Source: Thiotrichaceae bacterium
GTDB lineage: Bacteria; Pseudomonadota; Gammaproteobacteria; Beggiatoales; Beggiatoaceae
Reading direction: 5' to 3'
Length of the DNA: 48,779 nucleotides
Assembly (NCBI GenBank): GCA_016745055.1
Contig: JADGDF010000009.1
Span: 1 to 48,779, forward strand
Of the stretch, positions 1 to 48,779 are shown piece by piece (position 1 is the stretch's first letter; every line of letters starts with the position of its first letter). A program made the translations under genes and the position numbers. The notes beneath the pieces were generated by a model. It ran no database searches, was not told the origin of the DNA, and worked only from the letters and a program-made list of their open reading frames with translations.

Positions 1-1
1 T

Positions 2-79
2 TCTCATAGTATCGCTGTGTTTGCCAATATTCAACATGGGATTGAACCTTTAACGTTAGAAAAAACTGTTTTAGCTTAA
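2..79 (+). CDS. C-terminal end of an unidentified protein (partial)
   Basis: An open frame enters from the left edge and ends at the TAA at 77-79. It gives 25 residues, ending ...LTLEKTVLA. The codon use looks normal for the window, so it is probably the tail of a real gene whose body lies outside. The fragment is too short to name a family. Confidence 0.45.
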   Translation, partial: SHSIAVFANIQHGIEPLTLEKTVLA

Positions 80-541
80 AAGTCGAGTATCGCGTTATAC
101 TAGTATAAAAATAACGTTAAGTTTCCAATGTATTTTATATGGACATTCAAAAATGTAACTAACTTCTTAAAACAAAAAACTCACATTGAAAAGCTTAATT
201 TAGCAGGTATTCCTTTAAATTTAAGTTATAAAGAGAATCATGTGGTGTCATGAAAATGAATTTACTTAATGAAATAGATATTTTGCAAAATAACATTTCT
301 GAAGCTTGTAGTAAAATTAAGAGAAAGCATTCTGACTATGGTTGACAATTTTGATAAATTTAGATGCACAATTGACTGATAGGTAAGCAAAATTTATATA
401 CCTTAGAATTAATAAATTGATATATTATTTTCAACACTATAAGTTTGTAACTTGCACGTTATTTTTTGCATTGCCTTTAAAATATAAATAGACGCTTAAT
501 TGAAGGTAAAATTTTAGTGCCTATTTGAGAAATAATTAATT
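80..541. other. Gene-poor AT-rich stretch with two overlapping micro-ORFs
   Basis: No recognisable gene lies here. Two tiny plus-strand ORFs, 128-253 (41 residues) and 250-345 (31 residues), overlap by ATGA, as translationally coupled genes do. Neither resembles a known family and neither has a good ribosome-binding site. They may be relics or chance. The promoter of tamA is probably within 420-530, but no convincing pair of boxes is seen. Confidence 0.4.
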
Positions 542-2434
542 ATGTTTCGACGACGACTAATTTTATATTTATTACTTTTTTGTCATATTTACCCAATTTT
601 TGCTGCTGAACGAATAAAAATTCAAATTAATGGGATTGATGAAAAAATATTACCAACAGTAAATGCCTATTTACGTATTGAACAACAAAAAGCAGATGAG
701 CATTTAAATGCAATTCGCATTAAAAGTTTGCATCAATCCGCTTCAGCAGAAATTATAAAAGCAGTACAAGCATTTGGCTTTTATCAAACAGAAGTTAAAG
801 CTAATTTAACTGAACCTACAGAAAAAACAAATTTTTGGCAAGCGACTTATGATGTTAAATTAGGAGAAGCTATTCAACTAAAGACTGTTGACATTACTAT
901 CAAAGGTGAAGGTCAACAGGATGAAAATTTTACAAAAATTGTTGAAGATTTTCCTTTGAAAGTTAATGATGTTTTGCATCATGGGCTTTATCAGACAGGC
1001 AAAAAACAATTTCAGGATTTATCTTTGCTTAAAGGTTATTTTGATGCTGATTGGGAAAAACATGAAATTATTGTTAAAAAGCAAGCTAATACTGCCCATT
1101 TAAACTTGGTTTTTAACACTGATAAACAGTATAAATTTGGTAACGTCAATTTTAAGCAAGCCCCTGATGATTTTTTTGAGCAAAATTTTTTAAATCAATT
1201 TTTGACTTTTAAAAATGGAGATGCTTATTCTTACGAAAATTTGGTTGCTTTTCGTAAAGGGCTAACGCTCAACCATTATTTTGAAGATGTCATTATTAAT
1301 AAGCAACGCCTTAAAGCTAATAAAACTTTGAATTTGGATGTTAATTTAGGACGTCGTTTACCGAATGAATATCGTACTCGTATTGGTTATGGTACAGATA
1401 CGGAAGCCCGCTTTGGGTTTGATTGGCAAAGAAATTATTGGAACCGATATGGTCATTATTCCAATATTGGTGTGGCAACCACTCAAAAGCGGCGTCAATA
1501 CGTTTTTGATGCAAATTATGCCATACCCACAGGTCAAATTCATGTATTGCCACCAAGTCGAATTTATCATGATTATATTGAATTTTCAGCACGTTATGAA
1601 GGTGAAGATTTAGAAAGTGAACAAATTACAGGAAGTGCTTTTGCGTTAACGGGTATGCCACGTCAAACTAACTGGCTGCTACAAGTGGATAAACATCATT
1701 TAAGGCATTTTTTGGGATTAACCTTAGAAGAAACGCTTGGTTTAGGTTACTTAGCCCAAAAGTATAATATCTTTGATCATTTATCATCTGCTGTGCAAAC
1801 TGCACCTGAAAATCAAAGTTTAAGGCAAGTCCTCATTGCTGATTATCAATTAATTATTCCAAGTGTGAGTTGGGCTTATACAAAATCAGACAGCAAGCTT
1901 TATCCTAAGAATGGTCAACATATTGAGCTGACTTTTCGCGGCGCTTTATCAAATTTAGGTTCAAACACCGATTTTTTACAAATTTTGCTAGAAAGTATCA
2001 CTATTCGTCCTTTGGGTAAAAAAGGCAGGGTCATTGTACGTGGTAGTGTTGGTTATACTGATGCAAAGCAAGTGACCGTTTTAGATAAGACATTTTATCG
2101 TTTACCAGAATTATTATTATTTAAAACAGGTGGCGATCATACCGTACGTGGATATAAATTTGAATCATTAGATGATACGGGACTGGGTGGCATCCACCAA
2201 CTTGTAGGTAGCATTGAGTATGAACATAAAATTTTAGATAAATGGGGCGTTGCAGGATTTTATGATGTTGGCAATGTTTTTGGTCAATTTTCTACCTCCA
2301 ATTTACAACATGGGGCAGGTTTGGGTGTACGTTGGTACTCCCCTGTCGGTATTGTTCGCCTAGATATTGCAACTGCTTTAAGTAAAGATCATCGTCCTGT
2401 TCGTTTACACTTCACCGTTGGGGCCGAATTTTAA
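542..2434 (+). CDS. tamA: Outer-membrane translocation and assembly module protein TamA (Omp85 family)
   Basis: TamA is an outer-membrane Omp85-type protein. With inner-membrane TamB it helps insert autotransporters and other beta-barrels and moves lipid to the outer membrane. The 630-residue length fits the family. Residues 1-22 form a signal peptide (MFRRR, a hydrophobic stretch, then a cut near FAA). POTRA-like repeats run to about 270, with the typical YxFGNVNF-type POTRA strand near 197-206. The rest is a beta-barrel with aromatic girdles, ending in a C-terminal phenylalanine (VGAEF), the Omp85 insertion signal. The usual partner tamB is not next door; gshB follows after 104 bases. A sister Omp85 protein is possible, but BamA is longer and has five POTRA domains. 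Confidence 0.85.
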   Translation: MFRRRLILYLLLFCHIYPIFAAERIKIQINGIDEKILPTVNAYLRIEQQKADEHLNAIRIKSLHQSASAEIIKAVQAFGFYQTEVKANLTEPTEKTNFWQATYDVKLGEAIQLKTVDITIKGEGQQDENFTKIVEDFPLKVNDVLHHGLYQTGKKQFQDLSLLKGYFDADWEKHEIIVKKQANTAHLNLVFNTDKQYKFGNVNFKQAPDDFFEQNFLNQFLTFKNGDAYSYENLVAFRKGLTLNHYFEDVIINKQRLKANKTLNLDVNLGRRLPNEYRTRIGYGTDTEARFGFDWQRNYWNRYGHYSNIGVATTQKRRQYVFDANYAIPTGQIHVLPPSRIYHDYIEFSARYEGEDLESEQITGSAFALTGMPRQTNWLLQVDKHHLRHFLGLTLEETLGLGYLAQKYNIFDHLSSAVQTAPENQSLRQVLIADYQLIIPSVSWAYTKSDSKLYPKNGQHIELTFRGALSNLGSNTDFLQILLESITIRPLGKKGRVIVRGSVGYTDAKQVTVLDKTFYRLPELLLFKTGGDHTVRGYKFESLDDTGLGGIHQLVGSIEYEHKILDKWGVAGFYDVGNVFGQFSTSNLQHGAGLGVRWYSPVGIVRLDIATALSKDHRPVRLHFTVGAEF

Positions 2435-2538
2435 AAATGGTTATTTGATTAAGTAATCGTCAATAAGCATAATATTTTACCCTAAACTATATTATCTGAT
2501 TTATTAAACGCTACTATTTCATTAGGCAAAAGTAAAAA

Positions 2539-3486
2539 ATGAATAATAAACAGCTTGGCATCATCATGGATCCCATTAGCAAAATTAGAATTGCTAAAGA
2601 CAGTAGCTTTGCAATTTTGCTTGCTGCTCAAGCAAGGGATTGGCAACTGTGGTACATGGAATTACCCGATATATGGTTACAAGAAGGCAAAGTGGTTGCC
2701 CGTATGCAGGTATTGAAAGTTCAAGATGATCCAACACAGTGGTATACCCTTGCAGAAGCTGAAATTGTGCCTTTAGCAAATTTAGACGTAGTTTTTATGC
2801 GTAAAGACCCGCCTTTTAACTTTGAATATTTAGTGGCTACCTACCTATTGGAGCAGGTTGAAGCAGCAGGAACATTAATTGTAAATAAGCCACAAAGTTT
2901 GCGTGATGCTAATGAAAAGTTGTATACAGCCTGGTTTCCACAATGTTGTGTCCCTACTTTAGTTACTTGCCAAACTACCCAATTGCGACAATTTTTAGCA
3001 ATTCATGAAGATATTGTGATTAAACCATTAGATAGCATGGGTGGAAATTCTGTGTTTCGATTGATAATGGGGGATGCCAATACTTCTGTGATTATGGAAA
3101 CTATCACTCAAAATGAACAACGTTTTGTCATGGCCCAACGCTTTATTCCAGAAATTCAGCAAGGAGATAAACGTATTTTAATGATCAATGGTGAACCTAT
3201 TCCTTATGCGCTTGCTCGTATTCCGGCCAGTGGCGAATTTCGGGGTAATTTAGCCGCAGGTGGCACTGGAAAAGGGGTAGCTTTGATTGATAGAGATTAT
3301 TGGATTTGTCAGCAAGTTGGACCAACTTTACGGGAAAAAGGGCTGATACTTGTTGGGTTAGATGTGATTGGTGATTACTTGACAGAAATTAATGTTACTA
3401 GTCCAACGTGTATTCGCGAACTAGATAAAATTTATGACTTAAATATTGCGGAACAATTGATGGAAACAGTTGAAAAAACATTGTAA
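2539..3486 (+). CDS. gshB: Glutathione synthetase
   Basis: GshB is a cytoplasmic ATP-grasp ligase that joins gamma-glutamylcysteine and glycine to make glutathione. The length (315 residues) is that of the proteobacterial enzyme. Family signatures are visible: the N-terminal IMDPI, VFMRKDPPF near 88-96, VIKPLDSMGG (ATP-grasp lysine and small loop), GDKRILMINGEPIPYALARIP, the GTGKG-type glycine loop near 245, and the C-terminal EINVTSPT metal-binding segment. It sits 104 bases after tamA and 79 bases before fdxA on the same strand, so the three may be transcribed together. Confidence 0.95.
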   Translation: MNNKQLGIIMDPISKIRIAKDSSFAILLAAQARDWQLWYMELPDIWLQEGKVVARMQVLKVQDDPTQWYTLAEAEIVPLANLDVVFMRKDPPFNFEYLVATYLLEQVEAAGTLIVNKPQSLRDANEKLYTAWFPQCCVPTLVTCQTTQLRQFLAIHEDIVIKPLDSMGGNSVFRLIMGDANTSVIMETITQNEQRFVMAQRFIPEIQQGDKRILMINGEPIPYALARIPASGEFRGNLAAGGTGKGVALIDRDYWICQQVGPTLREKGLILVGLDVIGDYLTEINVTSPTCIRELDKIYDLNIAEQLMETVEKTL

Positions 3487-3565
3487 TAATCTATATTTAT
3501 ATTGCTTCATTTTTAAATAGGAACTGTATACAATATGGGGAAAATATTTAAACTGGAAAAAAGTT

Positions 3566-3889
3566 ATGGCTTACGTAGTTACAGATAATTGCATTTTATG
3601 TAAATATACAGATTGTGTAGAAGTTTGTCCGGTCGATTGTTTTCACGAAGGTCCCAATTTTCTTGTTATTGATCCTGAAGAATGTATTGATTGCACATTA
3701 TGTGAGCCTGAATGCCCTGCAAATGCTATCTTTTCAGAAGATGAATTACCTGAAGCCTTATCTTCTTTCGTAGCACTCAACGCTGAGCTTGCTCAATCCT
3801 GGCCTCAAATAACGGAACGTAAATCACCTTTAGAGGAAGCAGAAAAATGGGATGGTACTGAGGATAAACTACAATATTTAGAACGTTAA
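3566..3889 (+). CDS. fdxA: Seven-iron ferredoxin FdxA
   Basis: A small soluble electron carrier of the 7Fe (3Fe-4S plus 4Fe-4S) ferredoxin class, common in Proteobacteria. The 107-residue length matches. The N-terminal cysteines (C9, C17, C21-P) follow the split pattern of a 3Fe-4S site. [12 protein letters not shown] near 39-50 supplies the 4Fe-4S site. The acidic C-terminal tail ([13 protein letters not shown]) is typical of FdxA. Its redox partners here are not known. Confidence 0.93.
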
Positions 3890-3909
3890 CCTAAAATACT
3901 CTAGTCAAG

Positions 3910-3954
3910 TGTTGTTTATTGTTCTCAGATGAAGTTTGGGAACAATAAACAACA
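3910..3954. terminator. Long perfect hairpin after fdxA
   Basis: The 15-base arm at 3910-3924 is perfectly complementary to 3940-3954, with a 15-base loop. It lies between convergent fdxA and the minus-strand gene ending at 4078, so it may end transcription from fdxA. There is no clear T-run, so a hairpin repeat or an mRNA 3' stabiliser is an alternative. Confidence 0.45.
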
Positions 3955-4077
3955 GCTTCTGTTACAGGATAAAGATACTAATCAACAATTGGCATTTCAA
4001 CAAACGTAATGGTTAAAGTCTGTTTTTGAGGGGGAATAAGTAGCGTGTTTACAGTCATTAAAGCCACTATAGCCCAG

Positions 4078-5304
4078 CTACCAGTTGACACGCGTTACTT
4101 CCCAGTGACAATTATCACCTGTACCCCAATAGTCCACATTAGCCAATCTTCTCTCTTTTAATACTTTCATTATTTGACTCTTACTCCCATGAAAAGCCTC
4201 AGTTGAGCCTCTAACTCTAAGATACACCTCTCCTCCAACTCTAATTGTCGTATCCCAATGCCACTCCCCCGACCAAAGTTGCGGACCATAATAACCAGGC
4301 CAATATGTTCTCCAAGTATAATAATGTTGTTTACCTACAGACACTCTCTTCGTAATGACAGTGCCATTCATTTGTGTCGTAACAGTATTGTCACCATTGA
4401 ATGTCATATATAAATTATCTTGCGTAAGTTTTTGTTCTCCAGAACACTCTGTTCGGCGCAGCCTAAGGGTTCCACGCAACAAAAAGTGCAGTTGTGTATT
4501 TCTGTATAGACAAACAGCAAGCCCTTCTACATCATTGTAAATACTAGTGATTTCTTTCCCACTTATGGTCGTCTCACAAGTTTGTAAATCAATTTGAGTC
4601 GTCCATTGCTGACTACGATCGTGGTAACCAACCAATAACGTGTTATCTTTTAGCATTTCAAGGGCTTCAATTTCAGGATATTGAATATCGCAAATTTGCC
4701 ACTCCACGCTACCATCAGTTAAGCTATATTTGCCAATATGATGCAAGGCTTTGCTGTCATGATTATCATCAGGATTAGCACTGTGATGATCGTTATAGGC
4801 AAAGTAAATGGTTTTACCAACATTGTCCCAACTCAGATCCTCAACTTCAAAACCATTTTCATTAGGAAAAACTGTTGTACACGTATTATTAGTGATTTTA
4901 ACTAACCCTTGATCTTGGTCCCATCCCCACAAGCTGCTATCTGAAGGGTTGAAAGAAATACCATCAAGCTCATTACAACCTTTGATTGGATTTTCGGATA
5001 AAATATCACCATTGTCCATATCAAAAGTGTAGAGGTAACCCTTTTTCTCAGTGTTATCTCCAGATGCGCCATAAAGTTTCCTATCTCGAGAAATATCTAA
5101 AGCTTCAATATCATACTTTTTAAGTGATTGTCCTAATAATTCTAGACCACTTTGTTCGCTATATCGCAGTAGTTGCGAATCATTTAAGCCACCATCGTGG
5201 ACACCGTAAATATAGTCACATTGGTCTGTGGCTTGGCTTAGAATGGGTACAGTAGCTAATCCTAAAGCACAAGCAACAATTATCGTGAATTTATTGAGTT
5301 GCAT
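4078..5304 (-). CDS. Secreted beta-propeller-like protein of unknown function
   Basis: The start is placed at the ATG at 5304 because the AAAGGA just upstream is its ribosome-binding site; a TTG 15 bases earlier would overlap that site. Residues 1-25 or so are a signal peptide (MQLNKFTIIVACALG..., cut after SQA), so the product is exported. The first 260 residues contain repeats of the type LYGASGD, LWGWD and IYFAYND, with aspartate-rich turns, like bladed beta-propellers of the SdiA-regulated or phytase-like class. The last 140 residues are different: rich in tryptophan, tyrosine and arginine, with a WRTYWPGYYGPQLWSGEW-like stretch. I do not recognise that part. It is a lone minus-strand gene. 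Confidence 0.7.
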   Translation of the reverse strand: MQLNKFTIIVACALGLATVPILSQATDQCDYIYGVHDGGLNDSQLLRYSEQSGLELLGQSLKKYDIEALDISRDRKLYGASGDNTEKKGYLYTFDMDNGDILSENPIKGCNELDGISFNPSDSSLWGWDQDQGLVKITNNTCTTVFPNENGFEVEDLSWDNVGKTIYFAYNDHHSANPDDNHDSKALHHIGKYSLTDGSVEWQICDIQYPEIEALEMLKDNTLLVGYHDRSQQWTTQIDLQTCETTISGKEITSIYNDVEGLAVCLYRNTQLHFLLRGTLRLRRTECSGEQKLTQDNLYMTFNGDNTVTTQMNGTVITKRVSVGKQHYYTWRTYWPGYYGPQLWSGEWHWDTTIRVGGEVYLRVRGSTEAFHGSKSQIMKVLKERRLANVDYWGTGDNCHWEVTRVNW

Positions 5305-5890
5305 TTTTTTTCCTTTCAAATCAAATTAAATTCTTAACTAATAAAGTTAAAACATCACACTTAACTAGTTTTATTATTATTTTGATATAAATATTGTCTC
5401 TAACATATTGAAATAAAGTAGCTTCTATTGTCAGGGCACCAAAAATACTGTAAGCAATCTAAGTATTTTTCCTTTACAATGAAAGTTTATGAAATGGACA
5501 AATCAAGTTAGATCGCGAAACCACTATAGTGCCTAATTTATCCTTTTTTACTTCTAAAAACTCATCAGTGATTTTACTTTCTCCTACCTTTTATAGAGAA
5601 ATTAAAGACACTATATAATTAAAGCATAAAATTCACTATAATGCATATTGTTTTATGAAAATTAATAGCAATATTTATGGTTTATTTATAACAAGAAATT
5701 TACTAGGAGAAAAAATTGAAGTTGGTTAATACTACATATGCTAAATTGTAAGTAAGCATCACCTCCTATTTTCCTCCCTCCTCATGCCAATTTTTCTGCT
5801 TTAAAAGTAATTAACCGTGAAAATTATTATGTAAACAATTACAATACGCTATACGACAAAACTCTCCCTGCTTACTCTAGGACAGATTTT
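5305..5890. other. 586-base intergenic region before hoxU
   Basis: This AT-rich gap separates the divergent propeller gene and hoxU. It contains no hoxF or hoxE remnant that I can see. A good Shine-Dalgarno (AGGAG near 5705) precedes only a tiny TTG-started ORF. Both promoters must lie here, but none could be pinned down. Confidence 0.5.
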
Positions 5891-6622
5891 ATGGCACAAC
5901 AAATAATCACGATTGATGCGCAAGAAGTCCCTTTTCAGGAAGGGCAAACCATCATGGATGCTGCAATGTCGGCAGGCGTGTACATTCCCCATCTTTGTCA
6001 TAACCCAGAATTTAAACCTCAAGGTAGTTGCCGTCTTTGCACAGTGGAAGTGAATGGTAAACGCATGGCTGCATGTACAACTAAGGCGATACCAGGACAA
6101 GAAATACAAAATAATATATCAGCATTACAAGAAAACAGACGGGCACTAATACAAATGCTGTTTGTTGAAGGTAATCATATTTGCCCAGGTTGTCCAAAAA
6201 CTGGCAACTGCCAACTTCAAGCAGTTGCCTATTACGTGGGCATGTTATCTTCCCATTATCAACATTTTTATCCCTATCGTGAATTAGATGCTTCGCATCC
6301 CAATTATGTCGTTGATTTCAACCGATGTATTTTATGTGAATTGTGTGTGCGGGCTAGTCGAGATGTGGATGGCAAAAATATTTTTGGTATCAGTGGCCGT
6401 GGCATCAAATCTCATTTGGTGATTAATTCTACTTCAGGTAAGTTAGGTGATACTGATTTCAATGTGGATGACCGTGCAGCACTCGTTTGCCCAGTCGGTG
6501 CCATTTTACGTAAGCGTCTGCGTTACACCACACCCATTGGTGAACGGCTTTACGATCAACAACCTATTAATGTCGTTGGTGATTCCACGCAACCACATGC
6601 AGGAGCAAAAAAACAATGGTAG
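5891..6622 (+). CDS. hoxU: NAD-linked [NiFe] hydrogenase diaphorase subunit HoxU
   Basis: HoxU carries electrons between the hydrogenase dimer HoxYH and the flavin subunit HoxF in bidirectional NAD-reducing hydrogenases. It is related to the N-terminal part of NuoG. The ligands are visible: C36, C47, C50 and C62 for a plant-type 2Fe-2S cluster; H96-x-C98-xx-C101-x5-C107 for the His-ligated 4Fe-4S cluster; C146, C149, C152 and C200-P for a further 4Fe-4S cluster. The 243-residue length is normal. The stop overlaps the start of hoxY by 7 bases, so the two are translationally coupled. HoxF and HoxH, needed for activity, are not in the window. Confidence 0.9.
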   Translation: MAQQIITIDAQEVPFQEGQTIMDAAMSAGVYIPHLCHNPEFKPQGSCRLCTVEVNGKRMAACTTKAIPGQEIQNNISALQENRRALIQMLFVEGNHICPGCPKTGNCQLQAVAYYVGMLSSHYQHFYPYRELDASHPNYVVDFNRCILCELCVRASRDVDGKNIFGISGRGIKSHLVINSTSGKLGDTDFNVDDRAALVCPVGAILRKRLRYTTPIGERLYDQQPINVVGDSTQPHAGAKKQW

Positions 6623-7155
6623 ATAAGGTACGTATTGCAACTACTTCGCTTGCAGGTTGTTTTGGCTGCCACATGTCTTTTTTAGACATCGACGAAAAAT
6701 TATTGGACTTGATTGAGCTAGTAGAATTTGACCGAACACCGATTACTGATATTAAAACTTGCGGCCCTTGTGATGTGGGTTTAATTGAGGGCGGTGTGTG
6801 TAACTCACATAATGTGCATGTATTAAAAGAGTTTCGGGAAAATTGTAAAACGCTAGTAGCAGTGGGGGCTTGTGCTTTTAATGGTGGCATTCCAGCACTG
6901 CGCAACCATTATGAACTAAAAGATTGCTTAGAGGAGTCTTATATCAACGGTATAGGCATAGAAAATCCTCAAATTCCAAACGATCCAGAAGTTCCTTTGT
7001 TGCTTGATAAAGTGCATCCTGTTCACGAAGTTGTCAGTATCGACTATTTTTTACCAGGTTGTCCACCTTCTGCTGAAGCAATTTGGACATTTTTAAATGA
7101 GTTATTATCTGGTCAAGAAATTGTATTACCTTATACTGCATTGCATTACGATTAG
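6616..7155 (+). CDS. hoxY: [NiFe] hydrogenase small subunit HoxY
   Basis: HoxY is the small subunit of the cytoplasmic NAD-linked [NiFe] hydrogenase and holds the 4Fe-4S cluster next to the NiFe site of HoxH. The short form (179 residues, no signal peptide) fits HoxY. The motifs are TSLAGCFGCHMSFLD (C15, C18), TCGPCDVGLIEGGV, GACAFNGGIPALRN and FLPGCPPSAEAIW. It overlaps hoxU. The large subunit hoxH normally follows directly but is replaced here by a convergent plsY. Either hoxH is elsewhere in the genome or the pair is a remnant. Both genes look intact, with no internal stop. Confidence 0.92.
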   Translation: MVDKVRIATTSLAGCFGCHMSFLDIDEKLLDLIELVEFDRTPITDIKTCGPCDVGLIEGGVCNSHNVHVLKEFRENCKTLVAVGACAFNGGIPALRNHYELKDCLEESYINGIGIENPQIPNDPEVPLLLDKVHPVHEVVSIDYFLPGCPPSAEAIWTFLNELLSGQEIVLPYTALHYD

Positions 7156-7177
7156 TTCGTAATAGCTATATTAGATT

Positions 7178-7214
7178 GGGTTGGAACAAAAAATTTAAAA
7201 TATAATTCCAGCCC
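7178..7214. terminator. Hairpin between convergent hoxY and plsY
   Basis: GGGTTGGAA (7178-7186) pairs with TTCCAGCCC (7206-7214), nine pairs including one G-T wobble, around an AT-rich loop. It lies between the convergent genes hoxY and plsY and could serve both directions. There is no strong T-run, so confidence is moderate. Confidence 0.4.
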
Positions 7215-7256
7215 ATAGCAAGGCAAAGTTATGTCTCAAAAATTGAGAGAACTCTT

Positions 7257-7850
7257 TTAATCATCACTAATTTTATCTTCTTTGCCATGAATTAGGTCGT
7301 GTATGTTAGAACGGTGCCGCCAGATTAATAGACAACTCATGACAAAACTTATCAAAATATAATAAGGTTCTCCTGAAAACCAGTACATGAGTATTGGTGA
7401 TAAAAAGGCAGCAATGAGGGCAGCAAGAGAAGAATAACCAAAAACAAAGGCGATGGTTAGCCAAATTACAAGTACTAATAATCCAACTTGCCACACCAAT
7501 ACAATCAACCCACCAAAAGCAGTTGCAACACCTTTCCCACCTCTAAATTCAAAGAAGATAGGATATAAGTGGCCTATAAAAACGGCAAAAGTCACACTTG
7601 CTAGAACAATGGGTATATTTGTAAATAATTTTGCAATCAATACGGCCATTACACCTTTGAGTACATCAAAACATAAGGTAAAAAAAGCAGCTTTTTTGCC
7701 ACCATGCCGTAATACATTAGTTGCCCCTGGATTTTTTGAGCCTAACGTACGTGGGTCTGGTAATTTCATCAGACGGCATACAACAATGGCTGAGGAAAAA
7801 GAACCTAATAAATAAGCGATTAAAATAAGGGAACTTTCTGTCAATGACAT
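7257..7850 (-). CDS. plsY: Glycerol-3-phosphate acyltransferase PlsY
   Basis: PlsY is an inner-membrane enzyme that transfers the acyl group from acyl-phosphate to glycerol-3-phosphate, the first step of phospholipid synthesis. Family motifs are clear: YLLGSFSSAIVVCRL, DPRTLGSKNPGATNVLR (the SxNxGAxN glycerol-phosphate loop) and GHLYPIFFEFRGGKGVATAFG. Several hydrophobic helices are present. The start is set at the ATG at 7850, which matches the family N-terminus (MSLTESS); a TTG at 7874 would run into the upstream gene. It begins 10 bases after the stop of the hybrid kinase, so the two appear to share a transcript, an unusual pairing. Confidence 0.93.
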   Translation of the reverse strand: MSLTESSLILIAYLLGSFSSAIVVCRLMKLPDPRTLGSKNPGATNVLRHGGKKAAFFTLCFDVLKGVMAVLIAKLFTNIPIVLASVTFAVFIGHLYPIFFEFRGGKGVATAFGGLIVLVWQVGLLVLVIWLTIAFVFGYSSLAALIAAFLSPILMYWFSGEPYYILISFVMSCLLIWRHRSNIHDLIHGKEDKISDD

Positions 7851-7860
7851 TAATTTAAAC

Positions 7861-9978
7861 CTATGCTTTTTCAATAGCCGTATTAATTTCTTGTAATAAT
7901 ATAGGAAAACGTTGCAGTGTATTAGGCAATGTTTTTGTGTCCAATGCAGTGGCTTGGAACTGCAACATGTTTCCCCAATGCTGTAAAGGTTGCCAATTAT
8001 ATTCGATACCTAAGAGTTTAACACGATCACCAAACGCTTCAATGTCATTAACTGTGAGTGTTTTACTCACTTCTTTCCAGGTAGTTTGACAATTTTTTTC
8101 TAAAATGGTGACTAATTTAGGTAATTTAGCCACAGTTTCTTCAGGCACTTTACCATTTAAAGGGGAATTATCTTGATTATTTTCAGAGTGCGTTGTTTCT
8201 GAGAGATGTTGATAAGCCAAATATTTGGTCAGTTCAATAACTAAATCTATTTTATTAATGGGTTTGCCTAAAAAACCATCACATAGCGTTCTCAATTCTT
8301 CCTCATATTCTTTCATTGCAGAAGCGGTAATGGCAATTACTGGAATATGTTGCAGTTCAGCAGTTTGTTTAATAATTTGAGTAGCTTTATGCCCATCCAT
8401 TATCGGCATTTTCATATCCATCAAAATCACATCAGGCAGATATTGTTTAGCCAAAGCGATGACTTCTTGACCATTTTCAGCTTCAATGATCTTGAGCTGT
8501 GGATAATCTAAATACCCTTTGATTAATTCCCGATTCAATGGAATATCATCTGCCACGAGTATTTGCGCAGGCATAAATTCAATGGCGTTTAGTTCTATTT
8601 GAGTTTCACTCACTTGAGCTAGGCTATCAATTTGTTTAATTTCAATATCTGGAATCATAACATGAAATATACTTCCTTTACCTTTTTCGCTGGTAACCGT
8701 AATGATGCCGCCCATCATTTCAACTAAACGCTTTGTAATGGCTAATCCAAGCCCTGTACCACCATAAAGATCATGAAGTTGCCCTGTTTGTTGTTCAAAA
8801 GGATGGAAAATATTTTCTTGCTGTATTTTTGGAATACCAATACCAGTATCAGCAATTTCAAGAAAAAAATCAATCGAATTTGCCGTTAATTGCTTACCGT
8901 GTACTATGAGTTGTATATAACCAGACATGGTAAATTTAATTGCGTTACCAATCAGGTTTAATAAAATTTGCCGTAAACGTGTCTCATCTAAAACAACGAT
9001 ATTTGACAATTGAGGTGCAATTTCTATAATAAATTCCAAGCCTTTTTCTGCTAGTTTTTGAGAAAAAATATGTCTTATTTCTTTCAGAAAAATTCTTAAA
9101 TCAATAGCCGTGTAATGTAATTCAAGCTTACCTGCTTCTACCTTAGAGAGATCTAGTATATCGTTAATCAAATTTAACAATGATTTACCACTAGAATAAA
9201 TAGCCTCAATATATTCATGTTGTTGTTTTTCGGTGATTCGTCGACCTAAAATTTCCGCAAATCCTAAAATAGCATTCATGGGAGTACGGATTTCATGGCT
9301 CATATTGGCTAAAAATTCGCTTTTGGATTTGTTAGCAATTTCAGCGGCTTCTTTAGCTTTACGTAACTGAATTTCTCTTTCCTGAAGGGCTTTTGTACGT
9401 TCAGCAACCTGAAGCTCTAAGTTTTGATTATAAGTTTTTAATAAGCGTTCTGCATTATGTAGTTGGGAGATGAGTTCTTGGTTTTCTTCTAAAATGGAAG
9501 CTTGTTCACGATTTTTTTTCTCTAAATCGCGATTCATTTGTTGCAAACGAGTATTTTGTTGAGTTAACTGTTTATCTTGTAAATAGCTACGTACTGCTTC
9601 TTTAACTGTTAACTTGAGGTCTTCAGGCTCCCAAGGTTTAGAAATATATCGGTATAGCTTTGCATTATTAACCGCATTACCAATGGCTTCAATGCTTGCT
9701 TGACCTGTGAGCATGATTTTTAAAGTGTTGGGGGAAACCTCATGTACACGTTGTAATAACTCATCTCCTTTAATATCAGGCATCACATAATCAGAAATGA
9801 TGAGTGGAATTTCATAACCTTCTTCTTGCAATTCATCAATGAGTTCAAGCGCTTCTTTGCCACCTTCAGCAACTTCAACTAGAAAGTCATCGCCAAGTGC
9901 TTTGGTCAATTCCATTTTTAAACTGTTGAGAATGGTGTATTCATCATCAACACAAATAACAACTAGCTTATTATCCAT
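7861..9978 (-). CDS. Hybrid response regulator-histidine kinase (REC-coil-HisKA-HATPase-REC)
   Basis: A cytoplasmic two-component protein without membrane segments. Domains in order: a receiver at 1-130 (phospho-acceptor near D63 in IISDYVMPD, with the LTG and KPW signature seen in HD-GYP- and kinase-linked receivers), a coiled coil at about 135-215, HisKA with H228 in [19 protein letters not shown], a HATPase with DTGIGIP and GGTGLGLAI boxes, a second receiver at about 490-605 ([13 protein letters not shown]), then about 100 C-terminal residues of unassigned function that may be an Hpt-like helical part without a clear histidine motif. The input is presumably phosphorylation of the first receiver by a partner kinase. 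It is followed 10 bases later by plsY. Confidence 0.88.
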
Positions 9979-10424
9979 AACTTCAATAATTTTTTGTAAA
10001 ATGCATTATTTATAAAGTACCACTGGTGAATTATTCAAAAATAACGTTTTAACCACAGACATAACTATGTCAGGAATTTTAATTTTCTAAATGTAAAACT
10101 GGAAAAACTTGTTGACAGAACTAAAATTACTTTACAATTTCCCCTCAATATACTCACCTTTAAATACTTTCACAAATGATTATTTTAAGTAAGCATACAT
10201 AGGAAATTCTCTTATTTTCAATTTATAAAGGCGATTCACCCCATAGCAATCACCCTATTAAATATGAAAATATATAATTTTTCAAATTGTTTTCACCTTG
10301 TTTTTATGTTGTTGCTTGATGACAGTTTTTCTTTGTAGATTTCTACTTATAAATTTGTTATGCTTTTTTTTACCATTTAAATTTTTTTAACCAAAATAGT
10401 TGTAATTCAAACTAAGGAGAAAGT
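9979..10424. other. 446-base divergent intergenic region
   Basis: This AT-rich region separates the divergent hybrid kinase and cytochrome c genes and must hold both promoters. The only secure signal is AAGGAGA at about 10415, the ribosome-binding site of the cytochrome gene. No gene, hairpin or repeat was recognised. Confidence 0.5.
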
Positions 10425-10847
10425 ATGACTAAGCTAACTTTAATGGGTCTAGCAGTAGCTGGTAGTTTAACAATGGGTAGCGCATTTGCTAGTGATTTGA
10501 GTCCTGGTGATGATTTTGCTGCATTTAAAGAATACACCAAAGGCTTTATGCCTCCTTGCACCATCTGTCATGCACTTGATAAAAAAATGATTGGTCCTTC
10601 TTATCAAGACGTTGCTGCAAAACATAAAGGTGAAGAAGGCGCTGTTGACGTGATTGCCGCAAAAATAATGAAAGGCAACGTTGGTGGTGAAATCGTTTAT
10701 GGTGGTACCGCTATGCCTCCAAATGCGATGGTTAAAGAAGATGCTGCTAAGACAATTGCCGCCTGGGTGCTTTCTTTAGGTGCTGAACAAGCAGGTATGG
10801 AAGGCATGAGTGGTATGGATAGCATGGGTATGGATAGCATGAAATAA
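10425..10847 (+). CDS. Periplasmic class I cytochrome c with Met-rich tail
   Basis: A small exported monohaem cytochrome c. Residues 1-22 are a signal peptide ending SAFA. Haem attachment is C45-TI-C48-H49, and the likely sixth ligand is M97 in the YGGTAMPPN segment, as in cytochrome c551/c5-type proteins (the GPSYQDVAAKHKG segment is also typical). The domain should end near residue 119. The last 17 residues form an unusual tail with six methionines at 125, 128, 131, 134, 136 and 139, a pattern that in other proteins binds copper(I). It is translated from a strong AAGGAGA site. Its role is probably electron transfer to an oxidase or from sulfur oxidation, but no partner is encoded beside it. 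Confidence 0.85.
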   Translation: MTKLTLMGLAVAGSLTMGSAFASDLSPGDDFAAFKEYTKGFMPPCTICHALDKKMIGPSYQDVAAKHKGEEGAVDVIAAKIMKGNVGGEIVYGGTAMPPNAMVKEDAAKTIAAWVLSLGAEQAGMEGMSGMDSMGMDSMK

Positions 10848-10875
10848 TAGCAATTCATATTGCTATGTTTTCTTA

Positions 10876-10946
10876 TTCCCTTTGGATAAAGACAAGGATG
10901 CCTGCATCTTTTCCAAAGGGAACCTTTTAACCTTGGAATAGGTTCC
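10876..10946 (+). promoter_or_regulatory. Two mutually exclusive hairpins before the Fe-S protein gene
   Basis: Arm 10876-10886 pairs perfectly over 11 bases with 10912-10922, with a nested GATGC/GCATC stem inside. GGAACC at 10919-10924 can instead pair with GGTTCC at 10941-10946, which covers the region just before the ATG at 10951. The two hairpins share bases 10919-10922, so they cannot both form. The first may act as a terminator after the cytochrome gene. The pair together could act as a translation switch. This is inference from base pairing only. Confidence 0.35.
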
Positions 10947-10950
10947 TACC

Positions 10951-12009
10951 ATGCTTGAAGACTTACGCACCCACCTACAAGAAGAATTACGCATTCCCGA
11001 GATTTATGCCGACCGGTGTGTACATTCCTTAATTGAAACATCCTCGTGTCAAGATTGTGTGGATAGTTGTCCTCAACAAGCTTGGATACTCAGTGATGAA
11101 AGTTTAGGTATTAATACTGAAGCGTGTGATGGCTGTGGTTTATGTGCACCAGCTTGTCTTCAAGGCGCTATTTTACATCCACATGAACCTTTGATTCGCC
11201 AACTGGGTGAACACTTAATTGCTTTTGTCGCTTGCCAGAAAACACCGTTGACTGGTGATGGTGTGATGCCCTGTATCCATGCATTAGGGGTTCATGATTT
11301 ATTAAAACTTTATCAACAAGATGTCCATGGTTTAGTGATTGCCACTGATACCTGCAGTGAATGTGAACAATATTCAAAAAATAATTTACAAAATGCGTTA
11401 AATTTAGTCAATCGTGCATTAACTCAACGTCAAGTAGCCACTTTCTTATTACGTGAAGTCCCCAGTGATTCTTGGGATCAGCAACGTCAGCAAACGAAAG
11501 ACCCCGTGGCAGAAAATCAAATTGATCGACGCCATTTTTTTAGACAAACACTACAAACGACAGCGCGAGAAGCGTTAAAATTAAAAGGTTTATTACCGCA
11601 AGATAAAGAAAAATTTATTCCACCTGGGCTATTATTACCTGAAACTGAAAAAGCTTACAATTTACCCTATGTGCCAGAAATTGATGCTGAACAATGTGAT
11701 GGTTGTGAAGGCTGTTTAAATATTTGTCCCCATCATGCCTTATTATTTGATAAAAAGAACAAACGATATGTTATTGCAGCTCAAAGATGTACCGGTTGCC
11801 AGGTGTGTGTAGACGTTTGCAAACCAAAAGCGATTCAAGTTAAAACTTGGGAAACACCCGCCCAATTTACCATTGATTTACATCATGGACGTTGCAAACG
11901 CTGTGGGGTTTATTTTTATCGACCAGAAATGCACCAAGCAAACCAAAATTTATGTCATATTTGTGATAAAGTAAATCATCATCATAATTTATATCAAATT
12001 TTCGAGTAA
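10951..12009 (+). CDS. Multi-cluster 4Fe-4S protein with MvhD-like and zinc-ribbon-like parts
   Basis: A 352-residue soluble protein with 24 cysteines in six groups of four. Groups: C23/33/36/40 and C59/62/65/69 (N-terminal double 4Fe-4S ferredoxin), C95/108/135/138 in a domain that recalls the hydrogenase delta (MvhD-like) subunit, C249/252/255/259 and C280/283/286/290 (second double ferredoxin), and C315/318/335/338 (CxxC pairs, zinc-ribbon- or rubredoxin-like). An RRHFF motif at 193-197 recalls a Tat signal but is internal, so export by it is unlikely. I know no named family with exactly this order. A cytoplasmic electron-relay role is inferred. It follows the cytochrome gene by 103 bases. 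Confidence 0.75.
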   Translation: MLEDLRTHLQEELRIPEIYADRCVHSLIETSSCQDCVDSCPQQAWILSDESLGINTEACDGCGLCAPACLQGAILHPHEPLIRQLGEHLIAFVACQKTPLTGDGVMPCIHALGVHDLLKLYQQDVHGLVIATDTCSECEQYSKNNLQNALNLVNRALTQRQVATFLLREVPSDSWDQQRQQTKDPVAENQIDRRHFFRQTLQTTAREALKLKGLLPQDKEKFIPPGLLLPETEKAYNLPYVPEIDAEQCDGCEGCLNICPHHALLFDKKNKRYVIAAQRCTGCQVCVDVCKPKAIQVKTWETPAQFTIDLHHGRCKRCGVYFYRPEMHQANQNLCHICDKVNHHHNLYQIFE

Positions 12010-12341
12010 AAATTGCCTGTAACTTAAAAAAATTTGTTAAACTTCCCACATAACTTTTGTCATTCCTGAATATTTGATTAAATTGGTATAATCCTTGACC
12101 AATTGGCTCACCAATGGTGGCATGCCTGTTGTCAGAGAAATATTGTTGATTTAGATGTACCCTCACTCAGTGCCTAAAAATGCGTGGCAAAAAATGGTAT
12201 GGGCAAAGGTAAATCATGCTCAGGGTTGTGACTTTAAAAAGTTTGAACAATAAAAGTTATCAACTTTTGCCAAAATAAATCATATCATGTTTGATTTTTT
12301 GCTAATATTTCAGTTGACTGCCAAAAAAAATTAATTGACTT
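12010..12341 (+). other. 332-base leader region before trpG/pabA
   Basis: An extended minus-10 box, TGGTATAAT, lies at about 12085-12095 on the plus strand and would start a transcript about 240 bases upstream of the next gene. The putative leader contains a 32-codon ORF (12155-12253) with two Trp codons and, after it, small AT-rich hairpins (AAAAGTT/AACTTTT near 12254; AAATCA/TGATTT followed by T's near 12290). The hairpins are weak. Confidence 0.3.
12155..12253 (+). CDS. Possible 32-residue leader peptide with two Trp codons
   Basis: The ORF starts at ATG 12155 and ends at TAA 12251-12253. It has tryptophans at positions 11 and 16 and lies 88 bases before a gene for anthranilate/aminodeoxychorismate synthase glutaminase. 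This would fit a trp-type leader, but the Trp codons are not adjacent and no Shine-Dalgarno is evident, so chance is quite possible. Confidence 0.2.
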   Translation: MYPHSVPKNAWQKMVWAKVNHAQGCDFKKFEQ

Positions 12342-12926
12342 ATGTTATTGATGATAGACAATTATGACTCCTTCACCTACAATTTAGTTCAATACTTTGG
12401 TGAGTTAAAGGTAAAAGTCAGTGTCTTCCAAAATGACAAAATTACTGTAAAAGAAATTGAAAATTTACATCCTGACTGTATTGTTGTTTCACCTGGGCCA
12501 TGTACGCCTCATGAAGCAGGAATTTCTATTAAAGCCATTCAAGCTTTTGCAGGTAAGATTCCTTTGTTAGGCGTGTGTTTGGGACATCAAAGTATTGGTC
12601 AAGCATTTGGAGGAAAGATTATTCATGCGAACCAAATTATGCATGGTAAAACTTCATTGATTTACCACAATAACCAATCAGTTTTTAAAAATTTGGATAA
12701 TCCGTTTGAAGCAACACGCTATCATTCTTTGGTCGTTGACAAAACTTGTTTGCCTGATTGTTTAGAGATAACAGCTTGGACAGAAACATCAACCGGTAAA
12801 GTCGATGAAATTATGGGTCTACGACATAAAACATTTGTAATTGAGGGTGTTCAGTTTCATCCTGAATCAATTTTAACCCAATATGGATATGATTTATTAG
12901 CTAATTTTCTGGCAGTACATTCATAA
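12342..12926 (+). CDS. trpG: Anthranilate/aminodeoxychorismate synthase glutaminase subunit
   Basis: A class I glutamine amidotransferase of 194 residues that supplies ammonia to TrpE (tryptophan) or PabB (folate); many bacteria use one protein for both. The signatures are [16 protein letters not shown] at the N-terminus, [14 protein letters not shown], the nucleophile loop [15 protein letters not shown] (Cys near 80) and the catalytic His-Glu in [10 protein letters not shown] near 172. It stands alone: neither trpD, trpC nor trpE is beside it, so trpG and pabA cannot be told apart. The ATG at 12342 gives the family N-terminus, though no strong ribosome-binding site precedes it. Confidence 0.92.
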
Positions 12927-13213
12927 TTTTACAAAAATAATCATTATAGTGACCTGCAGATGTGCTAATCTTTAAGTATTTCTAGATTTTGGTAACTCTC
13001 AGGTGTGTTGTTATTCTGTAAGACCATTGGATATTGTTTAATAAATATTATTCCTAATTAAGTGATCTCTAATCAAATACAAGCAAGAATAACAAATTTT
13101 TTATGACATATTTAAGTAGCATAGCTATTTTAAACAAATTTAGCTAAGCACTAACTCGTTTCATACGATAACAAAAATCCTAATTATTTAACAAAAATTT
13201 AAGTGTGTGAGTC

Positions 13214-14962
13214 ATGGCAGTTTCACCTTCTGAAATCGTTCTTACCGGTTTAGCACGTAAGCTTGTTGCAGATGGCATTTTAGGTGAAGAACAAGCGCGA
13301 AAAGCGTTTGTTGAATCCTTAAAAAAACCCCCATTTGTAACTTATGTTGTAGAAAATGGACTTGCAAGTGCAAGAGACGTTGCGCATGCAGCAGCGGAAG
13401 AATTTGGCATTCCACTGGTTGACATTGAAAGTATTGATCTCAATCCTGACATTATTAAACTGGTTGATAAAAATTTAATAGAAAGACATCGTGCCCTACC
13501 GATTTATCAGCGTGGTAAACGCTTATATGTAGCCGTTTCTGACCCCACAAATTTACCCGCCTTAGATGATATAAAATTTCATACTAAAATGAACACTGAA
13601 GCTATCCTTGTTGAAGAGGATAAGCTTGGTAAAGTCATTGAACGAGCACTTGAAGTTTTTGATAATAGCTTAAAAGGACTAGATTTTGAGGAAGGGCTAG
13701 ATAACCTGGATTTTGCAGGTGATGATAAAGATAAAAAGGAAGAGGAAGAAGAAGATAAGGAAAATGAAGCACCTATCGTTAGATTTGTTAATGCTATGTT
13801 ATTCAAAGCCATTAAGATGGGTGCATCTGACTTACATTTTGAGGCTTATGAAAAATTCTATCGCGTGAGATTTCGTGTTGATGGGATGTTGAGAATCATG
13901 GAAACTTTGCCTCCTACGGTAAATCGAAAATTATCTGCCCGTATTAAAGTTATGTCCCGCTTAGATGTATCAGAAAGAAGAGTCCCGCAAGATGGTCGTA
14001 TTAAACTTAAACTTTCTCCTACAAAATCAATTGATTTTCGAGTGAGTACAATGCCTACCTTGTTTGGCGAAAAAATCGTTATGCGGATTTTAGACTCTTC
14101 TGCTGCAAACTTGGACATTGATAAACTGGGCTATGAACCAGAACAGAAAAATAGTTATCTTGAAGCACTTTCAAACCCTTATGGTATGGTATTAGTCACA
14201 GGACCAACGGGGAGTGGCAAAACTGTCTCGCTTTACACGGGTATTTATATTTTAAACACAGAAGGCGTAAATATTTCAACAGCAGAAGATCCGGTTGAAA
14301 TTAATTTACCTGGGGTTAATCAGGTACAAATTGATGAAAAAACGGGCATGACTTTCGCCAAAGCATTGAAAGCCTTTTTACGTCAGGACCCTGACATTAT
14401 TCTTGTGGGCGAAATTCGAGATTTAGAAACAGGAGGCATTGCCATTAAAGCAGCCTCTACAGGGCATATGGTAATGTCCACTTTACATACCAATGATGCG
14501 CCACAAACACTGACACGTATGATTGATATGGGTATTCCGCCTTTTGCAATTGCAACTGCGGTTAATCTTATTATGGCGCAACGTTTATGTCGACGTTTGT
14601 GCGCCAGTTGTAAACAACTTATTGATGTGCCTGAAAATGCACTATTGGAAGAAGGTTTTACCAAAGAAGAGATTAATGGTGATCCAGATAAAGGCATGGA
14701 ACCTATTAAACTCTATACTACAAAAAAAGATGGCTGTGAGAAATGTGGAAACCTGGGTTACAAGGGGCGGGTTGGCGTTTATCAGGTGATGCCCATGTCA
14801 GAAGAAATGCGACGTTTGATTATGTCTGGTTCCAATGCCATTCAACTCGCGGATCAAGCACGAAAAGAAGATATTTGGGACTTACGTCGCTCAGGGCTAA
14901 AAAAAGCACGAGATGGTTTAACTTCCTTAGAGGAAGTCAACCGTGTTGTATCTAAGGATTAG
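13214..14962 (+). CDS. pilB: Type IV pilus assembly ATPase PilB
   Basis: PilB is the hexameric cytoplasmic ATPase that drives extension of type IV pili. At 582 residues it has the normal length. Residues 1-155 form the N-terminal GspE/MshEN domain. A strongly acidic run of Asp, Glu and Lys near 163-190 links it to the motor domain. The Walker A motif GPTGSGKT is at 330-337, followed by the Asp box, the Walker B segment (RQDPDIILVGEIRD), the His box (STLHTND) and the zinc-binding tetracysteine (CRRLCASC and CEKCGNLG). It heads the operon pilB-pilC-pilD-coaE, with a 14-base gap to pilC. PilA is not adjacent. Confidence 0.96.
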   Translation: MAVSPSEIVLTGLARKLVADGILGEEQARKAFVESLKKPPFVTYVVENGLASARDVAHAAAEEFGIPLVDIESIDLNPDIIKLVDKNLIERHRALPIYQRGKRLYVAVSDPTNLPALDDIKFHTKMNTEAILVEEDKLGKVIERALEVFDNSLKGLDFEEGLDNLDFAGDDKDKKEEEEEDKENEAPIVRFVNAMLFKAIKMGASDLHFEAYEKFYRVRFRVDGMLRIMETLPPTVNRKLSARIKVMSRLDVSERRVPQDGRIKLKLSPTKSIDFRVSTMPTLFGEKIVMRILDSSAANLDIDKLGYEPEQKNSYLEALSNPYGMVLVTGPTGSGKTVSLYTGIYILNTEGVNISTAEDPVEINLPGVNQVQIDEKTGMTFAKALKAFLRQDPDIILVGEIRDLETGGIAIKAASTGHMVMSTLHTNDAPQTLTRMIDMGIPPFAIATAVNLIMAQRLCRRLCASCKQLIDVPENALLEEGFTKEEINGDPDKGMEPIKLYTTKKDGCEKCGNLGYKGRVGVYQVMPMSEEMRRLIMSGSNAIQLADQARKEDIWDLRRSGLKKARDGLTSLEEVNRVVSKD

Positions 14963-14976
14963 AGAGGTATCCAATA

Positions 14977-16212
14977 ATGGCTGCAAAAGTACAAGATGCC
15001 ATATTCATTTATGAATACAAAGACAAAACCTCGGGCAAAAAGCTCAAAGGTGAAATTACGGCTAAAAGTGAAGCTTTAGCCAAAGCCGCTTTACGTAAAA
15101 AAGGTGTTACAACTTCCAAAGTTAAAAAGAAACCCAAAGCTTTGTTTGGCGGTGGAGGCAAGGCTATTCAAGCCTCTGACATTGCGCTTTTTGCACGCCA
15201 AATGACAACCATGATGGAATCAGGGGTACCGCTTATTCAATCCTTTGAAATTGTGGGTGAAGGTCATGAAAATCCCAGAATGCAAAAACTCATTTTGGAT
15301 ATTAAAGCCCATGTTGAAGCGGGTGGTACTTTCGCAGATGCCCTACGACAACATCCTGATCAATTTGATGCATTATTTTGTAATCTTGTTGAAGCGGGTG
15401 AACAAGCCGGTATTTTAGAATCTTTACTCAATAAAGTAGCGCTTTACAAAGAAAAAAGTGAAGGTATTAAAAAGAAAATTAAAGGTGCTTTAAGTTATCC
15501 TATTGCAATTCTTTCCGTTGCTATGATTGTCAGCGCTATTCTACTCATTTTTGTTGTGCCTGTTTTTGCTGATATGTTTGAAAGTTTTGGCGGTAATTTA
15601 CCTGCACTCACCCAGGTGGTTGTTAATTTATCAGATTTTATGCAAGCTAACTGGTTTTATGTATTGGCTGGAATTGTTTCTTTTGTTTTTACATTTAAAC
15701 AGCTTAACAAGCGATCAATCAAATTTAACCAAACCATGCAACGTATTTCCTTAAAACTACCCGTTTTTGGTCAATTAATTTATTTAGGGGCTGTTGCACG
15801 TTTTGCTAGAACACTCTCTACCATGTTTGCAGCAGGAACACCTTTGGTTGAGGCGATGGATTCTGTAGCAGGTGCCACAGGTAATATTGTTTTTTTTGAA
15901 GCCACGATGGAAATGAAGCAAAAAATTTCGACCGGTGAAAGTTTAGCCCAAAGTTTACGTAACGCTCAATGGTTGGGTAAACCCCTTTGGCCAAACATGG
16001 TCGTGCAAATGGTACAGATTGGGGAAGAATCTGGGGCAATTGATAAGATGTTAGCAAAAGTAGCCGACTATTATGAAGAAGAAGTTGATGCGATTGTTGA
16101 AAAAGTCAGTTCTATGATGGAGCCCATGATTATGGCCTTTTTAGGGGTGGTCATTGGTGGTTTGGTACTTGCTATGTATATGCCTATCTTCAAAATGGGT
16201 GAAGTTATTTAG
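14977..16212 (+). CDS. pilC: Type IV pilus inner-membrane platform protein PilC
   Basis: PilC (GspF family) is the polytopic membrane platform that PilB acts on during pilus assembly. The length of 411 residues is typical. The repeated GspF domains are seen at about 70-190 and 270-395, with family phrases such as LFARQMTTMMESGVPLIQ and FARTLSTMFAAGTPLVEA. Membrane helices lie near 180-200, 225-240 and 380-402. A ribosome-binding site (AGAGAGG) precedes the ATG. The stop codon touches the ATG of pilD, so translation is coupled. Confidence 0.96.
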   Translation: MAAKVQDAIFIYEYKDKTSGKKLKGEITAKSEALAKAALRKKGVTTSKVKKKPKALFGGGGKAIQASDIALFARQMTTMMESGVPLIQSFEIVGEGHENPRMQKLILDIKAHVEAGGTFADALRQHPDQFDALFCNLVEAGEQAGILESLLNKVALYKEKSEGIKKKIKGALSYPIAILSVAMIVSAILLIFVVPVFADMFESFGGNLPALTQVVVNLSDFMQANWFYVLAGIVSFVFTFKQLNKRSIKFNQTMQRISLKLPVFGQLIYLGAVARFARTLSTMFAAGTPLVEAMDSVAGATGNIVFFEATMEMKQKISTGESLAQSLRNAQWLGKPLWPNMVVQMVQIGEESGAIDKMLAKVADYYEEEVDAIVEKVSSMMEPMIMAFLGVVIGGLVLAMYMPIFKMGEVI

Positions 16213-17085
16213 ATGGCTGATTTAAAAATAATTTTCACACTTTATCCAGAGCTACTGTTACTATTTATAGGTTTTTTAGGCCTAATTATCGGTAGTTTTT
16301 TAAATGTCGTTATTCACCGCTTACCAACGATGATGATGCGTGAATGGCGACAACAATGTGCTGAACTGCTTAATATTCCTTGCGATACTCAAAAAACAGT
16401 CTTTAACCTTATTGTACCTCGTTCTCGGTGTCCACATTGCAGACATTTGATTGCTGCTTGGGAAAATATCCCTATCTTGAGTTATTTATGGCAAAAAGGT
16501 CATTGTACTGCTTGTCAGCAAAAAATAGCTTGGCGTTATCCCATCGTAGAACTTGTCAGTGCTTTACTTGCGATTATAGTTGCCTGGCATTTTGGTTTAA
16601 GTTGGCAACTTGCTGCTGCGCTGATTTTTACCTGGGCTTTACTCGCTGCCAGCGTCATTGATATTGATCACCAATTATTACCTGATGATATTGTTTTGCC
16701 TTTACTGTGGTTAGGAATTGTTTGTAATTTATTTGGTTTGTATACTACTTTGCCAGAAAGTATACTCGGTGCGATCGTGGGCTATTTGAGTTTATGGTCA
16801 GTTTATTGGTTATTTAAACTCGTCACTGGTAAAGAAGGTATGGGGTATGGTGATTTCAAACTCCTTGCTGCTATTGGTGCTTGGGGTGGTTGGCAAATTT
16901 TACCCGTTGTTATTTTTACCTCTTCAATTGTTGGCGCAGTTGTCGGCGTGAGTTTGATGCTTTTCCAAAACAGAGATAAAAACATTCCCATTCCTTTTGG
17001 TCCATATCTCGCGTGTGCTGGTTGGATAGGATTATTGTGGGGTAATGAATTAATGCAAGCTTACTTAAACTGGCATATTGTGTGA
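16213..17085 (+). CDS. pilD: Prepilin peptidase and N-methyltransferase PilD
   Basis: PilD is the bifunctional inner-membrane aspartic protease that cuts type IV prepilins and methylates the new N-terminus. The 290-residue protein has the GSFLNVVIHRLP N-terminal motif, two CxxC pairs (CPHC and CTAC, near 75 and 100) of the zinc-bound methyltransferase loop, and the two catalytic aspartates in VIDIDHQLLPD and GYGDFKLLAAIGAWGG. Multiple hydrophobic helices are evident. It begins directly after pilC and its end is 1 base before the coaE ATG. Confidence 0.96.
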   Translation: MADLKIIFTLYPELLLLFIGFLGLIIGSFLNVVIHRLPTMMMREWRQQCAELLNIPCDTQKTVFNLIVPRSRCPHCRHLIAAWENIPILSYLWQKGHCTACQQKIAWRYPIVELVSALLAIIVAWHFGLSWQLAAALIFTWALLAASVIDIDHQLLPDDIVLPLLWLGIVCNLFGLYTTLPESILGAIVGYLSLWSVYWLFKLVTGKEGMGYGDFKLLAAIGAWGGWQILPVVIFTSSIVGAVVGVSLMLFQNRDKNIPIPFGPYLACAGWIGLLWGNELMQAYLNWHIV

Positions 17086-17086
17086 C

Positions 17087-17686
17087 ATGACCTTTAAAGT
17101 TGGAGTAACTGGTGGTATTGCTTGTGGGAAGACTACTGTTACTCAACTGTTTTCTCAAAAAGGCGTGCCCATTATTGACGCAGATGTCATTTCACATGAA
17201 TTAGTTCAGCCAGACCAACCTGCACTTAACCAAATTGTAGCAACGTTTGGTCAACACCTTCTCAACAACGATAATAGCTTAAATCGCGCAAAATTACGTC
17301 AACAAGTATTTGCAGATTCTAAACAGCGTCAACAACTAGAAAATATTTTACATCCTTTAATTCGGCAAAGCATGATTGAACGGGTAAAAAACGTCACCTT
17401 TGCTTATTGTATCCTTAGTATTCCTCTGTTAATAGAAACACAACAACAATCACTTGTAGATCACATTTTAATCGTAGATTGTTTGCCTGCTACTCAAAAA
17501 AATCGTTTACAGCAACGTAATCAATTGGAAGAAGTGGAAATCGCTCGAATATTATCGGCTCAGGTTGAACGAATTGAACGCTTAAAAGTGGCGCAGGATA
17601 TTATTGATAATGAAATTAGTTTAGAAAATTTGGCAAAACGAGTGGACGAACTCCATCAAAAATATTTAGCCATTGCAGGTCGTTAA
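17087..17686 (+). CDS. coaE: Dephospho-CoA kinase
   Basis: CoaE performs the last step of coenzyme A synthesis, phosphorylating dephospho-CoA with ATP. The start is set at ATG 17087, giving MTFKVGVTGGIACGKTTV; an in-frame TTG at 17078 would add three residues inside pilD. The P-loop reads GGIACGKTT rather than the common GGIGSGKS, still a valid Walker A. Other signatures are IIDADVISHELVQP and ILHPLIRQ, then IPLLIET. At about 199 residues it has full length. The pilBCD-coaE order is the usual gammaproteobacterial one. Confidence 0.94.
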   Translation: MTFKVGVTGGIACGKTTVTQLFSQKGVPIIDADVISHELVQPDQPALNQIVATFGQHLLNNDNSLNRAKLRQQVFADSKQRQQLENILHPLIRQSMIERVKNVTFAYCILSIPLLIETQQQSLVDHILIVDCLPATQKNRLQQRNQLEEVEIARILSAQVERIERLKVAQDIIDNEISLENLAKRVDELHQKYLAIAGR

Positions 17687-17766
17687 CGCGATTACATTTG
17701 ATTACCAGTTTGATAGGTCAACCTGCTTAGGAACAGGAATTAAATAACATCCATCAGTTTTCAATC

Positions 17767-17799
17767 AGACCTGGCAGGTTTTTAAAACCTGCCAGGTCT
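17767..17799. repeat. 33-base perfect palindrome (interspersed-repeat type)
   Basis: Bases 17767-17782 are the exact reverse complement of 17784-17799 around a single central base, with core arms AGACCTGGCAGG and CCTGCCAGGTCT. It lies after coaE. Palindromes of this sequence type are, to my recollection, widespread as short intergenic repeats in diverse bacteria. It could also act as a transcription terminator, though its T-tract lies in the loop. A second small palindrome, CAAGATAAATCTTG, follows at about 17834. Confidence 0.7.
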
Positions 17800-17935
17800 T
17801 GTTTCTGATTTTATTTAGTTCCCGTTCCTTAACAAGATAAATCTTGCTACCCTCGAAGAAATAACTGTTGATTTATCAAAGTATAAATCCAAACAGGATT
17901 TGTTGATGGAATATATAGTTAGAGATGGCATTCCA

Positions 17936-18592
17936 CTAAGATTTTTTTAATTGGCGTCGATATTTTACAAAATTATCACGATTATTAAAATGCATAAATG
18001 GATTCGTTGCTAATTGCTCTCTAATCGTACTGGTCGGTGTTTTACCATAATTATGCCCTGGATAAATTAATATTTCAGGGGGAAATTGTGCTAATTTTTT
18101 TAAGCTATAATATAGTTGCGCAGGATCACCGCCTCTTAAGTCGCATCGGCCACAACCGCTGACAAATAAAGTATCTCCAGTAATAAGGTGTTCACCCAAG
18201 TCATAGCAGACCGACCCTGGTGTATGGCCCGGCATATGCCAAACTTTAATTTTCGTATTGCCTAGTAAAATCGTATCATTATCTTCATGTAAAACCACAT
18301 TATCACTTAGTTTACACTCAATAAATTCCGCTTCTTGCTTTGAAATATGTACCTGTGCATCCCAGTCCTTGAGCAGCGGTGTTAAGCCATTTAAATGATC
18401 GTAGTGCGTATGGGTGAGTAATACATCTGTAATTTGTAATTGCTGTTGGCGTGCTGTTTGTGTTAGTTCACCAACATTCCAAGCAGGATCAACGACTGCT
18501 GCACGCTGTGTTTGATGGTCATGGATTAAGTAGATAAAATTATCCATTGGCCCTAGTTCAAAAGTGATTATCGAAAAAGTTTGCTTGGTCAT
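17936..18592 (-). CDS. MBL-fold hydrolase, glyoxalase II/ETHE1-like
   Basis: A 218-residue cytoplasmic metallo-beta-lactamase-fold enzyme. The metal site is shown by THTHYDHLNG (HxHxDH), HMPGHTPGSVCY, GDTLFVSGCGRCD and YPGHNYG. It is shorter than true glyoxalase II (about 250 residues) and lacks that enzyme's C-terminal helical substrate domain. The SGCGRCDLRGGD segment resembles YcbL- and persulfide-dioxygenase-like members. Hydrolysis of a glutathione thioester or oxidation of glutathione persulfide are both possible; a sulfur role would suit the organism but is not shown. The gene stands alone, divergent from hom. Confidence 0.8.
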   Translation of the reverse strand: MTKQTFSIITFELGPMDNFIYLIHDHQTQRAAVVDPAWNVGELTQTARQQQLQITDVLLTHTHYDHLNGLTPLLKDWDAQVHISKQEAEFIECKLSDNVVLHEDNDTILLGNTKIKVWHMPGHTPGSVCYDLGEHLITGDTLFVSGCGRCDLRGGDPAQLYYSLKKLAQFPPEILIYPGHNYGKTPTSTIREQLATNPFMHFNNRDNFVKYRRQLKKS

Positions 18593-18780
18593 GTCAGCTA
18601 TCCCTTATTTAATACGTATATGGTGCATAGATCAATACATTACTTTTCACGCGAAATATATTCTACCTGTCATTATCCTGCATTTTTACGTAAAATGGTA
18701 CAAGAAACAAAGTAGCCATTTAAATCGTAAAAATTAAGCAAACAGCGAGTTAATAATTTTTCCAAAATAAACCAAATAAT

Positions 18781-18796
18781 GAGGAGGTCATCGTTG
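18781..18796 (+). promoter_or_regulatory. Strong Shine-Dalgarno deciding a TTG start for hom
   Basis: GAGGAGG at 18781-18787 is followed after six bases by TTG at 18794. The spacing is ideal and the resulting protein begins LKPVKVGILG, as homologues do. This outweighs the overlapping ATG at 18779. Confidence 0.75.
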
Positions 18797-20095
18797 AAAC
18801 CTGTTAAAGTTGGTATCCTGGGTTTAGGTACTGTAGGCGGTGGTACGGTACATATTTTACAACGCAATGCTGAAGAAATTGCCCGTCGTGCCGGACGTGG
18901 TATTGTGGTGACACACGCTTGTGCTAAAGAAATTAAAAAACAAGTCGAATTTAGCACTGACGATATTGTGTTGACTCAACAGCTCAATGATGTTGTGACC
19001 GATCCTGAAATTGATGTTATTGTTGAATTACTGGGTGGCACAACGTTGGCCAGGGAAATGACCTTGCTAGCCATTGAAAATGGTAAACATGTAGTGACAG
19101 CCAATAAAGCGTTAATTGGCACACATGGGAATGAAATTTTTAAAGCCGCGCAAGAAAAAGGCGTCATGGTCGCTTTTGAAGCGGCTGTTGCTGGTGGTAT
19201 TCCAATTATCAAAGTGACCCGCGAAGGTTTGGCTGCCAACAAAATTAATTGGTTAGCCGGCATTATTAATGGTACCAGTAATTTCATCCTGACTGAAATG
19301 CGTGACAAAGGCAGTGAATTCAATGATGTCCTGAAAGAAGCGCAAGACTTAGGTTATGCTGAAGCCAATCCTGAATTTGACATTGAAGGGATTGATGCGG
19401 CGCATAAATTAACCATTTTAGCATCGCTAAGTTTTGGCATCCCCTTGCAATACGATAAAGTTTATGTGGAAGGAATTACCAAAATTACGCCTAAAGATGT
19501 GCAATACGCAGATGAACTAGGTTATCGCATCAAACACTTGGGCATTGCGAAGCGCACTGAAAAAGGTATTGAAATGCGGGTACACCCCACTTTTGTACCC
19601 CATAAACGTTTATTAGCCAACGTTGATGGTGTGATGAATGCAGTACTGGTGAATGGTGATATGGTGGGTAATACCTTACATTATGGCGCCGGTGCAGGGG
19701 CATTACCCACAGGTTCTGCCATTGTTGCTGATTTAGTCGATGTTGTGCGAGCATTAACCACTGATCCAGGCAATCGTGTACCACATTTGGCCTTTCAACC
19801 TAATACTTTATCTGATATTCCAATATTATCCATTGATGAAGTGGAAACCGCCTATTATTTACGCATGAATGTGCTTGATAAATTGGGTGTGTTAGCACAA
19901 GTGACTAATATTTTAAGTCAAAACAATATTAGTATTGAGGCCGTGCTACAAAAAGAACCACGTGATGAACATGCTGAAATTGTTTTGCTGACCCATACCG
20001 TATTGGAAAAACAAGTGAATGTAGCCATTCAAGCGATTGAACAGTTAGGAGGTATTGAAGGCAGCGTTACCCGAATGCGTTTGGAAACTTTGTAA
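18794..20095 (+). CDS. hom: Homoserine dehydrogenase
   Basis: Homoserine dehydrogenase reduces aspartate semialdehyde to homoserine, the branch to threonine and methionine. The start is placed at TTG 18794: a perfect GAGGAGG ribosome-binding site (18781-18787) sits 6 bases before it, whereas the ATG at 18779 would overlap that site. The N-terminus VGILGLGTVGGGTV is the NAD(P) Rossmann loop. AAVAGGIPIIK and GIINGTSNFILTEM are the catalytic-domain signatures. Residues from about 345 form an ACT domain (VLDKLGVLAQVTNILSQNNIS), which usually mediates feedback by threonine. Full length, about 433 residues. thrB and thrC are not adjacent. Confidence 0.95.
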   Translation: MKPVKVGILGLGTVGGGTVHILQRNAEEIARRAGRGIVVTHACAKEIKKQVEFSTDDIVLTQQLNDVVTDPEIDVIVELLGGTTLAREMTLLAIENGKHVVTANKALIGTHGNEIFKAAQEKGVMVAFEAAVAGGIPIIKVTREGLAANKINWLAGIINGTSNFILTEMRDKGSEFNDVLKEAQDLGYAEANPEFDIEGIDAAHKLTILASLSFGIPLQYDKVYVEGITKITPKDVQYADELGYRIKHLGIAKRTEKGIEMRVHPTFVPHKRLLANVDGVMNAVLVNGDMVGNTLHYGAGAGALPTGSAIVADLVDVVRALTTDPGNRVPHLAFQPNTLSDIPILSIDEVETAYYLRMNVLDKLGVLAQVTNILSQNNISIEAVLQKEPRDEHAEIVLLTHTVLEKQVNVAIQAIEQLGGIEGSVTRMRLETL

Positions 20096-20131
20096 AAATC
20101 AGGGTAATTCTAAATTGGCCTTTAATCATCT

Positions 20132-20171
20132 CCAGCCCCTTTTTTGGCATTTTTTTATGAAAAGGGGCTGG
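20132..20171. terminator. GC-rich hairpin after hom
   Basis: CCAGCCCCTTTT at 20132-20143 pairs perfectly with AAAAGGGGCTGG at 20160-20171. It lies 37 bases after hom and before the restriction-modification gene. The T-rich segment is in the loop rather than after the stem, so it may terminate poorly or be a mobile hairpin repeat. Confidence 0.55.
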
Positions 20172-20259
20172 GAATTGTTATAAATCAGTTCTCCCACAAA
20201 TGAAATAGTGGATTTTCTGAAGTCCCTATTTTAGAAAAACTTAATTTGAATTCAATACC

Positions 20260-23200
20260 ATGCTTTCTATCACACCAAAAAAAAAATACATCCAAACCTA
20301 CTATCAAGAACTTAAAGAATTTGACCGTTTAGGACAAGCTCATGAAGGCACTGTCAAAATTGCGTTTCAACATATTTTAGAAAATATTGCTAAACAAGCA
20401 AAATGGGTACTCACGCAAGAAAATACCTTAAAACGAGGTGAAAAGAAGATTCGTTTAGATGGCGTATTCTTTGACCAAGCTAATTTGCCTCGTGGTTATT
20501 GGGAAGCAAAAGACTCCAAAGATGATTTAAGCAAGGAAGTTCAAAAGAAACTATATATTAATAATTATCCAAACGATAACATTTTATTTCAGGCCCCTGA
20601 TCGTGCAATTCTCTACCAAAATGGACGTGAAATTTTAGATTTATCTTTAACTGAACCCGCGAATCTAGTTGAAATTTTGGATAAGTTTTTTAATTTCCAA
20701 CGCCCTGAATATGAACGCTGGGATTTGGCTGCGGTTGAATTTAAAAGTCGGGTACCAGAGTTAGCACAACAGGTATTAGCGCTAATTCAATCCGCTCGAC
20801 TGGATGATAAACCGTTTAAAAAAGCATTTAAAAGTTTTGCTGATCAATGTCGACAAGCGATAAACCCTAATTTGGCAGATGCCGCCATTGAAGAAATGTT
20901 GATTCAACATTTGTTGACTGAGCGAATTTTTCGATGCATTTTTAATCATCCTGACTTCGCCAAACGTAATATTATTGCCCGTGAAATTGAAAATGTCATT
21001 GATAAACTCACAGCAAAATCATTTAATCGCGATGCTTTTTTTGAGGAACTGAAATATTTTTATAAAGCATTAGAGGATGTGGCAGCAACCATTGATGAAT
21101 ACAGCTATAAACAGTATTTTTTGAATACCATTTATGAGCAATTTTTTCAGGGTTTTTCCGTTAAAGTTGCGGATACGCATGGGATTGTGTATACCCCACA
21201 ATCTATCGTCGATTTCATGGTTAAATCAGTAAATGAAATTTTAGATAAAGAATTTGGCAAGTCGTTGGCAAGTAAAGATGTGCACATCCTTGATCCGTTT
21301 GTGGGAACAGGGAATTTTATCGTGCGGATTATGCGAGAGATTGCTGCTAAAAGTCGAATGGATTTGCGCTATAAGTATAAAAGTGAGTTGCATTGCAATG
21401 AGGTGATGTTGTTACCTTATTACATTGCGTCTATGAATATTGAACATGAGTTTTTGGATTTAATGGGCAAATATCACCCCTATGAAGGGATTTGTTTAGC
21501 CGATACCTTTGAGTTAGCTGAGGGGATACAATCTGAGATGTTTGCGCCAGAAAATACGGAACGGGTGAAAAAACAGCAAAAAACTGACTTTTTTGTGATT
21601 ATTGGTAATCCGCCTTATAACGCCGGACAAATCAATGAGAATGACAACAACAAGAATCGCAAGTATAAAGTGATTGATGAGCGAGTGAAGGAAACTTATA
21701 GTAATGATTCCAACGCAACTTTGAGAAGTTCATTGTTTGATCCGTATGTAAAGGCAATTCGTTGGGCATCGGATCGAATTGGGGAGGAAGGGATTGTCGC
21801 TTTTGTGACGAATAATAGCTTTTTAGACGGTATTGCTTTTGATGGTATGCGTCAGCATTTAGGGCAGGATTTTTCTAAAATTTACCACATTAATCTCAAA
21901 GGCAATGCACGTACTTCTGGTGAACGTCGCCGTCAAGAAAGCGGGAATATTTTTGATGATACTATTCGCGTCAGTGTCGGTATTACATTTTTCATTAAAA
22001 ATAAAGTTTCAACAATGCAAGATGCTGAAATTTGGCTTTATTCAATTGATGATTATGTAAAATCACTTGAAAAGCAAGAATTTTTGAGGCACGCCAAAAG
22101 TTATAGCAACATTCAAATGCAGAAAGTGGCAATTGATAAAAAATACACTTGGTTAACTGAGAGTGAGCATTTGGAATTTGAGCAGTTTTTACCATTAGGG
22201 AATAAAAAATCGAATGAGGATGAGGTTGTTTTTAAAGCTTATGGACGTGGTGTGCTGAGTAATGGTGATGCTTATGTTTATAATTCAAATCCTCATTCTC
22301 TCATTCTATTAGCTCAAAATATGGTTCAAAATTATCAATCCGAACAATCTCGTTGGTTGGATAGTGAACAACCCAAACCGTTAGAAGATTTTTTGCAAAT
22401 AGATGAGGGACGATTAAAATGGGTTCGTAATACTAAACGTCACCTAATGCGTGGTAGTCAGGTGGCATTTGACGAAAAGAAAATTCGTATTTCTTTATAT
22501 CGCCCCTTTTACAAACAGCACTATTATTTTGAGCAAATTTTTAATGAAGATATTTACCAATTTCCAAAAATATTTCCCACTCCCATCACTAAAAAAGAAA
22601 ATCAGGTAATTTGTGTTAGTGCAGTTGGTAGTAGTAAATCTTTCCATTGTTTAATTGTCAATGTTATTCCTGACTTACATTTGACTGGTGATTCCCAATG
22701 TTTCCCTTTTTACACTTACAACGAAGATGGCACCAATCGCACAGAAAACATTACTGACTGGGTATTAAAGCACTACCAAAAGCATTATAAAGATAAGAAA
22801 ATCACTAAATGGGCGATATTTTACTATGTTTATGGCTTATTACATCATCCTGGTTACTGTGAAAAGTATGTTGCCAACCTAAAACGAGAACTACCGCGTT
22901 TACCGATGGCAACTGACTTTTGGGCCTTCTCAAAAGCAGGCGAAAAACTCGCTGACTTACATCTCAACTACGAACAAGCCAAACTCTATCCGCTTAAGAT
23001 GATTGAACATCCAAAAATCCCATTCAGTTTCAAAGTCGAAAAAATGAGATTATCTAAAGACAAACGGCAATTGAAATACAACGATTTTCTGACATTAGAG
23101 GGAATACCCGATCGCGTGTTTGAATATAAATTAGGCAATCGTTCAGCGCTGGATTGGATAATTGATCAATATCGTGTCAAAGTTGACAAACGGAGTGGAA

Positions 23201-23322
23201 TTATTAACGATCCAAACCAGCCGGACAATGAAGAATATATTTTAGAACTAGTAAAGAAAGTGATTACCGTCAGTTTAGAAACTCTGGATGTAATAGAAAC
23301 ACTACCCAATTGGAAAAATTGA
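20260..23322 (+). CDS. Single-chain restriction-modification enzyme (type ISP/IIG-like)
   Basis: A 1020-residue protein fusing nuclease, adenine methyltransferase and target recognition. Near the N-terminus D67-x14-E82-x-K84 fits a PD-(D/E)xK nuclease. A helical region follows at 150-310. The methyltransferase has motif I at D345 (DPFVGTGNF) and the catalytic N450-PPY. From about 560 to 1020 lies the target-recognition region; its FPFYTYNED...WVLKHYQ and YYVYGLLHHPGYCEKY phrases are those of the type ISP C-terminal domain. Classical type ISP enzymes also carry a helicase between nuclease and methylase; here that motor is absent. It stands alone with no separate restriction or specificity gene. 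It looks intact. Confidence 0.85.
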   Translation: MLSITPKKKYIQTYYQELKEFDRLGQAHEGTVKIAFQHILENIAKQAKWVLTQENTLKRGEKKIRLDGVFFDQANLPRGYWEAKDSKDDLSKEVQKKLYINNYPNDNILFQAPDRAILYQNGREILDLSLTEPANLVEILDKFFNFQRPEYERWDLAAVEFKSRVPELAQQVLALIQSARLDDKPFKKAFKSFADQCRQAINPNLADAAIEEMLIQHLLTERIFRCIFNHPDFAKRNIIAREIENVIDKLTAKSFNRDAFFEELKYFYKALEDVAATIDEYSYKQYFLNTIYEQFFQGFSVKVADTHGIVYTPQSIVDFMVKSVNEILDKEFGKSLASKDVHILDPFVGTGNFIVRIMREIAAKSRMDLRYKYKSELHCNEVMLLPYYIASMNIEHEFLDLMGKYHPYEGICLADTFELAEGIQSEMFAPENTERVKKQQKTDFFVIIGNPPYNAGQINENDNNKNRKYKVIDERVKETYSNDSNATLRSSLFDPYVKAIRWASDRIGEEGIVAFVTNNSFLDGIAFDGMRQHLGQDFSKIYHINLKGNARTSGERRRQESGNIFDDTIRVSVGITFFIKNKVSTMQDAEIWLYSIDDYVKSLEKQEFLRHAKSYSNIQMQKVAIDKKYTWLTESEHLEFEQFLPLGNKKSNEDEVVFKAYGRGVLSNGDAYVYNSNPHSLILLAQNMVQNYQSEQSRWLDSEQPKPLEDFLQIDEGRLKWVRNTKRHLMRGSQVAFDEKKIRISLYRPFYKQHYYFEQIFNEDIYQFPKIFPTPITKKENQVICVSAVGSSKSFHCLIVNVIPDLHLTGDSQCFPFYTYNEDGTNRTENITDWVLKHYQKHYKDKKITKWAIFYYVYGLLHHPGYCEKYVANLKRELPRLPMATDFWAFSKAGEKLADLHLNYEQAKLYPLKMIEHPKIPFSFKVEKMRLSKDKRQLKYNDFLTLEGIPDRVFEYKLGNRSALDWIIDQYRVKVDKRSGIINDPNQPDNEEYILELVKKVITVSLETLDVIETLPNWKN

Positions 23323-23367
23323 ATGCCGTAATTTTTATATTTATCCAAACTAAACAAGGTTTGTAGC

Positions 23368-23429
23368 TCATCATGACGGTGTGATTATAGAAAATACCAT
23401 TGAATATGATTTTGAGTTAGTCATGATGA
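23368..23429. repeat. Inverted repeat TCATCATGAC
   Basis: TCATCATGAC at 23368-23377 is exactly repeated in inverted form at 23420-23429, 42 bases apart, in the gap before the 151-residue gene. It could be a long-loop hairpin or a pair of protein-binding sites. Confidence 0.35.
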
Positions 23430-23501
23430 TTTCTTTCAAGACACGCATAATTTTTGTAAAATGACTTTCTAAACTAATTTGCTAACTTAAGGTTTTTAAC
23501 G

Positions 23502-23957
23502 ATGTCTGAAACACTTGCCTCTTCTTTTCGCCAGCACTTTAAAGGCATGTTTAGCGGTATTTTACAATGGCAGCAACTTGATGAATTGTGGGAAACAGTA
23601 AAAATTGAACCAACAGGATGGTATATTTATCCCGTGGATGAAACAATTCCGCAAACCCCGGTTAATACGAATACATTACAACAATTTATCGTTGATACGG
23701 ATACTTTGTTGCGTCAAGAACATAATTATGACTACTGCGGTATTGTCTATGTTGATAATAAAATAAAACCGAGTATGATTAAAATTTTTGATCCCAATCG
23801 TTTAGGCTCTGTTTGTGGCTCCTCCGGCTCTGTGGTATTACCTCGCTGGGTATTAAGCCGCATTCCGCCTGAAGCTTTAGTCGATAAACCTACTGAGCCA
23901 TTGGGCTATAAACGTTTGTGGAATTCTCTGTTCTCAATCAAATCATCAAAAAACTAA
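23502..23957 (+). CDS. Conserved-looking protein of unknown function (151 residues)
   Basis: A soluble, cytoplasmic-looking protein without signal peptide or membrane segment. It has normal codon use and a plausible start after TTAAGG. Visible features are a Trp-rich first third (QWQQLDELWETVKIEPTGWYIYPVDE), a central YDYCGIVYVDNK strand-like segment and a GSVCGSSGS turn before VVLPRWVLSRIPPE. I do not recognise a family. It precedes the first PfkB kinase by 105 bases on the same strand, so a link to it is possible. Confidence 0.7.
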   Translation: MSETLASSFRQHFKGMFSGILQWQQLDELWETVKIEPTGWYIYPVDETIPQTPVNTNTLQQFIVDTDTLLRQEHNYDYCGIVYVDNKIKPSMIKIFDPNRLGSVCGSSGSVVLPRWVLSRIPPEALVDKPTEPLGYKRLWNSLFSIKSSKN

Positions 23958-24062
23958 GGTGCAAGGTTTAAATATATTATTCACTTGGCCACCCCGTTGT
24001 ATACATACTATTTTTCTTTGCCAATACCATTTACTTAAACTTTTAATTAATTAAGGATATTT

Positions 24063-25004
24063 ATGTCACAAGCTTTAATTTGTGGTTCATTTGCGTTTGA
24101 TACCATTATGGTCTTTAACGATAAATTTAAACACCATATTTTGCCCGATCAAGTTCATATGCTCAACGTGTCTTTTATGGTGCCTGATATGCGGCGTGAA
24201 TTTGGTGGATGCGCAGGCAATATTGCTTATAGTTTAAAACTGTTAGGCGGCAATGCATTACCCATGGGAACAATCGGTGTTGACTTTGACCCTTACTCTA
24301 AATGGATGCAAGAATGTGATATTCCTCAAACCCATTTAACGACAGTTGAACACACCTACACGGGCCAAGCTTTTATTACCACTGATATGGATGATAATCA
24401 GATTACTGCTTTTCATCCAGGTGCAATGTCATTTTCTCACTACAATAAAGTTAATGATGCTAAAAATGTGAGCATTGGTATCATTTCCCCAGATGGGCGC
24501 GATGGTATGATTCAACATGCAGAACAATTTGCCCAAGCCGGCATTCCTTTTGTTTTTGACCCAGGTCAGGGCATTCCTATGTTTGGTAAAGAAGATTTTC
24601 TGAAGTTTTACGAACAAGCAACCTGGGTTGTTGCCAATGATTATGAATGGCAAATGATGCATGAACGGACTAATTTAACCGCAGAACAGGTAGCACAACA
24701 GGTTAAAGCAACCATTGTGACTAAAGGGGCTGAGGGTGCCACTGTATATACAGCAGACAACACCTATGAAATTCCTTGTGCAAAGGCACATCATATCAAT
24801 GATCCAACAGGATGTGGGGATGCTTTTCGTTCTGGCTTGCTTTATGGCCTCATGAACAATTTGGATTGGGAAACTACGGGTAAAATAGCTTCACTCATGG
24901 GTGCAATTAACGTAGAGTATCATGGTACCCAAAACCATAAAATAACTCAGGCCGAATTTAAACAACGTTTTCAAGAAAGTTTTGGCATTGAGTTAACTTT
25001 GTAA
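24063..25004 (+). CDS. PfkB-family sugar/nucleoside kinase, copy 1
   Basis: A 313-residue ribokinase-fold kinase, probably acting on adenosine or another nucleoside or sugar. The N-terminal LICGSFAFDTIMVF with the FGGCAGNIAYSLKLLGG motif is the PfkB signature 1 region. The C-terminal NDPTGCGDAFRSGLLYG holds the catalytic aspartate and anion hole; the more usual wording is DTTGAGD. FDPGQGIPMF and VTKGAEGATVY are the ATP-site phrases. It is preceded by AAGGATAT as ribosome-binding site. A paralogue with the same architecture follows 321 bases later; the two share most of their motifs. Confidence 0.87.
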   Translation: MSQALICGSFAFDTIMVFNDKFKHHILPDQVHMLNVSFMVPDMRREFGGCAGNIAYSLKLLGGNALPMGTIGVDFDPYSKWMQECDIPQTHLTTVEHTYTGQAFITTDMDDNQITAFHPGAMSFSHYNKVNDAKNVSIGIISPDGRDGMIQHAEQFAQAGIPFVFDPGQGIPMFGKEDFLKFYEQATWVVANDYEWQMMHERTNLTAEQVAQQVKATIVTKGAEGATVYTADNTYEIPCAKAHHINDPTGCGDAFRSGLLYGLMNNLDWETTGKIASLMGAINVEYHGTQNHKITQAEFKQRFQESFGIELTL

Positions 25005-25061
25005 AAACAGTAAACGTATAAGATTTATCTTGTTATACTCTTGCACGTCAAAACCAAAACT

Positions 25062-25129
25062 CTTATTTTGCCGCGTGGCACACGGCAAAATAAAAACCTA
25101 TAAGCACTGCTGAATTTTGATTAGTCTTG
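25062..25129. repeat. GCCGCG hairpin repeat, copy A
   Basis: TTTTGCCG at 25066-25073 pairs with CGGCAAAA at 25083-25090. The hairpin is followed by a conserved tail ending GAATTTTGATTAGT. The whole 68-base unit is nearly the same as copy B at 45436-45503, between atpD and atpC, so this is a dispersed repeat family. Confidence 0.75.
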
Positions 25130-25139
25130 TTGTATACAT

Positions 25140-25163
25140 AGGCAACTAAAGCTTGCCTTTTTT
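25140..25163 (+). terminator. Intrinsic terminator after PfkB copy 1
   Basis: AGGCAA (25140-25145) pairs with TTGCCT (25153-25158) around a 7-base loop and runs into six T's (25158-25163). This is the classic form of a Rho-independent terminator on the plus strand. Confidence 0.5.
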
Positions 25164-25325
25164 AAGTTAAAAATACAGGAGTGCAAGATTTATCTTGCTA
25201 CATAAACAACCTAAAATTTGCACGCTTTACTGATAATTGTTTTTACAGATGGACCAATATGACCTAACGCTGTTCACCAAAGGGTAGGATAACTTGTACC
25301 CACTACTTATTTAGGAAATATTTTC

Positions 25326-26273
25326 ATGTCAGCATTAATCTGTGGTTCTTTAGCTTACGACACAATTATGGTGTTTAACGATAAATTTAAAAACCATTTA
25401 AAACCTTCAGAAAGTGCTGAAGAACCTTTAGATGTTTACTTTAATGTACCTGATTTGCGCCGACAATTTGGTGGCAGCGCTGGTAATATTGCCTATAATT
25501 TGAAAATGATGGGAGAATCCCCTCTTTTGGTAGCAACTGTCGGTCATGATGCAGCTCACTACGAAGAATGGCTAGACAGCCACAGTATTCGTCGAGATTA
25601 TCTCTATCACGTTGAACATAGTTTTACCGCTCAAGCATTCATCAACATTGATATGGATGACAATCACATGACAGCATTTCATCCAGGTGCAATGAATTTT
25701 TCAGCGTATAGTCAACTGTGGAAAGCTGCGCAAGAAGCAACATTGGGCACAATATCCTCGGACAGTACTGAAGGTATGGTTGCACATGCTTTGCAATTTG
25801 TTGAAACAGGCGTACCATTTGTTTTTGACCCTGGATATGTCACCTTTGATTTTGATGGTGATGAACTACTCAAATTTATTGAGCAAGCTAACTGGATTTT
25901 AGTCAATAAAAAAGAATGGCAGTATATGCAGCGAGCAACAGGATTAACCCCTGAACAAGTGGGTCAACGAGTACAAGCCCTTATTGTGACCTTAGATGCT
26001 CAAGGAGCTTTGATTTACGCAGAAGATACTCGTTATCAAATTCCTGCTGCCAAAGCTAGAGCCATCAATGATCCTTCTGGGTGTGGGGATGCTTTTTGTG
26101 CAGGTTTATTGTACGGCTTACTCAAAGATATAGACTGGGAAACAACTGGCCGCATCGCATCACTCATGGGGGCAATCAAAGTAGAACATCATGGTTCACA
26201 AAACCATGCCTTTAACATTGAAACATTTAAAGCTAAATTTAAGAAAAATTTTGGCTATGCGCTTATTATATAA
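25326..26273 (+). CDS. PfkB-family sugar/nucleoside kinase, copy 2
   Basis: A 315-residue paralogue of the kinase just upstream, with the same order of motifs: LICGSLAYDTIMVFNDKFK, FGGSAGNIAYNLKMMG, AFINIDMDDNHMTAFHPGAMNFS, VFDPG and NDPSGCGDAFCAGLLYG with the catalytic aspartate. It differs mainly in the 28-38 lid region, where four to five residues are inserted. The start follows TTTAGGAAATATTTTC. The pair probably arose by tandem duplication and then diverged, so different substrates or regulation are likely. The repeat-rich spacer and a terminator suggest its own promoter. Confidence 0.87.
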   Translation: MSALICGSLAYDTIMVFNDKFKNHLKPSESAEEPLDVYFNVPDLRRQFGGSAGNIAYNLKMMGESPLLVATVGHDAAHYEEWLDSHSIRRDYLYHVEHSFTAQAFINIDMDDNHMTAFHPGAMNFSAYSQLWKAAQEATLGTISSDSTEGMVAHALQFVETGVPFVFDPGYVTFDFDGDELLKFIEQANWILVNKKEWQYMQRATGLTPEQVGQRVQALIVTLDAQGALIYAEDTRYQIPAAKARAINDPSGCGDAFCAGLLYGLLKDIDWETTGRIASLMGAIKVEHHGSQNHAFNIETFKAKFKKNFGYALII

Positions 26274-26463
26274 ATTATCTTAGGGCATACTTGCGCAGTA
26301 ATCAATCTCCTTAATTCTTGTAACCAGTGTTGTAAACCCTCAATAAAGACTGCTCTTGAGAAATCAGAATAAATCGACTAGCTTGGTGTTTGTCGTGATA
26401 ACAAATTTAATCACGTTGTCGCCACTTCACAGGCTCATGTTTTCAACGGCAAAGTCCCAAAGT

Positions 26464-26769
26464 TTAGTGCCAACTGAAATGCCAGCGAGTTTTACTTGAA
26501 TTTGTTGGTTGGTTGATGTGTTCATGTGAGTTTTCCTCATCGTTTTGTATTGGCAGCCAGGTAGGGTGCGTCTTACGCACCTTGATTTTGTGTGAATTAG
26601 AATGGCAAGGTTGGCATAACGTCACCAAATCCATTATCTTTTCCCTGCCAAAGCGTTTATAAGTCAGGCGATATACCTGAAATTTTGTACTCTCGCCGCA
26701 TACTTTGCAGTGATACCCATCTCTCTGAAGCACTTGCGTTCTTACTATTTGCCAACTTTTGGAGCGCAA
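26464..26769 (-). CDS. HNH endonuclease remnant with repeat-derived C-terminus
   Basis: About 101 residues with an HNH core: WQIVRTQVLQRDGYHCKVCG supplies the first CxxC, and LVTLCQPCHSNSH the second Cys pair and the final His. The only available start in frame is TTG at 26769. Codons upstream of it to about 26840 still read like protein (Lys/Arg/Ser-rich), but no ATG is in frame, and an ATG at about 26843 is in another frame. The 5' end may therefore be lost or frameshifted. At 26561-26581 the frame runs through a solo copy of the intergenic repeat found at 41315, so the C-terminal 35 residues may be non-native. Probably decaying. Confidence 0.5.
   Translation of the reverse strand: MRSKSWQIVRTQVLQRDGYHCKVCGESTKFQVYRLTYKRFGREKIMDLVTLCQPCHSNSHKIKVRKTHPTWLPIQNDEENSHEHINQPTNSSKTRWHFSWH
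26561..26581. repeat. Solo copy of the 21-base GTAGGGTGCG repeat
   Basis: These 21 bases match the left arm of the inverted pair at 41315-41367 with a single difference. It lies within the HNH reading frame. Confidence 0.7.
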
Positions 26770-27219
26770 ATAACTCTTGTATTTCTTACTGCGTTTTTTG
26801 CTTCGCCAGCTTTTAAAAGTACGAGAAACGTTTTTCTTTCCATTCTATATCCAAGTTATTAGTTGGGTTATGGAACTTCCTATCAATGTTAGAAATCCTT
26901 GAACATTATTCATTAGATGATTTGCACGCAATGCGTGATGAACTACTTTTGGTATCGCCTCTGTTAGCTAAATTTACAGCAGGGTTGTGACTTGTGTAGA
27001 TACCTTTGGTTTGTAACTTGACCCGAATGTTTTGAACATGTTTAGTATTGCCCAGAATGTTAGGGTGCAGGCAAGTAGGTTGGGTTAGAGAAGTGTAACT
27101 CAACTTTTCCTCTGACTCTACAGTAGTCCACCAACTATTTTGATCTGGTAAGTCTACGTAACATCTGCTACTTAAAATATCTTCACAGAATATTCATAAC
27201 AATATAAATTGATCATTAT
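26770..27219. other. 450-base region with decayed coding traces
   Basis: The minus strand just above the HNH frame still looks coding. On the plus strand a 34-residue ORF (26886-26990) reads MLEILEHYSLDDLHAMRDEL... and looks protein-like, with acidic and leucine spacing, but has no neighbour or good ribosome-binding site. No full gene is present; the stretch looks like the scar of lost accessory genes. Confidence 0.4.
26886..26990 (+). pseudogene. Small helical ORF, possible gene fragment
   Basis: The 34-residue product has the amphipathic pattern LEILEHYSLDDLHAMRDEL followed by LLAKFTAGL, more ordered than a chance frame. It could be a fragment of a larger protein or a real microprotein. 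I do not recognise it. Confidence 0.2.
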
Positions 27220-28119
27220 TTAGATGATAGGTGCTGTTCCTAGTGTTACATCGGTATTAATTTGTATACTTGGCACTTTAGGTACCTTTTGAATATCCCA
27301 ATGTTGAATTGCCCAATCCCAAAATGTTTGTAAATTAACTTGAGTAAGTTCAGGTGGTATGGCTTGCCCTAATAGAGAGAAGACTTGGACTAATAATGGT
27401 ACAGGCGGCAAATGATCAATTGGTGGTGCAAAAGTTTGTTTGCTGAGTTTGTGAGCATATTCGTTGAGAATAACGGGAAAATGCGTATAGTTAGGGGTAG
27501 GACAATTGAGCAATTGTTGTAAATAAATTTGTCTTAACGTTGTGTCTAATAAATCAGCACCCCGAGCAATATGGGTGATATTTTGCCTTGCATCATCTGC
27601 CACAACAACGAGTTGATAAGCAAACAATCCATCAGAGCGTTTGATAATAAAATCGCCCACTTCGGTTTCTAAACACCCAGAAAACTTCCCTTGAATTTCA
27701 TCCTCAAAGCTAAGAGGGTTTACATCTGTTCTAACTCGCCAGGCATAACGTTTTTCATCTTTTAATACCCGTTGACGGCAATGGCCATGATAAATTTTGC
27801 CCGCTATTTGTTTTCGAGAGCAGGTACAAGGATAAACCAGTTGTTTGGCTTGAAAATCAGCTAAAATATCTTGGTATGCACTGATTCTTTGGCTTTGAAA
27901 TAATACCTCACCATCCCAAGGCATACCGAAACGCGATAAGGTAGATAAAATGGCTTGAGCTGCCCCTATGACGACTCGTGGTGTATCAATATCTTCAATG
28001 CGAACATACCATTTTCCATTTTGTTGACGGGCTTGTAGGAAACTACCTACCGCAGTGACCAATGAACCCAAATGCAATGGACCCGTTGGCGAGGGTGCGA
28101 AACGTCCTTGATATATCAT
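27220..28119 (-). CDS. gluQ: Glutamyl-Q tRNA(Asp) synthetase
   Basis: GluQ charges glutamate onto the queuosine base of tRNA(Asp). It is a truncated GluRS paralogue without the anticodon-binding domain. The 299-residue length fits. FAPSPTGPLHLGSLVTA is the HIGH-region motif, CTCSRKQI...HGHCR is the zinc site, and HKLSKQ is the KMSKS-type loop. It lies 42 bases downstream of dksA on the same strand, the classical dksA-gluQ pair, in which read-through from dksA usually drives gluQ. Confidence 0.95.
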   Translation of the reverse strand: MIYQGRFAPSPTGPLHLGSLVTAVGSFLQARQQNGKWYVRIEDIDTPRVVIGAAQAILSTLSRFGMPWDGEVLFQSQRISAYQDILADFQAKQLVYPCTCSRKQIAGKIYHGHCRQRVLKDEKRYAWRVRTDVNPLSFEDEIQGKFSGCLETEVGDFIIKRSDGLFAYQLVVVADDARQNITHIARGADLLDTTLRQIYLQQLLNCPTPNYTHFPVILNEYAHKLSKQTFAPPIDHLPPVPLLVQVFSLLGQAIPPELTQVNLQTFWDWAIQHWDIQKVPKVPSIQINTDVTLGTAPII

Positions 28120-28161
28120 GGTAATATCAGGTGATGCTGGCGCTTAAAACTAGCGCCAGGC

Positions 28162-28587
28162 TTATGCGTACTGTTTTTCTCTGGTTTCATCCAAAGTCTT
28201 GCAATCAATACACTTGGAGGCTGTGGGTCGAGCTTCCAAACGACGTATCCCGATTTCTATGCCACAAGCTTCACAAAAACCATAGTCTCCCAGTTCAATC
28301 AGTTTCAAAGAGTCATCAATTTTCTTAATCAACTTGCGTTCTCTGTCCCGAGTACGCAATTCTAAGGTAAATTCCTCTTCCTGCGTGGCTCGATCATTTG
28401 GATCAGGAAAATTTGCGGCATCATCTTGCATATGGTGCACAGTCCGGTCAACTTCTGTCATCAGTTCGGATTTCCATTTCAATAAAATATCACTGAAATG
28501 ATCCAACTGTTTTTTATTCATGTATTCTTCCCCTTTTTTCATTTTGTAAGGGGTAAAATCTAAATCTTTAAGCGAAATATCAGCCAT
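28162..28587 (-). CDS. dksA: RNA polymerase-binding transcription factor DksA
   Basis: DksA inserts a coiled coil into the secondary channel of RNA polymerase and works with ppGpp in the stringent response. The 141-residue protein has the family phrases [39 protein letters not shown] (coiled-coil tip, with the acidic DxxD-like pair) and the four-cysteine zinc finger CEACG...CIDC. The AAGGAATC ribosome-binding site supports the ATG at 28587. It is cotranscribed with gluQ and divergent from hemE. Confidence 0.97.
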
Positions 28588-28802
28588 GAGTAGATTCCTT
28601 AAGCGCTATTTATGAAAGCAAAACTTTTTGATTTCCTAGTTATATCAGTTAGAATATGAAATCATCAAGTAATACCATATTATGGGTATTCAAATTTCCA
28701 CAGTCATATTTGTTTATCAAACACTGTCAGTAATGTAAAACGACAAAATATAAATGATAGTGGTTGGTTATTCAAGTATTAAATCACAATAGTATACGTC
28801 TC

Positions 28803-29876
28803 ATGTCAATACCATTAAAAAATGACAGATTAATTCGAGCTTTGTTATGTCAACCAGTTGATGTAACACCTGTCTGGATGATGCGCCAAGCAGGCCGTTA
28901 TTTGCCTGAATATCGAAAAACAAGAGAAAAGGCAGGTAACTTCATGACGCTGTGTCAAACGCCTGAGTTAGCTTGTGAAGTAACTTTACAGCCGATTGAA
29001 CGCTTTGAATTAGATGCTGCTATTCTGTTTTCTGATATTTTAACCATTCCTGATGCAATGGGGTTAGGACTTTATTTTTCAGAAGGCGAAGGTCCACAAT
29101 TTGAGCGTCCAATACGCACTTCATCTGACATTCAAAACTTACCCATACCCGATCCCCATGAGGCATTACGTTATGTGGTGGATGCTGTGCAACTAGTTCA
29201 TCAATCACTCAATGGTAAAGTGCCGCTCATTGGATTTTCAGGCAGTCCCTGGACGTTAGCTACCTACATGGTTGAAGGGAGTTCCACCAAAAATTTTGCT
29301 AAAGTGAAAGGTTTAATGTTTGAGCAACCTGCGCTGATGCATCAATTGCTGAGTAAATTAGCCCAATCTGTGACAACGTATCTCAATGCCCAAATTCAGG
29401 CTGGTGCACAAACGGTGATGATTTTTGATACTTGGGGTGGCGTACTAACTTCGCGCGATTATTTGGACTTTTCCTTAGGTTATATGCAACAAATCGTCAA
29501 TAATTTGACCAGAGAATATGAAGGCCAGAAAATTCCTGTAATTTTGTTCACTAAAGATGGTAGCGCTTGGCTGATTGAACAAGCAGGAACAGGCTGCGAT
29601 GCTTTGGGTTTGGATTGGAAACTTCCCATTGGTATTGCGCGCCAGCAAGTTGGCGACAAAGTTGCGTTACAGGGTAACATGGATCCATGTATTTTATATG
29701 CCTCTCCAGAACGTATCGAACAAGAAGTGGCAACAATTTTAAAGAGTTTTGATGCTGGCAATGGCCATGTATTTAACTTAGGGCACGGTATTCACCCAAG
29801 TATTGACCCTGAAAAAGTTGGCGTTTTTATTGATGCAGTCCACGCCTTAAGCCAACCTTATCACGAACCAAACTAA
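28803..29876 (+). CDS. hemE: Uroporphyrinogen decarboxylase
   Basis: HemE removes four carboxyl groups from uroporphyrinogen III to give coproporphyrinogen III in haem synthesis. The start is set at ATG 28803 ([14 protein letters not shown]), matching the family; an in-frame upstream start at 28764 would add 13 unrelated residues. Signatures are [16 protein letters not shown] (substrate loop), [30 protein letters not shown] and [16 protein letters not shown]. About 357 residues, full length. Confidence 0.96.
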
Positions 29877-30178
29877 TTGGTTAAATATTCACCTTAAATC
29901 CTAGTTGCCTAAATCATGATAATTTACATTGTTCCCAACTAGTGATTTGGGAACTCTGTGATTGCCTATTTTGCTTATTTTTTATGAAGAAAAACGCCAC
30001 AGAGAGTGGTATTTCGATATAAAACTAAGAAGTGATTTAAATACACTATACCTTGCCAATGTTGGCATATAATTTTTAAAATATAAATTGTCATTTTCTG
30101 TTATTATACCTATAGAAAATATTTCCATACTTAAAATCTGCTTTTTAGCGATGACTTATAGAGCCAAAATTCTCAAAG
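29877..30178. other. 302-base gap between hemE and the sensor-kinase pair
   Basis: GTTCCCAA (29931-29938) pairs with TTGGGAAC (29947-29954) in a short hairpin after hemE. It may act as its terminator but lacks a T-run. The rest is AT-rich and should hold the promoter of the kinase operon; no clear boxes were found. Confidence 0.4.
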
Positions 30179-32401
30179 ATGCGTAATTTTCGAGATACAT
30201 CAATAAAAAATAAACTAAGAATTATTATCCTAATTACCAGTGGAATAGTTCTGTTATTAGCGTCAGGCGCATTTATCACTAACGAAATGATCATGATTCG
30301 CCGTAATACCATTGCTGACTTGACAACCATTGCTGAATTAGCAGGTTTGAACAGCGTGGGTGGACTAATGTTTGACGATTATACAACGGTTGAAGAAAAC
30401 ATTGCGCTCCTTAGCATTAAACCACATGTGACTCAAGTTCATATTTTTGAAAAAGAAAACGGGCAACTCGTCGCAAGTTACTTCCGAGATCAAGAGAGTA
30501 TGACTATCTCAGATTACGCCACTGTCACTGATTACTATGCATTACACGAGCCTGTTGAACCGAATACCCAAGTTGAAGACAATTATTTTTTTCACAAAAA
30601 TCATCTCAATCTATTCAAAAAAATTATTTATCAAGATGACTTCCATGGCACAATTTACGTACAAGCAGATTTGAAAGAATTTAACCATCGTTTGCTGTGG
30701 GGTGCCGTCATTGTTGTCAATATTATGCTATTGTCGCTACTGTTAGCATTTCTTTTGGCTTCTAAATTACAAAAGGTAATCACGACCCCCGTGTTTAGCT
30801 TGTTAAAAGCAATGCATACTGTTTCTAACGAAAAAAATTACTCCTTTCGAGAGACTAAGCTTAGTGATGATGAAATTGGCAAATTGGTTGATGGATTTAA
30901 CAATATGTTGTCCCAAATTGAAATGCGGGATCTAGAACTAAACCAGTATAGGTTTCATTTAGAAGAAAAGGTAGTTCAAAGAACAGCAGAACTGGAAGTT
31001 GCGCGTGACCAGGCATTAGCTGCCAACAAAGCTAAAAGTATTTTTCTGGCCAATATGTCACATGAAATTCGCACACCCATGAATGCAATTTTAGGTTATT
31101 GTCAAATTCTCCAACGCGACAGCCAACTTAATTCCGACCAGCGTAGTACACTACAAATTATTGAAGGTAGTGGTAATCATTTATTGGGTATTATCAATGA
31201 TATTCTTGATATTTCTAAGATTGAAGCCGGTGCAATGGAACTACACCAGGAAGATTTTTATCTTGACGGATTGATTGACAACATTGTAGATATGTTCAAA
31301 ATCCGTTGCCAGGAGAAAAAACTTGAATGGGTTGTAGAAAATGCAGTGGGTGCCCATACGTTGGTATACAGCGATCAAGGTAAGCTGAGACAAATACTGA
31401 TTAATTTGTTGGGCAATGCGGTAAAATTTACAGATAAAGGAGAAATACGCTTAAGGATCACTCCACAAGCAGCAGAGCATAAATATCGCTTTGATGTCAT
31501 TGACACTGGACGAGGGATTAGTGATAAAGACCAGCAAAATGTGTTTGAACCTTTTCAACAGGAACGTTCAGGGTTTGATAAAGGAGGGACAGGGCTTGGT
31601 TTAGCCATTACCCGACGGCAAGTAGAATTGATGGATGGCCATATTTCGCTGGTTTCCAAAATTGGCCAAGGCTCACAATTTACCGCTATCTTAACGCTTC
31701 CACCAGGACAAGGTAATGAACTTGATATTCAAGAACCTGAGCAATCTGTTTCCCACCTTGCAGATGGTTTCCACGTCAGCGCACTTGTTGTTGACGATAT
31801 TGAAGAAAACCGTGATATTTTAGCTAGCATCTTAAAAACAGTGGGCGTGGATGTGCAAATGGCGGTTAATGGACAAGATGCTTTAGACCAAATGCATGTT
31901 GATTTACCTGATATTGTGTTCATGGATATTCGTATGCCTATTATGGATGGCATGACAGCCTTAACGCACATTCAAAGTGATTTTGAACAAAAAGTGCCTT
32001 GCGTTGCTATTTCAGCTTCTAGTTTATATCATCAAACTAAGAGAGTGATTGATGCTGGTTTTGATCATTTTCTTTCTAAACCTTTTAGAGTAGAAGATGT
32101 TTATGATTGCTTAGACAGATATTTAGAAGTCAAGTTTGCTTATGAACAACAAACAACCATGGATGATGAAGAACAGGAAAGTACTTTAGACTATCAACAA
32201 ATTACATTACCTGAATCTTTGTATTCGCGGATACAAGAAGCAGCCGAACTCAGTGATTTGACGGAACTAGAAACCATAATCACTGAATTAAAGGCCGGAG
32301 ATGCCCAACAACAAGCACTTGCTGATGTGTTCAATAAAGCACTTGCCAAATATGATGTTGATGAAATCCTAGAAATTTTAGAGCAAATAAACCATGACTA
32401 G
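30179..32401 (+). CDS. Membrane hybrid sensor kinase (CHASE8-like/HAMP/HisKA/HATPase/REC)
   Basis: A 740-residue inner-membrane sensor kinase. A helix near 15-37 and another near 175-197 flank a periplasmic domain of about 135 residues. Its TIAELAGLNSVGGLMFDDYTT opening resembles CHASE8-type sensors. HAMP follows (LQKVITTPVFSLLKAM), then a coil, HisKA with H295 in [15 protein letters not shown], a HATPase (DTGRGI and GGTGLGLAI), a receiver around 535-655 (IVFMDIRMPIMDG), and a helical tail. The ligand is unknown. The stop overlaps the start of the next gene by 8 bases, so the two proteins are made together and probably exchange phosphate. Confidence 0.88.
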   Translation: MRNFRDTSIKNKLRIIILITSGIVLLLASGAFITNEMIMIRRNTIADLTTIAELAGLNSVGGLMFDDYTTVEENIALLSIKPHVTQVHIFEKENGQLVASYFRDQESMTISDYATVTDYYALHEPVEPNTQVEDNYFFHKNHLNLFKKIIYQDDFHGTIYVQADLKEFNHRLLWGAVIVVNIMLLSLLLAFLLASKLQKVITTPVFSLLKAMHTVSNEKNYSFRETKLSDDEIGKLVDGFNNMLSQIEMRDLELNQYRFHLEEKVVQRTAELEVARDQALAANKAKSIFLANMSHEIRTPMNAILGYCQILQRDSQLNSDQRSTLQIIEGSGNHLLGIINDILDISKIEAGAMELHQEDFYLDGLIDNIVDMFKIRCQEKKLEWVVENAVGAHTLVYSDQGKLRQILINLLGNAVKFTDKGEIRLRITPQAAEHKYRFDVIDTGRGISDKDQQNVFEPFQQERSGFDKGGTGLGLAITRRQVELMDGHISLVSKIGQGSQFTAILTLPPGQGNELDIQEPEQSVSHLADGFHVSALVVDDIEENRDILASILKTVGVDVQMAVNGQDALDQMHVDLPDIVFMDIRMPIMDGMTALTHIQSDFEQKVPCVAISASSLYHQTKRVIDAGFDHFLSKPFRVEDVYDCLDRYLEVKFAYEQQTTMDDEEQESTLDYQQITLPESLYSRIQEAAELSDLTELETIITELKAGDAQQQALADVFNKALAKYDVDEILEILEQINHD

Positions 32402-33959
32402 CAGAGTTGATCTATCCCAAGCAAAAGTATTAATGGTAGATGATACGCCCGCCAATATTGATGTACTGCGAAAAGTACTCAGTGTTGAAGAATATAAATT
32501 ATTTTTTGCTAATAGTGGCGCTAAGGCGATACAAATTGCAAATCGCGCTCAACCTGATCTCATTTTGCTTGATGTCATGATGCCTGAAATGGATGGCTTT
32601 GAAACCTGTAAACATTTAAAATCGAATGAAGTTACTCAAGAAATTCCGGTCATCTTTATTACCGCAAAAACTGATGTCGATGACTTAATTGCAGGATTTG
32701 ACGTTGGTGCTATTGATTATATCACCAAACCCTTTAAACAAGATGAAGTGCGGGTACGGGTGCGAAATCATTTGCAATCCTACGTACTATTAAAACAGCG
32801 TGATCAACTTATTTCAGATTTAACTGCCACAGAAGAGCGTTTTCGTTTGCTAGCTGATTGGTCTTCTTTAGGTATTTTTCAAACTGATAAGGATGGGCAT
32901 GTTGTTTATGCCAACCATCATTGGAAAACCATTTTTGGTGCAACAGAACAACAGTGTAATAATAATCAATGGCTATTTTGTGTTCACGAAACAGATCGCC
33001 AAGAAGTTCAACGTTTATGGGAGGAGGTATTACAAACTCATGAAGAATTTCAAACTCAGTTTCGTTTAGGTGACTCTGAAGACCCTTGTTGGGTCCAAAC
33101 GCACGCTAGAGCCTTTTTTTATGAGGAAAATCAACTGGCAGGATTTATTGGCACTGTTGAAGATATTTCACATTTCAAACGAAAAGAAGAACTGATTACT
33201 CAAGAAAAAGAAGCAGCCGAGGCTGTAGCAAAAGCGAGAGCCGAATTTTTGGCTGGCATGGCACATGAATTACGTACACCACTGAATGCGATTATTGGCT
33301 ACAGTGAAATGTTATCTAGTGACCTTGAATCAGAGGAAGATAATAGCAAAGATTTAGGTAAAATTACCCAAGCAGGCAAATATTTGCTTGAACTCATCAA
33401 TGACGTGCTTGATTTATCTAAACTTGATGCTGACAAAATGCCTTTATACCTTGAAAAATTTGAATTAATGCCGCTGGTACAAGAAGTTATTACCACCATT
33501 ATGCCCTTAGCAGAAAAAAATAATAATAGTTTAAATGTAGAAAATTTGGAAAGTATTACAGAAATGTATGCAGACCAGATGAAAGTCAAACAAATTTTAT
33601 ATAACCTACTGAGTAATGCTTGTAAATTTACAGAATCTGGCCATATTACCTTACGCCTTCAAAGTTATGAACAAAATGCACAAATTTGGATAACATTTGA
33701 AATCGTGGATACAGGCATAGGGATTACTGAAGAACAAATGAATAATATTTTTGAAAAATATACTCAAGCTTCAATAGATACCTCAAAACATTATGGAGGC
33801 ACCGGCTTAGGATTAACTATCAGTCAACAGTTTTGCCAAATGATGGGGGGAAATATTACAGTCACTAGCGAAGATGGTCAAGGTAGCACTTTCTCAGTCC
33901 ATATACCTGCAACCATCACTTATCCAGTAGGTGATACTCCAACAGAGAATAAAGAGTAA
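32394..33959 (+). CDS. Response regulator-kinase hybrid (REC-PAS-HisKA-HATPase)
   Basis: A 521-residue soluble protein. The receiver at 5-125 has its acceptor at D60 (LILLDVMMPEMDG) and the K in ITKPF. A PAS domain covers about 145-260, HisKA has H291 in MAHELRTPLNAIIGYSEML, and a HATPase follows with DTGIGI and GGTGLGLTI. Its N-terminal receiver is the natural target of the membrane kinase encoded by the overlapping upstream gene, which suggests a two-step relay. No output DNA-binding domain is present. Confidence 0.88.
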   Translation: MTSRVDLSQAKVLMVDDTPANIDVLRKVLSVEEYKLFFANSGAKAIQIANRAQPDLILLDVMMPEMDGFETCKHLKSNEVTQEIPVIFITAKTDVDDLIAGFDVGAIDYITKPFKQDEVRVRVRNHLQSYVLLKQRDQLISDLTATEERFRLLADWSSLGIFQTDKDGHVVYANHHWKTIFGATEQQCNNNQWLFCVHETDRQEVQRLWEEVLQTHEEFQTQFRLGDSEDPCWVQTHARAFFYEENQLAGFIGTVEDISHFKRKEELITQEKEAAEAVAKARAEFLAGMAHELRTPLNAIIGYSEMLSSDLESEEDNSKDLGKITQAGKYLLELINDVLDLSKLDADKMPLYLEKFELMPLVQEVITTIMPLAEKNNNSLNVENLESITEMYADQMKVKQILYNLLSNACKFTESGHITLRLQSYEQNAQIWITFEIVDTGIGITEEQMNNIFEKYTQASIDTSKHYGGTGLGLTISQQFCQMMGGNITVTSEDGQGSTFSVHIPATITYPVGDTPTENKE

Positions 33960-34085
33960 AAATAAGTTAATTTCCTACCTTTTATATCAGCAAAATCTCA
34001 TCTTAAGTACTTATTATATTCAAACAGCTCTTCTGGCCTATCTATTTACTCAAAAGTATTCCTTAAAAGTAGCACAATACAATTT

Positions 34086-34114
34086 CACCTGGCAACTCAA
34101 CAAATTGCCAAGTG
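34086..34114. terminator. Hairpin between convergent genes
   Basis: CACCTGGCAA (34086-34095) pairs with TTGCCAAGTG (34105-34114) with one mismatch. It lies between the convergent kinase operon and the CHAT gene and may end both. Confidence 0.35.
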
Positions 34115-34128
34115 TTTATAAACACAAT

Positions 34129-36372
34129 TTACAGCCAATTGCCAATCAATAAAAAGGCAGCCCAATAAACGGGATGACGAAACATACGGTTTTTAAGTAA
34201 CATTTTCTGCGCTTTTTGTAAGGCTAAAGCTTTGGACAACTGTGTTGTTTGGAGTTGTTGATAAAATTCTGAAACGAGTAAAGCCGTTGATTCATCATTG
34301 ACGAACCATAAACTTGCTAAAGCACTTCGCGCTCCAGCTTTAATGGCAACACCTGCTAATCCCAATGCCGCTCTTTCATCACCCACAGCCGTCTGGCAAG
34401 CACTCAACGTTAATAATTCTACGGGCTCTTTTCTAATTTCACTGATGGTTAGTAGCCGTTCCAAGCCGTCCATCGTCAATTTATCATCATAAGTGAGTAA
34501 AAATGTTTTCCTTGGATCGGGGTCAAATTGACCGTGAGAAGCCATATGTACGATGGAATATGGGGTAATACTCAAAGCGTGATTCACCCCTTTTAAAGAA
34601 AACTCTTGGTTTAATAAAATTGAACTTTTATCAAATAAGGCATGAATTTTCTCAATTTCCTGCGGAACATTGGGTAAAGGTGAAAAATTTTGCACCCCTT
34701 CAGATAAACCATTAAGCAACACACTGATATTAGTTCTTGGCAATGGGCGTGGATCAGTTAAGGCTAAACCTGGAGTGGTTGCTAACGCATAGTGTTGAAT
34801 TAAAAAGTTTTTACCATCAAACAATGCAGCAAAGGGAATCATGCGCAGGGCACCATCAGGTACAACTACAATTGTATTAATCTGATATTGTTCTAAAACC
34901 CTTTGAATCGGTTTAATCAACCATTGATACAGTTGTTTTGACTGTTCAAGAAAATCCCATTTCGTTCTAATTTTCAAATTCTTTTGAAATTGAACCACAG
35001 TTTTGGTCAATGTTTCCGCATTTACATCTACTGTAAATTGGTGAATTCCATCGGGCAAACTCAATAAAAGTTCTGTGCGATCTGGTAATAAAATCGGATA
35101 AAACACTGCGGTATTATCATCTAAGCGATCCAATTTAGTCACTCTAGTTTTAGCTGCAGTAATACATTCATCTTGGAAATAATCTTGTAATTCTGCTTCT
35201 TTTAATTGTTCAACCGCATCTCGAGCTTGAGCTAAAAAACTTGCTTTTTGTTGAGCTGAAGTGGTACTTGCTGCTTTTTGAAGCAAAATATCGGCTAAAC
35301 TGAAATAAACTGGCCGAATACGCATTTTGAAAATATCAGAAAAATCACGCTGGCCAATAATTAAAGAATTTCTAATCGGTTGTAAGTATTCCAATGATTT
35401 TCGATAGGCGATAATTGCCGCATCAAAATCGTTTTGTGCTTGTAAAATTCGTCCTCTTTGCCAAGCAGTTCGGTAGAGTAAATCTGGTTCATCTTGTGCT
35501 AAAAAAGCAGATTCTCGGGTTAATTTCAAAGCTTCAGGATAGCGAGCACCTCGTTCGTAAACTTGGCCTAAATACATTTTGGCATAAGCTTTAAGACGGC
35601 TATCCTCATAGGTTTCAGCAAGCTGCAAGGCTTCTGTCATTACTTGATGTGCGGTTAGCAATAATTGTGGTTGCTGCTTTTGAATGCGCAGGATGAAATG
35701 CCCCAATGAAATTAATTCAAACCCTTTTTCTTGACCTGCAGGTAACTGATTAATGATAGGTAAGGCAGTTTTAATGGATTTTAGTGCTTGGGGAAAATTA
35801 TCTTGTTTAAAATAGGTGCGAGCCTGATTAATTAAAGCTTGTAATTGCAAAGCAGCGTTATTGGTTTGTTTAGCTTGTTCTATGGCTTGGGCATAATATT
35901 TTCGCGCAGTTGGATATAATTTTTCCACATTGGCAACATTGCCCAAGTGGTTATATAAATGAGCCATTAAATTAGGGTCATTTAAAGTGCGTGCAATGGC
36001 TAAACCCTGCTCAAGATAACGTTTGGCTGGCGTAATTTGATGTAATGCCAGCGCTACATCTCCTAAATAACTATAAATAAGTGTTTTCTGAGTTGCCGTT
36101 CCTTCTGATTCAGCAACAGATAGCGCAATTTGTAAGCTTGCATAGGCAGATGGATACTGGCCTACTTTTAAATAAGCAATGGCAAGTTGCGTACTGACAT
36201 CAATTTGTTGATTGCCAGACAATTGAGGTAGCAACACTTCCCATTGTTCAATGGCTTTTTTATATTGTCCGTTTTCAAAAAAAAGACGACCTTCTTCAAC
36301 TGAAGCGGCCACTGTATAACCGGCAGATACCGTAGAAATGACTAAAATAAGCCTAACTAATAAGTTTCGCAT
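34129..36372 (-). CDS. Exported TPR-CHAT protein (caspase-like peptidase fold)
   Basis: A 747-residue protein with an N-terminal signal peptide (residues 1-23, cut near VAA). About ten tetratricopeptide repeats cover residues 30-370 (for example AIEQWEVLLPQL, YNHLGNVANVEKLYPTARKYYAQAIEQA). A helical linker follows, then a CHAT domain at about 440-747. The catalytic pair is visible: H613 in HMASHGQF and C659 in LSACQTAVGD, as in separase- and caspase-like CHAT proteases. The C-terminal GLAGVAIKAGARSALASLW phrase is the CHAT hallmark. Most characterised CHAT proteases act in the cytoplasm; the signal peptide puts this one in the envelope. Substrates are unknown and no gasdermin-like gene is nearby. 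Confidence 0.87.
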   Translation of the reverse strand: MRNLLVRLILVISTVSAGYTVAASVEEGRLFFENGQYKKAIEQWEVLLPQLSGNQQIDVSTQLAIAYLKVGQYPSAYASLQIALSVAESEGTATQKTLIYSYLGDVALALHQITPAKRYLEQGLAIARTLNDPNLMAHLYNHLGNVANVEKLYPTARKYYAQAIEQAKQTNNAALQLQALINQARTYFKQDNFPQALKSIKTALPIINQLPAGQEKGFELISLGHFILRIQKQQPQLLLTAHQVMTEALQLAETYEDSRLKAYAKMYLGQVYERGARYPEALKLTRESAFLAQDEPDLLYRTAWQRGRILQAQNDFDAAIIAYRKSLEYLQPIRNSLIIGQRDFSDIFKMRIRPVYFSLADILLQKAASTTSAQQKASFLAQARDAVEQLKEAELQDYFQDECITAAKTRVTKLDRLDDNTAVFYPILLPDRTELLLSLPDGIHQFTVDVNAETLTKTVVQFQKNLKIRTKWDFLEQSKQLYQWLIKPIQRVLEQYQINTIVVVPDGALRMIPFAALFDGKNFLIQHYALATTPGLALTDPRPLPRTNISVLLNGLSEGVQNFSPLPNVPQEIEKIHALFDKSSILLNQEFSLKGVNHALSITPYSIVHMASHGQFDPDPRKTFLLTYDDKLTMDGLERLLTISEIRKEPVELLTLSACQTAVGDERAALGLAGVAIKAGARSALASLWFVNDESTALLVSEFYQQLQTTQLSKALALQKAQKMLLKNRMFRHPVYWAAFLLIGNWL

Positions 36373-36565
36373 GACTTACATCTCCAACGAGGGTACATAG
36401 TTTGAATAACTGGAATAAACATAAAAGTTATATCTAAAATATTCACCTAAATTACATCAAACTATGAACTAAAATCTAAAAAATAACTTAATAAAGTTAA
36501 GTTAATCTGTGTAGTAAAAAATTTAGGTACAGCATAGCCACAATAACAAGGAAAATCAATCCAAA

Positions 36566-37480
36566 TTAAGACCTTACTTTACAATTTGATATTCTCAAAC
36601 GTGATATACCCAACATTTTTATAATTATATTTCCCCATTGAAACAAGGCTAACCCAAGTAAAATAATACTAGCCCCTATCCATAATGACAAACTGATTTG
36701 TTCATGGTTAAGTTGCTGACCTAAAATCAATGCAAGCACCGGTGTAATTAAAGTGACCAACGCTAATTTAGGTGGAGAAACATGTTTCAAAATGTAAAAA
36801 TACATCATAAATCCTATCACTGATCCAAAAATACCAAGATAAACGATAGATAACCAAGCATAATTAGGTAAATTTGTAGGAATATCCTGCTTCGTGGTAA
36901 CCCATAATATAGAATATAAGGCCACCATCACACTTAATCCACCCGTTGTCATCGCTAAAGGAGAAATTTTGGCATCAATATTTTTTAGCCAAACAGAGCC
37001 AAGCGCTTGGCTGATAACAGCAATCAAAATAGCAATGATACCGTTTAATCCCTCTGGACTGGTATGCAATTCATGACGAAAAATCGTACTTAAACCTATT
37101 ACGCCCAATATCATGCCAAGCCATTGTATCGGTGTAATTTTATGGTTATGCAATAAAAAAGAGCTAAAAATACTCACCACAATCGGTGAAAGTCCAAACA
37201 AAACAGAAATTAATCCTGAAGAAACAAATTGTGCGCCCCAATAAGTACTTGTCATCGCAATAAAAATAGAGATACCTACGACTATGTAACTATGACGAGC
37301 TTGACGGTTCCATGGCAAGCGTAGGCGCCAAATTATCATTAACAAAATACAGATTACTAATCCTAATAGCATACGACTGCTTACGCTAAATAAAAAACCA
37401 GCACTACTGCTCCACTTAATTGCAAGTGGTGTCGTAGACCAAATCAGAACCACACCTATAAAAGCGGCTGGTATAGACAT
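36566..37480 (-). CDS. EamA/DMT-family exporter
   Basis: A drug/metabolite transporter of about 304 residues with ten predicted membrane helices in two EamA repeats (GVVLIWSTTPLAIKW... and ...GSVWLKNID...LVTLITPVLALILG). Members export amino acids or other metabolites; the substrate here is unknown. The start is set at ATG 37480 because AAAAGGAA lies 7-8 bases upstream and the product begins MSIPAAFIGVVLIW; the in-frame start at 37525 lies in the leader. Expression is probably controlled by the structured leader and terminator at 37512-37662. Confidence 0.88.
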   Translation of the reverse strand: MSIPAAFIGVVLIWSTTPLAIKWSSSAGFLFSVSSRMLLGLVICILLMIIWRLRLPWNRQARHSYIVVGISIFIAMTSTYWGAQFVSSGLISVLFGLSPIVVSIFSSFLLHNHKITPIQWLGMILGVIGLSTIFRHELHTSPEGLNGIIAILIAVISQALGSVWLKNIDAKISPLAMTTGGLSVMVALYSILWVTTKQDIPTNLPNYAWLSIVYLGIFGSVIGFMMYFYILKHVSPPKLALVTLITPVLALILGQQLNHEQISLSLWIGASIILLGLALFQWGNIIIKMLGISRLRISNCKVRS

Positions 37481-37511
37481 AATGAATTTCCTTTTCATTA
37501 AGTGCAAAAAC

Positions 37512-37551
37512 AAAAAAAGCCACAAACATTTTGGTGTCTGTGGCTTTTTTT
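37512..37551 (-). terminator. Strong intrinsic terminator in the eamA leader
   Basis: On the minus strand AAAAAAAGCCACA pairs with TGTGGCTTTTTTT over 13 bases, a GC core with a full T-run. It ends 31 bases before the exporter ATG. That position, after a promoter and a folded RNA, is that of an attenuator or of the end of a small RNA. Confidence 0.75.
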
Positions 37552-37572
37552 AGAGTAAAAAACTAATTTAAT

Positions 37573-37662
37573 TTATTCTATTTTGTACACGCCCAAACAC
37601 GACTGCTGCTTTAGTTTTGCAACAGACCATCTGCGTGTTTTGGGACATATGAAAATAGACAT
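37573..37662 (-). CDS. Possible 29-residue leader ORF
   Basis: An ATG at the predicted transcript start opens a 29-codon ORF that overlaps the structured RNA and stops 22 bases before the terminator. It has no ribosome-binding site and no run of one amino acid, so it may not be translated. Confidence 0.2.
   Translation of the reverse strand: MSIFICPKTRRWSVAKLKQQSCLGVYKIE
37592..37644 (-). ncRNA. Structured leader RNA or small RNA upstream of eamA
   Basis: Outer stem: 37634-37644 with 37592-37601 (ten pairs with one bulged base, CCCAAAACACG against CGTGTTTGGG). Inner stem: CTGTTGC against GCAGCAG (seven pairs, one G-U) closed by an A-rich 9-base loop; an asymmetric internal loop separates them. 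It lies between a good promoter and a perfect terminator. I do not recognise it as a known riboswitch class. Confidence 0.5.
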
Positions 37663-37668
37663 ACGTAA

Positions 37669-37697
37669 ATAATGAAGGGATTTCTTGTTTCTGTCAA
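37669..37697 (-). promoter_or_regulatory. Sigma-70-type promoter for the eamA leader
   Basis: On the minus strand TTGACA (37697-37692) is followed after 17 bases by CATTAT (37674-37669), four of six matches to the minus-10 consensus. The start of transcription would be near 37662, giving a leader of about 150 bases up to the terminator. Confidence 0.55.
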
Positions 37698-37875
37698 GTT
37701 TATTATGTGGATTTGAAGTAGGGAATCACTGAAGTTTAAGACATCTACAAACAAATTTTACAAATAATTGTTGTCAGGTAACGCAACTCACTGTTGTAAA
37801 CAAAACCAATAGCAAAATTGGCCACTAAGTATGCTACTCACTATCGTCAAAAGTTAAACATATTAACAAAGCAAG

Positions 37876-38397
37876 TTAATTTTTGATACGTTGGCTATGC
37901 GCTTTCCAAAATTTTTCAGCAAAAGCAACCATTGGATGCACGGGTGATTTTGGTGAAGAATTTAATGTTAATCCGGCTTGTAATGGCGTTCTATCTCCCT
38001 TATGACTATTACATCGCTCACAAGCAGTAATCACATTATCCCAGCGATGCTTTCCACCTTTGGAAACTGGCATGACATGGTCTATGGTTAAATGTTTAGT
38101 ACTTCCGCAATATTGACAAGTATGTTTGTCACGACGTAGCACTTCCCGTCGAGTCACTGTAGGCACTTTCCACGACCGTTCTGTATGATTAATCACTAAT
38201 CGAATATGTTGAGGGATCGTCAGTGCTGTTGTGGGAGAATGCACAATAATTGTTTTTGTATCTTCAAATTCTAAAGGTTCAGCTTTTCCAGTAATCAGCA
38301 GAATAATTGCGCGTTTTATATTAATTTGATTAATTGGCAAATAACTTTTGGAAAAAACTGTTACTGACTTTTTGAGCACTTCACTTGAGTTAGCCAT
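37876..38397 (-). CDS. HNH endonuclease family protein
   Basis: A 173-residue protein. Residues 15-75 form the beta-rich N-terminal part common to this group (VFSKSYLPINQINIKRAIILLITGKAE). The HNH nuclease domain spans 85-150: REVLRRDKHTCQYCG, then LTIDHVMPVSKGG (the catalytic DH pair) and NVITACERCNSHKG (second zinc CxxC and N). This type of stand-alone HNH protein is common in Proteobacteria and cyanobacteria and its biological role is not settled. No methylase accompanies it. Confidence 0.88.
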   Translation of the reverse strand: MANSSEVLKKSVTVFSKSYLPINQINIKRAIILLITGKAEPLEFEDTKTIIVHSPTTALTIPQHIRLVINHTERSWKVPTVTRREVLRRDKHTCQYCGSTKHLTIDHVMPVSKGGKHRWDNVITACERCNSHKGDRTPLQAGLTLNSSPKSPVHPMVAFAEKFWKAHSQRIKN

Positions 38398-38534
38398 ACA
38401 TCACACCGCTTTTTCGTTAATAAAAACTATATTAAACCTAAAAAATTACGCAGAAAAAGGCTAAGTATACTCAATTTTTGGCTGGATTGACTATATACAA
38501 ATTAAGAAAATTTCCTTAAAGCAGTTTTATATAA

Positions 38535-38571
38535 GACGAGTAGGTTTGGATGATGCGCTTCCTAGCTCGTC
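38535..38571. terminator. Hairpin after rpoH
   Basis: GACGAG-TAGG (38535-38544) pairs with CCTA-G-CTCGTC (38561-38571), ten pairs with one bulge. It lies 28 bases beyond the rpoH stop on the minus strand and is followed by a weak AT tract. Confidence 0.45.
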
Positions 38572-38598
38572 ATAGTTAAGTGAATGCAAGGATATGTT

Positions 38599-39459
38599 TC
38601 ATGCCAATGCAAATTCAAGGTTCTTATGTAATTTTTTGAGTGCGTTGTTTTCAATTTGTCTCACACGTTCTGCAGAGACTTGGTATATTTTTGCAAGTTC
38701 TTGCAAGGTTGCTTTCTGTTCAGTTAACCAACGCTTTTGGATAATATCTTGGCTTCTTTCATCCAACTGTTGTAATGCAGAATGTAATTTTTGTTCCTCA
38801 TGTTCTTTCCATTCTTCTTGTTCTGAAAGTGTAGCAGGATTGTAGCGATTATCTTCTAGGTAAGCCGCTGGTGTAAAACTTTCTATGTCATCATCATCAT
38901 CTGGTGACGCATCAAAAGCAACATCTTGTACACTTAAGCGGTTTTCCATTTCCAATACATCTTTGGTGCTGACTCCTAAATCTCTAGCAACACATTCAAC
39001 TTCATTTTGAGTAAACCAGGCTAAGTGCTTTTTCGCATTACGTAAATTAAAAAATAATTTCCGCTGTGATTTTGTGGTTGCGACTTTAACAATCCGCCAA
39101 TTCCGCAAGATATACTCGTGAATTTCTGCCCGAATCCAATGGACTGCAAATGAAACTAATCTAACACCAACATCTGGATTAAAACGTTTGACAGCTTTCA
39201 TCAGACCAATATTACCTTCCTGGATTAAGTCTGCTGGAGGTAGACCATAACCTTTATAGGTATTAGCAATATGCATCACAAATCGCAAATGAGACATAAT
39301 GAGTTCACAGGCTGCATCTAAATCATCTTGGTCACGAAATTTTCGTGCTAACATTTGTTCATGTTCAAAAGAGAGTATTGAGATTTGTTTAATTACTTGG
39401 CTGTAACGTTCGATACTTTGGCCAGGTACGGTGAGTTGCATTAACATTTTATGTGCCAT
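38599..39459 (-). CDS. rpoH: Heat-shock sigma factor RpoH (sigma-32)
   Basis: RpoH directs RNA polymerase to heat-shock genes. The 286-residue protein has regions 2.1-2.4 ([43 protein letters not shown] in segments), the RpoH box just after it ([13 protein letters not shown]), which distinguishes it from RpoS and RpoD, and region 4.2 ([19 protein letters not shown]). A ribosome-binding site GGAGACC precedes ATG 39459. The partner ftsEX genes often seen next to rpoH are absent. Confidence 0.96.
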
Positions 39460-39948
39460 GGTAGGTCTCCAAAAATTTTTAGAAAAACTTGCTTAATTTG
39501 TTTCTCACTAAAATTGTCAAGAATAATTCCGCTAAAATAGATAAAAATTTTGTGGTAAATGCTATAATCATTTAAAATTTAAAGCTATTCTCACGAAAAA
39601 TTTCTACTTTAATTGTTTTACCCTTAATATTTTTTTTAGAAAAAACTTTGTGGGATAGTTGAAAATATGCAAAATAAGTGCACAAAAAAATATTAATTTT
39701 TTTATTTAAAATCAATATATTACATAATTAACCACTTTATTTACAATGAATAAAGGCGGTTTTTTGAGAGATGGAATTTTATAAAAAGTACTTAAATTTA
39801 TATAATATATTGAAAATAAAAGATAATTCTAAATATAAGCCTTTAATAAAGGAAAATTATTTGATCTTGTATTGATAAATTTTATTTAGGCGCACTTTTT
39901 GCTAGGGTATAAATAATTGTATTTAACTACCCCTTGGAGATAGGAAAA
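39460..39948. other. 489-base very AT-rich divergent intergenic region
   Basis: The region separates divergent rpoH and the DUF2165-like gene. A minus-strand TTGACA (39520-39515) is a candidate rpoH minus-35 box, but the matching minus-10 is poor (ATTAAG). TATAAT-like words are frequent because of the composition. No gene or repeat is seen. Confidence 0.35.
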
Positions 39949-40518
39949 ATGAAGTCTACAACACTAAATGAACAACCTTTTGAAGTTGTGGAAACTACAA
40001 GTGTGAAAACTAATGTACGGTATGATGCATTAGTTGCAATACGAGCTTGTAAAGCTACTTTGGTTGCTGCCGTTGCATTTTTTTTAACTTTAGCTGTGTT
40101 TAACAATATTAGCGATTACTATACAAATTTCCGCTTTGTTGAACACGTCATGAGAATGAACACAATTTATCCTGACAGTTCCAGCCTTTGGCGGGCAGTC
40201 GCTTCGCCATTTTTCCACCATTTGCTTTATGGTGCTATCATTACGTGGCAAATAGTGACCGCTGTATTATGCTGGTGGGGTACTTACCGTTGTTGGTATG
40301 CAGTGAGAAGTTCCAAGGAAGCTTTTTATGCCGCAAAAGTAACTGCCATTATTGGTTTAACTTCCGGTTTATTACTTTGGATTATTGGTTTTATTGCAAT
40401 AGGAGGTGAATGGTTTCTGATGTGGCAATCAGAAGACTGGAATGGACACAATTCCGCATTTCGAGCTTACACCATCATGGGTGTAATATTACTGTTTTTG
40501 AATATGCCTGAGCATTAA
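39949..40518 (+). CDS. DUF2165-family small integral membrane protein
   Basis: About 189 residues with four membrane helices, near 30-55, 85-108, 125-150 and 168-185. The N-terminal helix with FLTLAVFNNISDYYTNFRFVEHVM and the centre (HHLLYGAIITWQIVTAVLCWWG) are typical of DUF2165 proteins, whose function is unknown. The start is ATG 39949: the GGAGATAGGA ribosome-binding site covers an upstream in-frame TTG. The stop abuts that of convergent lpxH with no spacing. Confidence 0.8.
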   Translation: MKSTTLNEQPFEVVETTSVKTNVRYDALVAIRACKATLVAAVAFFLTLAVFNNISDYYTNFRFVEHVMRMNTIYPDSSSLWRAVASPFFHHLLYGAIITWQIVTAVLCWWGTYRCWYAVRSSKEAFYAAKVTAIIGLTSGLLLWIIGFIAIGGEWFLMWQSEDWNGHNSAFRAYTIMGVILLFLNMPEH

Positions 40519-41262
40519 TTAATCACAATCAAGCAATGTATATTGGGTAGCACTGTAGTTCAATAAACAACTTTTACCAGTTTGCCAATCGCCAACAACA
40601 ATACGACGAGCCCATTGAGCATTACTCTGAAATTCATGGACTGCTGGACGGTGCGTATGTCCGTGAATAAGCTGAGTTACTTGATGCTCTGCTAATATTT
40701 CTTCAACGGCACGCGGTGTGACATCGGTAATCATTTCTTCAACATTTTGAGTATGGGTTTGACTTTGTTGACGTGCTTGTTGCGCAAAAGCACGGCGCTG
40801 TTCTAACGGATAGGCTAAAAATTGCTGTTGCCATAAAGGGTTGCGTACTTGTTCCCGAAATTGTTGGTAAGAAACATCTAAGGTACACAAGCTGTCGCCA
40901 TGCATTAACAAAGTAGGTGTCCCATATAAATCAATTTTGATAGGATCCGAAATTAACTGGCAACCTGTCATGTCTGAAAACTTCTCTCCCAACAAAAAAT
41001 CTCGATTACCATGCATAATATAAATGGGTAATCCTGCAGTTGTAAGCATTTTCAACGTTTTAATGACTGCTTGATAGGTAGGATTATCATCATCGTCACC
41101 TAACCAACTTTCAAATAAATCGCCTAAAATGTATAAAGCATCTAAATTACTTTTTTGATAACGAGTTAAGCATTTATCTTTTAAAAAAACTTGACATTTT
41201 TCTACTATGTCGGGACATTGCTCTGAAAGGTGTAAATCTGCAATAAATAATGTTTCAGCCAT
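40519..41262 (-). CDS. lpxH: UDP-2,3-diacylglucosamine diphosphatase LpxH
   Basis: LpxH cuts UDP-2,3-diacylglucosamine to lipid X and UMP in lipid A synthesis. It is a calcineurin-like metallophosphoesterase on the inner face of the membrane. Metal ligands are seen in FIADLHLS, LGDLFESWLGDDDD, HGNRDFLLG, MHGDSLC and HGHTHRPAVH. The ATG at 41262 gives MAETLFIADLHLS, as in homologues; an in-frame GTG three codons earlier is less likely. About 247 residues. Confidence 0.94.
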   Translation of the reverse strand: MAETLFIADLHLSEQCPDIVEKCQVFLKDKCLTRYQKSNLDALYILGDLFESWLGDDDDNPTYQAVIKTLKMLTTAGLPIYIMHGNRDFLLGEKFSDMTGCQLISDPIKIDLYGTPTLLMHGDSLCTLDVSYQQFREQVRNPLWQQQFLAYPLEQRRAFAQQARQQSQTHTQNVEEMITDVTPRAVEEILAEHQVTQLIHGHTHRPAVHEFQSNAQWARRIVVGDWQTGKSCLLNYSATQYTLLDCD

Positions 41263-41314
41263 ATTATTCACTTAATTTTTTAAACAGACTTTAGTGTTCT
41301 GCCAAAATTATTTT

Positions 41315-41367
41315 GTAGGGTGCGTCTCACGCACCGAGAAGCGCCAGGTGCGTGAGACGCACCCTAC
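41315..41367. repeat. Perfect 21-base inverted pair of the GTAGGGTGCG repeat
   Basis: The 21 bases at 41315-41335 are the exact reverse complement of 41347-41367, with an 11-base loop. The unit begins GTAGGGTGCG and ends CACGCACC. It lies in the gap before lpxH. A solo unit with one change is at 26561-26581. It behaves like a dispersed palindromic repeat. Confidence 0.85.
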
Positions 41368-41456
41368 CGTTTGACTCTGTTAATATTTTGCATAAATTAT
41401 TGATTAAAGTTAATGAAGCAGTAGACTACTGGGCACTGTCATTTATCCACTTATTT

Positions 41457-42179
41457 TTAAAGTGTTTGCATTGTTTGCGCTATCCATTTTTCAGTCATTT
41501 GATTAATTTCGCTCGCACTTTTATTTGTGGTTTCAATCACAGGACCAATCACCACTTTAATTGTGCCAGGGTATTTGAGAAATTTTTGACGTGGCCAAAA
41601 TTGGCCAGAATTTAAAGCAATTGGAACGACAGGATAGCCCGTTTTAGCCGCAAGTAATGCCCCACCAACGGCAAACTCCTTTGTTTCACCAGGTTTCATT
41701 CGCGTACCTTCAGGAAAAATAACCAACCACCAACCAGCATCCAACTTTTTTTTGCCTTCGATAACTAGTTTTTTTAATGCCTGACGTGCATTTTCACGCT
41801 TAATGGCAATTGGCTTTAACAGTGCTAAAGCCCAACCGAAAACAGGTACATACAGTAATTCCTTTTTAAGGACCCACGAGTGAGGCGGTAAAATAAGTTG
41901 GAAAGCCAGTGTTTCCCAAGTTGATTGGTGTTTACTCAAGATAATGGCAGCGCAATCAGTGGGTAAATGTTCTAAACCTTGTACCTGATAGTCGATTTTG
42001 CAAACTTTCTCCAACCACCATAAGGATAGACGGCTCCATTGGTTCGCAACACGATAGAGTGTTTGTGCTGATAATAATGGCCATAAAATTATCATTGTGG
42101 AGGTTACTAAAATTAAAGCAACGATTGATACAATCCAAAAGGAAAATGAACGTAAAAAAAGCATAATATTATTTATCAT
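41457..42179 (-). CDS. plsC: 1-acyl-sn-glycerol-3-phosphate acyltransferase
   Basis: PlsC adds the second acyl chain to make phosphatidic acid. The 240-residue membrane protein has an N-terminal hydrophobic helix (10-35), the catalytic SKHQSTWET box and the FPEGTRMKPGE substrate loop. The HX4D catalytic motif appears as HX4E (H-QSTW-E), a variant seen in a branch of this family. Its start overlaps the gmhB stop by 4 bases (ATGA), so the two are coupled. Confidence 0.92.
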   Translation of the reverse strand: MINNIMLFLRSFSFWIVSIVALILVTSTMIILWPLLSAQTLYRVANQWSRLSLWWLEKVCKIDYQVQGLEHLPTDCAAIILSKHQSTWETLAFQLILPPHSWVLKKELLYVPVFGWALALLKPIAIKRENARQALKKLVIEGKKKLDAGWWLVIFPEGTRMKPGETKEFAVGGALLAAKTGYPVVPIALNSGQFWPRQKFLKYPGTIKVVIGPVIETTNKSASEINQMTEKWIAQTMQTL

Positions 42180-42718
42180 GAAACAAGACTCAATAATTCA
42201 TCAACAAAAGTAGCTAAATCGTCATAAACTGGGACATCACCAAATCCTTCAAGATTATTAAGTGTTGCTTTACCATTACCCGTTAAAACCAACACAGGCT
42301 TTGCACCACCAGTAATGGCTGCTTGCAAATCTCTTAATGAGTCACCCACAAAAGGGACATCAGCCAGTGTTGCCCCTAAACGTTTTGAAATATCCTGTAA
42401 CATACCAGGACGTGGTTTACGGCAAGAGCATTCATCTTTTGGACTATGTGGGCAGAAAAATATTGCATCAATATTTCCACCAACTTCAAACAATTGTTTA
42501 TACATTTTATTATGGATTTGATGTAAATCTTCTAGTGAAAACAAACCTTTAGCTAATCCGGCTTGATTAGTCGCAAGTACAATACGATAGCCACTCTGGG
42601 TTAAACGAGCAACAGCTTCTAAACTACCAGGAATGGGTTGCCATTCTTCGGGAGATTTGATGTATACATCTGAGTCGTAATTAATTACGCCATCACGGTC
42701 TAAAATAATCAGCTTCAT
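42176..42718 (-). CDS. gmhB: D-glycero-beta-D-manno-heptose 1,7-bisphosphate 7-phosphatase
   Basis: GmhB is a HAD phosphatase in the synthesis of ADP-heptose for the lipopolysaccharide inner core. Signatures: ILDRDGVINYDSD (DxD), TNQAGLAKG, the zinc loop CPHSPKDECSCRKPRPG and VGDSLRDLQAA. At 180 residues it has normal length. The gmhB-plsC pair, seen in many gammaproteobacteria, points to envelope lipid and LPS supply. Confidence 0.94.
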   Translation of the reverse strand: MKLIILDRDGVINYDSDVYIKSPEEWQPIPGSLEAVARLTQSGYRIVLATNQAGLAKGLFSLEDLHQIHNKMYKQLFEVGGNIDAIFFCPHSPKDECSCRKPRPGMLQDISKRLGATLADVPFVGDSLRDLQAAITGGAKPVLVLTGNGKATLNNLEGFGDVPVYDDLATFVDELLSLVS

Positions 42719-43005
42719 AAGTCAGTTTAGGAGTTTGAGAGATAACATCAATGTTAATTATAACCTGTCAAGCCTTCTCATTAAAATTTCTATTAAAGCA
42801 AAAAATTTGGATGCTGAAACTGTAAAAAGAATTTTTGATGTAACCACCCTAAAGTTATTACACCCATTATATTTGCCTAACTTTTGATTATATCCTACAA
42901 TAAACAAATTTACCTTTTGTATCTTTACTTTTTAGAGTAATTTAATTTGATAGGCAAAAAATATATTTTGTACTGAATTAATGTTTAGAAACTTGGGAAA
43001 AAACT

Positions 43006-43869
43006 ATGTCTGGTAGCAAAGAAATTCGCACCAAAATTGCGAGTATTAAAAGTACCCAAAAAATTACTCGTGCGATGGAGATGGTTGCTGCAAGTAAAAT
43101 GCGTAAAGCTCAAGATAAAATGCGTAAATCACGTCCTTATGCAGAAAAAATTGGGCAAGTCATTGGGCATTTATCTCATGCACACCCAGAATATAAAAAT
43201 TCTTATATGGTTGATCGCGAAGTTAAACGGGTTGGAGTTATTGTTGTTTCCTCTGATCGTGGACTTTGTGGTAGTTTGAATAATAACCTTTTTAAAACTG
43301 CATTATCTTCAATGAAATCTTGGCGTGATGAGAATATTGGTATTGATTTGTGTACGATTGGTCATAAATCTGCGATATTTTTCAAGCGAGTGGGTGGCAA
43401 TATTGTAGCTCAAGCTTCTCATTTGGGTGATTCGCCTACCTTAGATGATATGATTGGTACGGTCAAGGTCATGTTAGATGACTATGACAGTGGCAAAATT
43501 GACCAATTGTTTCTGATTTTTAACCGTTTTAAAAATACGATGACACAAGACCCCATTGTGCAACAACTTTTGCCCATCCATGCTGAAGAAGCTGATGAAA
43601 AGCTTGCACATCGCTGGGATTATATTTATGAACCTGATGCTCAATCAGTCTTAGATTCACTTTTAATGCGTTATATTGAGTCACTGGTTTACCAGGGTGT
43701 CGTTGAAAATATTGCTTGTGAACAAGCTGCGCGTATGGTCGCTATGAAATCTGCCTCCGATAATGCAGGCTCGCTTATTGACGAACTACAGTTAGCTTAT
43801 AATAAAGCAAGACAAGCGGCAATTACCCAAGAATTATCAGAAATTGTGGGTGGTGCAGCAGCAGTTTAA
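43006..43869 (+). CDS. atpG: ATP synthase F1 gamma subunit
   Basis: The gamma subunit is the rotating central stalk of F1. The 287-residue protein has the N-terminal helix [35 protein letters not shown] in pieces, the central Rossmann-like core ([17 protein letters not shown]) and the C-terminal helix ([20 protein letters not shown]). Full length. It is followed by atpD, but upstream lies divergent gmhB, not atpA, so the usual atpIBEFHAGDC operon is split here. Confidence 0.97.
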
Positions 43870-43998
43870 GCAGTAAAGACATTTTTATGTGCAAACTTTA
43901 ATTTGACCAAGCAAGAAAATCTTGCACTTCTTAATATAGTTAAAGAATATAGTTTAAATACCACTAAAAACGGTTTTCAATTTTTCAGAGGAACGTAA

Positions 43999-45372
<1,374 letters not shown>

Positions 45373-45393
45373 GATTTACATTAGAATTCAGAG

Positions 45394-45532
45394 TTCAGAA
45401 TTCAGAAAAATACCCATCTCACGACATGTAGATTTTCTATTTTGCCGCGCAGCACGCGGCAAAACGAAACCTAAAAAGTAGTGCCCAATTTTGATTAGTT
45501 TTGAGTATATATTCTGGCTGCTGAATTCTGAA
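45394..45532. mobile_element. MITE-like element between atpD and atpC
   Basis: Perfect 12-base terminal inverted repeats (TTCAGAATTCAG at 45394-45405 and its reverse complement at 45521-45532) enclose about 115 bases. These contain GCCGCG hairpin copy B. There is no ORF. The structure is that of a small non-autonomous element. No target-site duplication was clear. Confidence 0.5.
45436..45503. repeat. GCCGCG hairpin repeat, copy B
   Basis: TTTTGCCGCG (45440-45449) pairs perfectly with CGCGGCAAAA (45455-45464), followed by the tail ending CAATTTTGATTAGT. It matches copy A at 25062-25129. Confidence 0.8.
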
Positions 45533-45551
45533 TGCTTAAAGGAGCAATTCT

Positions 45552-45971
45552 ATGACAATGACAGTTCACATAGACATCGTTAGCGCTGAAGCCGATATTT
45601 TTTCTGGTTTGGCTGAAGTTGTATTTGCACCAGCTCAAGATGGCGATGTTGGTATTTTACCTCGTCATGCCCCTTTTCTTAGTCCTCTAAAACCTGGCGA
45701 AGTTGTTGTGAGAAAACCAGGTGGCGCAGAAGAATCATTTTATGTGTCAGGCGGTATTTTAGAAGTACAACCGCATGTCGTCACCGTGTTGGCAGATACG
45801 GCCCAACGTGCTAAAGACATTGACGAAGCTGCAGCACTGGAAGCAAGACAACGGGCTGAAAAATTACTCACAGATCAACAAACAGATATTGATTATGCAA
45901 AAGCACAGGCTGAACTTGCCCAAGCAATGGCACAATTAAAAGCAATTCAGAAACTGCGCAAGAAAAAGTAG
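45552..45971 (+). CDS. atpC: ATP synthase F1 epsilon subunit
   Basis: Epsilon is the regulatory stalk subunit of F1. The 139-residue protein has the N-terminal beta-sandwich (HIDIVSAEADIFSGLAEVVFAPAQDGDVGILPRHAPFLS in pieces) and a two-helix C-terminal hairpin rich in Ala, Gln and Lys. A strong AAAGGAGCAA ribosome-binding site precedes the ATG. That site, and probably separate expression, matters because the element between atpD and atpC lengthens the gap to 179 bases. Confidence 0.95.
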   Translation: MTMTVHIDIVSAEADIFSGLAEVVFAPAQDGDVGILPRHAPFLSPLKPGEVVVRKPGGAEESFYVSGGILEVQPHVVTVLADTAQRAKDIDEAAALEARQRAEKLLTDQQTDIDYAKAQAELAQAMAQLKAIQKLRKKK

Positions 45972-46036
45972 CTAAAAGTTAGTTTCTTTATCTATGTGCC
46001 TTATTCTTTATTGCTCGCTTTAGCTGCTACACAAAG

Positions 46037-46056
46037 CCACCTGCTTTAGCAGGTGG
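46037..46056. repeat. Hairpin resembling an IS200/IS605-family end
   Basis: CCACCTGC (46037-46044) pairs with GCAGGTGG (46049-46056) around TTTA and is preceded by AAAG. The form AAAGCC-stem-CTTTAG-stem-GGT is that of IS200/IS605-type right ends, which fold as hairpins for the Y1 transposase. No transposase or tnpB is nearby, so it is a solo remnant or non-autonomous copy. It may now terminate atpC. Confidence 0.4.
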
Positions 46057-46070
46057 TTGTCGCCGCTGAC

Positions 46071-47078
46071 CTATATTTTTTCCCAAAATTCTTCAGGCAT
46101 TTCGATACACATTTTCAATGCGCCCATACTGCCACAAAATTCAGCGTCTTGGACACAAATGGCATCCCCTCCCCCATAAGCTTCTAGGCTTTTTTCAATT
46201 GCGATATCAATGCCTCGAAGCCGAGAACCGCCACCTGCAATAATGATGTTATGACGCAATTTTTCCTGAAAGTCAGGATCAAAAGTGCCCACCAATTCTT
46301 GTATGGCTTTACTGATTGGATTTGTTAGCCTTAAGCAGCAGTCCTTCAAAATGCCAGTAATATCATATTCGGCTGGAATACCTAGCTTCGTCAGTGTAAC
46401 TTTAACGGGATCGGAAGTGTCAGAAACATAACCATATTTTTCTTTGATACGTCTTATGATTTGGGGTGTTAATTGAACATCGGGGTATTTTTCAAGAATG
46501 GTTTTGGTAATTTCATTATCCAAAAAATTCCCTGCTATTTTTAGAGTACTTTGATCCTCTTCTTCAGGAATTGCACCATGCATACGGCATAAATCAGTTG
46601 TGCCAGCACCAATGTCAACGATTAAACACTCGTCAAATCTGTCTATTGCATAAGACACACTAAATGCTTCGCTGACGATTAAAATCTTGTTGATAAAATC
46701 TTTAGTCACATCAATAATTGCTTTTTTATTATTAATGCTTGCTTGAGCAGGCACACCAATAGCAACGTAAAGTTGGTCATCTTCTTGCCTTTCAGGCAAA
46801 GCTTCGGTGATAAGATGCTTTAAAATCAGTCCAGTTGCTTGTAAGGAACGCTCGTCTTCACAAATGACCCCATCGGCCAATGGCCATATCATATCTAAGG
46901 CCAGTCGGTTGCTTAATGCTTCATCTCCAAGTAAATAGTCTTTGCCAAATCGTTTTTTAGCAACGACATCTTTAGGGTAGCCCACGCATGTTCTGGTAGA
47001 CAAGCGTTTACCCGTCGATGTTGTAATACAAGATCGACTTGTGCCCAAATCGATGCCTACATAATAAGTATTTGACAT
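46071..47078 (-). CDS. MamK-like actin-family ATPase
   Basis: A 335-residue bacterial actin. Phosphate-1 loop GIDLGTSRSC (8-17), phosphate-2 DIGAGTTD (155-162) and adenosine loop AGGGSRLRG (281-289) are present. The match to MamK, the filament that aligns magnetosomes, is clear from phrases recalled in that family: VGYPKDV (32-38), GDEA (51-54), WPLADGV (65-71), VSEAFSVSYAID (135-146, with E137 near the catalytic Glu), AGNFLD (182-187) and GALKMCIEMPEEFW at the end. MreB and DnaK differ in these places. It is the last gene of a three-gene operon, 17 bases after the coiled-coil gene, with its own GGAGAA site. No other magnetosome gene is visible, so the cargo is unknown. Confidence 0.8.
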   Translation of the reverse strand: MSNTYYVGIDLGTSRSCITTSTGKRLSTRTCVGYPKDVVAKKRFGKDYLLGDEALSNRLALDMIWPLADGVICEDERSLQATGLILKHLITEALPERQEDDQLYVAIGVPAQASINNKKAIIDVTKDFINKILIVSEAFSVSYAIDRFDECLIVDIGAGTTDLCRMHGAIPEEEDQSTLKIAGNFLDNEITKTILEKYPDVQLTPQIIRRIKEKYGYVSDTSDPVKVTLTKLGIPAEYDITGILKDCCLRLTNPISKAIQELVGTFDPDFQEKLRHNIIIAGGGSRLRGIDIAIEKSLEAYGGGDAICVQDAEFCGSMGALKMCIEMPEEFWEKI

Positions 47079-47095
47079 AATTTATTCTCCATAAA

Positions 47096-47494
47096 TTATA
47101 AAACTTTTCTTAGTTGAATATTATCGTCAATGACACGTTTAAGCATAGTCAATTTTGATGAATCTTTTGTGGGTTGTGCCATTTTATTAAAAGTTGTCAC
47201 CGGAGATTCAGGAATAGTGGCGGTTGCATATTGCAGTTGTGACAATTTTTGCTGTAAATCTAGTATTTGCGTTGAGGTATTTTTCTGCTCAATGGTTAAA
47301 TTGTCAAGCTCTGTCTGCAAGTGGGTAAAATTTTCAGAAGTTTTAGAATTGATTACCTGTAACTCTTTAGTGCCTTTTTTAGTTTTCCAAACCTCCCAAA
47401 CAATTACTCCAACAACAGCAAAAATACTTACTCCCATTGAGGCAACACTGACTGTTTTTAAACCGACAAGTTTAGCAAATCCATGTCCAATCAT
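47096..47494 (-). CDS. One-TM coiled-coil linker protein of unknown family
   Basis: A 132-residue protein. One membrane helix lies at about 15-36 (VSVASMGVSIFAVVGVIVWEVW), followed by KTKKGTK, a positive-inside signal that places the rest in the cytoplasm. A heptad-like coiled coil runs from about 44 to 90 (FTHLQTELDNLTIEQ, ILDLQQKLSQLQ). The tail is partly disordered and ends with a basic helix (LTMLKRVIDDNIQLRKVL). Its ATG overlaps the stop of the solute-binding gene by four bases (ATGA), and the actin gene follows by 17 bases. By position it could anchor filaments to the membrane or to the lipoprotein. No homologue is recognised. Confidence 0.7.
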   Translation of the reverse strand: MIGHGFAKLVGLKTVSVASMGVSIFAVVGVIVWEVWKTKKGTKELQVINSKTSENFTHLQTELDNLTIEQKNTSTQILDLQQKLSQLQYATATIPESPVTTFNKMAQPTKDSSKLTMLKRVIDDNIQLRKVL

Positions 47495-48474
47495 TGTTTA
47501 TTTGTCTCTTTTTCTAAAGCTTGTACGAACTGCGCATTAATTATATTATCCAAGGTATCAATAGGTACCATGATACTTCCATTTTCCTTATAGAACTTGA
47601 CGATATATTGAGCAATATCAAATAATTGTCCACCTGATTTCATGGCTTCAATATTTTCGGCTAAACTCAGGTAATGTACACCTTCTACCCCAGTAAGCAT
47701 TTCTTCTATTGACATGTTTTCTGCATCCGCCATAATTGGAATAGCTTCTTTAGGATGTTTTTGTAAAAATATTTGAGTTTCAACAAGCGCAGCAATCATA
47801 GCTTGAACCGCCTTTGGATGTTTTTCCACAAAACTTTTTCTAATGGACAATACATCCGTAATAGTATTAAATGAATCGCCAGCTTTTCCTAGTACTTTAT
47901 AACCCTTAGCAATTGCTTCACTAGTGACGGGTTCCCAAGTGTGTCCTGCGTCTATTTCTCTATTATCTAATGCTGTCAGAATATCTTGTGCGGAAATATT
48001 TTTTGCGTAAAATTCCCCTTCTTTAATACCAAAATTATCCAAAAGTCTTAGTACAAACAAATGAGAAAAGGTATTAATGCCTTCAAACGCAACTGTTTTA
48101 TTTCTTAAATCAAATAGACTATTAATATTTGGGTGGCCAATAATAACATCTGCAGAATCAGAATAATCCACCGTATAAACAACTTGGGTAGGAAAACCTT
48201 CAGCATTAAGTAAAATAGTATCAGATAATGTACTAAATATAGCATCCACCTCCCCAAATTTATAAAGTGGAGTCACTTCTGAAAAGTGATTTTTTAATAT
48301 AATTTCAACTGAGATACCATATTTCTCAAAAAATCCATTCTTTTGAGCGACAAAAACGTGCGCATTACCTGGCCATATGTTGAGAGCCACTTTTATAGAA
48401 AGATTCTGTGAAGGTTCTTGTGAGCAGCCATTAATAAATATCAAAACAAAAATTAAACGTAGTAAATTTATCAT
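47491..48474 (-). CDS. NMT1/SsuA-like solute-binding lipoprotein
   Basis: A 327-residue periplasmic binding protein anchored by lipid. The signal peptide ends in the lipobox FINGC, with C17 as the lipidated cysteine. The mature part has the NMT1/THI5/SsuA pattern: VALNIWPGNAHVFVAQKNGFFEKYGI, then GEVDAIFSTLSDT, DLRNKTVAFEG, LDNREIDAGHTWEP and SIRKSFVEKHPKAVQAMIAAL. Such proteins bind sulfonates, taurine, nitrate or pyrimidine precursors for ABC uptake. No permease or ATPase gene is adjacent; the partners are a coiled-coil membrane protein and a MamK-like actin. The ligand is unknown. A GGAG site lies 5 bases before ATG 48474. Confidence 0.87.
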   Translation of the reverse strand: MINLLRLIFVLIFINGCSQEPSQNLSIKVALNIWPGNAHVFVAQKNGFFEKYGISVEIILKNHFSEVTPLYKFGEVDAIFSTLSDTILLNAEGFPTQVVYTVDYSDSADVIIGHPNINSLFDLRNKTVAFEGINTFSHLFVLRLLDNFGIKEGEFYAKNISAQDILTALDNREIDAGHTWEPVTSEAIAKGYKVLGKAGDSFNTITDVLSIRKSFVEKHPKAVQAMIAALVETQIFLQKHPKEAIPIMADAENMSIEEMLTGVEGVHYLSLAENIEAMKSGGQLFDIAQYIVKFYKENGSIMVPIDTLDNIINAQFVQALEKETNKQ

Positions 48475-48779
48475 ACATACTCCATATTGTAATACCTTAA
48501 GTACCTAATTTATAAATAAGAATTATACTAGACATTCTCTCTAGAAAAATATTTGGTATATTTGAATTTTTCATTTTATGAATAATTAGATTAATAATTA
48601 AATTTTAAACATATGAATCTACACATAATAAAAATTAATTTATATTCACTCTTTATTATGCGTTAAGTAAACTTATGAAAGTATATATTAGAGTTGTATC
48701 CCGTTAAAAATCAATCAATTAGCTAGATAAAAGTTCCATAGTCCGGCACATACTCCAATTATTTCATCATATAAATCAA
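48475..48779. other. 305-base upstream region of the actin-linked operon
   Basis: On the minus strand TATAAT (48527-48522) lies about 48 bases before the operon start. Directly upstream, the dyad CTAGA-N7-TCTAG (48528-48544) occupies the promoter spacer. The matching minus-35 is poor. No gene was found in the remaining AT-rich bases. Confidence 0.4.
48522..48544 (-). promoter_or_regulatory. Candidate promoter with operator dyad for the SBP-coil-actin operon
   Basis: A perfect TATAAT is joined to a CTAGA/TCTAG dyad at the place where a regulator would touch RNA polymerase, and the minus-35 is weak. This suggests control by a DNA-binding protein. It rests on sequence pattern only. Confidence 0.35.

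Follow-up and report, generated by a model that had tools for sequence, protein, structure and literature searches.

A conserved C-terminal tail on partner proteins tracks the Bbp family of bacterial actins across phyla

A conserved C-terminal tail was found to track the actin-like ATPase Bbp across bacterial phyla, a result which we had not expected. The tail is carried by the protein encoded directly upstream of Bbp in many genomes. Our preferred reading, to which we give a probability of roughly 60%, is that the two genes form a module consisting of a filament ATPase and a dedicated adaptor, and that the tail couples the filament to an anchor, which in the genome studied here would be the membrane. 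We rate as about an even chance the wider proposal that this stretch of ~20 residues is portable, that it plugs unrelated proteins of several phyla into Bbp-type filaments, and that it is a key to the function of Bbp in giant bacteria.

Bbp, known from unusually large sulfur bacteria, is the proposed genetic basis with which large bacterial cell size correlates, and neither a general partner nor a mechanism was known for it. A partner that co-occurs with Bbp and ends in a short conserved tail provides a specific and testable handle on the attachment of Bbp filaments. Should the tail prove to be portable, it would be the bacterial equivalent of the short motifs by which eukaryotic proteins bind actin, and its shuffling onto varied N-terminal parts would represent a general principle by which bacterial actins are linked to cargo and signals.

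The locus and the identity of its actin

The window, i.e. the whole stretch of DNA that was analysed (48,779 nucleotides), is one entire contig (JADGDF010000009.1) of a 4.65 Mb draft genome of a Thiotrichaceae bacterium. Three open reading frames lie near the contig end, all on the minus strand. They encode an NMT1/SsuA-like substrate-binding lipoprotein of 327 aa (SBP; 48474..47491), which we judge to lie outside the conserved module, a coiled-coil protein of 132 aa which we term the adaptor (47494..47096), and an actin-like ATPase of 335 aa (47078..46071). The order of the three genes given in the initial annotation was borne out by the coordinates, as were the overlap of 4 bases between the SBP stop and the adaptor ATG and the gap of 17 bases (47079-47095) between adaptor and actin. 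The sequence GGAG is present 8 bases 5' of the actin ATG. A strong hairpin on the minus strand (46037..46056), with an 8-pair stem and a fold z-score of -2.5, separates the actin from the convergent atpC, and is a probable terminator. The visible gene context stops at the contig end, 305 bases upstream of the SBP. A search of a plasmid collection yielded no match.

The actin had initially been described as MamK-like. Its best relatives in the PDB are MamK structures, with the MamK filament as the top match, and the MamK model NF040964 gives it 378 bits, as compared to 71 bits for MreB_Mbl. The former score is under the curated cut-off of 400 of the model, and true MamK proteins, found at many loci in a phylum-wide search, scored 427-548 bits. 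Phylogenetic analysis was performed on 83 rows using a quick method, with SH-aLRT support only and no bootstrap. In the resulting tree the window actin falls in a 36-member clade (SH-aLRT 100) together with the actin of Ca. Electrothrix gigas (L110), and true MamK from 17 loci form a different clade. In keeping with the initial annotation, the window actin branches outside MreB and Hsp70. The actin-type ATPase motifs GIDLGTSRS, DIGAGTTD and GGGSRL are all intact and show little or no variation across the alignment; orthologues with 68-83% identity were observed in 15 related genomes. Since the fully supported clade includes Electrothrix gigas, the source organism of the Bbp definition, the window actin belongs to the Bbp family. 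That it is an orphan MamK is ruled out by the separate clade and the score under the cut-off.

Bbp ("big bacteria protein") was defined in Ca. Electrothrix gigas in 2023 (PMC10580974). There, Beggiatoa, Thioploca, Thiomargarita, Thiothrix and Desulfonema are given as carriers, Bbp is held to be distinct from MamK, and its function is left open. No later paper on Bbp was found in the literature collection searched. The actin itself is thus already known.

The adaptor and the distribution of its tail

The adaptor contains one strong hydrophobic stretch, with a mean Kyte-Doolittle value of 2.25 from residue 14, which is predicted to form a transmembrane helix over residues ~14-36 (47387..47455, minus strand). 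Only about 13 residues precede this helix outside the membrane. KTKK follows the hydrophobic stretch, which suggests that the C-terminus of the adaptor is cytoplasmic. The predicted helix is followed by a coiled coil, a linker and the conserved C-terminal tail SKLTMLKRVIDDNIQLRKVL (47099..47158, minus strand), which was identified from alignments, a profile match (E 5.6e-13) and its co-occurrence with Bbp. For the adaptor homologue at locus L120, AlphaFold predicted a long helix (22-97) that takes in both the transmembrane segment and the coiled coil, and a disordered linker that sets it apart from a second helix at the C-terminus.

In genomes of the same family, the gene upstream of the actin usually codes for a short relative of the window coil. 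These relatives are poorly conserved except at their C-terminal end, which reads SKLAMLKRVVDDNxxLRK, and the last ~20 residues can be described as [LMF][LF]xx[IL][IL]x[DE]N[IVL]xLR. The Asn is invariant in two alignments (A2 and A3), the second of which was built from chosen tails, and in a motif count it is fixed by the search pattern itself.

When GTDB genomes were scanned using the actin alignment, 64 loci were obtained. The same-strand gene directly upstream of the actin was observed to carry the tail at most of the proteobacterial loci where the sequence extended far enough, and at many distant ones. These comprise loci from Gammaproteobacteria, Zetaproteobacteria (L109, L117, L121), a Desulfobacterales MAG (L102), Hydrogenedentes (L123-L125), and Planctomycetes including Brocadiales (L126-L128, L130-L132, L134, L135, L143). 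The pairing of a membrane-anchored coiled-coil protein with the actin, which had been proposed from the window alone, is a neighbourhood conserved in Thiotrichales and beyond. Outside the tail, the proteins of the distant groups differ and consist mostly of soluble coiled-coil-like sequence; the tail protein of L132 matches a GGDEF domain. The planctomycete tails rest on pattern and position, since the proteobacterial profile does not find them. In one planctomycete clade of 16 actins (L129, L133, L136-L142, L144-L150) no recognisable tail gene was found upstream, which tells against our preferred reading. Long Lys/Glu-rich low-complexity frames were noticed upstream of the actin at L137 and L138.

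The upstream gene of the published Bbp of Electrothrix gigas (L110) bears the same tail. It encodes a protein of 226 aa that ends in SSIFEKLIEENISLRKKK and is probably the 'hypothetical protein' of the published cluster. This cluster comprises bbp together with one hypothetical and one Kelch-like gene (PMC10580974), whereas the window operon has no Kelch-like gene. PMC10580974 describes the hypothetical protein as having no conserved domain and reports no general partner of Bbp, and its available part makes no mention of a tail shared across phyla.

A loose form of the tail pattern was present in 38/136 ORFs located just upstream of an actin, as against 2/2911 other ORFs, and one of these two is a genuine adaptor situated 3 kb from its actin. 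At distant actin loci, which were outside the first derivation of the pattern, it was present in 12/39 upstream ORFs and in none of 1769 others; these latter figures are somewhat flattering, since the pattern was loosened after some of the distant loci had been seen.

The adaptor is genetically coupled to the actin by neighbourhood and also by co-occurrence. We analysed a sample of 58 related genomes, 16 with Bbp and 42 without, using a 30-residue profile of the tail and a cut-off of E <= 0.01. The profile matched 14 of the 16 Bbp genomes, with a fifteenth at E 0.016, and none of the 42 genomes lacking Bbp (Fisher p about 1e-11 with 14 genomes counted and 5e-13 with 15, values that are not corrected for kinship). 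Within the same-genus pairs G002/G026, G012/G030 and G020/G034, the two genomes differ in Bbp and tail together. The sole Bbp genome without a tail match in the profile search was G001, the actin of which lies 141 bases from the contig start. Adaptor and actin are sometimes unlinked, as in G020, where tails were found on two contigs, neither of which carries its actin. The window genome also encodes a second tail-bearing coiled-coil protein (L072:2433-2819, on contig G000:C228), which has no actin beside it and an ileS-like gene directly after it.

In four deltaproteobacterial Bbp genomes, that of Desulfonema magnum among them, no tail gene lies next to the actin and the tail is found at another locus. 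Here it terminates a protein of ~350 aa that contains a receiver domain and a coiled-coil-like stretch (L217:1263-2315, L219:317-1402, L220:511-1581, L221:1498-2541). The receiver domain has Ser at the phospho-acceptor position (FSGLEM or LSGLEM). The region between receiver and coiled coil appears PilZ-like by eye, with no confirmation from Pfam. Over their coiled coil and tail, these proteins can be aligned with the coils of Gammaproteobacteria (E down to 6e-15), and the coil-tail half has thus become attached to N-terminal parts of different kinds.

A putative role of the tail in filament coupling

In the two-gene module that we favour, the N-terminal transmembrane helix of the adaptor would sit in the membrane, and its coiled coil would make a multimer, followed by a flexible linker. 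The tail helix would then dock on Bbp, by analogy with the ParR peptide on ParM and with MamJ or McaB on MamK, and this docking would either tether the Bbp filament to the membrane or nucleate it there. In other lineages the tail may act as a portable actin-coupling tag on receiver-like, GGDEF-like and soluble coiled-coil proteins. The likely role of such a module in large sulfur bacteria would be to position membrane compartments or other structures within the big cell. What the data show is the pairing of the genes, the conservation of the tail, its co-occurrence with Bbp, its absence from the MamK systems tested and the topology signals of the adaptor; direct binding of tail and actin, the tethering, and any stoichiometry, cargo or role in large cells are our inferences.

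A different explanation would be that the tail serves self-assembly, membrane association or the stability of the adaptor, and that adaptor and Bbp share a process without any contact through the tail. Such roles would suit a segment that AlphaFold predicts as a confident helix on its own and that is hydrophobic on one face. They are also consistent with our modelling of a natural in-frame read-through at L120, consisting of the upstream gene and the actin with stop codons read as Gly. The fused actin part was confident and matched the MamK filament subunit with a TM-score of 0.96 (by target length), but the tail helix showed no gain in confidence from the actin, with values of 85/76 in the read-through fusion with actin and 82/76 without it, an outcome that speaks neither for nor against docking. 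We nevertheless regard a non-binding tail as rather unlikely: the tail is the sole conserved part on otherwise unrelated proteins, its presence tracks Bbp and not membranes or coiled coils, and it is missing from relatives that lack Bbp.

The coupling of a filament to a membrane partner, as we favour it for Bbp, can be compared with known bacterial actins. MamK shares its actin fold with the window actin, and its partners MamJ and McaB link the filament to the membrane; McaB, which binds MamK, has only four residues before its transmembrane domain (PMC13170167). MamK differs, however, in forming a separate clade and in the absence of the tail from the MamK loci and MamK-only genomes tested. 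Where a MamK locus had a credible upstream protein, this was either MamJ-like or at least ended differently, and had no tail, whereas the partner of the window actin bears the tail and lacks a MamJ-like C-terminus. In ten genomes with MamK but no Bbp, the profile gave no tail match better than E 0.18, as compared to E 1e-8 to 1e-11 in three zetaproteobacterial Bbp genomes. That the tail is a feature of MamK systems was rejected on the basis of this best E value. On one zetaproteobacterial contig (G194:C113; L184 and L117), genes for MamK and Bbp were seen about 8 kb apart, each with a separate partner.

ParM-ParR offers a mechanistic analogy only, with no sequence relation shown, in that the actin-like filament is bound by a short peptide at the C-terminus of its partner, which in ParR comprises 17 residues (PMC9178275). 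It differs from the window module since ParR is a DNA-binding protein and ParM a distant actin. In the MreB-RodZ system, a bacterial actin is tied to the membrane through a single-pass protein. The window genome differs here in having its own, true MreB encoded elsewhere (477 bits) in addition to Bbp, and Bbp is described in PMC10580974 as lacking the RodZ interaction site. Mad28/MamK and the coiled-coil Mad proteins of Desulfovibrio magneticus (PMC12748827) represent a different gene set, belonging to a magnetosome cluster.

Neighbouring genes: a P-type ATPase and the SBP

A P-type ATPase of ~670 aa was observed beside the coil-actin pair in at least 8 genomes of Gamma- and Zetaproteobacteria (e.g. 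L070, L113, L190), and on both sides of it in G002. It retains the TGE, DKTGT and GDGxND motifs, and the CPC metal-binding motif is missing. Adjacency of ATPase and Bbp was found in 3 of 16 family genomes as against 0.27 expected by chance (P about 0.003). These observations would be in line with a module that primarily organises a P-type-ATPase-bearing membrane compartment and in which adaptor and Bbp act jointly with the CPC-less ATPase, the gene for the latter lying elsewhere in the window genome. We consider this improbable, since the ATPase family is hugely expanded and the adjacency is seen neither at the Bbp locus of the window nor at most other Bbp loci. The P-type ATPase was also rejected as an obligatory third component, being adjacent in some genomes only and massively multicopy. 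The CPC-less family reaches about 20 copies per genome in this group of bacteria, and 12 matches were found in the window genome (e.g. L205).

The SBP scores 73 bits against NMT1 and 121 bits against SsuA_fam (cut-off 163.5), and carries a lipoprotein-like signal (FINGC) at its start. The initial annotation had made it part of one system with the other two genes. No SBP relative was found at any other Bbp actin locus fetched, a set that holds no genome of the same genus, and the SBP was rejected as a conserved component. Of the proposed three-gene neighbourhood, coil and actin are kept across genomes, and the adjacency of the SBP was seen in the window genome only. It is very improbable that the SBP binds a sulfonate-like periplasmic ligand and signals via the transmembrane coiled coil to a ligand-responsive filament, as might be proposed from the overlapping genes with their shared direction of transcription, the lack of a visible ABC partner and the frequent pairing of the SBP family with sensor kinases, which makes a sensory use plausible; besides the missing relatives at other Bbp loci, the short N-terminus of the adaptor leaves almost nothing for contact with the SBP, and the nearest SBP relatives are often followed by a histidine kinase.

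Two paralogues of the SBP (51-54% identity) lie in tandem on another contig of the window genome (G000:C317), near a hybrid histidine kinase in which dCache-like, HAMP, PAS, HisKA, HATPase and receiver domains are combined. Four further genomes (L076, L077, L078, L085/L087) show a similar arrangement, in which an SBP with 39-46% identity is directly followed by a homologue of this kinase, and the remaining SBP relatives have other neighbours. The pairing with a kinase, which is seen for the close relatives at these loci and at L073 (G000:C317:20000-38000), is absent from the window copy. Genes for a permease or ATPase were found neither beside the SBP in the window, up to the contig end, nor beside the C317 paralogues. 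These arrangements are most simply explained if, in the window lineage, the gene for a kinase-type sensor SBP was moved to a position in front of the adaptor. The SBP looks like a lineage-specific neighbour and an unrelated passenger; given that its overlap with the coil is real, a lineage-specific link between SBP and adaptor may exist. The SsuA/NMT1-like lipoproteins that precede dCache/HAMP/PAS hybrid histidine kinases are apparently sensor SBPs that work without ABC partners.
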